Assembly: GCA_022828145.1 (NCBI GenBank) | Contig: JAJEJA010000073.1 | Location: forward strand, 124,001-188,000 | From: Candidatus Poribacteria bacterium | GTDB taxonomy: Bacteria; Poribacteria; WGA-4E; WGA-3G | Length of the DNA: 64,000 nucleotides | Reading direction: 5' to 3' | Shown: piece after piece, positions 1 to 64,000 of the stretch | Layout of the letters: every line of letters starts with the position of its first letter | Position numbering within the stretch: the first letter of the stretch is position 1 | The notes under the pieces: generated by a model | What the model was told of the DNA's origin: nothing | The model's database searches: none | What the model saw: the letters and a program-made list of their open reading frames with translations, nothing else | Position numbers and translations under genes: made by a program

Positions 1-896
1 TTGAAGTCGAAAAGCCGCTTTGTGTTGATTTAGTCCAAGCGGATACCATCCTCCAAAAGGCACAAGAGAAAAACGCTCGCGTCGTCGTACACCATCAACG
101 CCGCGTAAGTCCAACTATCCAAGCCGTTGCAAAGGTACTTGATGCAGGAGAAATTGGTGAACTAAGATATATGTACGCATGTGGTAAAGGATACTATGCG
201 GGGTACGGACTCATGAACATTGGAACGCATGTCGTTAACAATATGCTACGTTTCGGTGGACACTGTAGAAGTGTTGTGACACAAGCAACCGCTGGAGGAC
301 GACAACTGACACCAGAGGATGTTATCCCTGCCCCTGCAGGAATGGGTATTGTCGCAGGTGAATATACCACATCAACGCTACAATTTGATAACAATGTCAC
401 GGGTACATTAATTCAACAAAGATTTCAAAAGGTAACCAGTGATGCTTATGTGCTTGAACTCTACGGAAGTGAAGGGAGACTGTTCTGGTCTGAACTGAAA
501 GGGGCATGGTGGTTACCAACCCCACATTTTCTCCCCGACGGTACGCATGACCAGTGGGAAAAACTGACACCTATCATTCCAGAACATTTCGACAAAGATA
601 AAGATGCGGATATTGATGATTACTGTCTCGTTGACGAATATGTAAACGCACTTGATGAAGACCGAGAACATCAGTGTAGCGGTGAAGAAGGCCGTCATGT
701 TATGGAGATCCTAATGGGCATATTTGAATCAGCAGTATATGGAGAACGTGTTGACCTGCCACAGAAAAACCGAGATCATCCGTTGCTCAGATGGAGAAAT
801 GAAAACGGGTTAAGTACACCAGACGAAATGCCACGAGATTACGGTTCATGGTTGAATCAAGAAACTGAACGACTATACGGACAGAAGAAAGACTAA
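1..896 (+). CDS. Gfo/Idh/MocA family oxidoreductase, 5' end outside window
   Basis: NAD(P)-dependent oxidoreductase of the Gfo/Idh/MocA family, which usually oxidises or reduces sugars, inositols or their derivatives. The reading frame is open from base 3. It starts inside the typical EKP motif (EVEKPLCVD) that supplies the family's conserved lysine, so the Rossmann nucleotide-binding half lies upstream of the window. The visible part is the C-terminal substrate-binding alpha/beta domain, with the family-like GTHVVNNMLRF segment. It is followed 20 bp later by a PhyH dioxygenase and then an enolase-superfamily dehydratase on the same strand, suggesting a sugar or sugar-acid catabolic operon. 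The substrate cannot be told from sequence. An ATG at 171 is internal and is not the real start. Confidence 0.85.
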   Translation, partial: EVEKPLCVDLVQADTILQKAQEKNARVVVHHQRRVSPTIQAVAKVLDAGEIGELRYMYACGKGYYAGYGLMNIGTHVVNNMLRFGGHCRSVVTQATAGGRQLTPEDVIPAPAGMGIVAGEYTTSTLQFDNNVTGTLIQQRFQKVTSDAYVLELYGSEGRLFWSELKGAWWLPTPHFLPDGTHDQWEKLTPIIPEHFDKDKDADIDDYCLVDEYVNALDEDREHQCSGEEGRHVMEILMGIFESAVYGERVDLPQKNRDHPLLRWRNENGLSTPDEMPRDYGSWLNQETERLYGQKKD

Positions 897-916
897 CAAC
901 TTTTCTGGAGATTACT

Positions 917-1723
917 ATGCCAAATCCTACAACAAATGCAGACAATTTACCGCCAATCCCACTCACTGAAGAACAACGATTCTTGTTTGATACGCGAGGA
1001 TGGCTCCTATTCCCAAGTGTTCTGAGTGAAACAGAAACCGAAGAGATGCGCGAATTCTGTTATCAACTCCAACAGAACCCAGAATCAATCTCAGAACACC
1101 ATCGTTCATCAATCGGCGGTCCACTGGAAACACTTACAGACCACCCAGTTGTATTAGGTTTCATGAACGAATTTCTGACATCCGGATACGCAAACGATAA
1201 CTGCTACGGATTTAGGTTTGAAGGCACTTTTCTCACCATACGAGGAATGGGACACGATAACTTCCGACCACACGGCGGACGTGGTATGCTCAATTTCCCA
1301 GGTAATTCGCATACCTACCATTTACACCACGACAGAGCACATAGCGGACTCACACGGGTTGTCTGGGAACTCAACCCTGTAAAAGAACGCGGCGGTGGAA
1401 CGATGTTCTTAACAGGAAGTCATAAAGGCGCGTTTCCCGCTCCACAATCTACTGCAGACCGAAATTCACCCCTATGGGAAGACTACAGTTGTCCTGCAGG
1501 ATCAATGTTGGTGTTTACCGAAGCAATTACACACACCGGTGCAAAATGGACAGATGATACACATGACCGTGTCGCAGTTTTCAATTGCTATAATACCGTA
1601 GGAAACAAATGGCACAAGTGGCAACCGAATCCAAGACACCTTGAAGAAATGCCATTCAAGAGACAAACACTCTTCCGCCCCGTCTATTGTCAGGATAACA
1701 CACCCTCTTTAGATGCGGTATGA
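917..1723 (+). CDS. Phytanoyl-CoA dioxygenase (PhyH) family protein
   Basis: Fe(II)/2-oxoglutarate-dependent oxygenase of the PhyH family, 268 aa. Probable iron ligands are H137-x-D139 in the HLHHDRAH stretch and the distal H206 in TEAITHTGAKW. R218 in HDRVAVFN is the likely 2-oxoglutarate-binding arginine. A GGAG ribosome-binding site lies just before the ATG. The stop is 10 bp upstream of the next gene's start, so the two are probably cotranscribed. PhyH paralogs of this type are often numerous in sponge-associated and marine uncultured bacteria and have unknown small-molecule substrates. The fatty-acid substrate implied by the family name should not be assumed. Confidence 0.85.
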   Translation: MPNPTTNADNLPPIPLTEEQRFLFDTRGWLLFPSVLSETETEEMREFCYQLQQNPESISEHHRSSIGGPLETLTDHPVVLGFMNEFLTSGYANDNCYGFRFEGTFLTIRGMGHDNFRPHGGRGMLNFPGNSHTYHLHHDRAHSGLTRVVWELNPVKERGGGTMFLTGSHKGAFPAPQSTADRNSPLWEDYSCPAGSMLVFTEAITHTGAKWTDDTHDRVAVFNCYNTVGNKWHKWQPNPRHLEEMPFKRQTLFRPVYCQDNTPSLDAV

Positions 1724-1733
1724 GGAATACATC

Positions 1734-2867
1734 ATGAAAATAACCGATGTCCAATCTTTCGTTACTTCATCAGGACATTTTTTCGTCAAAGTAGAGACTG
1801 ATACCGGTATATACGGCGTAGGTGAAGGCGGTATCAGACGTCGCGCTATCGCTTTAGCTGAAGTTGTACGGTCGTTTGATCCGATACTCATCGGGGCAAA
1901 CCCATTCCAAATCGAACATCTATGGCAAGTCATGTTCCGAGGTGGCTTCTTTCCAGGGGGTGTCGTTCAATCCGCTGCTGTCAGTGCTGTGGACATCGCA
2001 TTGTGGGATATCAAAGGAAAGGCACTAAATGTTCCTGTGTATGAACTACTGGGAGGACGCACAAGAGACAAGGTCGCCTGTTATCCACATAACGGTGGTA
2101 GCTCAATAGATAAACTTGTTGAGAGTTGTCAGAAAACATATCAGGAAGGATGGAAGTTCGCAAGATGGGGATTAGCAGACGGAAGCGATAAAGAATCTTT
2201 TGAACCGAGACGCGCTGTAAAATACGGGATAGAACAGGTAAAAGCTGTCCGGGAAGCATTAGGAGATGATATAAACATACTCGTTGATGTGCATACACGT
2301 CTTGATCCAGTGGATAGTTTGGATTTTTGTAAGAGCGTTGAACAGTATAATCCCTTCTTCATTGAGGACCCGATCAGAAGTGAAAACCCAGCAAGTCTTA
2401 GAAGACTCCGACAACAAACTTCCGTGCCAATTGCTGTTGGAGAACAGTACGATAGCAAATGGACTTTCAGAGAAGTTATTGAGGAAGACTTATTAGATTA
2501 CTGTCGTGTTGACCTGTGTATAGCGGGAGGATTAACAGAGGCACGTAAAATCGCAGGATGGTGTGAAACACATTACATTCACTTAGCACCCCACAACCCT
2601 TTGGGACCTGTATCTACAGCTGCATGTTTACACCTCTGTTTAGCATCTTCACTTGTTGGTGTGCAGGAACTACCACGAGCTCCGATGTCTTCATTGACAG
2701 ATGTTTTCCCCGTGCAAGTCCCTTATGAATCTGGACATCTGTTACCCCCCGAATCCCCCGGATTGGGCATAGAATTCAACGAAGAAGCACTCAAAAACGT
2801 CACCACACAGGAATATGGACCCCCAAGCGGCTATCAAAGAGATGACGGGTCCTATACAAATTGGTAG
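1734..2867 (+). CDS. Mandelate racemase/enolase-superfamily dehydratase, D-galactonate dehydratase-like
   Basis: Acid-sugar dehydratase of the enolase superfamily, 377 aa. The start at 1734 (MKITDVQSF) is preferred because GAGGA lies 8 bp upstream and the longer frame would overlap the PhyH gene. Visible active-site residues are D185-x-H187 (VDVHTRL), E211 (FFIEDPI), E237 (AVGEQYD) and H287 (APHNPLGP). They match the D183/H185, E209, E235 and H285 set of E. coli galactonate dehydratase with a constant +2 offset. This makes a galactonate-dehydratase-type reaction (Mg-dependent beta-elimination from a sugar acid) the best guess. Neighbouring Gfo/Idh/MocA and PhyH genes fit sugar-acid breakdown. 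Exact substrate is unproven. Confidence 0.85.
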   Translation: MKITDVQSFVTSSGHFFVKVETDTGIYGVGEGGIRRRAIALAEVVRSFDPILIGANPFQIEHLWQVMFRGGFFPGGVVQSAAVSAVDIALWDIKGKALNVPVYELLGGRTRDKVACYPHNGGSSIDKLVESCQKTYQEGWKFARWGLADGSDKESFEPRRAVKYGIEQVKAVREALGDDINILVDVHTRLDPVDSLDFCKSVEQYNPFFIEDPIRSENPASLRRLRQQTSVPIAVGEQYDSKWTFREVIEEDLLDYCRVDLCIAGGLTEARKIAGWCETHYIHLAPHNPLGPVSTAACLHLCLASSLVGVQELPRAPMSSLTDVFPVQVPYESGHLLPPESPGLGIEFNEEALKNVTTQEYGPPSGYQRDDGSYTNW

Positions 2868-3033
2868 GTATTTCAATCAAGCACTTGCTTCAGAAATAGA
2901 TGCTGATTATGTTCGCATTACTCGGGAACGTATAGAAGAGTATTCTGATGGAGAATTGTTGTTACGTCCAATGGGAAAACCGATACATCAACCTTCAGGA
3001 AATGAGCAGGCAGCTCAACTCCCTTTAGATTAA
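2848..3033 (+). pseudogene. Remnant of a DNA methyltransferase C-terminus
   Basis: About 60 codons overlapping the end of the dehydratase gene in another frame (IGRYFNQALASEIDADYVRI, then ERIEEYSDGELLLRPMGKP). They resemble the last part of a site-specific DNA methylase, after the FxGSGT SAM motif, where the sequence typically returns to an xxxIDxxYVxxAxERI strand-helix. There is no catalytic DPPY motif and no SAM-binding loop, and no plausible start, so this is a decayed fragment. It is probably a leftover of another restriction-modification gene at the edge of the defence island. Recognition rests on motif memory, not an alignment. Confidence 0.45.
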
Positions 3034-3043
3034 AAGTGCCAAC

Positions 3044-4518
3044 TCAATCCTCCCTTATAGGTTTCAAGTGGTGTGAGGTAAGATCCCATAAGAGTAGCGT
3101 CCCGTCCTCACCTGCTGTTGTTAGAGTATTCACATCAGGACTAAACACTGCAGACTTTACCTTACCTGCGTGTCCTTTTAAAGTATGTTCGATCATTCCT
3201 GACGATGTATCAAATACTTGAACCGTTCCCTTCCAGCCTTCACTTGCAGCGATTTTATTCCCATCCGGACTAAATGCCAATGGCATGCAATACCACCCTA
3301 TAACCAATTCCCTTTTGACTGTTTGCGTTGCAATATCCAATAGAGAAACCTTGTTCCCCACATCAAAGGCAATTGTTTTCCCATCAGGACTCATGACAGT
3401 GCTCCCTATACTGAATTCTTTGGCTTCAATTGAACCCTTAAGTTTACCTGACTCTGCATCCCAAATTTCAACCTTTTTGTCTCTACCAGCAGTGATTAAT
3501 TTTCCATCAGGACTATGTCCCATAACCAGACATTCCGATTGTTTTTTCCTGATAATCCAAAGATAGCAATTGTATTTCCATCTGGACTGAAAACTATGTC
3601 CTCTATCCTTCCGGTTCGTTTAAGCTTATTTACTGGTTTACCTGTTGTAGTATTCCACAGTTGTACCCCATCTTCTGCCGTTATTGCAAGCATTTCTCTA
3701 TTTGGACTGTATGCTATGCTGTTACTTAACTTTCCCATACCATCTTCAAGTGTTTTTTTAAGTTTCCCTGTTGTAGTATCCCAGAGTAACACTGTGTTAG
3801 TGTTACTTCGTGTAGCGATAGTAGAACCATCAGAATTAAACGAAAAACTATACGGTGTTGTGATGTTGCCAGCGATTCTGTACCTGAATTCACCTGTTGA
3901 GGTATCCCACAAACGGACTTTTCCATCCTCAGCACCAATAGCGAACAAATTTCCTTTCGGACTGAAAGCGATACAGAAGAACATTAGTGCTTCCTCTCCA
4001 GATAATCCGCTACTGCCCTCAAGCGTAAACTTCAATTCCATTGTAATCGCATCCCATAATTGTGTCGTCCCACCCGTATCAGCTATAGCGATAGTCTGTC
4101 CATCGGGACTAAAGGTAACGTAATGAGGGTAGTGGAATTCTCCAGGGAGAGTGCCTTTAAGTTCTTGTGTTCGTGTATCCCACAGTTGCACATCTTTCCT
4201 GTCCCCGATTACAGCGATTGTGCTTCCATCCGAATTATAGACGACAGTATAATCTGCCAAACCTGTGTTTTTGGTCAGTAGAGCCAGTTCAACACCTGTC
4301 AAAGCATCGTAAATCCAAACACCAATATCGCTAACTACTGCAAGTTGCCGACCATCTGGCGAAAACGCAATATCGTTCACAGGACCTTTACCGAATCGAG
4401 TAATAACACCTTTAGGTAAATGCCATTGGGATGTGTTTTGTGCTGCACTTAGAATTGTTTGATTATTTGACAGAATATATAACCATAACAAGATAGTAAC
4501 AATCGATCGTATTTTCAT
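3044..4518 (-). pseudogene. WD40-repeat exported protein, broken by internal deletion/frameshift
   Basis: Beta-propeller protein read from 4518 (MKIRSIVT, signal-peptide-like N-terminus, GGAG at -7 to -10) with repeats of the form FSPDGxxIA...LWDTxTGKL. The frame ends after NVWLWDIVLMEN near 3496. A second frame continues from GHSPDGKLI (about 3520) to 3044 with at least three further blades. The first frame stops at the WD end of one blade and the second resumes at the SPDG start of the next, so about 20 residues plus a frame were lost in a repeat-to-repeat deletion. The N-terminus (LPKGVITRFGKGPVNDIAFSPDG) is closely similar to the intact WD40 gene at 54364-56688. It may be expressed as a truncated propeller. 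Confidence 0.75.
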
Positions 4519-4529
4519 ATATGACTCCA

Positions 4530-4561
4530 TACATTCAAAAGTTTCGTCCAATTTTCAGGTG
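4530..4561. repeat. 32-bp direct repeat, copy 1 (scar of an antitoxin-like gene)
   Basis: These 32 bases recur exactly at 25167-25198. At 25 kb they encode part of a small reading frame (PENWTKLLNV on the minus strand). Here the same peptide is preserved for ten codons and then runs into a stop just before the WD40 start. This is consistent with a deleted copy of that small gene or a recombination scar. The two copies lie at opposite ends of the restriction-modification island, in the same orientation. Confidence 0.7.
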
Positions 4562-4615
4562 CTCTGGCAGCTCAGGACAGAGGATTGTGTTCGTCAAAAA
4601 GGTTGTAGTCAATGT

Positions 4616-7189
4616 CTAACTGTCCGTTAATGTAGTGCTGAATACATCCCAGAATGGATTTTCATTTGTTTTATTATAGAATGGCAAACCGATCAAACGA
4701 AAATCCTTACTGTCAATTGTTAAAAGTTTGTCTTTAAATTCGGCAGTTATCTCTTTCATGAATTTTTCTTTCCATTGGTCAGTCGGTTGGAGAAATTTGC
4801 CTTTAGGTTCAATGAAGAATTGAAAACAGACCAATTTCCCTTTTTTCTCTTCAAGGAACAAGGCGAAATCAGGATAAAACGCCTGCCCATCGGAGAAGCT
4901 ATAGATAGCAAAGTGCTTTTCGTTGCGAAGCAGATAGATCTCGTTATAATCTACAGCTAAATCCTTAACCTTTCTGATTAATAGTTCAGCAAAAGCTTTT
5001 TCTTCGCTCGTGCCGTAAAGCGTGTTGAAAGGAAACCAATCCTTATCCTCAAATTGTTGATCTATAGTTGAGCGTGGGTTTCGTCTGTCAAACTTCAAGA
5101 GTTTATCTTTGAAAATATCATGAACCTGTTTTGGTCGGAATTGTTTTGTTCCCTGGAATTCAGTTACTTGTTCTCGAATTTCAGACTCTATTTGACTTAA
5201 CAACCCTTCACATGCGGACAGTTTTGCTGATCGATTCTCTTCCAAATCGGAGGTATTACCCTTGAAAGTGATTGCCAAACCACCCAGAAAGTTCTCCGAT
5301 GTCATAAATTCACGGACAGATGTTAAATGTGGGAAATAGTGTTTGAGCGATGCAAATGTGAAAAACGGATTATACGCAATTGCGGATCTCAGAATATTCT
5401 GTTCAATATCACCGATAGGGATGTCCTTCGGATCTTCGTTCTGTTCCACCGGTGGTGCTTCATTCTCCATCGCGGTAGTTTGACTTACGAAACCTGTCCG
5501 AATGATGTACTCGTAGTTTTTCTTTTTCACACTTAGACTTGCTAAGTCGTCAAAAGAGTTGACATGTTGGTAATCTTTCGGTACCTGATCATTAAGCCAG
5601 ATAACACCGAATTTGTAAAAATTGGTTTTCTTGAATTTGTCTTTCAACTTTAGTTCACGAGTCACGACGCGTTCGTCCATCATACCTTGTTCAATTAGTG
5701 CAGTGCGGATTTCAGAGATGTAGCGCGAATCGTGAATACTGTGGTAATGGAGTTCTTCCAACACGCGGAGTTCATGGTTTAGTTCCTCATCAAACTTACG
5801 GAGAAACTGATATGGATGGTCTGGCAGCACAAAAGGAAAATAACGGGCACCGCGTCCAATAAGTTGAGCTTCGGACATTGTCGTCTTTCCAATTTTACCT
5901 TGTCCTGAGTCGCGGGTTTCGTAGCAACGGACAATATCAAATAGGTTTAACACATCCCATCCTTCATTGAGTTTCTGCACGGCAAAGATAGCACGGATCA
6001 GATTGTTTTTATCTTCAAGTGTGTTTACTTGTATCTGATAGTTCTTCTTTTCGTCTTCATCGTTAACTGAGAGGCAGTATGCTTCCTGAAATTCGTGTTT
6101 CAGGCGTTGTATCAGTTGTTCAGTGCTGATTCCATTTTCATCAAAAAAGCGGAATGCTTGTTGAACAATCTCAAGTGGTGATGTTCGAATGTCTTGAATT
6201 TGGTCTGCGGTTAGTCCTTCAATCAGTTTGTGAAAGTTTTCTTTGTTTTGTTCTGATTGTGCGATTGTTCTCTGTGCCTTGAACAGAATAACTGGTTTTA
6301 GGTTAATACCGTTTTTCTCCGCGACCTCCTGCTTATAGTAATTGAGTATGAGTGCTTGCAAGATACGTGAGTCCTGATCTAAATCGGAATGTACAAGCAC
6401 AACCTCTTTTGAAAACTTGTCATTCCGATAATTGATTAGGTCATACTGATAGATGATCTTATTCCGATATTTTTGGACCATCGCGGGTGTTTCATAATCG
6501 TGTGTGGCGGTGAATTCCAACAATAGATTAGCATCATTGGACGTAAAGATACGCTGCACCGTGTTTTCCCAACTTTCAAATAATTCCATTCCTGTTTGTG
6601 TTTTTGTGCTAACGTTCATGTGATGTGCTTCATCTGCCAACAACACAATTTGCTGTTCAGCGAAATTTTCATAAGTTAAGGAATCTTCCTTTTCCGTTGT
6701 CATGTCGGTGTGGAGTTGTTGAATAGTCGTGAAGCATATATTGATGTCGTTTTCGTTAACTCCTTCAAAATTCTCTACTTGGGTCACTGCTATCGGTTTA
6801 CCATCAAAACGGATGTCTTGATTGAAAAGGTATTTCGCAGCACGCGGGTTAAGGAAGTTGTCCTTTGTCTTTTCTATGATATTGGTAGAGTTAACAAAAA
6901 AGAGGAAGTTGCGATGCCCTTTTTCATAGAGGTAAAGAATCAGACCTGCCATGATAAGTGTCTTACCACTGCCGGTTGCCATGTTGAACAGCAGATGTAG
7001 AGGACTTTCTTTGTCTTCAAATTCGTTTTCAAAACAGAGGATAAACCGTACGAATGCTTCCTCTTGGTAAGGACGGAGGGGGAAGGCGGGGTTTAGGTTA
7101 TCTGTGATGTATGTGGGAATATCGGTTTCTCGGAGGGTTTTCCGTCCGAATTCCTCCAGGATCGTTTCGTGTAAAAATTTATTCTGCAT
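4616..7189 (-). CDS. Type III-like restriction enzyme Res subunit (SF2 helicase plus PD-(D/E)XK nuclease)
   Basis: DNA-dependent ATPase/endonuclease subunit, 857 aa. Walker A ATGSGKT is at residues 71-77, the DEAH Walker B (LLADEAHH) at 186-189, and helicase motif VI-like AQLIGRGARYFPF near the middle. A C-terminal PD-(D/E)XK nuclease is visible as YPDFALFL followed by FIEPKG (acidic residue, then E-x-K). Its ATG overlaps the stop of the upstream 984-aa gene by one base (TAATG), implying translational coupling. The partner methyltransferase is the Mod at 10787-12739. Two uncharacterised genes lie between them, which is not the ordinary mod-res order. EcoP1I/EcoP15I-type cleavage after translocation is the family expectation. 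Confidence 0.85.
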   Translation of the reverse strand: MQNKFLHETILEEFGRKTLRETDIPTYITDNLNPAFPLRPYQEEAFVRFILCFENEFEDKESPLHLLFNMATGSGKTLIMAGLILYLYEKGHRNFLFFVNSTNIIEKTKDNFLNPRAAKYLFNQDIRFDGKPIAVTQVENFEGVNENDINICFTTIQQLHTDMTTEKEDSLTYENFAEQQIVLLADEAHHMNVSTKTQTGMELFESWENTVQRIFTSNDANLLLEFTATHDYETPAMVQKYRNKIIYQYDLINYRNDKFSKEVVLVHSDLDQDSRILQALILNYYKQEVAEKNGINLKPVILFKAQRTIAQSEQNKENFHKLIEGLTADQIQDIRTSPLEIVQQAFRFFDENGISTEQLIQRLKHEFQEAYCLSVNDEDEKKNYQIQVNTLEDKNNLIRAIFAVQKLNEGWDVLNLFDIVRCYETRDSGQGKIGKTTMSEAQLIGRGARYFPFVLPDHPYQFLRKFDEELNHELRVLEELHYHSIHDSRYISEIRTALIEQGMMDERVVTRELKLKDKFKKTNFYKFGVIWLNDQVPKDYQHVNSFDDLASLSVKKKNYEYIIRTGFVSQTTAMENEAPPVEQNEDPKDIPIGDIEQNILRSAIAYNPFFTFASLKHYFPHLTSVREFMTSENFLGGLAITFKGNTSDLEENRSAKLSACEGLLSQIESEIREQVTEFQGTKQFRPKQVHDIFKDKLLKFDRRNPRSTIDQQFEDKDWFPFNTLYGTSEEKAFAELLIRKVKDLAVDYNEIYLLRNEKHFAIYSFSDGQAFYPDFALFLEEKKGKLVCFQFFIEPKGKFLQPTDQWKEKFMKEITAEFKDKLLTIDSKDFRLIGLPFYNKTNENPFWDVFSTTLTDS

Positions 7190-10143
7190 TATATTCCCAA
7201 ATCTTGTTGTTCTTCACTAATTGCGAGTTGCGAAAATTCCGATCTACCAGCGCGTAGTAGGTTGTTAAGGGCGCGTTCTGCATTTTCCTGCACAATAGTA
7301 TCTATGCTATTACGCCCTGCTCTTAGGATGGTTTCTGCTTCCTCTGTTTGCATGTAGATGTTATCATGAATACCTTCGGTTAACTTTGCAAAGCACTCAA
7401 CCACCAAATCGGTATGTTTTGGAAGCATTTGGCATAATTCCTTCAAATAAATTTCCCAATCTTCTACTTCGCCTTTGCATGCATCTATGACTTTGGAATA
7501 TGCCTTCAATCGCCATTTAGCGTCCAAACACTCAGCTTGCAACCAATAAGTAAAATAACGGAGTTCTCCCTGTTCTCCCTGTTTGAGTCGCCACTTAAAG
7601 AATTTTTTTACTTTGTCTTTCATACTTTGGTCTAAGTCTTTTCCAGTATTCGTTAAGCGATGACCGATTGTGTTAAAAAGATTTGCCCAAAGTTCTTGTT
7701 TTTCGTCAGTTTGCCGGTAAAATCTTTCAAGTAGACTTTCTTGACCGTTAAGTGGGAACATTTCCCACAGATAATAGGTGAAAAGGCGTTCACCGAAGAC
7801 ATCGATTGGTTGTCGTGCGATGAGATCATGATTTTTGAAATCAGATAAATGTTGTAAAGCAGAGTTGAAATCGTCTTTAAGAATCTCAAAGAGTGGCTTA
7901 ACTGCTTCATTACAGAGTACAAAACTACTAAATGCTATGTACCATTCTTGGCGTTTACTTTGTGTTTGCGGAAAGAAATCTGATTTATGCTCAATTGCCC
8001 ACTTCTCATTCAGACTGTAAATTGAACCATAATTCTTGCCTAAAATAGCATACTCAGGCGGCGTTAGCGGATAATCGGTTTTTGAGATAAACCGTTTTTC
8101 AAGAATTGATACTAATTCGGGAACTTTACATTCAGGTTCATGTCTCCGTAGCCAGTAGCCGAATTTGACAAGGTCCTCCAATGCCCGACTTCGCGTATTA
8201 TTGATGCCTTCGGTGAGTGGATCATTGCGATATAATCCGTTTAGGTTGTTTCCATCCAGGTACCAATCATACTGTGTGCAAAGTGTGTCCAGGATCTTTG
8301 CGAGTTTTTCGCGGAAAGTAATGGGGACATTTATATTTTTTGTAAGACATACACTAATAAAGTCACCGACAGCCCGTCGTGCATTGCTCCAGTTTTTATT
8401 CTCTCTGGATTCATCATCTTGTTTATAGTCAGAACCGTGCTCACGATCTGGATGTGAAAGCACCCATTCGCTGAACGTTAACCACTGATTGAGTTGGTCA
8501 AAGTTCTTTTCCTTTACAAGTGCTTCTATTGCATAAACCATCATGCGAATGTAAATAGGTCTCTCAATCTGATCGCTATTTTTCATCCAAAACTTTAGTC
8601 TGTTAGGATCGGGAATGATTGACTCTTTGAAAACGGTCTGAAATGTGTTGGCAAGTGCTTCAATATTGATCCGGCCAAACGAATTGTCTTTGACATATTC
8701 ATCGCTCTTTTCCCAGTTGTTTATGAAGTCAAGTAATTCCTCGTCTGTACGATTAGACAGGTCTTCAGGTGTGCTTGGGCTGCGCTCAGAGACACCACCG
8801 TATCTAACTTCTTTTTTATATGGTGGATAATCCTCATCGGAAATTGGTTTATTGACTTTATCTTGTAATTCTTTGAAACGAGTTTCATATTTTCCAAATA
8901 GAACAGATTCAAAAGGTCTTAGCTGCATCCAATGGAAACGCTGCTGACGTTCTTTGAAGCGTTTTTCGGTGAATTCTTCACCTAACCATCCTACTACCCA
9001 ATGACGATAGTTTTCTTTTGATGGGCCGTCAAGGATAGTATCAAAAATTCGGGTGCGTTCTACCTCAGATAGTAACGTTTCTTTGAAATGTTCACAGGAA
9101 CGTCGTATCATATGTTGGAATTCATAATGGTGTTCCCACAACCCATAATCTTCGTGCGTCAAGATAAGTTCCCGAATCCACGGTTTAGTCTGTTCATTTG
9201 GATATTGGGCGTAAAGATGATGACGTAAGCGTCTGAAAATTAACCACTGTTGCTTTCGTAAAACATTATCTAAATCCGCAACAATGTTTGACGATTGTTC
9301 AAACACCTTCTCACATACATAGGTTAGTGTATGAACGAGTGTTTTCTCGGGATTTTCGTGGTCATTATCTTGTCCATGAACGCGGTTACACCATATCTCA
9401 GAATAGTCTTCCTCTTTCACAAGATCTTCGTGATGTTTTCGCAAATAAATCATGGCCGCTGTAGTATCAATAAGAAGACATGCAACTTTATAAGGCTCCT
9501 TTTCAGCAAGTGGACGAATTCCTTTGGACATTATATTTGAGTATTCCCAGTGGTTATATTTAGCCACTGGATAAAGTGTTGTTCCTATTATCTCACGCCA
9601 ATCGTCTGTATTGTCTGAACGCTGCTTACGTTTTTTCTCTGACTGCGGGTCGGATACAAACGCAATCAATCTTTCTGCAAGTTTCAACGCTGCCGATGCT
9701 TGATTCTCCTCTGCCCAGTGTGCCAGTAGTTCTGCATATCTATGTTTTTGCCATTGGTGTTCTATACGTGTATACTCAAGTATTTTATCTTTTAGTTTCA
9801 CCGATTGTTTTCCGGTGAGCTGCAATGCAATATTTAGAATTCCATCATAGACAACGGGGTTATCAGTTTCCGGAAGATCTATCAACAACTTAACAACTTC
9901 ATCAGGAACATCTTTACAAACATTTTTGAGATATTGCATCTCGTGCCAATATGGGTATATAACAGTGCCATCATCAAATCGTTGGGCTTTTGGCGGATAC
10001 TTAAAACGACCTCGTTCAACAAGCGGTTGTAACCATAATGGATTTTCCAAACGCGAGAAAAAATACTTGCGCGCGGTTACCTTGTTGATTGAGGCAAGTG
10101 CCTTATCTACAAGTTTATCGGTTGGCTTCGTCCAAGATTTCAT
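7189..10143 (-). CDS. Large uncharacterised helical protein inserted in a type III-like RM operon (984 aa)
   Basis: Not assigned to a named family. The N-terminus has an FFSRLENPLWLQPL...GRFKYPP segment. From memory this resembles the opening of large bacterial proteins that combine all-alpha, HEAT/ARM-like repeats, some of them in defence contexts. The rest is rich in Trp, Leu, Glu and Lys and looks like continuous helices. I see no Walker A, no nuclease motif, no TM segment and no Zn cluster. It overlaps the 212-aa gene upstream by 29 bp and the Res gene downstream by 1 bp, so it is locked into the operon. A scaffold, DNA-clamp or phage-sensor role is inference only. Confidence 0.75.
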   Translation of the reverse strand: MKSWTKPTDKLVDKALASINKVTARKYFFSRLENPLWLQPLVERGRFKYPPKAQRFDDGTVIYPYWHEMQYLKNVCKDVPDEVVKLLIDLPETDNPVVYDGILNIALQLTGKQSVKLKDKILEYTRIEHQWQKHRYAELLAHWAEENQASAALKLAERLIAFVSDPQSEKKRKQRSDNTDDWREIIGTTLYPVAKYNHWEYSNIMSKGIRPLAEKEPYKVACLLIDTTAAMIYLRKHHEDLVKEEDYSEIWCNRVHGQDNDHENPEKTLVHTLTYVCEKVFEQSSNIVADLDNVLRKQQWLIFRRLRHHLYAQYPNEQTKPWIRELILTHEDYGLWEHHYEFQHMIRRSCEHFKETLLSEVERTRIFDTILDGPSKENYRHWVVGWLGEEFTEKRFKERQQRFHWMQLRPFESVLFGKYETRFKELQDKVNKPISDEDYPPYKKEVRYGGVSERSPSTPEDLSNRTDEELLDFINNWEKSDEYVKDNSFGRINIEALANTFQTVFKESIIPDPNRLKFWMKNSDQIERPIYIRMMVYAIEALVKEKNFDQLNQWLTFSEWVLSHPDREHGSDYKQDDESRENKNWSNARRAVGDFISVCLTKNINVPITFREKLAKILDTLCTQYDWYLDGNNLNGLYRNDPLTEGINNTRSRALEDLVKFGYWLRRHEPECKVPELVSILEKRFISKTDYPLTPPEYAILGKNYGSIYSLNEKWAIEHKSDFFPQTQSKRQEWYIAFSSFVLCNEAVKPLFEILKDDFNSALQHLSDFKNHDLIARQPIDVFGERLFTYYLWEMFPLNGQESLLERFYRQTDEKQELWANLFNTIGHRLTNTGKDLDQSMKDKVKKFFKWRLKQGEQGELRYFTYWLQAECLDAKWRLKAYSKVIDACKGEVEDWEIYLKELCQMLPKHTDLVVECFAKLTEGIHDNIYMQTEEAETILRAGRNSIDTIVQENAERALNNLLRAGRSEFSQLAISEEQQDLGI

Positions 10144-10753
10144 GGATGCTCCTTAATAGTTCAATTTCGCTTGCTGCAGCATTGTATAAAAGGTTATCAA
10201 GGTTTTGAAAATGCGTTTTCACTTCATCAGAAGTTTCTATAGAAAATTCATCCTCACGTAAGTGAGCATGACCAACAAACCAAGTTCTGGCGCGCTTCCA
10301 TTCTTGAGATATGTTTTCCGGAATACTTTCCTTATTAGGATAATCCAGAAAAGTGGTAAAAAAAGAACTGTCTGTATCTTCAGATCTAAGACGGCCTTCT
10401 TTGTGGTCCTCAATCAGTTTTTTTATTTTTTTACAAATTCCATCCGGGATTAGATGTCCGTTTTCATCGTTAGTTTCTGTTGCATTGAACCCTTCTTCTC
10501 CCCATTCATCTTTCCAATCGTCTTGGATATCATTTAAAAGTTGGACATACTGAACCTGTTGCCGCTTGACACCATTAACGGTCGGGGCAAGACTGTTCAT
10601 CAAATCCCTTCCTGCATGTGATACAAAAGTGATGTAACCCGATGATTTATTGTTTAGTTGTTCTATTGCACCTTTGTAAGCTTCGGCATAAACCGGTAAT
10701 TCAAGATCGTCGTTTATCCAATTATATACCGTTTGTTGGTTTTCTGTAAGCAT
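10115..10753 (-). CDS. Uncharacterised 212-aa protein of the type III-like RM operon
   Basis: Soluble, acidic, mostly helical protein without a recognised domain. Notable stretches are SGYITFVSHAGRDLMNSLAP near residue 40 and ARTWFVGHAHLRED near 150. The two His-containing segments could be catalytic or simply structural. The gene sits 33 bp after the Mod stop and overlaps the 984-aa gene by 29 bp, so the two unknown proteins are probably made together and may form a complex. No transmembrane segment or Cys motif is visible. It could be a regulatory or adaptor subunit. I do not recognise a function. Confidence 0.7.
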   Translation of the reverse strand: MLTENQQTVYNWINDDLELPVYAEAYKGAIEQLNNKSSGYITFVSHAGRDLMNSLAPTVNGVKRQQVQYVQLLNDIQDDWKDEWGEEGFNATETNDENGHLIPDGICKKIKKLIEDHKEGRLRSEDTDSSFFTTFLDYPNKESIPENISQEWKRARTWFVGHAHLREDEFSIETSDEVKTHFQNLDNLLYNAAASEIELLRSIHEILDEANR

Positions 10754-10786
10754 TATACCCTATAAGACTTTCTAAGTTAAGATCAA

Positions 10787-12739
10787 TTATTCTCCATAAA
10801 ACGCCTTATTTAAATCCTTATCTTCCTCACCAACACCAAAATCCGTATCCTCTATCTCGGAAAGGTTGACATAGAGTTGGTTTTTATCCAGCAGCTCTAC
10901 CAATAGATGTTTCTGTGCCTCAAGGTTATCAATAGCAATAAAATCGTCTACCGCTTCTTGCGGCATTTCTGCGTTGACATACCAGTTCAAGAATGAGTTT
11001 TCAGCGATCTCTTGCCAGAGTGCAACAAGTTCTTCGGAGGATTGTGCAGGTTGGATTTGGTCCATATAAACTTGGTTGAATTCCTTCATTTCGCATGAAA
11101 TGAAATCTCCGCTCAAAATTCCTTCTTGTGTGATAACTTTTTCCAGTCGCTCCTTGCAAACTTTTATATGTTCGTCTAATTGCTCTACGAGGATAAACTG
11201 ACGTTTGCCTCCATCCTCTTTGTTGAGTTCCAATACGGCATGCCCTGTAGTTCCCGAACCAGCGAAAAAGTCAAGGACAATGTCTCCAGGATCCGTTGTA
11301 ATTTTCACTATATCCACAACAGTATATAATGATTTTGGATACGAAAAAGATTTCTTACCAAGTATTTTTTCTAAAAGTCTTGTGCCATGCTGTGTTGCAT
11401 TATACCTTTTATCTGTCCAAGTAGTTTTGGGACGCAAGCCTTTGTATTCAGTTATTCTCCGCTTAAAAAAGATTTGAATGTGCTCTTCTTTATGCTTTTT
11501 AGCAACAATTTCGTTATCATCTATTTTCTGTTGTAGAGTTGAAGGTGAATTTGACCAAACCCACTCTGTGCCGTTTTCTATTGGAAAAACTTCATGGTAG
11601 TTTTCCTCTTTTGTCAAAGAAATATGTTTTAAGTCTTTAGAAATATAGATCGGATAAAACTGCTTGGGTCTGTCTTCTCGTCGTGCATTCCTTGTTTCCC
11701 CCTTCCGCATTAAATTCTCCAGTTTGTATCGTGATATTTCATCCTTTTCATTATAAGTCTTCTCTGTTTCTTTGGACATCTCAAAGAAGTTTATCTCTGC
11801 AAGTTCCTTATTTTTTGCATAAACCACCATAAATTCGTTTGATGTGGCGAAAAAATTGTTATTAGTCTTACCAGCAGGATGATGAACGATAGTTAGTACA
11901 GAAATACGGTTCTCTCTACCAAAAACTTCGTCGGCTAAAGTTCCCAAATATAAGAGTTCATAGTTATCTATAGAAATGGCAATAAACCCATCGTCTCTTA
12001 AAAATTGCTTTGCAATATCTAATCTGTTTTTCATAAAAGTTAGCCAGCTTGAATGATTGAAAGTGTTGTTATAGGTGAAAATATTCGCTTCCCCACCTGT
12101 ATTATACGGTGGGTCAATATAAATCAGTTTGACTTGTCCGCGGAATTGCTGTTTGAGGGTATGGAGTGCAATGAGATTATTACCTTTGACGATAAGGTTT
12201 TCTCGGATCGTGCCGTTGTCATCTCGTTTGATTTCGGCTACGTCTTCTTCACCTGACGCGGTGTGACGTTTCCAGTTGGTCAGCACTTTCGGATCAAACA
12301 TCCGATTGATTTCGTCTTGTGCAAGAATTTCGTTGAAGAATATCTCTTTGCGTTTCTCTTCTTCCTTTGTCTGTCCGCCTTCAAGCACACAATCTTTGTA
12401 CGGAAAGACAAGTGAGACTTCGCCGCGTTCACGCAGAAACTTACCGTCAATGTTCAAACCGATTTTGTTACGGAATTGTGTGTAGGAGTTGGCGAGGAAG
12501 TTTTTGGCAGTGATGTAGTCAATAAAGGTGTTGTAGTTGAAAATCCAATGTTCGTCAATTTCGTCAAAGAAGGTGGATTTTATGTCTGGGTCGGTCAGCA
12601 GTAACTCGATGAGGTTGTGGTCAAGTTTCCATGCGTGGTCTTTGACTGCTGCGGGGATGAGTTCGCCGGATTCGTCCGTAAAGTCGGGATTGGTTTTGAG
12701 GAGTGCGATTAGTTTTTCGTTGAATTTCTGTTTTGGCAT
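10787..12739 (-). CDS. Type III-like adenine-specific DNA methyltransferase (Mod)
   Basis: N6-adenine/N4-cytosine-type DNA methyltransferase, 650 aa. The catalytic DPPY motif (LIYIDPPYNTGG, residues 209-212) precedes the SAM-binding FAGSGTT motif (about 492-498). This order is that of beta-class amino-methyltransferases, which include the type III Mod subunits. The large insert between the motifs is the expected place for target recognition. The N-terminal 180 residues resemble the usual Mod leader domain. It heads a minus-strand operon with the 212-aa, 984-aa and Res genes. It should protect host DNA and give the Res complex its sequence specificity. There is no homopolymer tract here, unlike the second mod in this window. 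Confidence 0.9.
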   Translation of the reverse strand: MPKQKFNEKLIALLKTNPDFTDESGELIPAAVKDHAWKLDHNLIELLLTDPDIKSTFFDEIDEHWIFNYNTFIDYITAKNFLANSYTQFRNKIGLNIDGKFLRERGEVSLVFPYKDCVLEGGQTKEEEKRKEIFFNEILAQDEINRMFDPKVLTNWKRHTASGEEDVAEIKRDDNGTIRENLIVKGNNLIALHTLKQQFRGQVKLIYIDPPYNTGGEANIFTYNNTFNHSSWLTFMKNRLDIAKQFLRDDGFIAISIDNYELLYLGTLADEVFGRENRISVLTIVHHPAGKTNNNFFATSNEFMVVYAKNKELAEINFFEMSKETEKTYNEKDEISRYKLENLMRKGETRNARREDRPKQFYPIYISKDLKHISLTKEENYHEVFPIENGTEWVWSNSPSTLQQKIDDNEIVAKKHKEEHIQIFFKRRITEYKGLRPKTTWTDKRYNATQHGTRLLEKILGKKSFSYPKSLYTVVDIVKITTDPGDIVLDFFAGSGTTGHAVLELNKEDGGKRQFILVEQLDEHIKVCKERLEKVITQEGILSGDFISCEMKEFNQVYMDQIQPAQSSEELVALWQEIAENSFLNWYVNAEMPQEAVDDFIAIDNLEAQKHLLVELLDKNQLYVNLSEIEDTDFGVGEEDKDLNKAFYGE

Positions 12740-13126
12740 TAGGTAATTATTTCCAAGGGGTGTTGCTAAGGTTGAAGGTGTTCACGGTCTACTGCAGTAA
12801 GATATTCTGCTTACGAGAACTGTTTATTGATTCTCGAAGTTTAGATGTTTTTCATAAAGCGGATTGCTTATTGTTGTGTTCATTCCTTGTAATGTGTGTT
12901 CTAATTTCTAAATGGGTTTGTGAATTGATAGGCACTGTGGTTGGTCAGAAAAGCATCTAACTTCTTCACCGCAACCACGTAATTATATCATGCTCGTGTA
13001 AATAGCGCAAACGAAAGTCAACAATAAGATAACATGTGAAACTTGCAGATTCAGCGTTTTTATGGTAAGGTATAATTGTCCAGGAATGAAGATGTATACA
13101 TTCGAAATATGAAGGAGAAACGTAAT
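12740..13126. other. Intergenic region between Mod 1 and the TIR-like gene
   Basis: No convincing gene. The ORFs here lack ribosome-binding sites and have shadow-like composition. It holds a roughly 47-bp sequence (12981-13027) that recurs with few changes upstream of the DUF4268 gene (23034-23081). It also holds a TATAAT box at 13071-13076, about 50 bp before the TIR-like start, without a good -35 at standard spacing. Confidence 0.5.
12981..13027. repeat. Upstream shared sequence, copy 1
   Basis: Near-identical (one small indel, about six substitutions by eye) to 23034-23081. Each copy lies about 35-45 bp upstream of a TATAAT box and about 90-100 bp upstream of a plus-strand defence-type gene. 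It could be a shared regulatory site or the degraded end of a mobile or coding repeat. Confidence 0.5.
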
Positions 13127-13516
13127 ATGACAAAGGTAAAGGTTTTTTTGAGTTTTGAGTTTGACAAAGATAAAGAACTTCAACCCAATTTCTACGAGCA
13201 AGCAAAGGAACACTCATGCCATGAAATTGAAAATTATTCGCTGAAAGAGACAAGTCGACCGAACGATAATAGTTGGTTAAGGGAAGCACAGAAGCAGATT
13301 GCCTTATCGGATATCGTGATTGTAGTTTTAGGGCAAGATACACATAACGCACCCGGTGTTAAAAAGGAGGTGACAATCGCAAATAAGATGGACAAACCGA
13401 TGTTTCAGACTCGCCCGCAGAAAAGAACAAGCGGTGCTGTACCTAGTGCAGGAGATGAGATTACGTGGAACTGGAAACTTATTGATGCAAAGATTTCTGA
13501 GTGTTTGAAGAAATGA
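13127..13516 (+). CDS. TIR-like (MTH538/DUF1863-type) domain protein
   Basis: Single-domain flavodoxin/TIR-like protein, 129 aa, starting MTKVKVFLSFEFDKD. The start at 13127 has AGGAGA 8 bp upstream. The opening strand KVFLSFEF, the SWLREAQKQIALSDIVIVVLG segment (mid-protein strand after a Trp-containing helix) and the late APGVKKEVTIA segment follow the MTH538/ThsB-like pattern of short TIR domains. These proteins make nucleotide-derived signals in Thoeris-type anti-phage systems. No ThsA-type SLOG/SIR2 effector is adjacent. Instead a 137-aa membrane protein lies tail-to-tail 29 bp away, which could be the effector. Function in signalling is inference. Confidence 0.7.
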   Translation: MTKVKVFLSFEFDKDKELQPNFYEQAKEHSCHEIENYSLKETSRPNDNSWLREAQKQIALSDIVIVVLGQDTHNAPGVKKEVTIANKMDKPMFQTRPQKRTSGAVPSAGDEITWNWKLIDAKISECLKK

Positions 13517-13545
13517 TAGAGGTGTGGACTGGAGGACGCGTTCTG

Positions 13546-13959
13546 TTATCCTACATCTTGTCCATTGAACTGCCAAAGCAAAACTATGCCAATAACAATT
13601 AGGATTGTCAGATAAAAAGGTATTAAAGTTTTTGAAAAAACAGATTTTATCCAATCCCATTTCTGTTTGTGTGGTGTGATATTCATCGAGAAGTCTATTT
13701 CACCTTCATCTGTTTGTCTAACTGCATCGTATAACCTTCGGTACAACCGTTCTTGGTTGAGATAGAAACCGTCTAATGCCCAAAAAGAAAGGGTTGGAAT
13801 TGCTGCTAGCCAAACATACATGGGTTTGGAATCTTTTGTAGCAAAGCCTAATACGGCGGCAACGAAGATCACCGTCCATCCTTTTAGGAAAAAAGAACTG
13901 TTCGCCAACCGATTAATGACATTCTGAATCATTTCTAAATGCTTTAGTGTTTTTTCCAT
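13546..13959 (-). CDS. Small multi-pass membrane protein, possible effector of the TIR-like protein
   Basis: 137 aa with three to four hydrophobic segments: about 25-41 (GWTVIFVAAVLGFA), 46-62 (MYVWLAAIPTLSFWALDGFYL) and 110-130 (LIPFYLTILIVIGIVLLW), plus a soluble loop with QERLYRRLYDAVRQ. An amphipathic N-terminal helix precedes them. It resembles small membrane proteins in defence islands whose pores or membrane disruption kill infected cells, but I cannot name the family. It has its own promoter (TTGACA-17-TATACT at 14073-14045) and a palindrome between promoter and start. It is convergent with the TIR-like gene, so the two are not simply cotranscribed. Confidence 0.65.
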   Translation of the reverse strand: MEKTLKHLEMIQNVINRLANSSFFLKGWTVIFVAAVLGFATKDSKPMYVWLAAIPTLSFWALDGFYLNQERLYRRLYDAVRQTDEGEIDFSMNITPHKQKWDWIKSVFSKTLIPFYLTILIVIGIVLLWQFNGQDVG

Positions 13960-13970
13960 TGGTGCATTAT

Positions 13971-13987
13971 CACTTGTTCAACAAGTG
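13971..13987. promoter_or_regulatory. 17-bp palindrome in the leader of the 137-aa membrane protein gene
   Basis: CACTTGTT-C-AACAAGTG, two perfect 8-nt arms around one base. It lies between a purine-rich AGGGAGG (minus strand, 13994-13988) and the ATG at 13959. It could be an operator for a dimeric repressor, or a leader hairpin affecting access to the Shine-Dalgarno sequence. No regulator is adjacent. Confidence 0.4.
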
Positions 13988-14044
13988 CCTCCCTTACGAT
14001 CAATCTAAATTTTGAGTGAATTCCAATTTGGCACATTTGCTTTT

Positions 14045-14073
14045 AGTATAATACTATATAACCTAAATGTCAA
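14045..14073 (-). promoter_or_regulatory. Sigma70-type promoter for the 137-aa membrane protein
   Basis: Minus strand TTGACA (14073-14068), 17-bp spacer, TATACT (14050-14045). This is a near-consensus match about 85 bp before the start codon at 13959. Confidence 0.7.
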
Positions 14074-14441
14074 GCTTGATTAATTTGATGTGAAATGATT
14101 CTAAAGACGGTTTTCAACAAAGGATAGTAGGAATAGCACTAATTCAGTGTGAATTTCTGTATCTGCCCTCACACTTGTTTTTCTGCTGCTGTTTGTGTGA
14201 ATGTAAGTTTATTATCTGAATCGCAGATTTGCGGGGATTACACAGTTGACATTGATTTTTCTCTCACGCATTACAAACCATGTTTCAAAAAACTTCACCA
14301 ATTACGTGATCCGAGTTTTTGACAATATTCTCTGTTGTTTCTATTAATGTTGGCATCTCAAAAATAAGAAATTGGGAAGTAACCGGTAGAATCTTCAATT
14401 GGAATCTATGGTTGCTCCCCAAGTTTTGAAGGTACAAATGC

Positions 14442-14621
14442 TTATTTATCAGATTTAGGTTTAGATGTCGGTTTAGGTTTAGATGTCGGTTTAGGTTTAA
14501 GTGTTGGTTTGGGACGTGGACGCGACACATCAGCTGATTTTTCAAGTTTTTTTCTCTGTGTCGGTTTTTTTTCCTGACGCGCGGGCGATACTTTATCCGG
14601 TTGGGTTTTGTTATTTGCCAT
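14442..14621 (-). CDS. 59-aa Lys/Pro-rich repeat protein
   Basis: Small basic protein starting MANNKTQPDKVSP and ending in repeated KPKPTS units (PTLKPKPTSKPKPTSKPKSDK). A consensus AGGAGG lies 7 bp before the ATG, the best ribosome-binding site in the area, which argues strongly that it is translated. The KPKPTS codons form an 18-bp tandem repeat (AAACCTAAACCGACATCT type), so the copy number may vary. No signal peptide. It is likely disordered and could bind nucleic acid or the membrane. It follows the 165-aa membrane protein gene by 40 bp on the same strand and is probably cotranscribed. No known family. Confidence 0.65.
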   Translation of the reverse strand: MANNKTQPDKVSPARQEKKPTQRKKLEKSADVSRPRPKPTLKPKPTSKPKPTSKPKSDK

Positions 14622-14661
14622 AATGACACCTCCTAAAGTGTTTAACGTAAGAGTATTAACA

Positions 14662-15156
14662 TTAAAGATGTTTGAAATTTAACCAAATAAACAAAGGAGT
14701 ACAGAAAATACCTATGATACAAAAAGTTACATACACGTAGCGTAGAAATATTGTTGCCTTACCCGGTTTTTTCATTTTATTATCTGATACTACTTCAGTT
14801 TCTTCTTCATATTCTCTTTCATATTCTTCTTCAATACGATCGAATTCCTTATCTATTCCATGCAGGCTTGTGAGATAAGAGATTAAGGCAAATAAAATTG
14901 TGAATAGAAAAGCTGCCCAAGAAACAATGAGAACCCACTTATGGTCTCCTATTGACAACAACTCCATGTCTTTGACAACAACCAATGAGATCCCGAGACC
15001 GGCACTGGACAATGAAAAGACATACTTAGCAAGGTTTTCAGTATTTGATAAATTGCGTTTGAGTAACTCGTCCCAGTCTTTATCAAGTAGTTCGCGATGT
15101 TTTTCCAAGTTATTAGTTTCTAACTCATTGGATTGATTCTGATCATCGTTATTCAT
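14662..15156 (-). CDS. Uncharacterised membrane protein with coiled charged loop (165 aa)
   Basis: Starts at 15156 (MNNDDQNQSNELE), since the upstream start lacks context. An acidic N-terminal helix of about 50 residues is followed by two TM segments (about 49-67, LAKYVFSLSSAGLGISLVVV; and 77-98, WVLIVSWAAFLFTILFALI), a highly acidic EEEYEREYEEETE segment, and a third TM near the C-terminus (FLRYVYVTFCIIGIFCTPLFIWL). This layout resembles small membrane effectors in anti-phage islands, but I cannot name the family. The promoter TTGAAA-17-TATAAT lies 85-115 bp upstream. It is followed by the 59-aa Lys/Pro protein. Confidence 0.65.
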   Translation of the reverse strand: MNNDDQNQSNELETNNLEKHRELLDKDWDELLKRNLSNTENLAKYVFSLSSAGLGISLVVVKDMELLSIGDHKWVLIVSWAAFLFTILFALISYLTSLHGIDKEFDRIEEEYEREYEEETEVVSDNKMKKPGKATIFLRYVYVTFCIIGIFCTPLFIWLNFKHL

Positions 15157-15243
15157 TATGCATTCACGTTGTAAACATAAGTAATAGCATTTGACAGTGA
15201 AGAGCAATATTCTACAATGTTTTTTCTAAACCACCAACGTTAA

Positions 15244-15272
15244 ATTATATTACATTTCGGGTGCATTTTCAA
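15244..15272 (-). promoter_or_regulatory. Sigma70-type promoter for the 165-aa membrane protein
   Basis: Minus strand TTGAAA (15272-15267), 17-bp spacer, TATAAT (15249-15244), upstream of the start at 15156. Confidence 0.65.
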
Positions 15273-15359
15273 GATTTTTTAATAAAAGTATCAGTGATCA
15301 TTTACCAATCTCCTATTTTTTTGCAAACTTCTCAACTTTCACTCTGTAATTCAGACAAT

Positions 15360-16556
15360 TCACTTAGTTAGATTCTCTATATATTCATCTCTGTTAGAAG
15401 GGGCAGGTAACCATGTAAGCATCAGATCAATATTCAATTCATTTGGATTTATACCCTTTCTATATAAAAAATCAAGGGCATTTGATCCAGTTTCTATTGC
15501 CAGAATGTCACCATCTGTGAATTGTATGTATAAGACTTCGCTTTGGTGGAATTTTTCAATTTCCTTGCGCTTTCCAAACCCAACTTTCTCAACTGTTTTA
15601 CCTTCCATTTTTGTTGACTGACAAATTGAATAATGTGGTTCAATATCCCCTACAATTTTGGGTAGAAATTTTATAATTTCATGTCTGTTTTGCTCGTGAT
15701 CAGATGAGATATTAAATTCGGACTCTATTATCAGAAGTAATGCATCAAAGGCTTCTTCAGCAATTTCTAAATCACGATAGAAATCTTCAAATGCATCAGA
15801 TTTTACTGCTGTTTCCCTAACGCCATGACTACTCTTTGAACGCTGTTTACTAATTTCTGAAAGCAAGTTATGAAGTTTGGAATTTTTATCAAATTCGCAG
15901 AATACATGTCGCAGCAGGGTTGTAGGTTTCATTTGTTCTGCTTCAAGGATTGTTTTGTTTCTTAGTTTTGCAAGTTCCATAAGACATTCTTTTGAAAGCG
16001 AATCAACTAAGAATCCGTATAATCTTTGGTGAGCATCTTCATAAGCATGGCTATTTTGAGAGATGGGATAACCAACAGATTGATCTGGAACTTCGGTATA
16101 CAAGGGTTTGTCCACAAGTGTTTTGCAGCATGCATTAATTTTCTTGATGATAACACCTAATTTTTCTTTCGGACCAATCTGTGAATCACGGACTCGGATA
16201 TATCTATCGTACCATACGTTGAATCGTTCATCTTCTTGTGATAGGAGAGATTTTTCTACAATAAATGGTTTCCACTTCTTTAGTTCTATATCTGGTATCT
16301 TTGCAAGGTCGGGCAGGAAAACTCCAATGCATAATGTTCTGTCCTTTTTACTGTGGTATCCAAAGCGAATTTGTCGAATGCATTCGTCTAATCTCTCAGT
16401 GGATTCAAGCTCATAAAAATATTCATCTGTTGTCTGAATAACCCCACTAAAGGATCCTCTGTCCAAATTATACTTGTCAGGATGACTTGCGTAAAGATTC
16501 AGTACATCAGCCTCAAAGAAACCAATAAATTGATCTAACGCTGGATTATCTTGCAT
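15360..16556 (-). CDS. Uncharacterised protein with a possible HEPN-like domain (398 aa)
   Basis: Start at 16556 (MQDNPALDQF), with AGGAGA 7 bp upstream on the minus strand. The first half is mixed alpha/beta and unfamiliar. The middle (about 175-290) is a helical stretch with R239-SKSS-H244, fitting the R-x4-6-H motif of HEPN ribonucleases, preceded by LMELAKLRNKT and followed by a long helix EAFDALLLIIESEF. The C-terminal 100 residues look like a small beta-rich domain (EVLYIQFTDGDILAIETGSNAL). It ends the operon-like minus-strand run after the second Mod and the winged-helix protein. An RNA-cleaving abortive-infection effector is possible but not shown. Confidence 0.55.
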   Translation of the reverse strand: MQDNPALDQFIGFFEADVLNLYASHPDKYNLDRGSFSGVIQTTDEYFYELESTERLDECIRQIRFGYHSKKDRTLCIGVFLPDLAKIPDIELKKWKPFIVEKSLLSQEDERFNVWYDRYIRVRDSQIGPKEKLGVIIKKINACCKTLVDKPLYTEVPDQSVGYPISQNSHAYEDAHQRLYGFLVDSLSKECLMELAKLRNKTILEAEQMKPTTLLRHVFCEFDKNSKLHNLLSEISKQRSKSSHGVRETAVKSDAFEDFYRDLEIAEEAFDALLLIIESEFNISSDHEQNRHEIIKFLPKIVGDIEPHYSICQSTKMEGKTVEKVGFGKRKEIEKFHQSEVLYIQFTDGDILAIETGSNALDFLYRKGINPNELNIDLMLTWLPAPSNRDEYIENLTK

Positions 16557-16707
16557 GGTATTTCTCCTTTTTGATTTCCAAAGTGGCATACACCTCTCGT
16601 CCGACTAGGGTTTAGACTTGCGGGTTGAGTTACTATACACCTTCTGTACCTCTGGGACTGTAGGATGACACTGGCACATCTTAGTATTAGTGATTGTGAA
16701 CGACTAT

Positions 16708-16736
16708 AGTATAAATATTAGCATTTGTGATAAAAA
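16708..16736 (-). promoter_or_regulatory. Possible promoter for the HEPN-like gene
   Basis: Minus strand TATACT at 16713-16708 with a weak -35 (TTTTTA, 16736-16731) at 17 bp. It lies in the 213-bp gap between the winged-helix gene and the HEPN-like gene. Confidence 0.35.
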
Positions 16737-16769
16737 TAACAAAAAAGACTAAAACTAAATAACCTATAG

Positions 16770-17042
16770 TTATTGAAACTTTAATCTCCAAATACCACGC
16801 TCTGGGTTTTCTATTAAGCCATCAGCTTTTAGATGCTCCATCGCGCGATTTGCATAACGATACAGTTTGCTTTCACTTAATGTTTTTACCTGTCTTCCAC
16901 CTAATCCTTCAGCAAGTTCAGCATCGGTTAGATTTAATTGAGAGGCAAGTTCCTCTATGAGATCTATTCGTTTCCATTCCCGCCCATCGGCGAGTATATC
17001 AAGAATTGGTTTTTCAAGTTCTTTCTTTCCTGTGATAGCCAT
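16770..17042 (-). CDS. Mrr_N-like winged-helix protein
   Basis: 90-aa protein resembling the stand-alone N-terminal winged-helix domain of Mrr-type restriction proteins. The pattern is ILDILADGREWKRIDLIEEL, a middle linker, NRAMEHLKADGLIENPERGIWRL, where the NR...L...GLI...RG.W run is characteristic. There is no Mrr nuclease domain after it. An AGGAGG lies 11 bp upstream of the start. It follows Mod 2 by 120 bp on the same strand. It could be a DNA-binding regulator or an accessory subunit of the second restriction-modification system. Confidence 0.65.
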   Translation of the reverse strand: MAITGKKELEKPILDILADGREWKRIDLIEELASQLNLTDAELAEGLGGRQVKTLSESKLYRYANRAMEHLKADGLIENPERGIWRLKFQ

Positions 17043-17162
17043 TTATTCTATGTCCTCCTTATAGAATGGTTGCTCTTGCAGCTTATAACAAATAGTACTT
17101 TTCTGTTTTTCTTTTCTTCTCTGAATAGAGAAGTGTTCAGCATTTTTTTTGGTTATATAGCA

Positions 17163-18896
17163 TCATTCCGTAATAACCGTTTCCTCACCAAGCATATCAA
17201 TAATTTTCACAGCAACGCGGGCATCAGGACGCGGCAGCGATACCGTGTATTCTCCCTCAACAAAATCAGTCTTTTTCTTTGGAACATCGCTCTCAACTAT
17301 TTTGAAATGCTCACCTGAATAATCAGTATCAATCAGCACACAATCAATTTGTGCGCGAAAATCGTCAATCTGTTCGTCAAAGAGGGTGCGGTCTATATCC
17401 ATACGTGCTAAGATGGTTGGACTAATATAATCTTCAATGGTGATAGTGACGTTATCCCTGTCTCTTTCAAATTGGACATCTGCTTCTGCGGGTGCGTAGG
17501 TGGTGACACCGTCGCGTTGAATATCACGGACAATGATTTTGTTTATGGGCCGTTGTCGGTTTTCCTTTTCAAGTGCCTCGTGGATTCCGATTTCACTGCC
17601 GTTGCATAAGACTGTGATGTCGCGCGTCTCATCTGGACGGTTTTTGAGTTCATCCTTGATAGTTTGAATATCTAAAGGGGTGAGAGGCTTATTTAGGTCA
17701 ATGATTTTAACAAGTGTTCCATCTAATGTCCCATCAAAGAAAGCTGCATTACGATCAGTTTCAACACCGTATTTTGCAGTAACAATGGTTTTGAGTTCAT
17801 GCTCTGTTTGGAAGTCGTAATTATTAACTCGGTAATGGAGAATTCCTCGGGGGGGGGGGGGCAGCCCCTGTAGTCTTTTTATTGTCGTTTGAATTGCACC
17901 TTTGTTCAGGTCAGTTGCGATCCAACGTCTACCAAGTTTTTCCGCTACAGCTGCGGTGGTTCCACTACCAACAAAACAATCAAGTACGATGGAGTCTTCA
18001 TTACTTGAGGCTTTGATGATTCGTTTAAGGAGTGCTTCGGGTTTTTGGGTAGGATAACCTACACTTTCTGTCCCCGCAGCTGCAACATAATTAAACGATA
18101 AAATGTCTTTCCATATATCAGTTAGTGGTTCTCCTTTATCATCTTTCAAATATAATTTATTTCCTCTTCTCGTTATTCTAAATAGACCATTTTCATCTTT
18201 ATCTTTGTAATTCTTTTCAATAAATTTCTCGTCTCTTGGTCTGTATTGTTTATTAAAGATGTACTTCATCGGATTTTTTCTGTAATATAGAATATTCCCT
18301 GTTGCGTAAATCCACTTATTTGCCTGCCCTTTGAACCCCGCAACGTTTATGGAAGCAGTATCCCAAGTAATTTCACTGACGAAATTATCCTTCCCAAAAA
18401 CTTCATCCATAATTAACTTCAGATAATGACTAAAAGTCTGATCACAATGCAGATAAAGAGATCCCTTATCTGATAACAATTGGTACATCAAGATAAGACG
18501 TTCATACATGAACTGGAGATAGGTGTCGTTTTTCCAAATGTCTGTGTATTGTATTTGTTCAGCAACAGAATGGTCTTCTCCGTCCAATTTTTTTTCTTTA
18601 TCGCGTAATGCAACCTTTCTAACATAATCTGCACCGCTGGCAAAAGGTGGATCAATATAGATAAGGTCTATTTTATCTCGGAAACCTTGTACAAGGAGTG
18701 TTGAGAGGATTTCTTTGTTGTCTCCGTGAAATAGTAGATTGGGACCATCTTTAAAGTTATCGTAAGTCGGTTCTTTTGCTGGGTTTTCAACGTTATAGGA
18801 ATCTACTAATTGAGCGGGATAGGCGTTTACTGTGTCTAATGGTCGTTTGCCTACCCAGTGGAGCATGGGTCTACCTTTAGTTGGGGTGATTCTCAT
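17163..18896 (-). CDS. Type III DNA methyltransferase (Mod 2) with an in-frame poly-C tract
   Basis: Beta-class DNA methyltransferase, 577 aa, starting at 18896 ([10 protein letters not shown]) after AAGGAT. The catalytic DPPF motif is at 82-85 ([10 protein letters not shown]). The SAM motif [19 protein letters not shown] is at about 307-325. Twenty-odd residues later the coding strand has 13 consecutive C (17861-17849), translating to PPPP at 346-349 (GLPPPPRGI). Loss or gain of one C would shift the frame and remove the last ~230 residues. Homopolymer-driven switching is known for type III mod genes of host-adapted bacteria. Partners: Res at 20203-22863 and the unknown 356-aa gene between them. 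Confidence 0.85.
17849..17861. repeat. G13/C13 homopolymer inside mod 2
   Basis: Thirteen G on the plus strand (C on the coding strand), by far the longest homopolymer I see in the window. At 13 the reading frame is intact. It is a candidate slipped-strand phase-variation site. Sequencing-length error is the main alternative. Confidence 0.85.
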
Positions 18897-19011
18897 TGTG
18901 TTATCCTTCTTGCATTTGTTTAGCAGTAGTAATTTGTCCGTGTTCAAAGATCTTAAATTGATGTTTTGGGTATGTAAGATTTTGACATTTTCCACACTCA
19001 CAATCAATTTG

Positions 19012-20082
19012 CTACACTGGTAACATCAACTTTCTAAGATCCTCAGAGACTTTCATATAAAATTTATCATCTTTAGGACTATGTACAGCAGCCTTAATAA
19101 TGAATCTATATTCCTGCTGCAGCTCATACTTAAGATCTTTTACAAATAGCATAATAGGTAAATCAGTTCTTTCAGATGCATAATTCATGAATTCTTGTTT
19201 TTCCTCTCTATCCAGATAAATGACCGGTCCATGCTCTACCAAAATGAAAAAACCACTCCCACGGCCATGTAACTTGCTCAGTGTTGAGAAAAGTGTATAT
19301 AAACCAAGGTTGTTACATTTCAAGTCTTCGCCACTTTCAATCTGTTTACCGAAATCATGTCCTAACTGTTTAGCAAATGCAGTAGGGTTTTCTATTTTTG
19401 TCATGAAATCGTACTCTGGAGCAGTTTTTCTCATTTGTTCTTCTCTTTCATAATTTAGTTTTGGGTCAATGGATGTACAATACAACCAGAAATCATCACG
19501 ATTTTCCCAAGTGACATCTAACGCTAATTGATCTTCTGTATTAAACGAGGAACCAGGTATACTTTTCCTTATAACTTCCATTTCCTCACTTCCCCGTTTC
19601 CACCAATCGAGATTCTCTTTGTATTTACATTCTGAATTATCTTTTACTAACCCTGAATCTTTTTCGTGACTTTCATAAAGGGCCGGAGTTCCAAGCTGAA
19701 GCAAGTCCGATGGTTTAGATGACACCGGTGAATGTTCCTTTTTAGAATATTTAATTAATCCATCTGATTCGGAATACGGGTGCCTAACTCCTGACATAAT
19801 TCCATTCAAATCTACAAAGTGAACATCTACTCTATATGACAACTCTTGTGGGGTAGCTGACTCCATGTTTTTTAAAGCATCTCCATACTCATTAAAAAAG
19901 TTTTCATGAAGTTTAGTTTCTCCTATTGTATTTAGTGCTTCTATTACTGAACCTAAATGATTAGGTGGTTGTTTAAGTTGCGTTAGTGAAAATGTCGACT
20001 TTATTGTAGTTGTAGAGATTATTGATTTGTTTGCTGCTTGGTAATAAAAGCGATGAATTGGGTGTAGTGTGTCTTTCTTCAT
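19012..20082 (-). CDS. Uncharacterised 356-aa protein between Res 2 and Mod 2
   Basis: I do not recognise a family. The sequence opens [20 protein letters not shown], is soluble with no TM segment, and has a C-terminal alpha/beta-looking part ([20 protein letters not shown], then [20 protein letters not shown]). The YRF..K ending of the last strand recalls proteins that sense or bind small ligands, but this is not diagnostic. It lies in the same orientation, 115 bp upstream of mod 2 and 120 bp downstream of res 2, so it probably belongs to the same system. Confidence 0.6.
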
Positions 20083-20202
20083 TAAATACCTGATTGTTTT
20101 TAGTCATTTTAAGTTTTGTATTATCCCTATATCAGCAATTGCAGTGAACTACTCCTTAAAGATACAGTACCAGTTTTGGAAGTCTCGATTCAGAGATCGC
20201 CC

Positions 20203-22863
20203 CTACGAGAGTTTTACACCTATTCCATCGTTGCGGATCCACGCGAGGACATTATCAATTTCGTCAAGGTTTTCTCTGAGAAAATCAGTATCTGTATAGA
20301 TGATGTGATATTTGAAACGGTCATTGGATTGCATCTTTTCTAAACGTTCAACCGCTTTCTTTTTTGCTTTGACTGTCTCGTTATTTCGGTCTCTCACAGA
20401 TTTTATCTCAACGATGTAGAATTCGCCTGTCTTTTTTACGATTACAAAGTCGGGAAAATAGCGGTGAAAATTGCCGTCTTCACCCTTATATTCAAAATGG
20501 AAATCGGTCTTTTTAGTATCTGTCAAACCACCCGTAAATAGAAATATGTCCACATCTTCCATCGTAGAATTCAGGGAACTCAGGATTACTTCAAAAAATA
20601 CTCGTTCTGGTTTGGTGTCGAAGTTGTAGGGCATATAGTGGAAACTTATACTGTGTTCGTCCGGTAAATCTTCTTCACTGAAGAGAAGTCTATCGTCTTT
20701 CATCCGCTCAGCGGTACGTTTTTGAATGCGTAATCTGTGGATATAGTTGCCGTTAGTGTCCTGTTCAAAAAGAGGGTTTCCGTTAGTGTCGTGTGTATGA
20801 ATGAGTGCAAGTACCTCTTTGATCTCTTCCTTGATCTCTTTGTAATTTTGCATTTGGCTTTCGACTTGTTGAAACAACGGATAGATGTGTGCGTTTGGCA
20901 CTTCACCTTCGGGGTAGAGTTTATTTATATCCTTAAGTGTTTTCATCACTGGAAGATGATAGTTTGTTGCAATCCGTCGTGCAAGCGTGTAGCAATCTGT
21001 TGTGCGGTTTGTAACTTCAATATTATCACTTTCTCCAGTGTCTATAAATGGTGAGGTTGTTCCACGGTTCGTAAAGTCGGGTGTTAATATCCTGCGGACA
21101 ATTGGTGATGGTTCTTCTATGTCGGTAGGAAGTTCCAACTGAATCTTTGTTATTGCGCGTTCATCTCTAATGACACGGGACACTAATCGAGAAATTTCAA
21201 GTTTTGGCAATTCTGCCTTGAGAATGCGGATTTCAACGTCCTCAGTATCAACTGTGTGTCCGCTGAGTCTACCAAGGGTTGTACCGAAGTTTTCCTCTAA
21301 TTCTTTGTCTAAAATGTATCTGTTCTTTGTATCCAAGAAGATTTTAGCAGGATACGTATTGCCTTCTACTTGACGGAGGCATCGCGTAGAGGCTTGCAGA
21401 ACAAAGTTGCTGCTTGTTGTCTGTTCCTTAATCAGCGCACAAGCGAATAAACTGGGACAATTCCATCCCTCTACACCTTTACCGATGAGCAATAAGATAC
21501 GTTTTTGATTGTCTGAATCGTTAAGGCTGTTGAATTCGTCAATTTCGGCTTGACTGGATTTTTGTGTGTTAACGAGTATCAAGGTGGAACTCTGACCAAT
21601 TTCTGCTAATGCCTTTTCAATATATATTCTTGATGTGTCAAGATGTTCTTGGGTCTTAAAATAGAAGGCGATTTTAGCTTTTGCACCGTTAGGTAGGGTT
21701 ACGTCACTGTAGTTTTCAAAAAACACTTCTATAACGTTCTGGATGACTTCTTCCTCAGAACCATCTCCGATATGGTAATGAACAATGCCTTTGTGTAGAC
21801 TCTTAAGGATGTTATCCTCAATTCCTTCACCGAGGCTATACCATGCGACGACTTCACGGAGCACTTGTTTTTTATAGTACGGTGTACCGGTAGTGTTGAT
21901 AACTGCAATCAAGTCGGTCTTGTCATCTATGTAGTTGACGGTTTCCCGTACCCGTTTGAGTTCCCTGTCCATTTTGTTTCCATAAGTATGGTGTGCTTCG
22001 TCTGAGAAGACACCTAAACTGGGTAGACTTGTGATTTTTTGTAATCGTAGATTCGCTTCTAATTCTGCCTGTTCCTTTTTCTCCTCAAATTCAAACAGCG
22101 ATTGGTTTTTACGTTGTTTCAAGTTTGCTCTTAGACTTATTTTTTCTGTATTCGTGACGATAACGTTGTAAGTACTATCCGATTGAACTTGAATATCCTT
22201 TGCACCAGACTGTGGATAGGTGATTTTGAGATTAGCAAGAAAATCACGATGTAGACTGGACGGTAGAATCTGCTCAAAAGGGATATCGCTTATTTCACGT
22301 AGACTTTCAATGATAGTCGTGCCAGGGGCAAAAACAAGGGCGTTTTTCATGAAATTGGCGTCAGGATAGCGGAGTGCCATCGCGAATTCAGTTGCAATAA
22401 TGGTACCGATGAGAACCGTCTTACCTGTACCCATTGCCAGCGCAAAGATATAACTTGGATACGGAAGCGTTACTGCTTCATGAACGGGATTGAGTTGGTT
22501 TTCCTTAACGTAATCCGAATCATTTTTTATTCTATCAAGCACCATGTCAACATTTTTGATCCACTGTAGTTGATCTGGGGCAATTGGAATGCCGATTGCT
22601 TCAAAAAAATCTCTTTTATCAGAGTAATAGTGTTTGTAGAGGTCGACAATATGCGATGTGTTTCGGACGAGTCTTAAATACCAATAGAGTTCAAGGGATT
22701 GGAATTGTGGTTCGCGGAGGTATTTGAGTATGATGTTTTCTTCAACTTCACCTTCGAACTGGTAACGTAGGACTTCTCCGATGAGAGGATATTCTTGGCA
22801 GGTATATCCATCTTTTCGCCAGTTTAGTGTGTCTTCACGAAGTTTTTCAAAAAGGTGCTGCAT
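20203..22863 (-). CDS. Type III-like restriction enzyme Res subunit 2
   Basis: SF2 helicase/nuclease, 886 aa. Walker A AMGTGKT ends at residue 149, DEAHH (GVFSDEAHH) is at 288-292, and a motif VI-like QASTRCLRQVEGN follows in the second RecA domain. The C-terminal nuclease core YFPDFVIV...FYIVEIKSV gives the PD...E-x-K signature. It has diverged from Res 1 (different Walker A and nuclease flanks), so the two systems are not a recent duplication. AGGAAA lies upstream of the ATG. It heads the operon res2, 356-aa gene, mod2, the reverse of the common mod-then-res order. Confidence 0.85.
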   Translation of the reverse strand: MQHLFEKLREDTLNWRKDGYTCQEYPLIGEVLRYQFEGEVEENIILKYLREPQFQSLELYWYLRLVRNTSHIVDLYKHYYSDKRDFFEAIGIPIAPDQLQWIKNVDMVLDRIKNDSDYVKENQLNPVHEAVTLPYPSYIFALAMGTGKTVLIGTIIATEFAMALRYPDANFMKNALVFAPGTTIIESLREISDIPFEQILPSSLHRDFLANLKITYPQSGAKDIQVQSDSTYNVIVTNTEKISLRANLKQRKNQSLFEFEEKKEQAELEANLRLQKITSLPSLGVFSDEAHHTYGNKMDRELKRVRETVNYIDDKTDLIAVINTTGTPYYKKQVLREVVAWYSLGEGIEDNILKSLHKGIVHYHIGDGSEEEVIQNVIEVFFENYSDVTLPNGAKAKIAFYFKTQEHLDTSRIYIEKALAEIGQSSTLILVNTQKSSQAEIDEFNSLNDSDNQKRILLLIGKGVEGWNCPSLFACALIKEQTTSSNFVLQASTRCLRQVEGNTYPAKIFLDTKNRYILDKELEENFGTTLGRLSGHTVDTEDVEIRILKAELPKLEISRLVSRVIRDERAITKIQLELPTDIEEPSPIVRRILTPDFTNRGTTSPFIDTGESDNIEVTNRTTDCYTLARRIATNYHLPVMKTLKDINKLYPEGEVPNAHIYPLFQQVESQMQNYKEIKEEIKEVLALIHTHDTNGNPLFEQDTNGNYIHRLRIQKRTAERMKDDRLLFSEEDLPDEHSISFHYMPYNFDTKPERVFFEVILSSLNSTMEDVDIFLFTGGLTDTKKTDFHFEYKGEDGNFHRYFPDFVIVKKTGEFYIVEIKSVRDRNNETVKAKKKAVERLEKMQSNDRFKYHIIYTDTDFLRENLDEIDNVLAWIRNDGIGVKLS

Positions 22864-23033
22864 TTAAGCGTGTTTCCTGAATCTGTGTGTAAAGTAATGT
22901 TTTTAGTGTCCGTTCCCTCTAAGTTGCACCATTAGAAGCGGAATTGAGTTCATGAAGGGCATTCTCAATTATTTGATCTTTGTTGCATGCATGTCGTTAT
23001 ACCTTATTAGGTGTGTTACTCAATATCTTTGGC

Positions 23034-23081
23034 AATTATACCATGCTCGTGCAAAATACCGCAAACAAAAGTTAACAACAA
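23034..23081. repeat. Upstream shared sequence, copy 2
   Basis: Counterpart of 12981-13027, with the same orientation relative to the downstream gene. See that entry for the comparison. Confidence 0.5.
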
Positions 23082-23092
23082 TCACATTTTTA

Positions 23093-23122
23093 TTTACATT
23101 CTATTTAATCTTGTGTTATAAT
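23093..23122 (+). promoter_or_regulatory. Sigma70-type promoter for the DUF4268-type gene
   Basis: TTTACA (23093-23098), 18-bp spacer, TATAAT (23117-23122), about 50 bp before the ATG at 23171. Confidence 0.65.
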
Positions 23123-23170
23123 CTTGCAAAAATGTAAACACAATGAGACTTTGAATAGGAGACCACATAA

Positions 23171-24136
23171 ATGATCGAAAAACTTTCACGTCTTGAGGAA
23201 GTTGAACTACGAGAAGTCTGGGACAATGAACCAGGACGTTTCACGCCTTGGTTGGCAGATGAAGAAAATCTTGGTCTGCTTGGTGATACACTTGGTTTAC
23301 AACTTGAACTTGAAGGAATGGAGATAAAAGGTGAAGGGTTTCAAGCTGATATCCTTTGCAAAGATACAGAAGATAACTCGTGGGTAATTATAGAAAACCA
23401 ATTGGAAGAAACCGATTATAAACACTTGGGACAAACCTTGACTTATGCAGCAGGTTTAAATGCTAACACGATAGTATGGATAGCAAAGAAATTCAAAGAT
23501 GAACACCGGGCAGTTTTTGACAAATTAAATGAAATTACAGATGAACGCTATCGGTACTTTGGAGTGGAAATTAAAGTATGGAAAATAAATAATTCAGTTC
23601 CTGCGCCGCAATTTAATATAGTTTGTAAACCGAATAATGTGACCCGATCAATTTCCACGGTTTCAACCAATGATTGGAAAACAAATTATTGGTCCAAATT
23701 CAGAGAGCACTTGCTGTTTAAGAACAGCAGGTTTAAAATATACAAACCACAACCTATCAATGCAGTAATTTTTGGTATCGGTCGTGCAGGTTTTAATTTA
23801 GAAGCCCGAATCAGCAAACAAATTGGAAGAATTGGAATTAGGTTATTGATTAAGATTGATGATGCTATTGCTTATTTTCGCCAGTTATATTCAGAAAATG
23901 ATAGCATTGAAGAAGAGATAGGAGAAAAATTGGAATGGGAGGAAAATCCAAATAAGATAGCTTCTGTGGTATCTCTTCATAATAGCGATCATTCCCCAGA
24001 AAAAGAAGAAGATTGGGCGAAACAACATGCTTGGCTTGCAGAGAAATTAGAATTGTTTTCCAACGTATTTCGGCAACGCATACAAAATCTTGATCCTTCT
24101 GACGTTCCACTCGAAGATGTGGATGATACAGAATAA
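23171..24136 (+). CDS. DUF4268-type protein with PD-(D/E)XK nuclease-like N-terminus
   Basis: 321 aa. The N-terminal ~150 residues follow the pattern FTPWLADEENLGLLGDTLGL, then GFQADILCKDTEDNSWVIIENQLEETDYKHLGQTLTYAAG. Here the acidic residue of ADIL and the E-N-Q of IIENQLE occupy the active-site positions of restriction-type nucleases (Q replacing the usual K). The C-terminal half is the associated helical domain (NDWKTNYWSKFREHL, then KQIGRIGIRLLIK). Families like this are often found in defence islands as stand-alone nucleases. AGGAG precedes the start. It is transcribed alone from its own promoter. Confidence 0.7.
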   Translation: MIEKLSRLEEVELREVWDNEPGRFTPWLADEENLGLLGDTLGLQLELEGMEIKGEGFQADILCKDTEDNSWVIIENQLEETDYKHLGQTLTYAAGLNANTIVWIAKKFKDEHRAVFDKLNEITDERYRYFGVEIKVWKINNSVPAPQFNIVCKPNNVTRSISTVSTNDWKTNYWSKFREHLLFKNSRFKIYKPQPINAVIFGIGRAGFNLEARISKQIGRIGIRLLIKIDDAIAYFRQLYSENDSIEEEIGEKLEWEENPNKIASVVSLHNSDHSPEKEEDWAKQHAWLAEKLELFSNVFRQRIQNLDPSDVPLEDVDDTE

Positions 24137-24448
24137 CCTATTGAATCTAAGTATACCATTATTCGTATAAACTATCAAACTAAGGTTGACTCTACACTAA
24201 CGTGAGTGGCGGGTTCTGCGTTTCAGATTTAAGGTGGTGCAAACTGGTAATTATGCACGGGGTTGCTAAGTCGGATAGATTACGTCAGGACTTATGTATT
24301 TCTGTGAAATGGTGTACAGAATTAATCATTTTGGGATTTGACAAATTGCTATAAACCTATATGTAGACTGAATTTATAGTTTGTTTTATCAGGAAAAAAA
24401 GATACAATATTGATGACGCGTTGCCAATTATTTCGTCCGGTCTGAATA
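24137..24448. other. Intergenic region after the DUF4268-type gene
   Basis: 312 bp in which I see no gene, repeat or strong hairpin. It lies between the converging ends of the nuclease-like gene and the toxin-antitoxin pair. Confidence 0.4.
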
Positions 24449-24718
24449 TTAGAGTTCATCAAGCAATCGCTCATATTCTGTATGTGGACCGATCCAAAAC
24501 CAAACAATCACGCCATTCTCAATAACCCCAACTGCTCGGTAATTGATGTTGATACGAACAGAGTAAATTGACGCAGTATTGTGAACTTTCTTGAATTGTA
24601 GGCTTGGATGGTTTGGGTTTTCTGAAAAGAATCTGTATGCTTCTTTAGCCTGCTGTCGAACGTTACTTGGCAATTTCGCGAGCATCTGACGGAAACGTTT
24701 TGTTGTTCTTGAATTCAT
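24449..24718 (-). CDS. RelE/HigB-type toxin
   Basis: 89-aa basic protein of the RelE/ParE superfamily, opening TTKRFRQMLAKLPSNVRQQAKEAYRFF. It has the core strands SIYSVRININYRAVGVIENGVIVWFWIG that form the small toxin sheet, and a terminal acidic tail. Toxins of this type cleave ribosome-bound mRNA or poison gyrase; which one cannot be decided here. The start overlaps the antitoxin stop by 4 bp (ATGA), so it is translationally coupled behind the antitoxin. The NxxP-type segment (ENPNHPSLQFKKVH) is typical of this subgroup. Confidence 0.85.
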   Translation of the reverse strand: MNSRTTKRFRQMLAKLPSNVRQQAKEAYRFFSENPNHPSLQFKKVHNTASIYSVRININYRAVGVIENGVIVWFWIGPHTEYERLLDEL

Positions 24719-24933
24719 AACTGGTCTGGATTAAGTTCCTGTGTTTGACCACTACGATGTTCGGCAATTGCTTCAGAAGCCAGTTTGGATAGTGCCTCTT
24801 GAGAATTGGCGAATAATTTATCCCATTTTTTCTCAGATCGGATTTCAGCAAGCATCCAATCTGCAAAGGCATCTTGTTCCTTCGGTGGGAGCTTTGATGC
24901 TTCTGTAAAAGCTTGTTCAAGTCGCGTTGTCAT
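24715..24933 (-). CDS. Antitoxin of the RelE-type pair
   Basis: 72-aa acidic partner starting at 24933 (MTTRLEQAF), with GGAG 8 bp upstream. The sequence KLPPKEQDAFADWMLAEIRSEKKWDKLF is typical of small antitoxins of this kind. The promoter TTGACT-17-TAAAAT lies just upstream. It normally neutralises the toxin and represses the operon. The early long helix suggests it wraps the toxin. Confidence 0.8.
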   Translation of the reverse strand: MTTRLEQAFTEASKLPPKEQDAFADWMLAEIRSEKKWDKLFANSQEALSKLASEAIAEHRSGQTQELNPDQL

Positions 24934-24975
24934 TGAGATATCTCCATACAAAAAGTAGTTCGTTGAGTGCTATTA

Positions 24976-25004
24976 ATTTTACAGCATTTTTGGTAAATAG
25001 TCAA
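24976..25004 (-). promoter_or_regulatory. Sigma70-type promoter for the toxin-antitoxin operon
   Basis: Minus strand TTGACT (25004-24999), 17-bp spacer, TAAAAT (24981-24976), about 40 bp before the antitoxin start. Confidence 0.6.
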
Positions 25005-25082
25005 CTTATTTCTTGATAGCATAGCGTTGCAACATTATCAAGGACGCTGTTAGGTCTTCTTCTGTTTGCCATATTCTTCCTG

Positions 25083-25271
25083 TCAAAGTTCTGCGACTGC
25101 GCGTTCGAAATCTTGATAGACTTCCTCTTCGCTGGCTCCTTTATTTTGTTCGTGGACACTTTTCATTACATTCAAAAGTTTCGTCCAATTTTCAGGTGAT
25201 GTTGATTTCTTAGACATGATGACTACACAATCAATTTTCTCCTCAAAGTCACATATGATTATCTCGCTCAT
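25083..25271 (-). CDS. Small antitoxin-like protein, orphan (62 aa)
   Basis: Encodes MSEIIICDFEEK...MSKKSTSPENWTKLLNVMKSV...EEEVYQDFERAVAEL. The ATG at 25271 overlaps the stop of the M16 gene by 4 bp (ATGA), which favours it over the internal ATG at 25217. The second half (NW..LL..V, then a charged EEEVYQDFERAVAE helix) resembles small antitoxins of VapB/AbrB-like families, but no PIN or other toxin follows. A 32-bp piece of the gene is repeated at 4530-4561. Function unknown; it may be a remnant captured behind the peptidase operon. Confidence 0.5.
   Translation of the reverse strand: MSEIIICDFEEKIDCVVIMSKKSTSPENWTKLLNVMKSVHEQNKGASEEEVYQDFERAVAEL
25167..25198. repeat. 32-bp direct repeat, copy 2
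   Basis: Identical to 4530-4561, and in the same orientation. It lies inside the orphan antitoxin-like gene, encoding PENWTKLLNV on the minus strand. Confidence 0.7.
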
Positions 25272-27415
25272 TCTGGTATCTCAAATAACGACTCATCCAC
25301 ATCAATGTTTAACTTCACACTTGTAGTTCTGCTCTCAGAAATAACATTCCCATTTACATGCTCATCAACACGATATGGGATTTTCACACCACCGATCTCT
25401 CTGTAATCCGAATAATACCGCTCTTTATCTACTATCACACCCTGTTCTGATTCACGAAACGCATACTTTACCACATAATGTGTATCATTGCTAATATAGA
25501 CTCTAAGGGTTTCACCCGAGGGTTGCTTCACGAGTAGGATTGAAGTAGACTCGCCATTGATTTCTTCATTCCCAGCAAATTGAACAGAGGCATCAGATTC
25601 TGTGAGATGGATGAATAACGGTATAATATCTCTAAAAACAGCATCCTTTAGTGAACGGGACACTTCCGGAGGTAGTGGTTGTGCTCCCATCGGAACCACG
25701 ATATAACCCGCTTCTCCATCAAAAACAAAACTCAATTCACCTTGCGGAGTGGTCATATTTTGTCGCAGTTTCCCCGGATAAACCTGATAGATAACAACCC
25801 CTACATCAACTCTTCCCATCGGTGTAGTCATGGATGCCCTGGCATCTGAAACAACAGTCTTCACTGCTTTTAACCTATCTATACCACCCAATGCATTGAC
25901 AACATTAGCAACGATCTCCTTTCCTATTGCAAGGTCAGCTGCTGTCCCTTCAGGTAAGGCTTCGGTTGGAGGCGGCTCAGGTTGCTCAATTGCTATCTCA
26001 TTGACTGTACCAAATTCACTAAGAGGACGATCAAAGTTATCTCGGTTACCCACTGTGACTATAGTCAAACCATCTGGATGTAAATACTTTTCAGCAACTG
26101 CTTGAACATCTTCTGCTGTCACTTTGGCTATGTTGTCGGTGTATGTTTTAAGAAAATCTGGGTCAAATTCCCGATATGCGAGTATCATCTGTTGAAAGGC
26201 GATCTGAGAACTACTTTCAAACCCAAATACAAACGAATTGATAAGGGAGTCTTTCGTTAACTGTAGCTCTTCATCGGATACAGGTTCTTCGCGCATCTCG
26301 CGTATTATTTCAATAATGAGTGACATCGCCTGAGCTGTCTTCTCTGAACTGGAACCGCAATAGGCAAACCATTCCCCCGGATTTGTATAAAGACTTGTTT
26401 GCATCAGACTTCCAACCATATATGCCAGACCGTGTTTTTCTCGCACCTGCTTCATCAGCCTTGATGTAAATCCACCCTCTCCGAGTATGTCATTCATAAC
26501 ACTTAGGGCAAAGAAATCAGGAAAATCAGGCGTTCGTTTTATACCAAGATGACCAATCAGCATTGTCGTCTGTGGTAGGTCTTTCTGAATATGGTTCACT
26601 GATGGTTTATATGAAACTTCAACTGCAGGTATATCAGGGTAGTCTATGTCGTTCATTATCCAACCAGCAAAAACGCTTTCAAGTTGATTAATCAATTGCT
26701 CCGTCTCAAAGTCACCTGTTATTGACAGCATGATGTTGTTGGGATGATAATACTTAGAATGAAAAGCCTTTAAGTCTTCAACAGTGATACTCTCGACTGT
26801 TTCAATTTCTGAATACCAACCGAAAGGATGCTCTTTACCGTATAGAATCGCTGAGAAGTTCCGCCATGCCAATTGGATAGGATTGTCGTTTCTTCTTCGT
26901 ATCGCTTCTATCGCCTGTTGTTTTCGCAGATCAAGTTTTTCTTGTCTGAATGCTGGATTACGCAACACATCAGCAAAAATCTCTAACCCTTTCTCAATGT
27001 CCTCAGCCATAGTTGACAAACTGACGGATCCATATTCGGGAGACATACCGACTTCAACGGATGCAGCCATAGATTCTAATTCTTCGTTGAGAACGTCCGG
27101 TTCACGTGATACTGTACCACCAGACCGCATTACACTTGCACAAATTGATGCTAACCCAATTTTATCAATCGGATCATAAATCGTTCCAGTTTTAACAATA
27201 CCGTTTATGTCAAATACCGGTAATTCGTGATCCTCAAGAAGATACAGTGTCATGCCATTCGACAACTTTCTAACTTCTGGTACAGGAGGGGTAAACTGAA
27301 TCGGTTCATAAGTCAGCTCGTCATGCGGTCTTGCTAAGATCGGTAGACTACTCAATACAATCATAGTAACAGTAAGTAAACCGAGAAATAGTCTCTTAGT
27401 CATTAGATAATTCAT
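25268..27415 (-). CDS. M16-family peptidase-like protein, inactive type, with LolA-like C-terminal domain
   Basis: 715 aa with an N-terminal signal peptide (LFLGLLTVTMIVLSSLPILA). Residues ~35-470 are two M16 (pitrilysin/processing peptidase) lobes, but the zinc motif is absent: at the expected position the sequence reads GLASICASVMRSGG instead of HxxEH. The last ~220 residues resemble a LolA/LppX-like half-barrel (VVNALGGIDRLKAVKTVV, DYREIGGVKIPYRVDEH). It follows the active partner by a one-base TAATG overlap, as in heterodimeric M16 pairs where one subunit is catalytic and the other shapes the chamber. It is periplasmic by prediction. Confidence 0.8.
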   Translation of the reverse strand: MNYLMTKRLFLGLLTVTMIVLSSLPILARPHDELTYEPIQFTPPVPEVRKLSNGMTLYLLEDHELPVFDINGIVKTGTIYDPIDKIGLASICASVMRSGGTVSREPDVLNEELESMAASVEVGMSPEYGSVSLSTMAEDIEKGLEIFADVLRNPAFRQEKLDLRKQQAIEAIRRRNDNPIQLAWRNFSAILYGKEHPFGWYSEIETVESITVEDLKAFHSKYYHPNNIMLSITGDFETEQLINQLESVFAGWIMNDIDYPDIPAVEVSYKPSVNHIQKDLPQTTMLIGHLGIKRTPDFPDFFALSVMNDILGEGGFTSRLMKQVREKHGLAYMVGSLMQTSLYTNPGEWFAYCGSSSEKTAQAMSLIIEIIREMREEPVSDEELQLTKDSLINSFVFGFESSSQIAFQQMILAYREFDPDFLKTYTDNIAKVTAEDVQAVAEKYLHPDGLTIVTVGNRDNFDRPLSEFGTVNEIAIEQPEPPPTEALPEGTAADLAIGKEIVANVVNALGGIDRLKAVKTVVSDARASMTTPMGRVDVGVVIYQVYPGKLRQNMTTPQGELSFVFDGEAGYIVVPMGAQPLPPEVSRSLKDAVFRDIIPLFIHLTESDASVQFAGNEEINGESTSILLVKQPSGETLRVYISNDTHYVVKYAFRESEQGVIVDKERYYSDYREIGGVKIPYRVDEHVNGNVISESRTTSVKLNIDVDESLFEIPE

Positions 27416-28932
27416 TATTGACTCTCCTCCATGATTGTATCTGCAGTCATAACCTTCTCCTTTTTAACAAGTGTTGCGACTGTCCGGTTGCTTTTGTTAA
27501 AGTAGGTGTTTGCTACCCTCATAATGTCGTCAGGTGTGATTTCATACATCTTTTTTCGCCAATCGAGAATATAACGCCAGTCACCAGCAATACTCTCATA
27601 AAAGGCAAGTTGTCTTGCCATCCCCGCATTTGAGCTAAGGGCTCTAATGAATCCGGCATCAATCTGTTTCAGAATGCGTTTAAACTCCTTTTCTTCAACA
27701 GGTTCATTTTTCAGTATTTCCAACTGTGCGTAAATAGCTTCCTCTACATCAGTAGTCGTATGGGGTGAACTTGGTGAAGCATTGATGACGAAGAGATTGT
27801 CATATCTTGCCCCTGGATAACCGTTTATGGAGTTTGCAGAGACCGCAATGCTTTCTTCCACTATGTTCTTGTAAAATCGTGAAGTTCTACCGTCAGACAG
27901 AATAGCACTGATCATATCCAGAACATAATCATCAAAATTCGGTACAGTAGGTTTATGGAAACCGATCATCAATCTCGGTTCCGCATCAAATTCAACCTCA
28001 ATTCGCCGTTCACCTTCCTGTTGAGGTTCCTTTACAGTTACTTCGTCAGGTAGGGGTTGGGAAGGTATATCACCAAAATACTTCTCAATCAGTTTGATGG
28101 TTTTTTCTACGTTTATGTCACCAACAATTACCATGATTGAGTTATTCGGGGCATAGTAGGTCTTGAAGAACGTTTCAGCTTTCTTGCGATTTAGCAAAGC
28201 AATATCAGAAGGCCAACCGATGATAGGCGTTCCATAAGGATGTGCAGTAAATGCGGCAGCCATGAACTGTTCATAGAGTTTACCACCCGGTTGCGAATCT
28301 ACGCTCATCCTGCGTTCCTCTTTAACTGCCTCCCGTTCAACGTAAAACTGTCTGAGTACGGCGTTCTTGAGTCTATCGGATTCAAGCATTGCCCACAATT
28401 CCAGTTTGTTAGAAGGAAGTTCTACAGTGTAAATAGTGAAGTCGACTGACGTGCCAGCATTAAAACCGGTACTACCGTGTTTTGTGTAGATTTCGGTATA
28501 TTCACCGGGCACAGCATACTGTTCAGCCTTTTCTTGTAACCCTTTCAATGATTCTTCTAATTCAGCAATTGTTGCTGCGTCAGCTCTATTTCCTTTCGCG
28601 CGTTCTAAATCCAACTGATCGCCGATCGTATCAATCTTATCCAAAACCACTTTCTCATTTTCATAGTCAGTAGTTCCAATTGTCTTTGTGCCCTTAAACA
28701 GCATGTGTTCCAACATGTGTGCAATCCCATGCGAGTCGTCTGATTCGTCAACGGAACCTGCTTTGAAAAGGATATATGGGGCAACGGTGGGAGATGTGTG
28801 CCGCTCAATCATCAAGAGTTTTAAACCGTTTGGATAGATGTGTTCAACGACACGTTCTTCAAGGTTTTGTGCCGACACTATTCCGGGTAACAACACGAGG
28901 AACAGTGTCAACATGTATCTAATTTGTTTCAT
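27415..28932 (-). CDS. M16-family zinc peptidase (active subunit)
   Basis: Exported zinc metallopeptidase of the pitrilysin family, about 505 aa from the chosen start MKQIRYMLTLFLVLLPG, which begins a signal peptide ending near VSAQN. The inverse zinc motif HMLEH is at residues 72-76 (GIAHMLEHMLFKGT). A distal glutamate, expected about 75 residues later, is present in the LWAMLESDRL region. Longer starts are TTG or lack a ribosome-binding site. It is coupled to the non-catalytic M16 subunit downstream. It probably degrades peptides or misfolded proteins in the periplasm. Confidence 0.85.
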   Translation of the reverse strand: MKQIRYMLTLFLVLLPGIVSAQNLEERVVEHIYPNGLKLLMIERHTSPTVAPYILFKAGSVDESDDSHGIAHMLEHMLFKGTKTIGTTDYENEKVVLDKIDTIGDQLDLERAKGNRADAATIAELEESLKGLQEKAEQYAVPGEYTEIYTKHGSTGFNAGTSVDFTIYTVELPSNKLELWAMLESDRLKNAVLRQFYVEREAVKEERRMSVDSQPGGKLYEQFMAAAFTAHPYGTPIIGWPSDIALLNRKKAETFFKTYYAPNNSIMVIVGDINVEKTIKLIEKYFGDIPSQPLPDEVTVKEPQQEGERRIEVEFDAEPRLMIGFHKPTVPNFDDYVLDMISAILSDGRTSRFYKNIVEESIAVSANSINGYPGARYDNLFVINASPSSPHTTTDVEEAIYAQLEILKNEPVEEKEFKRILKQIDAGFIRALSSNAGMARQLAFYESIAGDWRYILDWRKKMYEITPDDIMRVANTYFNKSNRTVATLVKKEKVMTADTIMEESQ

Positions 28933-29021
28933 ATAAAATTGCAGCATTAACCGTACTACGCATAGCGCAGTCAATACTGTTCCTTTCAAGTAAATCTGTA
29001 TCAGGGATAACGTAACGGGTT

Positions 29022-29279
29022 CTATTCTTTTTTCAGATCCTCAAGCAAACCAACCAAGGCAAACCTTATGTGTGATGAGAGTGCTGAATTCTCTGCACGT
29101 AGATCAGCCCCTTCTTCATCTGGATACATGACATGTGCTGCAACTGCACGTTTAACATGCCTTTCAGCTCTGTCGTCATAAGGTATATACTTCTCTTTCG
29201 GTGCAGTGCATGCTGGACACTCATCGGGAGGTTCTGATGCTTCTTTCCAAAGGTAACCACAAGCTGTACAAACAAACAT
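29022..29279 (-). CDS. Rubredoxin-like zinc-ribbon protein
   Basis: 85-aa protein beginning MFVCTACGYLWKEASEPPDECPACTAPKEK. The two CxxC knuckles and the Gly-Tyr after the first knuckle match the rubredoxin-like domain of rubrerythrins, which binds one Fe or Zn. The remaining ~50 residues are helical and lack a rubrerythrin diiron site. GAGGAAT precedes the start. The gene lies 89 bp before the M16 operon on the same strand and may be cotranscribed. Electron transfer in oxidative-stress defence is the usual role of such domains. Confidence 0.75.
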   Translation of the reverse strand: MFVCTACGYLWKEASEPPDECPACTAPKEKYIPYDDRAERHVKRAVAAHVMYPDEEGADLRAENSALSSHIRFALVGLLEDLKKE

Positions 29280-29713
29280 AATCTATTCCTCTCTTTTTAT
29301 TCATCTATTAGGTTTCAAAAATTACCATACTTGTTTATGCACTTTAATAATAACAGAAAATGCGCTTTTTTACAACATTGAAGTGTCTACTCTATTTGGG
29401 ATTCTCCTTCTGTTTTAATCGTGGATTTGTCGGGTTTCGCTTACGTTCTACCCATAAGTGTAAAGTTAAGAAAACTTAGAATCTCTGATAAATCACTCTG
29501 AATCCTTATGGTTATACGGGTTGTCTTCTCTTTAGTCCCGTAGGGACGATATGTTTATAGTTAAACGTTATACAAACCCTTTTCAGTCCCGTAGGGACGA
29601 TATGTTTATAGAAATAGTTTGCGGAACTTCTTGCACTCCAGCGGTGCGAAAGATGAATCTTAGGGCGACTTTCCGCGATTCTTAGATGTTACTCGCTATG
29701 AGTACAATATATA
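29280..29713. other. Intergenic region with two palindromic repeats
   Basis: 434 bp without a gene. It contains two copies of a 27-bp palindrome-bearing repeat (29534-29560 and 29585-29611). Otherwise AT-rich sequence with no clear hairpin. Confidence 0.5.
29534..29611. repeat. Two copies of a GTCCCGTAGGGAC palindromic repeat
   Basis: The 27-bp unit AGTCCCGTAGGGAC + GATATGTTTATAG occurs at 29534-29560 and 29585-29611, separated by 24 unrelated bases. The first half can form a hairpin (GTCCC-GTA-GGGAC). Two units only, and no cas genes nearby, so this is a REP-type intergenic element rather than a CRISPR. Confidence 0.7.
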
Positions 29714-30802
29714 CTATTTGCCGTTATTTGAAAAATCAATGTCTTCAAACGATTTTGCGGTGAGGATTTGATCAAACAAACTATCAAGATAGACGAGGTC
29801 ATCTACCTCGCTAATCTCATTGAGAATAGAGTCTGATATGTCAGCAAACTTGTGGCGCACTAATTTGAGAACATCTGTCCGTTTCTCATAGATTCTACCT
29901 TGCTGTAGACCTTCAGCTTTTCCTTCAGCTTTTCCTTCTTGAATAAGGGCTTCTATACCAGTCATAATAATCCTTTCAACCTCCTCGTTTTCTGTATGGG
30001 TATTTATCATTCTCAGCAACTGAGGTTGCTCGTTTTTTTCCCGTCTACACAGGACGATAAGTGATAGATACATCATCGCGTTTTGGTGCAATGTAGGATT
30101 CTCTGTCTTTAATGTATCCAACTGCATGAGCGCAGTTTCCAATGTCCGTTGCATGACGTTTTCATCTTCCTCTTCTTTTTGCAGTACGGTCATCAACCAT
30201 GCGAAAGGATGATCGGTCTGTATTATCTCGTCTGTATCAACCTGTTTTACTCCGAGAAAAAGCGTTTCAAATGATGGCACAAAAGGTGTCATCTGTTCTG
30301 GTATATCCATCACTGCGTTCAGCGTTAGCGGTGCCTCCCATCTCCGCGCTCCAGTATAAAAGACGATAGGGAGGATAGGACGCAAACGCCGATGACTCGG
30401 CTTCACACCTGCGTTGGCTAATTGCTTCAACTGGGTATACCATATTTGGCACATATAGGATAACATCCGATATCCCATCATTCGATCCACCGTGGATTGA
30501 TGTTCCAATAAGATGTATATCGTTAGCTCATCTCCTTGAGATCTGTCTCGGTATGGCACTGTGAACACCAAATCGGACACTGACTCTTGCAAAATGTTGG
30601 TTATAATATCCGAGCTGACGACTTCCACCTGATCAAAATCGAGAAACTGGACGATGTCTCCTTTGAGCATGAACACTAAGCCGCGTAAGAACTCAGGTAT
30701 ATTGAATGTCCATTTCGCAAGTTTGTCGGCAAAATTGCCAATTTCTGGATCCAATATGTTCAGGATTTCTTGAAATTCGTCCGTTTGTTGTCCTGTTGGC
30801 AT
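29714..30802 (-). CDS. Rpn-family (transposase_31-like) PD-(D/E)XK nuclease
   Basis: 362 aa resembling recombination-promoting nucleases and the PF04754 family. The nuclease core is visible as VSDLVFTVPYRD (acidic residue after a Ser) followed by LTIYILLEHQST (E-x-Q, a common variant of E-x-K). After it come the family's typical segments GYRMLSYMCQIWY and LPIVFYTGARRWEAP. Near the C-terminus is the low-complexity QEGKAEGKAEGLQQG run seen in many family members. A strong promoter (TTGACA-17-TACTAT) lies directly upstream, so the gene is probably a single unit. These proteins can promote RecA-independent recombination. Confidence 0.8.
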   Translation of the reverse strand: MPTGQQTDEFQEILNILDPEIGNFADKLAKWTFNIPEFLRGLVFMLKGDIVQFLDFDQVEVVSSDIITNILQESVSDLVFTVPYRDRSQGDELTIYILLEHQSTVDRMMGYRMLSYMCQIWYTQLKQLANAGVKPSHRRLRPILPIVFYTGARRWEAPLTLNAVMDIPEQMTPFVPSFETLFLGVKQVDTDEIIQTDHPFAWLMTVLQKEEEDENVMQRTLETALMQLDTLKTENPTLHQNAMMYLSLIVLCRREKNEQPQLLRMINTHTENEEVERIIMTGIEALIQEGKAEGKAEGLQQGRIYEKRTDVLKLVRHKFADISDSILNEISEVDDLVYLDSLFDQILTAKSFEDIDFSNNGK

Positions 30803-30820
30803 TGTGTCTCCAATAAATTT

Positions 30821-30849
30821 ATAGTAACAGATTCTATAGCGAATGTCAA
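30821..30849 (-). promoter_or_regulatory. Sigma70-type promoter for the Rpn-family gene
   Basis: Minus strand TTGACA (30849-30844), 17-bp spacer, TACTAT (30826-30821), about 20 bp before the start codon at 30802. Confidence 0.7.
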
Positions 30850-30939
30850 TGTTTCTTTGGGTTTGCCTACTTCATGTGTGTTTTTACTTGAAAAACTGAA
30901 AGTTTAGAATTATTGCATTCGTCAAATTCTCAAGTTCGT

Positions 30940-33003
30940 CTAATAAGGAATCGGTTCATCAGGCAACTGCTCATTTAATTCCTTAATCCGGTCGCGCAAA
31001 TTTGCAGCGAGCTCAAAGTCTAAATCAACTGCAGCTTTCTGCATCTGCCGAGTTAAATCCGTAATAATAGATTCAATATCTTCAATTGTACTGGTTTCCT
31101 TGATAACCGGGATATCTTTAGCAGGTTCTTTTGTGAGATACTCTTCATTTGATTCAGAAATCAGCTGTTCAATCGCTTTTTGTATTGTCGCAGGTGTGAT
31201 ATTGTGTTCCTCATTGTATATCAACTGTTTTTCACGTCGTCGTTGTGTCTCGGACATAGCATCTGCCATGGCATCAGTGATGGTATCACCATAGAGTAAT
31301 ACCTCTCCATCCACATTACGGGCTGCACGACCAGATGTCTGAACCAAGGACGTGACAGAACGAAGGAAACCAGGACGATCCGCATCCAAAATCGCAACAA
31401 GTGATACTTCCGGTAAATCAAGCCCCTCTCTTAACAGGTTAATACCGATAAGCACGTCAAACTCACCTTCACGGAGCTGCCTAAGGATACGCGCGCGGTC
31501 AAACACATCAATTTCAGAATGCATATAGTTTGCACGAATGCCAGCTTCAATAAAATACTCGCTTAAATCTTCTGCCATCCGTTTGGTCAGAGTCGTAACA
31601 AGAACGCGCTGCTTATTCTTAACTCTTTCGTTTATTTTACCTATCAGATGATCAATCTGACCACGCACCGGATGAACAGAAATCTGAGGATCAATCAAAC
31701 CTGTAGGACGAATTATCTGTTCAACGATCTGTCCACCCTCCTCCATCTCATACTTGCCAGGCGTAGCGGAAACGTAGATGACCTGTTTTAGATAGGCTTG
31801 TACCTCCTCAAATTTAAGGGGTCTATTGTCTAATGCCGAAGGCAAACGGAAACCGTAGTCAACAAGCGTTGTTTTCCTTGCCCTATCACCGAGATACATA
31901 CCCCTTAATTGCGGTAAAGTAACGTGTGATTCATCAATAAAGAGAAGAAAATCTTCAGGAAAGTAGTTTAAAAGACAGTAAGGGGGTTCCCCAGGTTGTA
32001 AACCAGATAGGTGGCGTGAATAATTTTCTATACCAGAACAATAACCGACTTCGCGTAACATCTCCAAATCAAAACGTGTTCTCTGTTCAATGCGTTGCGC
32101 TTCTAACAATTTGTTGTCTTTTTCGAATGTGGCAATCCGTTCATGCAGTTCAAGTTCAATGTTAATCAGAGCTTCCTCAAAAATATCGGCATCCGTCATA
32201 AAGTGTTTTGCGGGATAGATCTCAAGCGTATCATACTTTCCTAAGATTTCACCTGTTGTCGTATCAATTTCACAAATTCTATCAACTTCATCACCGAATA
32301 ATTCTATACGATAGGCACTTTCGCTATAGGCTGGGAATACCTCAATCACATCACCCCTGACACGAAAAGCACCTTGAAAAAAATCGATGTCGTTCCTAAC
32401 ATACTGAATTTCAACTAAGGATCGTAGAAACTCATCACGGCGTACTATCTTACCGACTGCTAAATCTACTTTCTGTCCTTCAAACTCTCGTGGAGACCCG
32501 AGACCGTATAAGCATGACACACTCGCAACAATGATAACATCACGACGCGACATAAGCGAAGCAGTAGAAGCAAGTCGCATACGTGTTATTTCTTCATTTA
32601 TACGCACATCCTTCTCAATGAAAGTATCAGTAGATGGGATATATGCTTCCGGTTGATAATACGCATAATCACTGACGAAATAATGCACGGCATTGTGCGG
32701 GAAAAATGTCTTAAACTCGTTGTAAAGTTGAGCAGAAAGTGTTTTATTTGGTGAGATAACAAGGGTCGGACGTTGTGCGTTTTCTATGATATTCGCCATC
32801 GTATAGGTCTTACCAGAACCTGTTACCCCTAAGAGGGTTTGCGCTCTGTCACCTCTGAGAATACCTTTAGTGAGTTTTTCTATCGCTTGCGGTTGATCAC
32901 CTTCAGGCGAGAATTCAGAGACCAACGTAAAAGCCTTTGATGGTGCTTCAGGATCTACATTTATAGGAGATATAGATGGACGTAAATCAATACTCTCTCT
33001 CAT
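30940..33003 (-). CDS. uvrB: UvrABC system protein B
   Basis: Damage-recognition helicase-like subunit of nucleotide excision repair, 687 aa (usual length about 670). Walker A GVTGSGKTYTMA is near residue 58, followed by the beta-hairpin region DYAYYQPEAYIPSTDTFIEK that pries DNA open. DESH (LLFIDESHVTLPQL) is the Walker B. Later come TKRMAEDLSEYF and the motif VI region LVQTSGRAARN. The C-terminal UVR domain (AAVDLDFELAANLRDRIKEL) contacts UvrC. AAGGAT precedes the start. The 55-bp tandem repeat lies right before the ribosome-binding site. Confidence 0.97.
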   Translation of the reverse strand: MRESIDLRPSISPINVDPEAPSKAFTLVSEFSPEGDQPQAIEKLTKGILRGDRAQTLLGVTGSGKTYTMANIIENAQRPTLVISPNKTLSAQLYNEFKTFFPHNAVHYFVSDYAYYQPEAYIPSTDTFIEKDVRINEEITRMRLASTASLMSRRDVIIVASVSCLYGLGSPREFEGQKVDLAVGKIVRRDEFLRSLVEIQYVRNDIDFFQGAFRVRGDVIEVFPAYSESAYRIELFGDEVDRICEIDTTTGEILGKYDTLEIYPAKHFMTDADIFEEALINIELELHERIATFEKDNKLLEAQRIEQRTRFDLEMLREVGYCSGIENYSRHLSGLQPGEPPYCLLNYFPEDFLLFIDESHVTLPQLRGMYLGDRARKTTLVDYGFRLPSALDNRPLKFEEVQAYLKQVIYVSATPGKYEMEEGGQIVEQIIRPTGLIDPQISVHPVRGQIDHLIGKINERVKNKQRVLVTTLTKRMAEDLSEYFIEAGIRANYMHSEIDVFDRARILRQLREGEFDVLIGINLLREGLDLPEVSLVAILDADRPGFLRSVTSLVQTSGRAARNVDGEVLLYGDTITDAMADAMSETQRRREKQLIYNEEHNITPATIQKAIEQLISESNEEYLTKEPAKDIPVIKETSTIEDIESIITDLTRQMQKAAVDLDFELAANLRDRIKELNEQLPDEPIPY

Positions 33004-33015
33004 TGTTATCCTTAA

Positions 33016-33125
33016 GAGACGGCACTCGGAAAGTGCCTACTACTATTAAAAACTTATGAAATCACAAAAAGAGACGGCACTCGGAAAGTGCCTACTACTA
33101 TTAAAAACTTATGAAATCACAAAAT
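33016..33125. repeat. Two tandem 55-bp repeats with GGCACTC palindrome
   Basis: Units 33016-33070 and 33071-33125 are identical apart from the last base. Each contains GGCACTCGGAAAGTGCC (an imperfect dyad) followed by TACTACTATTAA. The same core, with GGAG in the loop and perfect arms, occurs at 42720-42780 and inverted at 49159-49193, so this is a dispersed family. Here it sits just upstream of uvrB. Confidence 0.8.
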
Positions 33126-33160
33126 TGACATTTATAGTGACAAAAACTTTACACACCCGT

Positions 33161-35680
33161 CTAATGTTTGTCACTTATTCTTGTAGGTGCTTGTCCCTGA
33201 ATGAAAGGTTCGTTGCTGATGTTTTCCACTGGACTTTTCTCTTTATTCCTTAACAATCCTGTCGTTTTGTCAATCTCCCAGAACTCAATTCCTTTCGGAA
33301 TTTCAAAATCTTTATGAGGACCGCGTACCCCTTCAGCAACGAATCGTGCCCAAATCGGTAGTGCTGCCCATGCCCCTTGCTGATTATAGTTACGGATACC
33401 TCTCTGCTGTTTGTCGAGACCCACCCAAACACCTACAACCAAGTCGTTTGTATATCCGATGAACCATGCATCAACGAAGTCATTTGTGGTACCTGTTTTA
33501 CCAGCAACAGGCCGTGTATTCTGTAGATTCAGATAATACGGTTCCCGTGTTGCCCTAATAGCTGTTCCTGATTTTATCACACTATGTAAGAAAGAGGTCA
33601 TCTGATACGCGGTTTTTTCATCAATCACACGTGTTCTATCCTGTTGATAATTCTCATTTGGATAGATTATCTCCCCTTCCTTATCCGTAATGTACTCTAT
33701 GTATTTCGGTTCAACTTTGATACCACGGTTTGCAAATACGCCGTAAGCAGAAGTTAGTTCAAGCACTGTCATACCAAATGCTCCTAATATAAGTGCCGGT
33801 TTTTTAGGATCCATTTTAGTAGAAATTCCCATTCTTTTAGAAAGGTCAATAATTCTGACAATCCCTTCTCTATATCCTTCTGCGGTCACAGGTGTTTCCC
33901 AAGCAGCCTTTGCTGTGGCTACGTTGATTGATTTCTTTAGTATACTTCTAATGGTTACAGGACCATAGAACTTTCCATCTGTATAGTTCCCTGGTTCCCA
34001 AATTTGACCGGGCATGTGTTGAATTTTCCACTGTTTGTCAACGATGATGGATGCTGGCGTTAGAAGGGCAGGTTCCTCCATTAAAGCCGTGAAGACTATC
34101 GGTTTAAATGCGGAACCGGGTTGACGTTTGGCATTACCTAATGCTCGATTTAAGAAATTGTAATTTCTCATTTCGCGAATGTACGGATTTACACCATCTA
34201 TACGGTATTCGCGACCGCCTACCATCGCTTTTACAGAACCTGTCTTTGGTTCAAAAGCGATGAGTGCAGCTTGTAGATACCTTGACTGAGGATCTATACC
34301 CCTTGGATTGTCCTTATTCTTATCGTAGTCTGGGAGGTGCTTCCCCCACTCCCCATCCAAGTAACGCAGATGTTCTGCAACAGTTTGCATCGCCAGGGAT
34401 TGCATGGACATATCAATCGTTGTATAAACCTTTAAACCCTCATTATACAAACTGTTCTTTAGTTCTGATATGTCTTCAAGTTCGTTTCTTAAATGATCAA
34501 TAAAATGTCCAGCAGTGTTCCGTTTCTGTCTGACAGATATCTGATTTTGACTTACAACTGCTATAGGTTGCTTTCTACTTTCTTGATATTCTTTTGGTAA
34601 AATGAAACCTTGGCTGTTCATTGACATGAGAACAACATCACGGCGTTTCTTAGCATTCTTCGGATTTTTGACCGGAGAATACTGTGTCGTTCCTTTAGGA
34701 ATACCTGCCAGTAACGCACATTCATGGAAGTCAAGATCCGATACCTCTTTTCCAAAATAAGCCTTAGCCGCCTTCTGCACGCCATAGAGTTGTTGACCAT
34801 TGAATCTGCCAAAGTCAATATAGTTGAGATAGGCTTCCAGGATTTGTGATTTAGACAGCTGGCGTTCTATCCTGAAGGAGAGTAAGATCTCACGTGCTTT
34901 TCTGGCAATCGTCCGCTCCTTACCAAGATATACATTTCGTGTTAGCTGCTGGGTTAAGGTACTCGTTGCACCCAATCTATCGCTCTTTGTTACAGTATCC
35001 TTAATCGCACCGACTAATCGCACAATGTCTATACCAGAATGCTGGTAAAATCGTCTATCCTCAATAGCGATAAAAGCATCAACAAGTTTTCTCGGCATGT
35101 CGGTCAGTGGGATAATCTTACGGGTTGTTCCTTCGTCATCGCCAGAGAACTCAGCAATCAGTTCCGGTTCAAGATAGAAATTTCTTAGATCATTTCCTTT
35201 CTCATCGTGTATATATAGTACTTTTCCATTCTTAATCGTTAATTTAACCCGTAGTGCCCCCGTATTTTCCGCCATGTAAGGATATTTAAATGTCCTTGTG
35301 AACACATCTATGGTTCCATTCCGTTTCCCTATTTCACCTTGCAATTTCACATGAAATTGACCTTGAGAGTTTACACCTTTCGTAGGGGGTGATACCTCTT
35401 CATATTCTAAACGCAGTAACTTATCAATCAGAAAAACAGCTGAATTAGTCCTTTGAACTTCACAGATGGTGGAATAGACTTCAAGGTGTTGCCGCCATGT
35501 CTGTTTGTCTTCCTTGTATTCTAATCTATTTAGGTCAAGTACTGCAATGTCTTGCCAACATCCAATTGTAAAACCACCGACAACGCCAATACAGAAACAG
35601 GCGATAAAGAATATCAGCAACAATCCTGACAAGACGATTGTAAGAAGTGATTGTAAAATGTTGTTTAAAATCCGCCGCAT
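33161..35680 (-). CDS. Penicillin-binding protein 1A (bifunctional transglycosylase/transpeptidase)
   Basis: Class A peptidoglycan synthase, 839 aa, with an N-terminal membrane anchor (about 10-40). The GT51 glycosyltransferase shows EDRRFYQHSGIDIVR and STLTQQLTRNVYLGKERT. The transpeptidase has SxxK in QPGSAFKPIVF, SxN in KKSINVATA and KTG in VAGKTGTTNDFVDAWF. All catalytic motifs are present. It lies 16 bp after a thiol-redoxin gene on the same strand, which is an unusual companion. It polymerises and cross-links peptidoglycan at the outer face of the inner membrane. Confidence 0.93.
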   Translation of the reverse strand: MRRILNNILQSLLTIVLSGLLLIFFIACFCIGVVGGFTIGCWQDIAVLDLNRLEYKEDKQTWRQHLEVYSTICEVQRTNSAVFLIDKLLRLEYEEVSPPTKGVNSQGQFHVKLQGEIGKRNGTIDVFTRTFKYPYMAENTGALRVKLTIKNGKVLYIHDEKGNDLRNFYLEPELIAEFSGDDEGTTRKIIPLTDMPRKLVDAFIAIEDRRFYQHSGIDIVRLVGAIKDTVTKSDRLGATSTLTQQLTRNVYLGKERTIARKAREILLSFRIERQLSKSQILEAYLNYIDFGRFNGQQLYGVQKAAKAYFGKEVSDLDFHECALLAGIPKGTTQYSPVKNPKNAKKRRDVVLMSMNSQGFILPKEYQESRKQPIAVVSQNQISVRQKRNTAGHFIDHLRNELEDISELKNSLYNEGLKVYTTIDMSMQSLAMQTVAEHLRYLDGEWGKHLPDYDKNKDNPRGIDPQSRYLQAALIAFEPKTGSVKAMVGGREYRIDGVNPYIREMRNYNFLNRALGNAKRQPGSAFKPIVFTALMEEPALLTPASIIVDKQWKIQHMPGQIWEPGNYTDGKFYGPVTIRSILKKSINVATAKAAWETPVTAEGYREGIVRIIDLSKRMGISTKMDPKKPALILGAFGMTVLELTSAYGVFANRGIKVEPKYIEYITDKEGEIIYPNENYQQDRTRVIDEKTAYQMTSFLHSVIKSGTAIRATREPYYLNLQNTRPVAGKTGTTNDFVDAWFIGYTNDLVVGVWVGLDKQQRGIRNYNQQGAWAALPIWARFVAEGVRGPHKDFEIPKGIEFWEIDKTTGLLRNKEKSPVENISNEPFIQGQAPTRISDKH

Positions 35681-35696
35681 AATACCTCCAGTAACA

Positions 35697-36323
35697 CTAT
35701 GGTGTGCGATCTAATTCTGCTTTTCTCACTCTTTTTATGGTACACCCAATCGCACGCGTTTTTCTCTGTTTTTCTGGAATAGGTTTGTCATCTAAAACTA
35801 AATTTAACACGTTCTGTAGATAATGCTCTTCTGGATTCTTTCGACTATCATCTATACCACCCCTATAACGCAAAGTCTTCTTAGCATCTATGAGGAATAC
35901 TTCCGGTGTTCTACGCGCTTGAAAATAGTCTGCAATCTTATTCTCTGGATCCAATAGAATTGGCAAGTTGACGTTGGTAAAACCGTGCTTTTCACTATAC
36001 TTTTTTATAGCTTCAACCGTCTCGTGTTTATTCGAATGGATACCTACAAATTGAATCTCTTTTTCCTTGAAATCCTTGATGAGTTTAGTAATTCGCTCTA
36101 CATAATCATCTACGACAGGACATTCCGTCGCAAGGAAAATCAGTACAGCCGCCTTTTTCTTATCCAGGAGTTTCTTTAATGTATACGGTTTTTTCTCAAT
36201 ACTATCTAACTGAATCTCTTTGACGATTTCATCAACCTTTACAGGTTCTTCTTTTTTATTCTCAGCGGACAAGATGCAGACAGATACTATCAGAACAAAA
36301 AAAATCAGAAAGCACTTTCTCAT
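35697..36323 (-). CDS. Exported thioredoxin-fold (redoxin/AhpC-TSA) protein
   Basis: 208 aa with an N-terminal signal peptide (FLIFFVLIVSVCILSA). The thioredoxin fold includes AAVLIFLATECPVVDDYVERI with a single Cys in ECPVV at the usual active-site helix start, IQFVGIHSN, and the cis-Pro region RRTPEVFLIDAKKTLRYRGGIDD. A second Cys occurs near the C-terminus (AIGCTIKR), a possible resolving residue. Similar proteins are often called redoxin-domain or thiol-disulfide isomerase-like. The promoter TTGAAC-17-TATAAA lies upstream. It is followed closely by PBP1A. Confidence 0.8.
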   Translation of the reverse strand: MRKCFLIFFVLIVSVCILSAENKKEEPVKVDEIVKEIQLDSIEKKPYTLKKLLDKKKAAVLIFLATECPVVDDYVERITKLIKDFKEKEIQFVGIHSNKHETVEAIKKYSEKHGFTNVNLPILLDPENKIADYFQARRTPEVFLIDAKKTLRYRGGIDDSRKNPEEHYLQNVLNLVLDDKPIPEKQRKTRAIGCTIKRVRKAELDRTP

Positions 36324-36365
36324 GATAGTTTCTCCACCATTAAAACGTCAGATTCTACAAGTTCG

Positions 36366-36394
36366 TTTATAATTGCGAAACTGAGTATGTTCAA
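36366..36394 (-). promoter_or_regulatory. Sigma70-type promoter for the redoxin-PBP1A operon
   Basis: Minus strand TTGAAC (36394-36389), 17-bp spacer, TATAAA (36371-36366), about 45 bp before the redoxin start. Confidence 0.6.
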
Positions 36395-36409
36395 TGTCCA
36401 ATTTCTGAA

Positions 36410-37156
36410 TTAAAACGTTGATAGAAAGTCTGTTAATTCATGCAAATGGGTTAGTTGTATATCAACAACCGAAAGATCAAGGCATTCTTTAGGTTGATTT
36501 CCGACCATCCATGCTGTCCACATCCCTACTCTTTTCGCTCCAACCATATCAGCCGTGTAGCTATCACCTACATAGATAGCTTCCTCTGGATTAACACCTA
36601 ATTCTGACAAAGCAGCTTCAAAAATGCTCGGATCAGGTTTTATCTTACCAAACACTGTTGAATCAATAATCACATCAAGCAGCGAAGTGAGATTATATTC
36701 ATCACACCAGCCGCGAGTATTACCAAAATTATTGCTAATTACACCAAGTTTATAGTCATTACGTAGTTTTTCCAACCACTCTCGGTTTTTTGTTAGGTGT
36801 TCAGATGCTCCTTGGCAGAACCACACAACATATTCATCTTTTAATTGCTGAGGTAAGTTCAATCTATTGAAAATACCTGTTGCAATTGCATCAACAGTTT
36901 CACGTAAAGTGTAATTTGCAGCCTTAACATTTGTTGCAACTAAACCTACAGGTAACATAGACCCATCTTGATATGATGCCTCATCAGGCGATTTTTCAAA
37001 CGCAAATTCCAATATCGTTTCTCTATCCGCAACATCAAACGCTTCACGTGTTATTTCTGGATGGTGTCTATGAATGAATTGATATGTCCTTTCAAGCCAG
37101 TGAATACCATTACCATCTAAAGTACCACCGAAATCAAAAACCAAAGCTTGAATCAT
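36410..37156 (-). CDS. HAD-superfamily hydrolase
   Basis: 248-aa haloacid-dehalogenase-type phosphatase. Motif I is LVFDFGGTLDGNG (nucleophile Asp, but Gly where the acid/base Asp usually sits two residues later), motif II GVISNNFGN, motif III lysine in FGKIKPDPSIFEAAL and motif IV IYVGDSYTADMVGA. A helical cap lies between motifs I and II. It starts immediately at the end of the GT9 gene and is the last gene of a PHP-GT9-HAD operon. It may dephosphorylate a sugar phosphate feeding glycan synthesis. The missing second Asp would lower phosphatase efficiency. Confidence 0.8.
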   Translation of the reverse strand: MIQALVFDFGGTLDGNGIHWLERTYQFIHRHHPEITREAFDVADRETILEFAFEKSPDEASYQDGSMLPVGLVATNVKAANYTLRETVDAIATGIFNRLNLPQQLKDEYVVWFCQGASEHLTKNREWLEKLRNDYKLGVISNNFGNTRGWCDEYNLTSLLDVIIDSTVFGKIKPDPSIFEAALSELGVNPEEAIYVGDSYTADMVGAKRVGMWTAWMVGNQPKECLDLSVVDIQLTHLHELTDFLSTF

Positions 37157-38248
37157 TTAGTGTGTATCCTCAGCTAATGTTGTGCTTTTCTTACTGTTTA
37201 ATCCCTCTAATACTGCGTCTAATACGTGTGATGTTTCTATCTCTTTCATACACAGATAGGGTATATCATTATACATACAAGTGCGTTTGTAACAAGGTCT
37301 ACAAGGCACAGGTCTCTCAATAAGTGTGTGTCCTTCTCCATAAGGTTGATGCCGTATAGGATCGGTCGGACCAAAGAGTGCAACACACGGTGTACCCACC
37401 GCTGCTGCAATATGCATAGGTCCACTATCACACGTCAAACATAACGTACACAATTCCAATAAGGCTCCAAGTTCAAATAAACTTGTCTTACCAACAAGAT
37501 TAATGGTAGAATCAATTGGCGGTAATTGATCAGCCAAGTCCTGTTCTGAAACGGATCCCGTAATTACGATTTTTGTATCACGAACAGCAGCAATAATCTC
37601 CCTAATTACAATTTCAAATCTCTCAATATCCCACCGTTTTGATTGCCAAGTAGTGCCAATATTAACCGCAATTAACCTATCCCTCACAGATACACCGTGA
37701 CTCCGTAAAAGTTTCTTAACGCTCTTCCGATCAGTTTCTGTATGCCAAAATTCTAATGCAAGTTCACGATCTTTTATTACCACTTCTTTTAACGGGCCAT
37801 CTGCTTCAAATCCATTGTTATCATCAAGCAGACTAATCACGCTCAGATAACGATGTACTTCATGAATATCTGTATTTGCAGGACAAGCTGCAGAGAAAAG
37901 AAGACCGCGTCCTTTATAATTCGAACCAATTCTGAATGGAACTCGGGCAAAAAATGGAAGTAACGCATTACGGAATGAAGAAGGATGTAAGACAACAGCA
38001 ATATCAAAATTGCGATCTCTTATGATCTTCGCCAACCCAATAAATGATGAAAAGAAACCGTACTGTTTTTTATCAACAAGGCAACTATCAATATACGGAT
38101 TACTATTCATCAAGTCTATAACCTGTGCTCGTAACAGAAAGGTTAAGTGAGAACCAGGATAACGTTCTTTGAGCGCCCGTAATGCTGGCGTTAACAGAAC
38201 CATATCTCCAATCCAAGCACCTGTATGACACACCAGTATTCTTAGCAT
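37157..38248 (-). CDS. Glycosyltransferase family 9 (heptosyltransferase-like)
   Basis: 363 aa; the start MLRILVCHTGAWIGDMVLLTPALRAL at 38248 overlaps the PHP gene stop by 4 bp (ATGA). The GT-B fold GT9 pattern is clear: the N-terminal GxxGDxVLxTPxLRAL, VNIGTTWQSKRW at the start of the C-terminal Rossmann domain, and CLTCDSGPMHIAAAVGTPCVALFGPTDP for sugar-nucleotide binding. A late Cys-rich segment (RPCYKRTCMY) is seen in many members. It probably adds a sugar to an LPS-type core or other surface glycan at the inner membrane face. Confidence 0.88.
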   Translation of the reverse strand: MLRILVCHTGAWIGDMVLLTPALRALKERYPGSHLTFLLRAQVIDLMNSNPYIDSCLVDKKQYGFFSSFIGLAKIIRDRNFDIAVVLHPSSFRNALLPFFARVPFRIGSNYKGRGLLFSAACPANTDIHEVHRYLSVISLLDDNNGFEADGPLKEVVIKDRELALEFWHTETDRKSVKKLLRSHGVSVRDRLIAVNIGTTWQSKRWDIERFEIVIREIIAAVRDTKIVITGSVSEQDLADQLPPIDSTINLVGKTSLFELGALLELCTLCLTCDSGPMHIAAAVGTPCVALFGPTDPIRHQPYGEGHTLIERPVPCRPCYKRTCMYNDIPYLCMKEIETSHVLDAVLEGLNSKKSTTLAEDTH

Positions 38249-39123
38249 CAGAAATAAAAGGGATTTGACCAAGCCTTCTTACCGGTCTCATCTGTCACTT
38301 CAACTCTTACATATTTTGTACTGTCAGGGATTGAGAAGGTCGCCTCAGTTAATAACGCACCGTCTTGTGGCAAGATACGTCTACCTCGACTGCATTCTGA
38401 CTTGAATACAATGGATTGTGCAGCATCACATTTTACAGTCATCTTTTTGTCTTCAATAGTGATATCTTCAATTTCTGGTCCAATCGTTGAATAAAATGAA
38501 CCTGTTCGCAGTGCTTCCATTATTCCATCGATTGTAAGTTCTTCAGCTTTTACATTAATCCATCCGTGAAAACAATCGTGTTCTGTACCGTGAGCATCGT
38601 CTGAGGCAATTCCGTAAACCGGTCCACATCTATCCAACATATCATCCCAGGCTTGTTCAGAAAAGCCTTTGCCGTTACCCATACAGGTATCATTATACAC
38701 TTCAACAGCAAAATACCCGCGTAATGGGAGATAGTCAATAATTGTATGACCACACCAATACGGATGACAGATAACCGCTTCACCGCCTTGACTCTTTATC
38801 TCTTCTATCACTGCGTTCGGATGCAGCTTAGCACAGTTTATCGGTTCATGAATATTAATAGCCACTATATGATAGACAGGACCCCCATAAGGGTTAGCGG
38901 GATGTACTTCACTTCCTGAAATCGCAAGAAAGTCCTCAGTAGAGTTTGCGGACACATCATTAACTTTTCTGTGGTCAGTTAAAACCAGAAAGTCATAGCC
39001 TTCATCACGATAAGCTCCAAATCTGTCAGCGATAGAGAGTCTACCATCGGATTCTGTGCTATGACTATGTGTATTTCCTCTATACCACTTACCGGGTTTC
39101 TGGAAAGGATTATTGTTTAACAT
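38248..39123 (-). CDS. PHP-domain metallohydrolase (CehA/McbA-like)
   Basis: 291 aa. PHP metal motifs are visible in order: RGNTHSHSTESDG (HxH), FLVLTDHRKV, SGSEVHP, AVICHPYWCGHT and ASDDAHG, enough for a di- or trinuclear site. It looks cytoplasmic (no signal peptide). AAGGAG precedes the ATG. Members hydrolyse phosphoesters or carbamates; with a GT9 and a HAD phosphatase behind it, a sugar-phosphate or glycan role is possible. The protein ends in a short beta-rich tail (STKYVRVEVTDETGKKAWSNPF) after the PHP domain. Confidence 0.85.
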   Translation of the reverse strand: MLNNNPFQKPGKWYRGNTHSHSTESDGRLSIADRFGAYRDEGYDFLVLTDHRKVNDVSANSTEDFLAISGSEVHPANPYGGPVYHIVAINIHEPINCAKLHPNAVIEEIKSQGGEAVICHPYWCGHTIIDYLPLRGYFAVEVYNDTCMGNGKGFSEQAWDDMLDRCGPVYGIASDDAHGTEHDCFHGWINVKAEELTIDGIMEALRTGSFYSTIGPEIEDITIEDKKMTVKCDAAQSIVFKSECSRGRRILPQDGALLTEATFSIPDSTKYVRVEVTDETGKKAWSNPFYF

Positions 39124-39176
39124 GTTCTACTCCTTGTTGTCAGTTCTTAAATCAAAATTAGCATTGGTTTAAGATA

Positions 39177-39205
39177 TATGTATACATTCAGTTACACAGT
39201 TACAA
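39177..39205 (-). promoter_or_regulatory. Possible promoter for the PHP-GT9-HAD operon
   Basis: Minus strand TTGTAA (39205-39200), 17-bp spacer, TACATA (39182-39177). Moderate match upstream of the PHP start at 39123. Confidence 0.35.
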
Positions 39206-39303
39206 CATCATACATTGTCTGTTCAATTTTACCATATTCAGCAGCAGTATGTCAATTTGAATGGATACAATTGAAAAATCTATCACCTGACAACAATTTC
39301 AAC

Positions 39304-39332
39304 TTGACGTAATCAAGGCAAAGTGATATACT
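39304..39332 (+). promoter_or_regulatory. Sigma70-type promoter for the YCF48/TolC gene run
   Basis: TTGACG (39304-39309), 17-bp spacer, TATACT (39327-39332), about 45 bp before the ATG at 39380, which is preceded by GGAGGTG. Confidence 0.75.
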
Positions 39333-39379
39333 AAATCTATAATCTGAAAATTATTGGAAAAAATGGAGGTGTCGTTAAC

Positions 39380-41260
39380 ATGAAACGCACGACATTGTGC
39401 TTTATTCTTTTATTTCTGTTCTTACACATTACACCGTTCACATTTGCTCAGAAGGATTGGGTGAAAATTAGCGAATCTCAATGGCAATCAAACTTTACAG
39501 ATGTTTTTTTCGTTGATGATATGCACGGATGGATCGTCGGAAGCAACTCAGCTATTCTAAACACAACTGATGGTGGAAAAACATGGCAACCGCAACCGAA
39601 CCGTCCCTTACCCTTCATCGTAGAGTTCAATAAAGTCCACTTCATCAATCCAAAAATCGGATGGATCGTAGGTGAAAACGGCACCGTATTGAAATCTATA
39701 GATGGCGGAAACTCGTGGAGTAAGTTAGTTACGGATACACGCATAGCTCTATCAGGTGTCTCATTCGTAGATGAAAAAAACGGATGGGCATGCGGCGATG
39801 GGGGTTTTGTCATGCATACAAACAATGGCGGAATCTCTTGGGAACAGCAAGGTATAGAAACTAATAATCAGGTCGAAAGTGTTCATTTCGTTAACGCTAT
39901 GGTCGGTTGGGCGGCAGGCGGTGGCGGAACTATACTTCACACAACCGATGGCGGAGAAAACTGGGGTTTCCAAACAAGCGCAACTGTAAACACACTTGAT
40001 TCAATATCAATGCTAAACGATAAAATCGGTTGGTCAGTCGGGGCAGGTGGGGCAGTCGTTTCCACAGTGGATGGAAAAAATTGGCAAGTTCAACAGAGCA
40101 ATGTACCAAATTCTAACGGAATGCCTGAACCTATATGGGATGTTCACTTCGCAAATCCGAGCTTTGGATTAGCCGCAGCAGAATTCGGCGTAATCCTCAG
40201 GACAAACGATGGTGGAATAACATGGACACCCATCAAACAACGACCTGTTGCTGCACGACTTCAAGGTGTCCACATGATCAGCGCAACTGAAGCATGGATC
40301 GTCGGTGTTAAATCCACAATTTTACATACAACAGATGGTGGTGACACGTGGGAAGTCGTCTCAAGCGCAAATGAACTCAGGGCAGCTTATTTTCACAACG
40401 ATCAACTCGGTTGGACAGTGGGATTGGCTGGAGCTGTCATGCACACGACTGATGGCGGCACTACATGGACACCTCAAAACAGCGGTGATGTTTTCGAACT
40501 CTTCGGTATCGGTTTTGTTGATGAATTGAAAGGATATATCGTAGGAAGCAATGCTGCACTGCTTGAAACCTTAGATGGCGGAAATACATGGAAAAGTGTT
40601 AGCGACCCCGGCGATGAAGGACACGGTAGAGCCAAACGCATACAATTCAGTGGACCGAATAGTTGGAAAAGTGCTATGGGCTGCTACGCTATGAGCTTCG
40701 CAAGTGCAACCCACGCTTGGGCAGTAGGGGAAACTGGAAAAGTTATGAAAACTGAGAACAGCGGTGAATCATGGATCGGTGTGGATATAGATACTAACTT
40801 CACTGGCGCAGGTTTCAACAATCTTTACGGTGTACATTTTCTAAATGAAAACATAGGCTGGATCGTCGGCTCAGCTGGAACTATCGCAAAAACTGAAGAT
40901 GGTGGCAAAACTTGGAGTATCCAGATGGGGTACGCAGAACTGCAAGACGTGTATGCAATCTCACCAAAAAAAGTTTGGACCGCAGGACACCAAGGCACAA
41001 TTATGCATTCCCAAGATGGCGGAGAAAACTGGACCGAGCAAACAGTGCCAACTGATGAGAACCTTAATGCAATCTTATTCGTAAATGAACAAGATGGATG
41101 GGCAGCAGGTGATAAAGGGTTAATCTTGAAAACCACTGATGCAGGTGTTACCTGGCTAAAACATAGCTCACCCACTATTAACAATCTTAGATATATTGTC
41201 AAAGCACCCAACGGAACACTGTGGATTATCGGAGACGCAACGACAATCCTTCGGTATTAG
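39380..41260 (+). CDS. Exported YCF48/BNR-like beta-propeller repeat protein
   Basis: 626 aa with an N-terminal signal peptide (FILLFLFLHITPFTFAQ). The body consists of about a dozen repeats of the form GWIVGxxGxILxTxDGGxTW, as in YCF48/Hcf136 photosystem assembly factors and BNR-type sialidase-like propellers. It lacks catalytic sialidase residues that I can identify. Such repeat proteins are common in uncultured marine bacteria, probably as periplasmic or surface binding scaffolds. It heads a plus-strand run followed 24 bp later by TolC. A clear sigma70 promoter precedes it. Confidence 0.8.
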   Translation: MKRTTLCFILLFLFLHITPFTFAQKDWVKISESQWQSNFTDVFFVDDMHGWIVGSNSAILNTTDGGKTWQPQPNRPLPFIVEFNKVHFINPKIGWIVGENGTVLKSIDGGNSWSKLVTDTRIALSGVSFVDEKNGWACGDGGFVMHTNNGGISWEQQGIETNNQVESVHFVNAMVGWAAGGGGTILHTTDGGENWGFQTSATVNTLDSISMLNDKIGWSVGAGGAVVSTVDGKNWQVQQSNVPNSNGMPEPIWDVHFANPSFGLAAAEFGVILRTNDGGITWTPIKQRPVAARLQGVHMISATEAWIVGVKSTILHTTDGGDTWEVVSSANELRAAYFHNDQLGWTVGLAGAVMHTTDGGTTWTPQNSGDVFELFGIGFVDELKGYIVGSNAALLETLDGGNTWKSVSDPGDEGHGRAKRIQFSGPNSWKSAMGCYAMSFASATHAWAVGETGKVMKTENSGESWIGVDIDTNFTGAGFNNLYGVHFLNENIGWIVGSAGTIAKTEDGGKTWSIQMGYAELQDVYAISPKKVWTAGHQGTIMHSQDGGENWTEQTVPTDENLNAILFVNEQDGWAAGDKGLILKTTDAGVTWLKHSSPTINNLRYIVKAPNGTLWIIGDATTILRY

Positions 41261-41284
41261 TCTTCTTCGGAGGAAATTACTCAG

Positions 41285-42703
41285 ATGAATACCAAAAGGT
41301 TCCATCGCATGTATTGCCTTGGAACCCCTTTTCTACTATTACCTTTATTACTATTAACGACATTACTATCACTAACTTTTTCTGTGTATGCAAATGAAAC
41401 GAAGGTTCTAAACCTTGAACAAAGCTTAGCAACCGCAAAGGAGAACAACCTGGCTATTCAAGCCGCTTTGGAAAATTTGAAGGCTGCTGAAGCACAGATC
41501 ACCGCATCCCGCGCAACAATGCTACCACGACTGACAGCAAATGGAAACTATACATACTTTAGAGATGTACAAAAGTCGGTCATTCAGGCTGAAGGCGGGT
41601 TCGGGTTTCCTGTCCCCGGTGAGGATATGGATGAAATGCAACCTTCAAACCCAGACAATGAAGCTGAGCTGATTGAACTGGAGTTTGGAGCACAACACAA
41701 TATACAAGGAACAGTCAGCTTAACACAACCCATATTTGCATGGGGACGCTACTATGACGCTTACAAGACAGCCAAAATTGGATATAAAGCAGCACAAGAG
41801 GATGTAGAAACTGCATATCAAAAACTACGCGTTGATGTATTCAATGCATTCTACGCAGTTCTAATCACACAAGAATTCGTTAAGGTTGCTGAACAGAGTC
41901 TTGAACTTGTTGAAAAACAACTTAACATTGCACAGACAGCTTTTGCAGCAGGTACAGCAACTAATTTTGATGTGCTGCGAGCAAAAGTACAACTCGCAAA
42001 TGCTAAATCACAACTAATTCGGGCAAAAAACAGCGTAAAGAATGCTAAAAACATATATAAAACTACCTTGAATTTACCACTTTCTCAAGAAATATCAGTT
42101 CAAGGTACTTTTGAAGTAAAGGATGTTAACTTAAAACTTGATGATCTAATTGACATCGCACTTGATAAACGGCCTGAAGTCAGAAAGGCACTACTTAATG
42201 AAGAAGTTGGAGAGAAACAGATCAGTATAGCAAAAACAAGAAGACTTCCCGATCTCACTTTCTTTTCTAATTATCAGATTTCTCACAATGAGAGACTAAC
42301 CCAAATGAATCGTATTTGGAGTTTAGGTCTTCAGATCAATGTGCCAATTTTTGATGGGTTTGCAACAAAGGCTGCCATTGAACAAAGTGAGTCAATACTG
42401 AAGCAGTCGCAATTAGGAACAGCACAAGTAAAAACAGTTATTGAATCTGAAGTAAGGAAAGCATATCTTGACCTACAGGAAGCCAGATCATTAATTGATA
42501 CACAACGGGAGACTGTTAGTCAAGCTGAAGAAACCGTCAGAATTGCTACACTGCAATTCGAAAATGGAATGATTACAACAGTCGAAATGACAGACGCACA
42601 ACTTGCACTCATGCAGTCAAAAGTCAACCGACTTCAAGCATACCACGATTATGTGATCGGTTTAGTTCGACTTGAAAAGGCAATTGGACAGCGTATTGAA
42701 TAA
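41285..42703 (+). CDS. TolC-family outer membrane efflux protein
   Basis: 472 aa with a signal peptide (LLLPLLLLTTLLSLTFSVYA) followed by an outer-membrane-factor fold. There are two internally similar helical halves, with typical TolC-family phrases SLATAKENNLAIQAALENL, ATMLPRLTANGNY, FAAGTATNFDVLRAKVQLANAKSQ, and in the second half RRLPDLTFFSNYQ and FENGMITTVEMTDAQLALMQSK. Ribosome-binding site GGAGGAAA. It forms a trimeric channel-tunnel, normally with an inner-membrane pump and an adaptor; the adaptor follows, but no pump is seen. Confidence 0.9.
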   Translation: MNTKRFHRMYCLGTPFLLLPLLLLTTLLSLTFSVYANETKVLNLEQSLATAKENNLAIQAALENLKAAEAQITASRATMLPRLTANGNYTYFRDVQKSVIQAEGGFGFPVPGEDMDEMQPSNPDNEAELIELEFGAQHNIQGTVSLTQPIFAWGRYYDAYKTAKIGYKAAQEDVETAYQKLRVDVFNAFYAVLITQEFVKVAEQSLELVEKQLNIAQTAFAAGTATNFDVLRAKVQLANAKSQLIRAKNSVKNAKNIYKTTLNLPLSQEISVQGTFEVKDVNLKLDDLIDIALDKRPEVRKALLNEEVGEKQISIAKTRRLPDLTFFSNYQISHNERLTQMNRIWSLGLQINVPIFDGFATKAAIEQSESILKQSQLGTAQVKTVIESEVRKAYLDLQEARSLIDTQRETVSQAEETVRIATLQFENGMITTVEMTDAQLALMQSKVNRLQAYHDYVIGLVRLEKAIGQRIE

Positions 42704-42719
42704 CATAAGGTTCTTACAC

Positions 42720-42780
42720 GGCACTCGGAGAGTGCCTACTACTATTAAAGAGACGGCACTCGGAGAGTGCCTACTACTAT
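42720..42780. repeat. Two copies of the GGCACTCGGAGAGTGCC palindromic repeat
   Basis: Units begin at 42720 and 42755 (35-bp period). Each has the core GGCACTC-GGA-GAGTGCC, a perfect 7-bp stem, followed by TACTACTAT. They lie between tolC and the adaptor gene. They belong to the family also at 33016 and 49159. Confidence 0.8.
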
Positions 42781-42831
42781 AATAAAAATACAACTTTTCA
42801 CAATAATATCTACTGAAGGAGTTTAATAAAA

Positions 42832-44439
42832 TTGAAGAGATTTTGGATAATTATAATCACTATCGCAATTATTACCGTTATCATACTGTTTCGTGTAATG
42901 AAACCTGAACAAATAGAAACAATACCTGAAGAGGTAGATATTGGATCAAAACCTGTTGAAATCGTTAAAGCAATGCGGGATGAAATCCGCTCAGAACTCA
43001 AGCTATCTGGAACAATTGAAGCCGAATCCCGTGTTAACATAATACCTAAAATCTCTGGTAGAATTATCTCTATTGCCGTTTCTGAAGGGGACCGTGTAGA
43101 AAAAGGTGATACCCTCGCTGTTGTTGAACATGAGGAATTAGACCTCGCTGTGCAACAAGCACAAGCAACATTAGCAGCAGCAGAAACAGGATACTCGCAA
43201 GCAAAGCAACTCGCTAAAGTACGTGTACTCTCACAAGTGGCACAAGCAAAGGCACAGTTGGATGCCGCTGAAGCGTCACTTCAACAAGTAAAAGAGCTCG
43301 CAGAATTCCGCACTGTCACACAGATTGAACAAGCGAAAGCAGGATTAACATCGCTTGAGGCGAATCTTGAGAAGATTAAAACCGGCGCAAGGGATGAAGA
43401 TAGACGACAAGCGAAAGCAGCTTTAAATCAAGCTGAAGCAAACCTTGCAAATGCTAAGAACAACTATTCTCGATCAGAACACCTCTTCAAAAATGGTGCT
43501 ATTAGTCAACAATCGTTGGATAATAGCAAAACGCAGTTTGATGTTGTAATGGCTCAATATAGTATTGCTTCGGAGCAGGTACAACTGATTGAGAACGGAT
43601 CCCGTGAAGAAGATATTCTGGCGATGCAAGCACAAGTAGAACAAGCCAGAGCCGCACTTAAACTTGCAGAATTACAGGCACAAACAAAAACCTGGGAAAA
43701 AGATATCGCCTTCGCTGCATCCCAAGTTGATGCAGCAAAAGCTGGACTGACGACCGCACAAGCTTTACAGAACGCCAAAAGTTGGGAAGCTGAAATAATT
43801 ACTGCAAATACAGCTAAAAAACAAGCCGGTATTGCACTTAAACTTGCACAGAAAAAACTTAAAGATGCTACAATCATCACACCTATTGATGGAATCGTCT
43901 CTCAAAGACACTTAGACTTGGGTGGAATGGCTGTTCCAACTGCACCTCTGTTTCAGATAGTAGATATTGAAATAGTTAACGCAAAGGTTGATGTTATTGA
44001 GTCACAATTAAGTCAGATATCCCTCAATCAGCAAACGGAGATTGTCGTTGAAGGAATCAACAAACCAATTTCAGGAGTAATATCCTATATCAGTCCAACA
44101 TTGCAACCGATACAACGGACGGCAGATGTTGAAATCAGAATTGATAATGCTGAAGGACTCCTAAAACCCGGCATGTTTGCAAAAGTTAATATACCTGTCA
44201 AAGTTCATACTGATGCCATTCTTGTTCCGCGTGTCTCTTTGATTGAAGATGAAACGACGAAAAAACAGAATGTCTTTGTTGTAGAAGCTGGCGTGAGTCA
44301 ACGAAAACCTGTAGAAGTTGGTCTCGCTCAGAATGGATTAGTTGAGATAGTGAATGGATTAGACGAGGGGGAATCTGTGGTCGTCGCTGGACAACATTCC
44401 CTTAAAGTAGGAGAAAACGTCACTGTTGTTGATCCTTGA
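42832..44439 (+). CDS. HlyD/RND-type membrane fusion (adaptor) protein
   Basis: 535 aa, starting at TTG with AAGGAG 10 bp upstream. One N-terminal TM (WIIIITIAIITVIILF) anchors it. Domain order is: membrane-proximal beta and lipoyl segment (SGRIISIAVSEGDRVEKGDTLAVVE), a long coiled-coil hairpin rich in QA/AK repeats (about 110-340, unusually long), the second lipoyl half (KDATIITPIDGIVSQRHLDLGG), and barrel and C-terminal domains (GMFAKVNIPVKVHTDA). It bridges TolC and an inner-membrane transporter across the periplasm. No transporter gene is adjacent. Confidence 0.88.
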   Translation: MKRFWIIIITIAIITVIILFRVMKPEQIETIPEEVDIGSKPVEIVKAMRDEIRSELKLSGTIEAESRVNIIPKISGRIISIAVSEGDRVEKGDTLAVVEHEELDLAVQQAQATLAAAETGYSQAKQLAKVRVLSQVAQAKAQLDAAEASLQQVKELAEFRTVTQIEQAKAGLTSLEANLEKIKTGARDEDRRQAKAALNQAEANLANAKNNYSRSEHLFKNGAISQQSLDNSKTQFDVVMAQYSIASEQVQLIENGSREEDILAMQAQVEQARAALKLAELQAQTKTWEKDIAFAASQVDAAKAGLTTAQALQNAKSWEAEIITANTAKKQAGIALKLAQKKLKDATIITPIDGIVSQRHLDLGGMAVPTAPLFQIVDIEIVNAKVDVIESQLSQISLNQQTEIVVEGINKPISGVISYISPTLQPIQRTADVEIRIDNAEGLLKPGMFAKVNIPVKVHTDAILVPRVSLIEDETTKKQNVFVVEAGVSQRKPVEVGLAQNGLVEIVNGLDEGESVVVAGQHSLKVGENVTVVDP

Positions 44440-44510
44440 ATTAGGGTGAAGTGTTCAGCACCGCGTTATCTACTCTTACCTACGCTATTACTGAAGAAAT
44501 GGGATAAACA

Positions 44511-45977
44511 ATGAAAGTTGAACAACTTCACGGTCCTTCACAGAAAACATTACAAGTTGTTGAGCTAGAATATCTCTTACAATGCGACTCTCCTGAAGTG
44601 TTCTCTCAGAACGGATTCAAAAAAGAGGGGAAGATAATCGTCGCACGCGCTCCCGCAAGGCTCGACATAATGGGAGGTATTGCCGACTATTGCGGTGCTA
44701 ACGTCTTTCAGATGACACTCAACCGTGCTGCCGCCGCTGCTATTCAACCAAGAAACGATAAAAAACTATTAGCTCTTACAATTCAAGATGAAAAACTATT
44801 AGAACCCAGTATACAGATGTCGCTTGATGACTTCTATGAAGATGATAAACTTAAGTCTTATACTAACGTCCGAAAAATGATGTCAACAAAAGAGAATTCA
44901 GCCTGGATCGGATATGTATTCGGTTGTTTTTTTGCTCTGCTAAAGGAAGAAAAAGTTGAAAAATTCCCACACGGTGCTGTCATAGTTATTAAAAGTGATA
45001 TTCCGATGGGAGCTGGTATCGCTTCATCCGCAGCAATTGAAGTGGCAACATTAAGCGTAATCAACCAACAATATCGCTTGGGTCTAAAACCAATTGAAAT
45101 TGCAAGATTAGGACAGATCGTTGAAAACCGTGTAGTCGGTGCTCCATGTGGAATTATGGATCAGGTGACAGCAACATTAGGGGAAAAGAATAAAATACTA
45201 TCTCTCTTGTGTCAACCTGATAAAATACTGGAATATGTCGACTGTCCAACCAATGTCTCATTTATAGGTATACACCCCAAAGTTCACCGCAGCACGAAGA
45301 GCAGTGCTTATATAGATGCAAGAACTGCAGCATTTATGGGACTGACGATACTCAAGCAAGAACTGGCATGGGATAAGTTAGATACAAACTATTTATGCAA
45401 CCTGACGGTAGAGGAATATGAAGAAAGGTGTATCCCTCTTCTACCACAAAAAGTTCACGGATGTAAATTCATCGAAAAATATGGTCAATCTGTAGATACT
45501 GTGACGAAGGTAAAACCTGACAAGATTTATAACGTTCGTAACTGCGTAAATCATCCTGTTTATGAGAATGCGCGGGTTAAGCAATTCATTGATGCGATCA
45601 AAAATGTTCAGGCATATCCCGAACACGCGCACCGTTATCTTACTGAAGCGGGAAGACTTATGTATGAATCAAATGCAAGTTATCGTGACCGTGCCGGACT
45701 CGGTTGTCCTGAGATTGATGGTATTGTCAATATTGCACAAAAAATCGGGCCACAGGGAGGCATATACGGTGCAAAGATTACCGGCGGAGGGGGTGGTGGT
45801 ACCGCCGCACTCCTCTGCTATGGAGATGTTTCCGCATCTTTGACACAGATTCTATCCGCATATAAATTGGCATGGGGTATTCGGACGGTGACATTCAAGG
45901 GATCCAGTGCAGGCGCAAATGAATTTGGACATATTGTTTGGGAATTAGCAGAAAATGAACCCTTAACGCATTTCTAA
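44511..45977 (+). CDS. GHMP-family sugar kinase (galactokinase/arabinokinase-like)
   Basis: 488 aa. GHMP motif 1 is APARLDIMGGIADYCGANVF (sugar recognition), motif 2 IPMGAGIASSAAIEVATL (ATP phosphate loop) and motif 3 GAKITGGGGGGTAALLCYG. The order and the Asp in GIADYCG match galactokinase and L-arabinokinase types. The sugar is unknown. The 30-40 residues before motif 1 are extra. It is alone on its strand with no obvious operon partner, about 70 bp after the adaptor gene. Confidence 0.85.
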   Translation: MKVEQLHGPSQKTLQVVELEYLLQCDSPEVFSQNGFKKEGKIIVARAPARLDIMGGIADYCGANVFQMTLNRAAAAAIQPRNDKKLLALTIQDEKLLEPSIQMSLDDFYEDDKLKSYTNVRKMMSTKENSAWIGYVFGCFFALLKEEKVEKFPHGAVIVIKSDIPMGAGIASSAAIEVATLSVINQQYRLGLKPIEIARLGQIVENRVVGAPCGIMDQVTATLGEKNKILSLLCQPDKILEYVDCPTNVSFIGIHPKVHRSTKSSAYIDARTAAFMGLTILKQELAWDKLDTNYLCNLTVEEYEERCIPLLPQKVHGCKFIEKYGQSVDTVTKVKPDKIYNVRNCVNHPVYENARVKQFIDAIKNVQAYPEHAHRYLTEAGRLMYESNASYRDRAGLGCPEIDGIVNIAQKIGPQGGIYGAKITGGGGGGTAALLCYGDVSASLTQILSAYKLAWGIRTVTFKGSSAGANEFGHIVWELAENEPLTHF

Positions 45978-45998
45978 ATCTAACGTGAGTTTGATAAA

Positions 45999-46056
45999 TG
46001 TAGCGCAAACTTTCCAGTTTGCGAAGATGTGCCACAAACTGAAAGTTTGTGCTACA
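45999..46056. repeat. Double-hairpin palindromic element
   Basis: Two hairpins, CGCAAACT-ttcc-AGTTTGCG (46004-46023) and CACAAACT-gaa-AGTTTGTG (46033-46051), are framed by TGTAGC (45999-46004) and GCTACA (46051-46056). The whole can also pair end to end as one cruciform. It is a REP-like element just after the GHMP kinase stop and could act as a transcription attenuator. Confidence 0.7.
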
Positions 46057-46099
46057 ATAAAACTGCCACATCTCAATAACTGAAGGGCAGAATGACTGT

Positions 46100-48073
46100 A
46101 TGGACTCATCAACAACACACCTCCAAAACAGAAACGAAAAACGGAATTTCGGTGTTACATGGCGTGCAATTCTCATCGCAATGCTGTTGATACCTCCTAA
46201 TGTCTTTTGGGTAATAGAGGTAGAGTGTGTCTGGCACTCCGGACATCCTACCACTATCTCGCTCTTCTGGAATGTCGTCCTAAACATATTCTTCCTCATC
46301 CTATTCAACCTTATCCTCAAACGGGTCGCTCCAAAATCTGCATTGACCCAAGGTGAGATGATCACTATCTATGCAATGTTGTCTATTGCATCTGGATTAG
46401 CAGGACATGATGCCTTGGCGTTGACAATTCCAGCACTCCCACACGCCTTCTGGTTCGCGACAATAGAAAACGATTGGGCAGGGACATTTCATAGTTATAT
46501 CCCACAACATCTCGTTGTTGCAGATAAAGACCTAATAAGAGGATTCTATGAAGGTGACACGCCATTCTACAACGCAGAAATAGGTGGTGCATGGATTATG
46601 CCGACATTATGGTGGACATCCTTCATACTCGCTCTGGGGGCAATCATGATCTGTCTGAACGTACTCATTCGCAAGCAATGGACAGAAAATGAAAAACTGG
46701 CATATCCAATCATACAACTACCGATGGCTATTACCGAGGGGGGCGGCAGAGCACAACTCTTCAAAAATAGACTGCTATGGTACGGCTTCATTATCGCTGC
46801 TTTAGCAAATATATGGCATGGACTTGCACACTTCTTCCCCGTACTACCAGATTTCAGCGTCCGACACAACGCACGAAATTGGGGAGCTTTCTTCACTGAA
46901 AAACCGTGGAACGCTGTCGGAAATATACCCGTACCCTTATACCCGTTTGTTATCGGTTTAGGATTCCTTTTACCGCTCGATTTATCCTTCTCCTTATGGT
47001 TCTTCTACCTTTTTGAGAAAATGCAACGGGTCTTCGGTAGTGCCTTAGGAATTCCTTCACCATTTCCCTATGGAAGCGAACAATCTATCGGTGGGTGGAT
47101 GGCAATTTTCGTCATCGCTATACTTGTAACACGCAGACATATCGTGAAAGTGGGACGTACTATACTCGGCTTATCTGGTGGCATCGATGATTCTGCTGAA
47201 CCGATACGATATCGGTCAGCGTTTCTCATCATAATTGGCGCAAGCCTGTTTATCATCTGGTTCTGTCTTAAAGCAGGTATGACACTCCCGATAATACTCC
47301 CATTCTTCGCTTTCTTTTATGCAATCTCTATCGGAATTACGCGCGTCCGAGCAGAGCTCGGGCCACCGGCACACGAGATGGCTGGGATGTGTAATGCTCA
47401 ACAATTTTTAGTGAATATTTTAGGCACGAGACGCATCGGACCTAATAACCTTACTGTCTTTCCATATTTTTGGTTCTTTAGTGGACGTGGTTATCGTGAA
47501 CACATCATGCCACATCAACTTGAAGCATTCAAAATGGCTGAACGCGCTAACATGAATACAAAAAGACTCGTGTTAGCAATGCTAATTGCCGTAATACTCG
47601 GATCACTATCAGCATTTTGGGCAACGTTTAGCGAGCTATACCGTCTTGGCGGGGCAGTCACAGGAGCAGGCGGTGGAATTGGCCCTTCAGTAGGACATAT
47701 CGGTCAGTTCAATTGGCTATCCGGATTGTTCACCTTTCCTCGCGATCCAAATGTACCTGCAATGAGTTTCATGGCAGGCGGAATGGGATTTACATTCCTA
47801 CTGATGTTTATGCGGATGCGGTTCATCTGGTGGCCCCTACATCCAGCAGGTTATCCGATCTCTATGACCTTTGGCGTCGGGTATTTCTGGAGTTGTCTCG
47901 TTATTAGTACATTTCTAAAGTGGATCGCTCTACGATTTGGGGGTCCAAAAACATATAGAAGAATGATCTTCTTCTTCTTTGGCGTAATACTCGGTGAATA
48001 CTGTGTAGGGGCGTTCTGGAGCGTTCTCAGCGTCATCATCCGAGCACCCATATACGACTTTGCACCAGGATAA
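46100..48073 (+). CDS. Large polytopic membrane protein (DUF6785/6784-like)
   Basis: 657 aa with roughly 13-14 hydrophobic segments spread along the chain (for example AILIAMLLIPPNVFWVI, ILFNLILKRV, TLWWTSFILALGAIMICLNV, FLIIIGASLFIIWFCL). It has conserved-looking loop motifs GYREHIMPHQLEAFKMAERANM and GPSVGHIGQFNWLSG. I recall similar proteins in Planctomycetes-type genomes under DUF6785/DUF6784 names. A transport function is likely from topology but the substrate is unknown. Start ATG 46100 has no strong ribosome-binding site. It is followed 5 bp later by a PorV-like gene. Confidence 0.6.
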   Translation: MDSSTTHLQNRNEKRNFGVTWRAILIAMLLIPPNVFWVIEVECVWHSGHPTTISLFWNVVLNIFFLILFNLILKRVAPKSALTQGEMITIYAMLSIASGLAGHDALALTIPALPHAFWFATIENDWAGTFHSYIPQHLVVADKDLIRGFYEGDTPFYNAEIGGAWIMPTLWWTSFILALGAIMICLNVLIRKQWTENEKLAYPIIQLPMAITEGGGRAQLFKNRLLWYGFIIAALANIWHGLAHFFPVLPDFSVRHNARNWGAFFTEKPWNAVGNIPVPLYPFVIGLGFLLPLDLSFSLWFFYLFEKMQRVFGSALGIPSPFPYGSEQSIGGWMAIFVIAILVTRRHIVKVGRTILGLSGGIDDSAEPIRYRSAFLIIIGASLFIIWFCLKAGMTLPIILPFFAFFYAISIGITRVRAELGPPAHEMAGMCNAQQFLVNILGTRRIGPNNLTVFPYFWFFSGRGYREHIMPHQLEAFKMAERANMNTKRLVLAMLIAVILGSLSAFWATFSELYRLGGAVTGAGGGIGPSVGHIGQFNWLSGLFTFPRDPNVPAMSFMAGGMGFTFLLMFMRMRFIWWPLHPAGYPISMTFGVGYFWSCLVISTFLKWIALRFGGPKTYRRMIFFFFGVILGEYCVGAFWSVLSVIIRAPIYDFAPG

Positions 48074-48078
48074 AAAAC

Positions 48079-49137
48079 ATGAAACAATCAGTATATACTA
48101 TCGTAATCATCACACTCATTCTTCTTACCTCTTCGCCATCTCAAGCTGCTGATGAAGGGGCACACGTCGCAGAATTCCTCAGTCATGGTGTAGGGGCAAG
48201 AGCTCTCGGCATGGGAAGCGCATTCGTAGCAATCGCAAATGATGCTACAGCAACCTACTGGAACCCCGCAGGATTAGCAAAGATAAACAAAAACGGATTT
48301 TCAACCATGTATTCCGACACTTTTAGAACAGGTGAAGGGAGTTTCCTTAGTCAAGGGTTAGTTAGCTACAATTTCGTCAATTATATACACCAAATTCAAG
48401 GAATCGGAAGCCTGGGAATCAGCTGGATTCGACAAGGAATCGATGATATACCACGAACAACTTTTATTGACGTGGATAACAACGGAATGTTGGGTGATTT
48501 TCATGACCTAAATGGGAACGGTATTAAAGACGAAGGTGAACACTACATTGATACACCAACAGTCGCAGAATACTTCAGCAATTCAGACAATGCACTGCTA
48601 ATATCTTATGCACGCGAAATACATTCACTGATTTCAATCGGTGGAAATATTAAACTCATCAGTCAATCTATTTATGAAAACAGCGGAAGAGGATTCGGGA
48701 TAGACATCGGATGCCTACTGACACCTTATAAAGGGTTTCAAATAGGTGCACTTCTACTCGACGCAACCGGCACACAGATCCGTTGGGATACGTCTGATAG
48801 ACCAACCTTTACACGTGGAAGAAGGTTCAGATGTGGTGCAGCATATCAATTCACATTTCCCAGCTTCGGGAAGGGATGTATTGATATTGACTTTGAAACC
48901 GACCAAACGGATTTAGAGGAGGGAACAGATTCAAATGCAGGTGTACTCATCAGAACAGGTGCTGAATACCTGCTGTTTGACATACTTGCATTACGTTGTG
49001 GATGGAACGGACACGGATTCGCAGCTGGAACCGGTCTGCAATTGAACCTGAAGTCTATCACATTTTTTGTAGATTACGCATTTAATACACACACCCTCGG
49101 TGCATCCCAAAGGATTTCTGTTTCCGGACAGTTTTAA
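48079..49137 (+). CDS. PorV/PorQ-family outer membrane beta-barrel protein
   Basis: 352 aa with signal peptide (TIVIITLILLTSSPSQA). The family hallmark FLSHGVGARALGMGSAFVAIANDATATYWNPAGLA occurs immediately after cleavage, followed by alternating amphipathic strands and a C-terminal aromatic/strand ending ISVSGQF. Related PorV/PorQ proteins are FadL-like barrels used in type IX secretion or in general outer-membrane transport. No other type IX component is seen here. An insert with a Ca-binding-like DVDNNGMLGDFHDLNGNG stretch (two EF-like loops) lies at ~135-150. Confidence 0.8.
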   Translation: MKQSVYTIVIITLILLTSSPSQAADEGAHVAEFLSHGVGARALGMGSAFVAIANDATATYWNPAGLAKINKNGFSTMYSDTFRTGEGSFLSQGLVSYNFVNYIHQIQGIGSLGISWIRQGIDDIPRTTFIDVDNNGMLGDFHDLNGNGIKDEGEHYIDTPTVAEYFSNSDNALLISYAREIHSLISIGGNIKLISQSIYENSGRGFGIDIGCLLTPYKGFQIGALLLDATGTQIRWDTSDRPTFTRGRRFRCGAAYQFTFPSFGKGCIDIDFETDQTDLEEGTDSNAGVLIRTGAEYLLFDILALRCGWNGHGFAAGTGLQLNLKSITFFVDYAFNTHTLGASQRISVSGQF

Positions 49138-49158
49138 TTTTGGGATTTACTATGCTCT

Positions 49159-49193
49159 TAATAGTAGTAGGCACTCTCCGAGTGCCGTCTCTT
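49159..49193. repeat. Inverted copy of the GGCACTC palindromic repeat
   Basis: Reads TAATAGTAGTAGGCACTCTCCGAGTGCCGTCTCTTA, the reverse complement of the units at 42720. It lies just downstream of the PorV-like gene. Confidence 0.8.
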
Positions 49194-49271
49194 ATGAAAA
49201 TAGATGCCTAAAATACTACACACCTCATTATACTTCTTGACGAATCAAACAATTCTATGCTAACATATATC

Positions 49272-49300
49272 TTGACATCTGTACGGGTATTCAATAAAAA
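49272..49300 (+). promoter_or_regulatory. Possible promoter for the LamG pair
   Basis: TTGACA (49272-49277), 17-bp spacer, TAAAAA (49295-49300). The -10 is weak. About 40 bp before the first LamG start. Confidence 0.4.
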
Positions 49301-49341
49301 ACCTCAACAGCATAAATATACAATTGCTAAGGAGATAAATT

Positions 49342-50127
49342 ATGAAATTAATGAGCTTATGTTACCTGATCGCATTCATGGCACTTGGTGCTTTTTTAAC
49401 GACAAGTCATGCTGCTATCGATTTAAACAGTATCAGGGGTATGTGGCTTTTTGACGGAAACAGTGGCAACGTCGCTATCGATTCATCGGGAAATAAGAAT
49501 GATGGAACAATTCACGGCGCAAAACGCGTCAACGGTAAATTTGGTAAAGCACTCGAATTTGATGGAACTGATAACTGGGTCGAAGTACCACATTCAGATT
49601 CAGTTGCTTTTGAAAAAGGTGTATCATTTACAATTACAGTTCACTTCAAAGGCACCACAGTTGGAGGTTCACTTGTAGGTAAGAACTATGAAGACACTAC
49701 TGAAGCTAGACCTTGGTATCTGCTTTGGAATGGAGGATCTAACAATATAGTTTCCATATATCTACGGTCAAATGCAGGTCAAAATTCAAGAGCTGATGGC
49801 ACCTCTGAATTAGGTGATGATGAATGGCATTTTGTCGTTGCAAGAGCAGATGCACAGTCTAAAAAAGTATCAATATGGGTTGATGGAAAAATGGAAGCCG
49901 AAGCACCTATGGTCACTGATGATGGGTACGGTACAAGTGACGGGGTTTTACATTTTGGAAGACATTTTAACAGATATGCAGCGGGTATCATAGATGAAGT
50001 TGGTCTGTTCAGTATCGCTTTGAGTGAAGATGAAATGAACACCATCATGAATCACGGTTTAGAAGAAGCTACAGCTGTTGAACCGATAAACAAACTAACG
50101 TTAACTTGGGCAAATCTCAAACGTTAA
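49342..50127 (+). CDS. Exported LamG/concanavalin-type protein, copy 1
   Basis: 261 aa with signal peptide (YLIAFMALGAFLTTSHAA), then a LamG-type beta sandwich: IRGMWLFDGNSGNVAIDSSG, FGKALEFDGTDNWVEVPHS, EWHFVVARADAQSKKVSIWVDGK and AAGIIDEVGLFSIALSEDEM. It is a carbohydrate- or ligand-binding fold without visible catalytic residues. AGGAGA precedes the ATG. The adjacent gene is a close paralog, so this is a tandem duplication. Confidence 0.85.
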   Translation: MKLMSLCYLIAFMALGAFLTTSHAAIDLNSIRGMWLFDGNSGNVAIDSSGNKNDGTIHGAKRVNGKFGKALEFDGTDNWVEVPHSDSVAFEKGVSFTITVHFKGTTVGGSLVGKNYEDTTEARPWYLLWNGGSNNIVSIYLRSNAGQNSRADGTSELGDDEWHFVVARADAQSKKVSIWVDGKMEAEAPMVTDDGYGTSDGVLHFGRHFNRYAAGIIDEVGLFSIALSEDEMNTIMNHGLEEATAVEPINKLTLTWANLKR

Positions 50128-50154
50128 TAATTAGAATAAAAGGAGAAATCTATC

Positions 50155-50967
50155 GTGTATACATTTAATAAACTAACCTTTATAGGGATGATTCTTACTA
50201 CTCTAATCCTAACGTGCATACTTACAACTAATCCTGCAATAGCAGCGATCAATACTGAAAACATCACAGCACTATGGCTGTTTGATGAAGGTGAAGGTAC
50301 AACAGCAACCGATTCTTCAGGTAACGGAAACGATGGAACTATCCACGGCGCAACGTGGGTTGATGGCAAATTCGGACAAGCACTTGAATTCAACGGTACC
50401 GATAACTGGGTGGAAGTGCCTCATTCACAAACAGTCTCTTTTGAAGCTGGGACATCATTCTCACTTACCGTACATTTCAAAGGCACCACAGTTGGGGGAT
50501 CTCTCGCAGGCAAAAACTATGAGGATACATCCCAAGTCCTGCCCTGGTATATGCTTTGGAATGGCGGAGCAGACAACAAAGTGACATTCTTCCTGCGAAA
50601 TACCGCAAGTCAGAGCTTTAGACCCATAAGCACAACTGAAATCGGAGATAATGAATGGCACTTTATCGCTGGGGTAGCAGACGCAGACTCCGCAAAAGTT
50701 TCCTTATGGATAGATGGCGTAAAGGAAGCTGAAGTCGACTATGATACCGCAAGCGGATATGGAACGGGTGAAGGTGTCTTCCACATCGGACGGCATTTTA
50801 ACAGATATACCGCTGGAATTATAGATGAAGTTGTTTTATTTAACACAGCTTTAAGTGAAGCGGATTTACAGACGGTCATGAACGACGGACTCGCTGCACT
50901 TACCGCAGTTGAAGCTGAAGGAAAAATCGCTACAACTTGGGGTGACATAAAGAATCGCAGCAAATGA
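50155..50967 (+). CDS. Exported LamG/concanavalin-type protein, copy 2
   Basis: 270 aa from a GTG start with AGGAGA 6 bp upstream. Signal peptide (IGMILTTLILTCILTTNPAIA), then the same LamG sandwich as copy 1, sharing long identical stretches (HFKGTTVGGSL then GKNYEDT, LFDEGEG). The C-terminal WGDIKNRSK is a basic tail. Probably a surface or periplasmic ligand-binding protein. Confidence 0.85.
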   Translation: MYTFNKLTFIGMILTTLILTCILTTNPAIAAINTENITALWLFDEGEGTTATDSSGNGNDGTIHGATWVDGKFGQALEFNGTDNWVEVPHSQTVSFEAGTSFSLTVHFKGTTVGGSLAGKNYEDTSQVLPWYMLWNGGADNKVTFFLRNTASQSFRPISTTEIGDNEWHFIAGVADADSAKVSLWIDGVKEAEVDYDTASGYGTGEGVFHIGRHFNRYTAGIIDEVVLFNTALSEADLQTVMNDGLAALTAVEAEGKIATTWGDIKNRSK

Positions 50968-50999
50968 ATTAATCACGAAATTAGAGGAATAAAAATGCT

Positions 51000-52112
51000 A
51001 TGAAGTATTTACATCCATACCTTTTTTTAACACTGTTGCTTATAGGGGCAATCGGTTGTGGGGCAACAGAAGACCCTGATGGTGGTATTGAAGTGCCCGT
51101 TGATGAAACAAGAACCTCTTCAGGTACTATCCAAGGTGAAGTTCAGGTTATTGACGGTGTATCAATTCAGGTGCGTCTATTGAAAGAAGGACAGCTCATT
51201 TCTCAGACAGTTGCAGATGGGAGTTTTCAATTTGATAATGTCGAAGATGGTGATTATATTCTACAGATCACGGCAAAAGGGTATGAAACAGAAGAAAGGA
51301 ATGTTACGCTTGCGGACGGGAAACTCTCTGAAATATCAAAAATAGAACTCACCAAATTAGCTGAACCTGTATCGCATCTATCAGGAGTGCTAACTGATTC
51401 AGAAACCGGTAATCCACTATCTGGTATTCTTGTCAAACTTATGGCGAAATCAGGCGAAATATACGAAGCAATGTCTTCTCAGTTAGGTGTATACACTTTT
51501 GAGAACTTGCCTGTAAATGTACCGTTTACCATGAACGTATTATATTACGGTTTTGAGAAACAGAATCTTGAAGTGAACGCAATCTCACCCAACCAGACAG
51601 CTGAATTGGATGTAGATCTCATCGCAATACCTGATACAGTCGTATTAGGTCCAAGTGAAGGATTAGGCGTCGGGAGTAAAGCACCCGATTTTGAGCTGCC
51701 TGATAGCAATAACCAAACACATGCACTTTCACAAACTCTCACAAGTAAAAACATCGTGATTGTTTTTTATAGAGGTGCATTCTGACCCTTCTGCAGATCG
51801 CAACTCGGTGAGTTGCAAGACTATTATGATAGGATTAAAGCTACAGGTGCTGAGCTGATTGCTATTAGTTCTGATAACGTCAATACGTCTAAGTCGACCG
51901 TTCAAGATCAAGGTCTTACCTATCCCGTTTTGGCAGATTCTGCATTGGATGTTATAAATGCTTACAATGTGGTTGATCTCGGTAATAAATGGTTGGCACG
52001 AGCATCAAGTTTCATCATAACGATGGATGGAAAGATCGCATGGGTCTCACTTGCTGAATGGGATCAACGCACCCCCACAGATGAAATACTCGCTGCATTA
52101 AGGGAACTCTAA
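51000..52112 (+). CDS. Lipoprotein peroxiredoxin-like selenoprotein 1 (in-frame UGA as Sec)
   Basis: Read through one in-frame TGA (51783-51785) the frame gives 370 aa. Order: lipoprotein signal (LLIGAIGC lipobox), two CnaB/carboxypeptidase-regulatory-like beta domains (about 35-115 and 120-200), then an AhpC/TSA-type thioredoxin fold from APDFELPDSNNQTHAL. The TGA falls at residue 262 in FYRGAF-U-PFCRSQLGELQ, exactly where this family has the active-site Cys of CxxC. The result is UxxC, with Cys at 265. The same TGA occurs in the next gene, and a 17-nt hairpin starts 14 nt after the TGA. Without selenocysteine the protein would be a useless truncation. Confidence 0.8.
51800..51816 (+). promoter_or_regulatory. 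SECIS-like hairpin of selenoprotein 1
   Basis: GCAACTC-GGT-GAGTTGC, 7-bp perfect stem with G-rich loop, starting 14 nt after the UGA with its loop beginning 21 nt after it. Bacterial SECIS elements sit just downstream of the UGA inside the coding region, with G in the apical loop. The paralog has the identical 17 nt at the identical distance. Confidence 0.65.
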
Positions 52113-52129
52113 TCAGGAGAATGTTGACC

Positions 52130-52951
52130 ATGTATAACCCGCGTCTCTATTTCACACTGCTGCTTCTACTGTTTTGTATAATAGGTTGTGAGAACACTGA
52201 TAGTCCGGTAGACGACATTTCATCTACAATGGGTACTCTACAAGTTGAAGTATTGAACCAACAGCATGTTTCTTTTCAAGTCGCACTGTATCAAGACGAA
52301 GAGATCGTCGCACAGACCGATAGTAAACGCAGCTTTGAGATAACGAATATTGAACCCGGTTCATACATCCTTCGGATTACTGCAGCAGGATTCAAAGAAA
52401 TTGAACGTTCCGTAGAGATACTCGCGGGTCAGTCTATCAGTATAGATAACGTTACGCTACAACCCACACCTCAGACAGAGGCTAATCTCGGTAAAGGACT
52501 GACTATCGGCAGTCCTGCTCCCGATTTTGAGCTGCCAGATGGAAATGGGAACCTACATTCACTTTCGGAATACTTAGACACCGGTAAGCATGTTGTATTA
52601 GTCTTCTATCGGTTCGGTGGCTGAGGTTCTTGCATAACGCAACTCGGTGAGTTGCAGCAAAACTACAGCAAAATACAAGCAGAAGGCGCAGAACTCATCG
52701 CTATCAGTGCAGATGACGAAGATGAAACCAAGACAACTGTAGAGGATTTGAACCTTACATTCACCGTACTCGCAGATGTAGACTTAGAAACTATTACAAC
52801 CTATAATGTCCTTGATCAGACCAATTTCCAGATAGCACGCCCCGCAACTTTCATTATTAAGTCAGATGGGACAATTAGGTGGATTACACTTGACTTAGCA
52901 GGTATTCGTGTGCCTACAGCAACATTAATTACAGAATTAGGAAAACTATAG
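52130..52951 (+). CDS. Lipoprotein peroxiredoxin-like selenoprotein 2 (in-frame UGA as Sec)
   Basis: Read through the TGA at 52622-52624 this is 273 aa, with the start chosen at 52130 because AGGAG lies 10 bp upstream (52121 would sit on top of it). Lipobox FCIIGC, one CnaB-like beta domain (about 30-110), then the thioredoxin fold (APDFELPDGNGNLHSL). The TGA is residue 165 in FYRFGG-U-GSCITQLGELQ, giving UxxC with Cys168. It is a diverged paralog of the preceding gene that has kept the TGA and the hairpin. Downstream, AIS.DD...T...D..LTF.VLADVDL is typical of this redoxin family. Confidence 0.8.
52639..52655 (+). promoter_or_regulatory. SECIS-like hairpin of selenoprotein 2
   Basis: Identical 17 nt to 51800-51816 (GCAACTC-GGT-GAGTTGC), again 14 nt after the UGA. 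Third codon positions are conserved here while the flanking codons of the two paralogs differ, which suggests RNA-level constraint. Confidence 0.65.
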
Positions 52952-52953
52952 AA

Positions 52954-54066
52954 ATGTCAGATGATAGGGTAATTCAGAACATCATCTCAGATTGCAAAAC
53001 GGACAGAGACATCCGTGATTCACTCAATCGACGTCAGTTCCTCACCAAAATCGGAACAATCGGCGGTGCTGCACTCACTTCAATTCCTGCCATTGCACAG
53101 ATCGGAGGTGGACGCGTCCTGACGCCTCCTACGCAACAGGAGAACCTTACACCTGTCGTAGAGGTCATCGGCAAAGACATCTGGGAGGAAGATAGCCTTA
53201 ATGAAGATGCAGTCGGTCAGATGCTTGATGAAGCAATGCTGAAACTTACCGGACGTGAGAATATAAAAGAAGCATGGCGAGATTTTGTGCTACCCGATCA
53301 CAAAGTCGGGATAAAAATCAATCCCCTTGCTGGACCTAAATTATCTACACATTCGGTAATTGTCAACAAGATAGTCGAGAGTCTATTCAGTTCTGGTGTT
53401 TTAAAAGAACAGATCATCATTTGGGATCGCTTTGAAGAACATCTATTGAAGGCTAACTATCCAATCAGAACAGACGAGGGTGATGTCCGTACACTGGCAA
53501 CTGACTTAGAAGACATCGGCTATGATGACACAGTCTTTTATGAAACCGAGAAAGATAGTGTCAAAAGACGAGAAAATGAGAGCACACGATCCAATTATTC
53601 GAAAATCGTCACCGAACACGTAGATGTTCTCATAAATGTCCCCGTACTGAAACATCACGATATGGCAGGTGTGAGTGGATGTCTAAAGAACATGGCGTTT
53701 GGTAGTGTTGACAACACACGGAGGTTTCATGGAAGACCGCTCTACTGCAACCCAGCAATCGGTGAAATCTTTGAGAACAAAGTTATAAAGGACAAAGTCG
53801 TTCTCAACATCGTTGACGGTTTATTAGCATCTTATGACAAAGGTCCAACCTATCACGAAGAGACCACTTGGAAATACGGCGGATTGTTTTTGAGTGCGGA
53901 CCCCGTTATACTGGATGTGTTAATACTACAGACTGTTAATCAGAAACGCGAAGAGATGGGTTTAGGATCCATGTCAAAATATGCAAATCATATTACCGCA
54001 GCGAGTGGACTCGGCATAGGAAAAAGTTCACTTGATCAGGTTAAACTTGAAAAAATTGAGGTGTAA
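52954..54066 (+). CDS. DUF362-family protein with Tat signal
   Basis: 370 aa. A twin-arginine signal (LNRRQFLTKIGTIGGAAL) precedes a DUF362 domain marked by DVLINVPVLKHHDMAGVSGCLKNMAFGSVDNTRRFH. DUF362 proteins are often fused to or found with Fe-S ferredoxin domains, but none is seen here. Tat export suggests folding or cofactor insertion before export. The gene starts 2 bp after the selenoprotein stop, with AGGAAA as ribosome-binding site, so it is operonic with the two redoxins. It may supply or accept electrons for them; that is inference. Confidence 0.8.
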   Translation: MSDDRVIQNIISDCKTDRDIRDSLNRRQFLTKIGTIGGAALTSIPAIAQIGGGRVLTPPTQQENLTPVVEVIGKDIWEEDSLNEDAVGQMLDEAMLKLTGRENIKEAWRDFVLPDHKVGIKINPLAGPKLSTHSVIVNKIVESLFSSGVLKEQIIIWDRFEEHLLKANYPIRTDEGDVRTLATDLEDIGYDDTVFYETEKDSVKRRENESTRSNYSKIVTEHVDVLINVPVLKHHDMAGVSGCLKNMAFGSVDNTRRFHGRPLYCNPAIGEIFENKVIKDKVVLNIVDGLLASYDKGPTYHEETTWKYGGLFLSADPVILDVLILQTVNQKREEMGLGSMSKYANHITAASGLGIGKSSLDQVKLEKIEV

Positions 54067-54069
54067 AAA

Positions 54070-54312
54070 GTGAAACCGAGAAATGTCCTGATACTATTAC
54101 TCATAACAATGTTTCTTGGCACCATCATCATGACAGGATGCACAGTCTCAATCTCTTCTGATGACATACTACAACTGAACCTATCAGAACCGGATGAGAA
54201 TACAGTGTCCCTTATTGCAGAATTTGAAAACCAGGAAGAGGAGAGTATCGCTGGAGACGTAACACAGAAATCAGGGAGTGTTTGTGCTGGTGGTGCATGT
54301 ATCGTATATTAG
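54070..54312 (+). CDS. Small lipoprotein ending in CAGGAC
   Basis: 80 aa from a GTG start (GTGAAACCGAGA) 3 bp after the DUF362 stop. A lipoprotein signal peptide (VLILLLITMFLGTIIMTGC) has the lipobox MTGC. The mature part is acidic (DDILQLNLSEPDENTVSLIAEFENQEEES) and ends QKSGSVCAGGACIVY. The two Cys in CAGGAC could form a disulfide, bind a metal, or be redox partners of the selenoproteins in the same operon. No family recognised. Confidence 0.65.
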   Translation: MKPRNVLILLLITMFLGTIIMTGCTVSISSDDILQLNLSEPDENTVSLIAEFENQEEESIAGDVTQKSGSVCAGGACIVY

Positions 54313-54363
54313 TAGAAGGCAATAAAGAATAGACGTGCTTCTGTTTTCATCTTATACCTCGTG

Positions 54364-56688
54364 TTAATCTGTTTTTTGTTCTATTGAGACCTTGTGAATA
54401 AGTTTGTCATCCTCATCAAAGATAAAATCTGCTGAACCTATATCTTCAATTCTAATTTTGAGAACACCTTTGTCTATCGTTATTCTCACATCTCCAATCC
54501 CTATTATTCCGCTGTCTGGATTAGAAATTGTCGAACTACTGTTCTCACGTGTCAGACGATAACCTGGTGAAAGTTTTTCAATCTGATATCCGTTATCATT
54601 TAACCACTTCAAAACAGCCTTCGCTTCTTCAGTCTTGCTGACATAAGTTATGGGTTCAGGAACTGGTAATAAAACACTTACCAAGTCTTCTTCCTTATGA
54701 TTAGCAAATATGTTATTTTTGATTTTGTCCCAATCCCATAGTAGGACTGTACCATCATTGCTACCACTTGCCAGTGTTTTACCATCGTGTGAAAAAACAA
54801 GACTTTTAACAGATTCAGTATGACCGGATATATTTCCTAAACTTAAGCCAGTTTCCACATGCCACAATCTAATCTGAGGATCCCATCCAGAACACACAGA
54901 TTCAACAAGTACTTTATCATCAGGAGAGAATGTCAGAGTACTATCAAAGGCATCTGGTTTTGCTGGTATTATGAAGTGTTTCTTATCTGATTCATTGTCC
55001 AAGTTCCATAAGTATATACCTTCTTCACTTGCAGCTGCGAGTAGAGAGCTGCTTGAGGAAAACGTTATTGCGATTGCACTTTTCATATTTGCAGGTGTTA
55101 TGTTACGCTGAGTGGTAATATCCCAGATTTTTGGTTTGCTATGTTGACCCATCACAGCAAGTTTTCTTCTATCTGGTGAGAAAACAAGTCTTGATTCATG
55201 CCGAGGTAGATCTGTGCTAATTGCAAACAACTGAGAGTTTGATTTGAGGTGCCAACCTACGATTTCTCGATCTCTACTAAATGCTAATATGTTACCATCT
55301 GATGTAAACGCTGGTGCTGGTAAGCTGGAGCTAACATTTTCACTATGTGGCAATAATCTTTCCCCTGTCAGAATATTCCAAAATTGGATATTCTGGCTAC
55401 CCACGCCACTAAAGCTATATCCAGTTCCAACCGGGTAAAAGTGAATCATTCCTTTTCCTGAAGCAGATGCAAGAAACTGTGCATTGTCTGATAGTATTAC
55501 TGCTTCTGCTGAAACCCCTTGTGCTTCAGAAAAGGTTGTGAGTTCTTGATGAGTCTTTAGACTCCATACATCAACAGTTCCATTAATAGCTGCACTTGCA
55601 AGATTTGTGCTGTCTTCAGAGAATGCAACTACTTTTACGGCTTCTATATATCCAGATGCAAGCGTGGTGAGTTCGCTTCCATCAATCGGATTCCAAAGTC
55701 GGATCGTTCCATCTGCGCTGCCGCTTGCCAGACACTTACCATAAACTGGTGTTTCAGCGGGTGAAAAGTCTAAAGCGTTGATAGTATTCTCATGTCCTCT
55801 GATTGTCGTTTGTTCCTTTTGCGTTTCCATATCCCAGAGTATGATGTTTTTACCTGCGTCACCACTGGCAACGGTTTTACCATCTTCAGACCACGCGACT
55901 GCAGTAACCCACGCATTATGTCCCCGCAGTGTTGTCATTTGGACTTGATCTTGCACATCCCAGACTAAGACCGTTTTGTCCTCACCTCCACTTAAAAGCA
56001 TGCTATTGTCTGGTGAGAAGGCAAGCGCGTGAATGTCGCTATCCCTTCCCCCTCCATGTCCTGGGAGCATGGCATGTTGACTGCTACTTCTTGTTTCAAA
56101 TAACCTTATTTTTTCTTGTTTGTCTATAGCAGCTAAGTTGCTTCCATCTTTTGAGAAGGCGACTGTATAAAAATCTGCAGCAAAGTCTGCTTTCGATATC
56201 TCTGTGCTGTCCTCAACTTTCCAATAAATTACCTCCCAAGAAGAATAACCAACAAGTATCCTTCCATGAAATGCCAAGGCAGACAGTGTAATAGTAGGTT
56301 GATTCAATTCGATCGTAGCATAATTGCTTTTGTTATCTAATTTCCAAACTTCAATTGCTGGGTTGTTAAATCCGCCACTGGCAAGTAAATTTCCATCTTG
56401 TGAGAATGCCAGCGCGTTAACATGTCCGACATGGTCTGAAAATAGGGCGGTTTCAGTTCCATCCTGCACATCGTATAACCATACTCCAACATCTGTACCA
56501 ACAGCCAGGTAAGTTCCATCAGGTGAGAAACGTATTATGTTAATGCCACCCTTGCCAAGACGGGCAATTGCTCCTTCGGGTAGACCTACTTTTGTATTGT
56601 CATCTGCAAAGTTATTTGGTATTGTTAGAAGACTCAAAACTACGATAATTATAATGATTAACACTGGGTATAGTTTACTGTTTTGCAT
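54364..56688 (-). CDS. Exported WD40-repeat protein, intact
   Basis: 774 aa with an N-terminal hydrophobic segment (LIIIIIVVLSLLTI). About 14 WD40-type blades follow (FSPDGTYLAVGTDVGVWLYD, LAFSPDNSMLLSGGEDKTVLVWD and so on), enough for two beta-propellers. The last ~110 residues are a non-repeat domain (EEAKAVLKWLNDNGYQIEKL, then GIIGIGDVRITIDKGVLKIRI). The N-terminus resembles that of the broken WD40 gene at 3044-4518. The promoter TTGAAT-17-TATACT lies just upstream. It probably scaffolds periplasmic proteins. Confidence 0.85.
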   Translation of the reverse strand: MQNSKLYPVLIIIIIVVLSLLTIPNNFADDNTKVGLPEGAIARLGKGGINIIRFSPDGTYLAVGTDVGVWLYDVQDGTETALFSDHVGHVNALAFSQDGNLLASGGFNNPAIEVWKLDNKSNYATIELNQPTITLSALAFHGRILVGYSSWEVIYWKVEDSTEISKADFAADFYTVAFSKDGSNLAAIDKQEKIRLFETRSSSQHAMLPGHGGGRDSDIHALAFSPDNSMLLSGGEDKTVLVWDVQDQVQMTTLRGHNAWVTAVAWSEDGKTVASGDAGKNIILWDMETQKEQTTIRGHENTINALDFSPAETPVYGKCLASGSADGTIRLWNPIDGSELTTLASGYIEAVKVVAFSEDSTNLASAAINGTVDVWSLKTHQELTTFSEAQGVSAEAVILSDNAQFLASASGKGMIHFYPVGTGYSFSGVGSQNIQFWNILTGERLLPHSENVSSSLPAPAFTSDGNILAFSRDREIVGWHLKSNSQLFAISTDLPRHESRLVFSPDRRKLAVMGQHSKPKIWDITTQRNITPANMKSAIAITFSSSSSLLAAASEEGIYLWNLDNESDKKHFIIPAKPDAFDSTLTFSPDDKVLVESVCSGWDPQIRLWHVETGLSLGNISGHTESVKSLVFSHDGKTLASGSNDGTVLLWDWDKIKNNIFANHKEEDLVSVLLPVPEPITYVSKTEEAKAVLKWLNDNGYQIEKLSPGYRLTRENSSSTISNPDSGIIGIGDVRITIDKGVLKIRIEDIGSADFIFDEDDKLIHKVSIEQKTD

Positions 56689-56741
56689 GTGTTATTCTCC
56701 AAAAAAATACTTGAGAAAAAACAGGGATTATGCGATACTAC

Positions 56742-56770
56742 AGTATATAAGAAATCTCTATAATATTCAA
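56742..56770 (-). promoter_or_regulatory. Sigma70-type promoter for the intact WD40 gene
   Basis: Minus strand TTGAAT (56770-56765), 17-bp spacer, TATACT (56747-56742), about 55 bp before the start at 56688. A TATAAT (56759-56764) on the plus strand lies inside the same region and may serve the divergent Dabb gene. Confidence 0.65.
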
Positions 56771-56793
56771 ATGCAATCTTCAGGAGAATTTTT

Positions 56794-57093
56794 ATGGTTG
56801 AACATATTGTGTTATTGAAGTTGAAATCAGATGTAACATCAGAACAGTTAGATGCTTTACCTGATGCTCTGTTGAAAATGAAGGACGAAATAGACGGGAT
56901 TGAATCCATCACTTCAGGCATAAATCACAGTCCTGAGGGGAAAAGCCAAGGATATACGTATGGGTTTATTGTCAGATTCTCTGATGAAACTGCACGAGAT
57001 GAATACCTACCGCACCCGTTTCATGTCAAAATCGCAACTGAACATATTCGTCCACTTGTAGAGGATGTTCTGGTGTTTGACTACACTGCATAA
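56794..57093 (+). CDS. Dabb (stress-responsive A/B barrel) domain protein
   Basis: 99 aa. The pattern MVEHIVLLKLKSDVTSEQLDAL, DEIDGIESITSGIN, YGFIVRFSDETARDEYLPHPFH, LVEDVLVFDY is typical of the dimeric ferredoxin-like Dabb family. Catalytic function is not defined for most members. AGGAG precedes the ATG. It lies 48 bp before a sulfatase-like gene and may be cotranscribed. Confidence 0.85.
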   Translation: MVEHIVLLKLKSDVTSEQLDALPDALLKMKDEIDGIESITSGINHSPEGKSQGYTYGFIVRFSDETARDEYLPHPFHVKIATEHIRPLVEDVLVFDYTA

Positions 57094-57141
57094 GTCTCTC
57101 AAGAGGAAAATACCGAAAGATAACATTATTGGAGGTCATAC

Positions 57142-58530
57142 ATGAGTTTGAACATTGTCGTCGTTGTTTCTGATACACTTCGAACAGCATATTTAAGTCC
57201 CTACGGTAACGATTGGGTTCACACACCAAATCTCGCAAAGTTCGCGAATGAAGGTGTCCGTTTTACCAATGCACACCCAGAGTGTTTACCCACAATACCG
57301 ACACGTCGCACCTTGCACACGGGGAGACGTATCTATCCTTTCAAAACATACAATCCTGTTCCGTGGGATAACGTCTATACGCCAGGATGGCAACCGATGT
57401 CTTCAGATGAACCTGCAATCGCTGAATCACTTGTCCAGAACGGATACCACACCGGTTTTTTTGCAGATGTACCACACTATTTTGTCCCAGGAATGAATTT
57501 CACACGCGGGTTTCGTCAATGGCAATTTGTACGAGGACAAGCAGAAGATAGATACCGCGGTGGTGCACACGCGGATCCGAGTCAAGTCGCCAGATACCGT
57601 GGTAATCCAGGACGAATCCGGTCCCATATTGTAAACGTACAACCGGAACGAGAAGAAGATAACTGGCCGACTGCAAGACTTTTCCGTGCCGCAATTGAAT
57701 TTGTTGAGCACAATCACAATAATACACCCTTTTACCTCTATGTAGACGGGTTCACACCCCACGAAACATGGGAAGCACCTATACATTACTACGACCTATA
57801 CGGTAGTAGAGAAGATAGAGAACCGATCTGTCTAAATCTACCTTACGGTTCACTTAAAGATGAGGAACTGGAAAACCGACTTCCAAGTGTCAAGGCAAAC
57901 TATGCCGGTTTGGTAACACTCGTTGATACGTGGTTCGGTAATTTAGTCGATACGATTGACCGACTCGGATTACGAGACAATACGTTGATTATGTTCCTAA
58001 GCGACCACGGCACAAACTTTGCCGAAAACCCAGACAAAGCCACAGGAAAACCTGCTACCTTCATGTATCCAGGAACAATGGATATACCATTGATTGTTAG
58101 ACACCCATCTGGTGTTAATGCCGGAACAACTTGTGATGAATTCGTCTATACACTTGATGTCCCCGCAACAGTTATCGCAGCAAGTGAAGTTGAGCCTGCT
58201 GGTGAAATACAAGGACAGAGTCTACTTCCACTTATTGAAGGCAAAGACGGATTTACATCACGGGAATATCTGACATGCCGCTACGTCAACTCAGTCTGGT
58301 ATAAAGATGCCAAGAGTTGGTATTTCTCAAGTGTTGATCTCAATAGCGGAACACGTCTGTTTGATCTGGAATCTGACCCGACCTGTCAACAGGATATAAC
58401 AGATAAGGGTGAAGACAGAATTGCACTTGCACATGAACGGATCTTAGCGGATGCCGATGGACATCTACCACAATATAAACGACAAGGAAGAACTGACGCA
58501 CTTGGTAGACCGCAATTCGCAGAGGAATAG
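57142..58530 (+). CDS. Sulfatase-like hydrolase (alkaline phosphatase superfamily), Thr at the nucleophile site
   Basis: 462 aa, no signal peptide. The fold is sulfatase-like: VVVSDTLRTAYLSPYG (metal Asp11), HTPNLAKFANEGVRFTNAH, the signature PTIPTRRTLHTG, FLSDHGTNF (metal Asp-His) and the C-terminal ESDPTCQQDI block. At the formylglycine position the sequence has Thr51 (T-I-P-T-R) instead of Cys or Ser. It therefore cannot form the FGly of true sulfatases. Thr is the nucleophile in NPP-type phosphodiesterases of the same superfamily. A phosphodiesterase or other esterase activity is thus possible. GGAGG precedes the start. Confidence 0.8.
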   Translation: MSLNIVVVVSDTLRTAYLSPYGNDWVHTPNLAKFANEGVRFTNAHPECLPTIPTRRTLHTGRRIYPFKTYNPVPWDNVYTPGWQPMSSDEPAIAESLVQNGYHTGFFADVPHYFVPGMNFTRGFRQWQFVRGQAEDRYRGGAHADPSQVARYRGNPGRIRSHIVNVQPEREEDNWPTARLFRAAIEFVEHNHNNTPFYLYVDGFTPHETWEAPIHYYDLYGSREDREPICLNLPYGSLKDEELENRLPSVKANYAGLVTLVDTWFGNLVDTIDRLGLRDNTLIMFLSDHGTNFAENPDKATGKPATFMYPGTMDIPLIVRHPSGVNAGTTCDEFVYTLDVPATVIAASEVEPAGEIQGQSLLPLIEGKDGFTSREYLTCRYVNSVWYKDAKSWYFSSVDLNSGTRLFDLESDPTCQQDITDKGEDRIALAHERILADADGHLPQYKRQGRTDALGRPQFAEE

Positions 58531-58536
58531 GCCCAT

Positions 58537-58591
58537 AGCGGTGTAACACACCGCTATTTCTCTTACTATGAAGCGCGGTGTAACACACCGC
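58537..58591. repeat. Two copies of an AGCGGTGTAACACACCGCT hairpin
   Basis: Copy 1 at 58537-58555 (8-bp stem AGCGGTGT-aac-ACACCGCT) and copy 2 with core at 58575-58591 follow the sulfatase-like stop. Each is followed by ATTTC. REP-like; could also terminate transcription. Confidence 0.7.
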
Positions 58592-58645
58592 TATTTCCTC
58601 ATAATACTTCCCTTAGATTGCAAAATCACTATTCGTCTGTATATT

Positions 58646-60499
58646 ATGGATTCACACCTCACACAATTAAGTCCTCATTTATACATACATCACAGCCATG
58701 TTAACACAGGTATCATTCGTGATGGTAACAAAGCACTGCTCATAGATGCAAGCGGAACGTCAATTCAGTCAACATTAACTGAATTGGGGATTACAGAAGT
58801 AGAGAGAATACTATACACACATCATCATCGCGACAACGTTGCGGGTTACACATTTCCTGAGAATGTTATCGTCGGTGTTCCGCAAGCTGAGGTACAATGG
58901 TTTAACGAAGTTGATACGTTCTGGAACGATCCGAAATATAGATGGCATCTCTACAACTGTCACCCTCATAATCTGATGTTAGGAGAATCCATCAGCGTTT
59001 CAGAAACTTACACTGATGGTATGCATATTGAATGGCTTGCAGCATCAATAAAGGTACTTGAAACACCTGGACATACAGATGGGAGTTTGACTTATGTTGT
59101 CGAAGTTGACGGTCAACGGTTCGCATTTATAGGAGACCTCATCTATGATGAAGGACAGATTTGGGAACTCTACAGTCTACAGAAAGGACAGCAGACGACT
59201 GATTATCACGGGTTTCTTGGTGCAAGAGATGAACTAAGGCAGAGTCTTGAGAAGGTGGGTGAGTCGTCTCCTAATGCAATTATACCAACCCACGGTGTTG
59301 TCATAAATAAACCGGATGAAGCAATAGTCAAACTATTTGATAGATTGGATTATTGCTACGATAAATATGTTTCTATCTCCGCACTGAGACACTATTTTCC
59401 TAAACTCTTTGAAGAATTTGATGGGTGTGAGAACCACATGCCAATTCGCGAAGGTAAGACACCCCCTGAATTCTTACGTCATATCGGAACAACATGGCTC
59501 ATCATATCTGAAACGAAGGAAGCCTTCGTCATGGACTGTGGTTCACCAAACGTCATAAAGCAGATTCAGCAGATGCAGCAAAACGACGAAATATCGGACG
59601 TTACACAGTTTTGGGTAACGCATTACCACGATGACCATGTCAATGCAATCCCTGAATTTCAAGAGACATTTCCATGTGAAACAATAACTGATGCTGTTGT
59701 CGCAAATGTCATCACGAACCCAACTGCCTACCGTCTCCCATGTATTTCACCTGCAGTTACACGTGTAGACAAGACGACAAAAGATGGCGATACTTGGCAA
59801 TGGAACGAATTCACAATGACAGCTTACCACTTTCCGGGACAGACCTATTACCACGGCGGATTACTCGTAGAAGGATGCGGGGTTCGTATGTTCTTCAGCG
59901 GAGATTCATTTACTATGGCTGGAATTGATGATTACTGTTCCGGTAATCGCAATCTGCTTGGAGAAGGTGTGGGATATGAAAAATGTCTACGTCTGATTAA
60001 GTCTTTACGACCAACCCATATATTTAATTGCCATGTGGATCAAGCATTTGATTTTACTGATGATGAAATTGACTTTATGTTAGATACATTAAATGAGAGA
60101 GAAAACTGCTTTACAGAACTCTTTCCTTGGGACCACGCTAACTACGGAATGGACGAACAATGGGTCCGATGCTACCCTTATGAACAGGAGATCAGACCTG
60201 GAGAAACAGCAGAACTTTCAGTTGCGTTTACGAACCATTCATTACAACATTGTGAAGCATCAGCACAACCGATCTTACCAGAATCGTGGGGTATTGAGAT
60301 TGAACCGAAGTCAACGACCATCACAGCGAAATCAGATGGATATATTTCGTTCTCTGTTCCAATTCCAGATGAGAAAACTATTAACAAACACAATACGTCT
60401 GAACGCATTGTGATACCGTTTGATATAACATACAATAACAGACATCTTGGACAATATCGAGAAGCTATTGTGTTGATCACTGTTAGTAAAAACTATTGA
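58646..60499 (+). CDS. Double metallo-beta-lactamase-fold protein with C-terminal beta domain
   Basis: 617 aa from the start MDSHLTQLSPHLYIHH (an upstream start would lie in the hairpin repeat). Two MBL folds follow each other. The first has THHHRDNVAGY, TPGHTDGSLTY and FIGDLIYDEG (residues ~60-170). The second has WVTHYHDDHVNAIPEF (about 325) and FSGDSFTMAG. Both keep most Zn ligands. The last ~110 residues are an Ig-like beta domain (PGETAELSVAFTNHS). Tandem MBL proteins of this shape are unusual. The substrate is unknown. Confidence 0.75.
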   Translation: MDSHLTQLSPHLYIHHSHVNTGIIRDGNKALLIDASGTSIQSTLTELGITEVERILYTHHHRDNVAGYTFPENVIVGVPQAEVQWFNEVDTFWNDPKYRWHLYNCHPHNLMLGESISVSETYTDGMHIEWLAASIKVLETPGHTDGSLTYVVEVDGQRFAFIGDLIYDEGQIWELYSLQKGQQTTDYHGFLGARDELRQSLEKVGESSPNAIIPTHGVVINKPDEAIVKLFDRLDYCYDKYVSISALRHYFPKLFEEFDGCENHMPIREGKTPPEFLRHIGTTWLIISETKEAFVMDCGSPNVIKQIQQMQQNDEISDVTQFWVTHYHDDHVNAIPEFQETFPCETITDAVVANVITNPTAYRLPCISPAVTRVDKTTKDGDTWQWNEFTMTAYHFPGQTYYHGGLLVEGCGVRMFFSGDSFTMAGIDDYCSGNRNLLGEGVGYEKCLRLIKSLRPTHIFNCHVDQAFDFTDDEIDFMLDTLNERENCFTELFPWDHANYGMDEQWVRCYPYEQEIRPGETAELSVAFTNHSLQHCEASAQPILPESWGIEIEPKSTTITAKSDGYISFSVPIPDEKTINKHNTSERIVIPFDITYNNRHLGQYREAIVLITVSKNY

Positions 60500-60525
60500 C
60501 ATATATCCACAAATTGAGATATAAT
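60496..60525 (+). promoter_or_regulatory. Strong sigma70-type promoter
   Basis: TTGACA (60496-60501), 18-bp spacer, TATAAT (60520-60525): both hexamers are perfect consensus. It drives the 73-aa gene at 60558 and probably the two paralogs behind it. Confidence 0.8.
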
Positions 60526-60557
60526 ATAAATATGCCATACTATGATAGGAGGCAATC

Positions 60558-60779
60558 ATGCAAGAATCACCTTTTTACGACCTTGTGATACAACGAGGGG
60601 CGCGCCAAAATAGCATTGAGAGTACATTGGCAACGCTCAAAGCACGTTTCCCAAATGATGATGTCGACCCCCTTATCTCCAGACTTGAAGCTATTGATGA
60701 CATCAATCAACTCAAGCAGGTCAACCTTAATGCTTCACTTGCAGACTCTTTTCTTGAATTCCATAAGACCTTACCCTAA
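60558..60779 (+). CDS. Small uncharacterised protein (73 aa)
   Basis: Starts after a consensus AGGAGGC ribosome-binding site, 32 bp after a perfect-consensus promoter. The acidic helical sequence (IQRGARQNSIESTLATLKARF, DDVDPLISRLEAIDDINQLKQ) has no TM or Cys and no family I recognise. Its strong expression signals and position before the two paralogs suggest a regulatory or partner role. Confidence 0.65.
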   Translation: MQESPFYDLVIQRGARQNSIESTLATLKARFPNDDVDPLISRLEAIDDINQLKQVNLNASLADSFLEFHKTLP

Positions 60780-60811
60780 TTCTCAAATTCAGTGATGTAG
60801 AAGAAACTGCA

Positions 60812-62005
60812 ATGGATAAACGTCCAAGAATAGCTGCAATAGCAACAATATACCACAAATATTCACATGCACAGCATATCGTTGACCGATTCTTAGAAGG
60901 CTACGGATGGAACAGCAGACACCACTATCCACCGATGGACCTTGTGTCACTCTATGTTGAACAAGTTAAAGAAAACGATATTAGTAAAGATCGGTTAGAA
61001 CGTTTCCCAACTATGAAGGGATACCCAACAAGTGCAGAAGCATTGACACTCGGTGGTGAAGAATTAGCAGTTGATGGTATCCTTCTCATCGGGGAACACG
61101 GAGAATACCCCTCAAACGAAAAAGGACAACGTTTATATCCACGTTATGAACATTTCAAGCAGATAGTTGAAGTGTTTAAACAGAGTGGACGTTCTGTTCC
61201 CGTTTTCAACGATAAACATCTCTCATGGAATTGGGAGTGGGCGCGTGAGATGTATGACATCTCTCAAGAGATGAACTTTCCATTTATGGCGGGTTCATCT
61301 CTTCCGGTTACTTGGAGAACACCTTCAATTGACATGCCGCTCGGTATTCCTGTATCAGAAGCTGTCTGTGTTGGCTATGGTGGTGTAGACAGTTACGATT
61401 TTCATGCTTTGGAAACATTGCAATGTATGGTAGAACGCCGTAAAGGCGGAGAATGCGGCGTAAAATGGCTGAAAGCATACCGTGGTGACACGTTTTGGAA
61501 TGCACACCACGCACAGGTTTGGTCTTGTGAACTCTTTGAGTCTGCACTCTGTCGTAGCCATACACTAACACCATCGCGTCCAGGATTTAACAATCCTTTC
61601 CCAACCTTAGACGAAATGAAGGAAATTGTCAAAGACCCAATTGCTTATCATTATGAACATCAAGATGGATTAAAATCTACGATGATTCTCATGAATGGCT
61701 TAGTTCAAGATTTCAATTTTGCAGCTTATATTGGAACTGACAGTGAGATACTCTCAACGCAGATGTATTTACCAATGCCTCCCGCAAGAACAACATTGGC
61801 AAACTTCTTCTCTCCACAGGTGAACAATATTGAGCAGATGTTTTTGACAGGCAAAGCGACCTATCCTGTTGAACGGACTCTATTGACAACAGGACTTGTA
61901 GCAGCAGGGGTTGATAGTCTGTTTGAAAATGGTTCAAAACAGGATACACCGCATTTAGACATATCCTATCAGTCTACTCCTGAATCTACATTCTGGAGAT
62001 CATAG
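60812..62005 (+). CDS. Uncharacterised protein, paralog A (397 aa)
   Basis: No assigned family. The N-terminus KRPRIAAIATIYHKYSHAQHIVDRFL begins like a Rossmann-type nucleotide- or coenzyme-binding strand-turn-helix. DGILLIGEHGEYPSNEKGQRLYPRYE is a prominent conserved stretch, followed by VPVFNDKHLSW, AGSSLPVTWR and HALETLQCMVERRKGGE. The pair with the next gene (gap 3 bp) shares these stretches. The family may act on sugars or cofactors, but nothing here proves it. Confidence 0.6.
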   Translation: MDKRPRIAAIATIYHKYSHAQHIVDRFLEGYGWNSRHHYPPMDLVSLYVEQVKENDISKDRLERFPTMKGYPTSAEALTLGGEELAVDGILLIGEHGEYPSNEKGQRLYPRYEHFKQIVEVFKQSGRSVPVFNDKHLSWNWEWAREMYDISQEMNFPFMAGSSLPVTWRTPSIDMPLGIPVSEAVCVGYGGVDSYDFHALETLQCMVERRKGGECGVKWLKAYRGDTFWNAHHAQVWSCELFESALCRSHTLTPSRPGFNNPFPTLDEMKEIVKDPIAYHYEHQDGLKSTMILMNGLVQDFNFAAYIGTDSEILSTQMYLPMPPARTTLANFFSPQVNNIEQMFLTGKATYPVERTLLTTGLVAAGVDSLFENGSKQDTPHLDISYQSTPESTFWRS

Positions 62006-62008
62006 TCA

Positions 62009-63184
62009 ATGAAAAGAATCGCAGTAATTACGACAATTTATCGTTACCTCTCACATGCGCAACATTTTGCGGATCGTTTTCTTGTCGGTTATCCAAGAGA
62101 AGGTAGATGGCACCGTCCTAATATGAAAGTTGTTTCGCTCTATGTTGATCAGAAACCAGAAGGTGATCAAAGTGAAGACCGCGCAAAAGAATTTGGGTTT
62201 TCTGTCTATCCAACGATTGCAGATGCACTCAGATGCGGCACCGACAAACTTGCAGTAGATGCTGTGCTATTGATCGGTGAACACGGTGATTATCCTATCA
62301 ACGAAATGAGCCAAGTGCTGTATCCAAGATATGACTTCTTTAAGGAGTGTGTCAAGGTATTTAAAGAGGATGCACGTGCTGTACCTATCTTTAACGACAA
62401 ACATCTATCCTACAGTTTTGATAAGGCAAAGGAGATGGTAGACGATGCACGCCGACTCGGTTTTGGGTTGCTTGCCGGTTCTTCTCTACCTGTTACATGG
62501 AGATTACCCGATGTTGACATACCCATAGACAGTGAACTGGAAGGTGCTGTTATGGTAGGTGTTGGCGGCTCCGATCCAATGGATTATCATGCATTGGAAG
62601 CAATGCAGTGTATGGTGGAACGTAGAAAGGGTGGCGAAACCGGCGTCGCTGCTGTACAATTGATAGATGGGGATCAAGTTTGGAAAGCAGGTGAGGAAGG
62701 TCGTTGGTCTATGGAACTCTTAGAAGCAGCTCTTTCACGGAGTGATACACCTTGCGGCTTAACAGATGAAGACGGAAGAACACAGAATATGATAGCAAAC
62801 GGAGAATTACAACGACTCGTCGAAAACCCAGCCGCCTATTTCATCAAATATAACGACGGATTTCAAGCAACACTCCTCATGCTGAACGGCGCAGTTCGAG
62901 ATTACTGTTTTGCTGCAAAACTGAAAAATGAAACAACTCTAATTTCAACGCAATTCTTCCTAACCCCAACACCGAATGTCACGTATTCTGCATGTTTAGT
63001 GTCAAAAATTGAAGAGCTATTTGAAACTGGGGTTGCTCCTTATCCCGCAGAACGTACGTTGTTAGTTAGTGGCACATTAGAAAGTTGTCTGAAGTCAAGA
63101 CATCAAGGGAATGTTAGATTGGAGACGCCACAACTCAAAGTAGAATACCGTGCTCCCACAGAATCACAGCATACACACATGTAA
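62009..63184 (+). CDS. Uncharacterised protein, paralog B (391 aa)
   Basis: Paralog of the preceding gene; GGAGA precedes the ATG. Shared segments are KRIAVITTIYRYLSHAQHFADRFL, AVLLIGEHGDYPINEMSQVLYPRYDFF, VPIFNDKHLSYS, LLAGSSLPVTWR and HALEAMQCMVERRKGGE. It is about as long as paralog A, so the two may form a heteromer or have split roles after duplication. Function unknown. Confidence 0.6.
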   Translation: MKRIAVITTIYRYLSHAQHFADRFLVGYPREGRWHRPNMKVVSLYVDQKPEGDQSEDRAKEFGFSVYPTIADALRCGTDKLAVDAVLLIGEHGDYPINEMSQVLYPRYDFFKECVKVFKEDARAVPIFNDKHLSYSFDKAKEMVDDARRLGFGLLAGSSLPVTWRLPDVDIPIDSELEGAVMVGVGGSDPMDYHALEAMQCMVERRKGGETGVAAVQLIDGDQVWKAGEEGRWSMELLEAALSRSDTPCGLTDEDGRTQNMIANGELQRLVENPAAYFIKYNDGFQATLLMLNGAVRDYCFAAKLKNETTLISTQFFLTPTPNVTYSACLVSKIEELFETGVAPYPAERTLLVSGTLESCLKSRHQGNVRLETPQLKVEYRAPTESQHTHM

Positions 63185-63231
63185 ACAATTGCTCGTAAGG
63201 ATATGACCAGCCCCTAACCAAGGAGAAAACC

Positions 63232-64000
63232 ATGTTTATGTTCGATTTTATAAACACCCGTAGTTTCAGAGTCGGAAGTTTTCTTATACTTCTGTTGATA
63301 TGTGTAACTTTCACACTTAAACAGTTACAGAGTGATGTGGATGTGCAGACACCGATCAAAAAATCCCATGAACTAATTGAAGCCGGTAAATATTATGATG
63401 CATTATTGGCTCTCAAACCACTCTTGACAAGTGATCAGAAAAGCGAGGCGCAAGAAGATGCTCTTTGGCTTGCACATCAACTCGGTGATAAAGTTACCGG
63501 TATGATTGATAGCGAATTGCAAGCAAATTATCACCGTATGGCCAAGGCGGGGAAAACTGATTTAGCTCGGCAAGCTGAGAAAAAAACCTTTAAGGCAAAA
63601 GTCAAACCGCTCAATGAACTCGGTGCTCGTATTTACGATTATGCCGAGATGCAAGATAGACATTATGATAAGGGCTTTTTGCAGCGGCTCATAGATGAAT
63701 ATCCCAAAACGTTGAAACGGCCATTTGCAGAATACGAACTCATATTCACAGGAGAGGGTATACCTCGAAGTGGATTTGCAGAGGACACACTCAAGACGCT
63801 TTATGATTACATTAGTAAATATGAAAAAACAGGACGTGTTGAAGTCTACAGAGCATACCTTGATTTAGCACATCTGCATCATGGACTATGGGCAGTATTA
63901 ACATATCCTGACGAACCAGGTCCCAGTGGAGGCATGGGGGCTGGTTACACCAGTGACGACCCAGAAGAAGACAAAAAACGTGCTGCAGAGCACAGATCCG
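63232..64000 (+). CDS. Membrane-anchored helical-repeat protein, 3' end outside window
   Basis: Open frame from 63232 (AAGGAGA upstream) through the window end, at least 256 aa. One N-terminal TM (FLILLLICVTFTLKQL), then TPR-like helices (KKSHELIEAGKYYDALLALKPLLT, EDALWLAHQLGDKV, ELGARIYDYAEMQDRHYDKG). The segment GPSGGMGAGYTSDDPEEDK near 240 is a flexible linker. Possibly a periplasmic scaffold. It may continue the operon behind the two paralogs. Confidence 0.65.
   Translation, partial: MFMFDFINTRSFRVGSFLILLLICVTFTLKQLQSDVDVQTPIKKSHELIEAGKYYDALLALKPLLTSDQKSEAQEDALWLAHQLGDKVTGMIDSELQANYHRMAKAGKTDLARQAEKKTFKAKVKPLNELGARIYDYAEMQDRHYDKGFLQRLIDEYPKTLKRPFAEYELIFTGEGIPRSGFAEDTLKTLYDYISKYEKTGRVEVYRAYLDLAHLHHGLWAVLTYPDEPGPSGGMGAGYTSDDPEEDKKRAAEHRS

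Follow-up and report, generated by a model that had tools for sequence, protein, structure and literature searches.

A paired set of paralogous proteins with a predicted Gfo/Idh/MocA-like fold in Candidatus Poribacteria, preceded by a probable relic of an Rpn/YhgA-like gene

We analysed a stretch of 64,000 nucleotides from a Candidatus Poribacteria genome (hereafter 'the window') in which two adjacent paralogous genes, A and B, follow a perfect-consensus promoter and a 73-codon open reading frame (p73). We propose that the products of A and B assemble into a heteromeric enzyme of the Gfo/Idh/MocA fold and that the promoter and p73 are the relic of an Rpn/YhgA-like gene, a combined reading to which we assign a probability of roughly 0.6. 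A and B are probably two parts of an ancient enzyme that, judged from predicted models, is shaped like the sugar dehydrogenases. If those models are right, the main interest of the locus would lie in this old pair, with its Gfo/Idh/MocA-like fold and rebuilt cofactor loop, rather than in the promoter and p73. The features of the region are collected in Table 1.

Table 1. Features of the A/B locus, in window coordinates.
Feature	Position	Strand	Basis or remark
Metallo-beta-lactamase-fold (MBL) hydrolase, apparently two such domains	58568..60499	+	Pfam Lactamase_B, three stretches
Perfect sigma-70-type promoter	60496..60525	+	TTGACA-N18-TATAAT, 12/12, spacer 18
Putative relic start (M-P-Y-Y-D) of Rpn/YhgA-like gene	60532..60546	+	Paralog starts, alignment to L218
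Apparent 3' tail of Rpn/YhgA-like gene	60545..60779	+	Protein and nucleotide matches to longer paralogs
AGGAGG Shine-Dalgarno sequence	60547-60552	+	5 nt ahead of p73 ATG
p73 ORF, 73 aa	60558-60779	+	Inside the Rpn/YhgA-like 3' tail
Gene A, 397 aa, A-type, Gfo/Idh/MocA-like fold (predicted)	60812..62005	+	Predicted model, homologues
Gene B, 391 aa, B-type, Gfo/Idh/MocA-like fold (predicted)	62009..63184	+	Predicted model, homologues

The two proteins are identical at 182 of 390 positions (47%, E 4e-124) and share the stretches GEHGxYPxNE, FNDKHLS and AGSSLPVTWR, bearing out the description given by an earlier, sequence-only reading of this DNA. That reading had also placed them in no named family, and indeed neither A nor B passed the cut-off of any Pfam or NCBIfam model; the best Pfam E-value among 67 A/B proteins was 0.035. 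PF01408 matches at 84 places in the genome, none of which is A or B, and searches of the PDB by sequence returned nothing significant (best E 0.14). A search of viral contigs with the related C-type protein described below gave no match, a plasmid search returned one Arthrobacter record at ~30%, and, among the papers listed by searches of open-licence PMC, no title or abstract start described an A/B pair. A metatranscriptome study of Poribacteria has been published (PMC5087111).

Using B as query we obtained 141 relatives, of which the best 80 were kept (47 Poribacteria records and 33 others, from Acidobacteriota, Chloroflexota, Latescibacterota, Gemmatimonadota, Planctomycetota and unassigned sources). 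These are 68–95% identical to B, and the closest relatives are from Candidatus Poribacteria genomes. Every one of the 80 loci has an A-type gene upstream of B, incomplete in L070 and L047, with 66–94% identity to A where complete and 64% for the L070 fragment; between phyla the pair is ~70% identical. A and B are separate genes no more than 100 bp apart, some of them overlapping, in 60 of the 80 loci, while the gap exceeds 100 bp in 17 (up to 2.2 kb, with an inserted 208-aa gene in eight of the 17); of the remaining three, two are fused in a single frame (L049 and L055) and L070 is truncated. These counts favour close pairs because B served as the query and the loci are the best 80 of 141.

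A broader view comes from 59 genomes that belong to the same class or are more closely related; 56 of them show a match of some kind. Neighbouring A and B genes were recognized by eye in 48 of them, including one (G055) in which A is cut by the contig end. The others comprise A alone where a short contig ends (G025), A-type and B-type genes on different contigs (G049), a B-type gene only (G053), two incomplete genomes each with an A-type gene (G057, which has a second, unclassified match, and G058), three with matches at C-type scores only (G037, G048, G051) and three with no match (G050, G052, G054). Outside Poribacteria the family is rare in samples by phylum, with any match in five of 99, six of 80 and two of 81 genomes (phyla of G067, G061 and G065, respectively, the centre genome included in each count). 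Carrying the pair is thus the usual state among the Poribacteria relatives sampled, whereas its occurrence in other groups is patchy.

In a tree of 101 proteins the A-type and B-type sequences form separate clades with support of 100/99 and 100/100, and 13 C-type proteins form a third (100/99); the C-type paralog of the window genome stands alone. Additional linked pairs (L195, L196 and L197) and a fusion of 850 aa (L194) each combine one A-type with one B-type member. Natural A-B fusions occur in three genomes, counting the two Chloroflexota fusions (L049 and L055), which lie outside the tree. Since L194 clusters with unfused pairs that fall outside the main clade of pairs, its two genes were probably joined independently of those in Chloroflexota, and A-B fusion probably arose at least twice. 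In the alignment of a natural fusion, consensus and invariant columns are given for the B half only.

Both genes appear to be maintained by selection: dN/dS between the window and L001, its closest relative, is 0.08 for A and 0.05 for B, indicating purifying selection. Only 20 positions (at ≥94%) show a fixed difference between A and B, so that neither looks, by sequence, like a dead copy. Single forms in two genomes (G203 and G229) score nearly equally with the A and B models (531/522 bits for L212 and 552/521 bits for L211), and may represent the unduplicated state.

Structure prediction of both proteins, as the sequence-only reading had proposed, yielded confident AlphaFold2 models (pLDDT 89.6 and pTM 0.90 for A; 92.7 and 0.92 for B), both with a Gfo/Idh/MocA-like fold. 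Foldseek searches of the PDB gave 301 matches for A and 321 for B at E 1e-3 or better, and the 50 listed for each belong by title to the Gfo/Idh/MocA superfamily, Gal80 and biliverdin reductase included. Among these are GenD2 for A (6nor, E 4e-11, TMq 0.56) and inositol dehydrogenase for B (3cea, E 1e-12, TMq 0.56), and identity to the listed structures is 9–14%. In the models a substrate-binding alpha/beta domain comes after a Rossmann domain, a two-domain arrangement that would resemble the sugar and polyol oxidoreductases; a TM of about 0.56 and an rmsd of about 7 Å nonetheless leave room for a different placement of the domains. A profile–profile comparison (hhalign) with 20 canonical Gfo/Idh/MocA proteins encoded elsewhere in this genome supports the assignment over residues 29–169 with a probability of 75.7 (P 2.4e-5), and sets the sequence NDK on the EKP motif. 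We therefore describe A and B as apparently divergent relatives of Gfo/Idh/MocA by predicted fold, and do not file them under PF01408, because neither its profile nor the glycine loop was found when tested.

The segment that would form the cofactor loop is distinctive. Between strand 1 and helix A, where the pattern GxGxx[GA] was not found in A or B, lies the sequence T-x-Y-x3-S, part of a wider, near-invariant segment T-x-Y-x3-S-H-x-Q-H; a glycine occurs anywhere in this loop in three of 35 A rows and in none of 32 B rows. All 20 proteins of the canonical set carry GxGxx[GASC] within their first 40 residues. The profile alignment does place a sequence of A, GYGWNS, on the canonical glycine motif, and GxGxx[GASC] is found at that site in 77 of 80 A proteins and in none of 80 B proteins. 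We discounted this as a glycine motif because in the A model GYG is predicted to sit after helix A rather than after strand 1, and because B does not have the pattern.

Twelve residues are invariant in all 67 A/B rows: H19, Q21, H22, D25, R26, E95, H96, D134, K135, D193, D196 and H198. The EKP motif with its catalytic lysine is described as a Gfo/Idh/MocA feature, and a K-D-H triad as a feature of inositol dehydrogenases, in PMC5969746. Lys135 aligns at the EKP position by hhalign, with E and P replaced. K135, H198 and the nearby D193 and D196 invite comparison with the triad at the level of sequence, with the register of the aspartate set by eye.

We suggest that an old duplication gave rise to A and B, which would then have been kept together for the most part across phyla and sometimes fused. 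Linkage and fusion suggest that the two proteins bind each other, and the invariant Lys135 and His198 would have as their substrate a compound resembling a sugar, polyol or lactone. Any nucleotide might be held in an unusual manner, perhaps permanently. Several relatives (L194, L202, L208, L209, L211 and L212) have starts that resemble twin-arginine (Tat) signals by eye; such signals would fit a folded, cofactor-loaded protein and thus the idea of a permanent nucleotide. Over 40 residues counted from where the match begins, none of the 80 A and 80 B proteins showed a twin-arginine pattern. A stricter form of the proposal, which we regard as speculative, is that A and B form an obligate heteromer that does without a normal NAD(P) loop, using either a permanent or different cofactor or acting as an oxidizing and a reducing partner that shuttle hydride between them. 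Against a heteromer stand the unpaired forms (the single forms in G203 and G229, the lone B-type gene of G053 and the solitary C-type protein).

The same single forms would sit comfortably with A and B being separate, homomeric NAD(P)-dependent dehydrogenases that catalyse successive steps of a pathway, are linked for co-regulation only and still bind a dinucleotide despite the changed loop. Linkage is usual for genes of pathway enzymes, the 17 widely spaced pairs and the inserted gene in eight of them fit such a view, and the conserved residues are kept in both A and B. NAD ribose binders carry an acidic residue after strand 2, and the consensus at that point in A and B is YVDQ. We nevertheless consider two independent homomeric enzymes unlikely, as A-B fusions are found in three genomes and every linked pair on the tree joins one A with one B.

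The surroundings of the pair offer some guide to its role. Within the fetched flanks, a protein of the same cluster as the window's MBL-fold hydrolase lies upstream of the pair in 30 of 47 Poribacteria loci, a PhyH dioxygenase in 29 and a glyoxalase-fold protein in 27; a sulfatase-fold protein is upstream in 11 of the 47 and a Dabb protein in four. Outside Poribacteria we found no widely conserved neighbour, the commonest being an M19 dipeptidase (six of 33 loci). Neighbours across loci are varied (PhyH, SDR/epimerase, creatininase, amidohydrolase, M19 dipeptidase and GH4) and hint at small-molecule or sugar metabolism, though at no particular substrate. A lactonase-like partner shared between loci was considered and is unproven: the window MBL protein is no close relative of the one downstream of the L049 pair, their best local match having E 0.015.

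In the loci examined, regulators do not recur consistently beside the pair, which argues against the pair being a non-catalytic sugar sensor or scaffold that has kept an oxidoreductase fold, in the manner of Gal80. Gal80 structures (3bts and 2nvw) are among the Foldseek matches of A, and loss of the standard cofactor loop would be in keeping with such a role; however, the invariant polar residues in both subunits and the Tat-like signals seen by eye in relatives fit an enzyme better, and we view a sensor as improbable.

Our preferred reading, a heteromeric enzyme preceded by a gene relic, also requires an account of the DNA upstream of A. The sequence-only reading had taken the promoter and p73, with its ribosome-binding site, as a sign that the operon may be among the most strongly expressed in the window. 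Both hexamers do match the consensus exactly, and this is the sole perfect TTGACA/TATAAT site with a spacer of 16–18 in the window; among shuffled 64-kb controls a perfect site appeared in seven of 100 (mean 0.07). The −35 box shares bases with the TGA stop codon (60497-60499) of the gene before it. Across both strands of the 5.06-Mb genome, 118 perfect matches were counted, versus four for a reversed control pattern, making the window promoter one among many. Within 400 bp 5' of A in the 44 other Poribacteria loci with enough flank, a site matching at least 10 of 12 positions occurs in six, an 11/12 site in one and a perfect promoter in none (median shuffle fraction 0.71). In L001 just 57 nt separate A from the gene before it, and both the promoter and p73 are absent; in an alignment with four relatives DNA similarity fades, by eye, over the final codons of that upstream gene.

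p73 itself exceeds no Pfam or NCBIfam cut-off, and tblastn at E 1e-3 found no match to it in any of the 80 A/B loci, on which ground it was rejected as a conserved member of the operon. Within its own genome it has 14 matches, of which one is p73 itself and the rest lie in 13 longer open frames (89–374 aa); the C-terminal tail of one of these paralogs, L093, matches p73 with E 2e-8 at the protein level. The ribosome-binding site described as ideal proved to be real in that AGGAGG precedes the ATG at the spacing given in Table 1, and the Shine-Dalgarno-like sequences of A and B are weaker by eye; yet the stretch comprising AGGAGG and ATG matches coding sequence of the longer Rpn/YhgA-like paralogs (21–51 nt, 80–90%). 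The promoter region, first codons included, is 77% identical over 60 nt to the corresponding part (promoter and start) of paralog L084/L218, and the alignment of the promoter and start segment to L218 spans 60489-60546. Paralogs of this group start shortly after the promoter, with MPQEYD, MTQYDE or MEHYDE.

We scanned 14 loci of p73 paralogs for promoters matching at least 11 of 12 positions, a scan made without a shuffled control. A 12/12 promoter lies within 5–37 nt of the ATG in L087 and L093, and an 11/12 promoter in L083, L088, L089, L091 and L217. L084, apparently a second shortened copy, has a promoter of at least 11/12 just ahead of its ATG, L094 has one without an ATG, and such promoters are absent at L082, L085, L086, L090 (which ends at a contig end) and L092. 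The Rpn/YhgA identity is firm for L092 alone (PF04754, E 1e-28) and is weak or absent for L090 and L093. Perfect promoters are not in general tied to this family: in a sample of 40 sites picked from 100 listed of the 118, with some stretches ended by contig ends, an Rpn/YhgA-like frame came next at two, another frame of at least 100 aa lay within 150 nt at 20, and eight were without any frame of at least 40 aa. The idea that the perfect promoters of this genome mainly precede Rpn-like genes was rejected on that count.

Given the matches of promoter, start and tail to Rpn/YhgA-like paralogs, we read the window segment as what looks like the promoter, first five codons and 3' tail of a gene of this kind with its middle deleted. 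It would resemble the genome's Rpn/YhgA-like nuclease family in promoter, start and C-terminal tail, and differs from it in that the core was not found in the window segment. The promoter thus looks like that of the relic gene, and promoter and p73 together look like the remains of an unrelated, shortened mobile-type gene or decayed insertion that was probably no ancestral part of the A/B operon. Being co-directional with A and B, the relic promoter may still transcribe them. The view that p73, A and B form a strongly expressed operon with p73 as a functional small protein has the perfect promoter, the good Shine-Dalgarno sequence and the gene orientation in its favour, but seems very improbable given the 80 loci (L001 included) that have no p73 match, the resemblance of promoter and tail to Rpn/YhgA-like paralogs and the 118 equal promoters in the genome. 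Taken as marks of notably strong expression of the operon, promoter and p73 find no support. A wider caution is that perfect promoter and Shine-Dalgarno signals can derive from decayed mobile-type genes.

Most of the Poribacteria relatives sampled retain A and B as a unit, and yet the pair has no model in the Pfam and NCBIfam copies searched. Should it form a heteromer without a standard dinucleotide loop, assumptions about a large sugar-oxidoreductase fold would change, and the obligate-heteromer reading, if true, would add a functional class to a fold that has been studied intensively, one carried by 48 of the 59 genomes sampled from its class. Among the 50 listed Foldseek matches are NAD-dependent sulfoquinovosidases (8qc6 and 8zn9), which have the same superfamily fold; A and B are only about 10% identical to them, and a common activity is not indicated. 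The fold predicted for A is also shared with GFOR (1h6d), which is exported by the Tat pathway with tightly bound NADP. That export may be paralleled by the relatives with Tat-like signals, whereas A and B differ from GFOR in having no canonical glycine loop and, over the 40 residues scanned in 80 A and 80 B proteins, no twin-arginine pattern. Compared with the Gfo/Idh/MocA superfamily as a whole (PF01408; 3nt2/3cea, 6nor, 1h6d), A and B appear alike in the two-domain fold, in the lysine at the EKP position and, by eye, in a conserved histidine in the region of the catalytic D-x3-H; they differ in having NDK-H in place of EKP, in the missing glycine-rich loop that would link strand 1 to helix A, and in escaping detection by PF01408. 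Finally, the reported Gfo/Idh/MocA structures are, according to PMC5969746, homo-dimers or homo-tetramers, whereas the system described here is found as a pair of A and B genes or as an A-B fusion.

Elsewhere in the window's own genome, two other shortened copies of the Rpn/YhgA-like family indicate, at the level of sequence, that internal deletion is a recurring pattern in that family. The coordinates of these and the other features are collected in the table.

Features in the window and compared loci (L; G000, the window's own genome, with contig)
Feature	Location	Strand	Remark
Sulfatase-fold protein	window 57142-58530	+	
Protein with apparently two metallo-beta-lactamase-fold domains	window 58568-60499	+	
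208-aa protein gene between A and B	L010:7294-7920		also in 7 other Poribacteria loci
Perfect promoter, then closely Rpn/YhgA-like C-terminal tail	L084 (G000:C85)		
Perfect promoter, then closely Rpn/YhgA-like C-terminal tail	L236 (G000:C26)		
Plasmid relative	L157 12001-13224, Arthrobacter plasmid pHiyo8-1		~30%
C-type paralog, third and stand-alone	L158:7493-8668 (G000:C51)	-	
C-type paralog, third and stand-alone, further loci	L159-L170		
Strongly diverged relative	L202:3889-4962	+	45-63 bits to A/B models

The protein encoded between A and B looks, by eye, like a PD-(D/E)XK nuclease; a Pfam search returned no match for it. The strongly diverged relative lies immediately 3' of an A-type gene and is possibly its diverged B partner. 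N-termini resembling twin-arginine signals (by eye) occur in family members of L194 (an A-B fusion), L202, L208, L209, L211 and L212.

In 8 of 13 loci, an argB-like kinase gene (labelled by eye) runs in the same direction as the C-type paralog, which in 3 others adjoins Zn-alcohol dehydrogenase, MFS-like and mandelate-racemase-like genes. The sole plasmid relative found in the plasmid search sits inside a larger hypothetical protein, with annotated phosphonate genes ~7-9 kb away.

In Poribacteria, the metallo-beta-lactamase-fold protein often adjoins the A/B pair. The nucleophile region of the sulfatase-fold protein reads PTIPTRR, with Thr at the nucleophile place. Sulfatases carry Cys or Ser there. 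Instead of a formylglycine sulfatase, this protein could be a hydrolase of the phosphodiesterase or phosphonate type.
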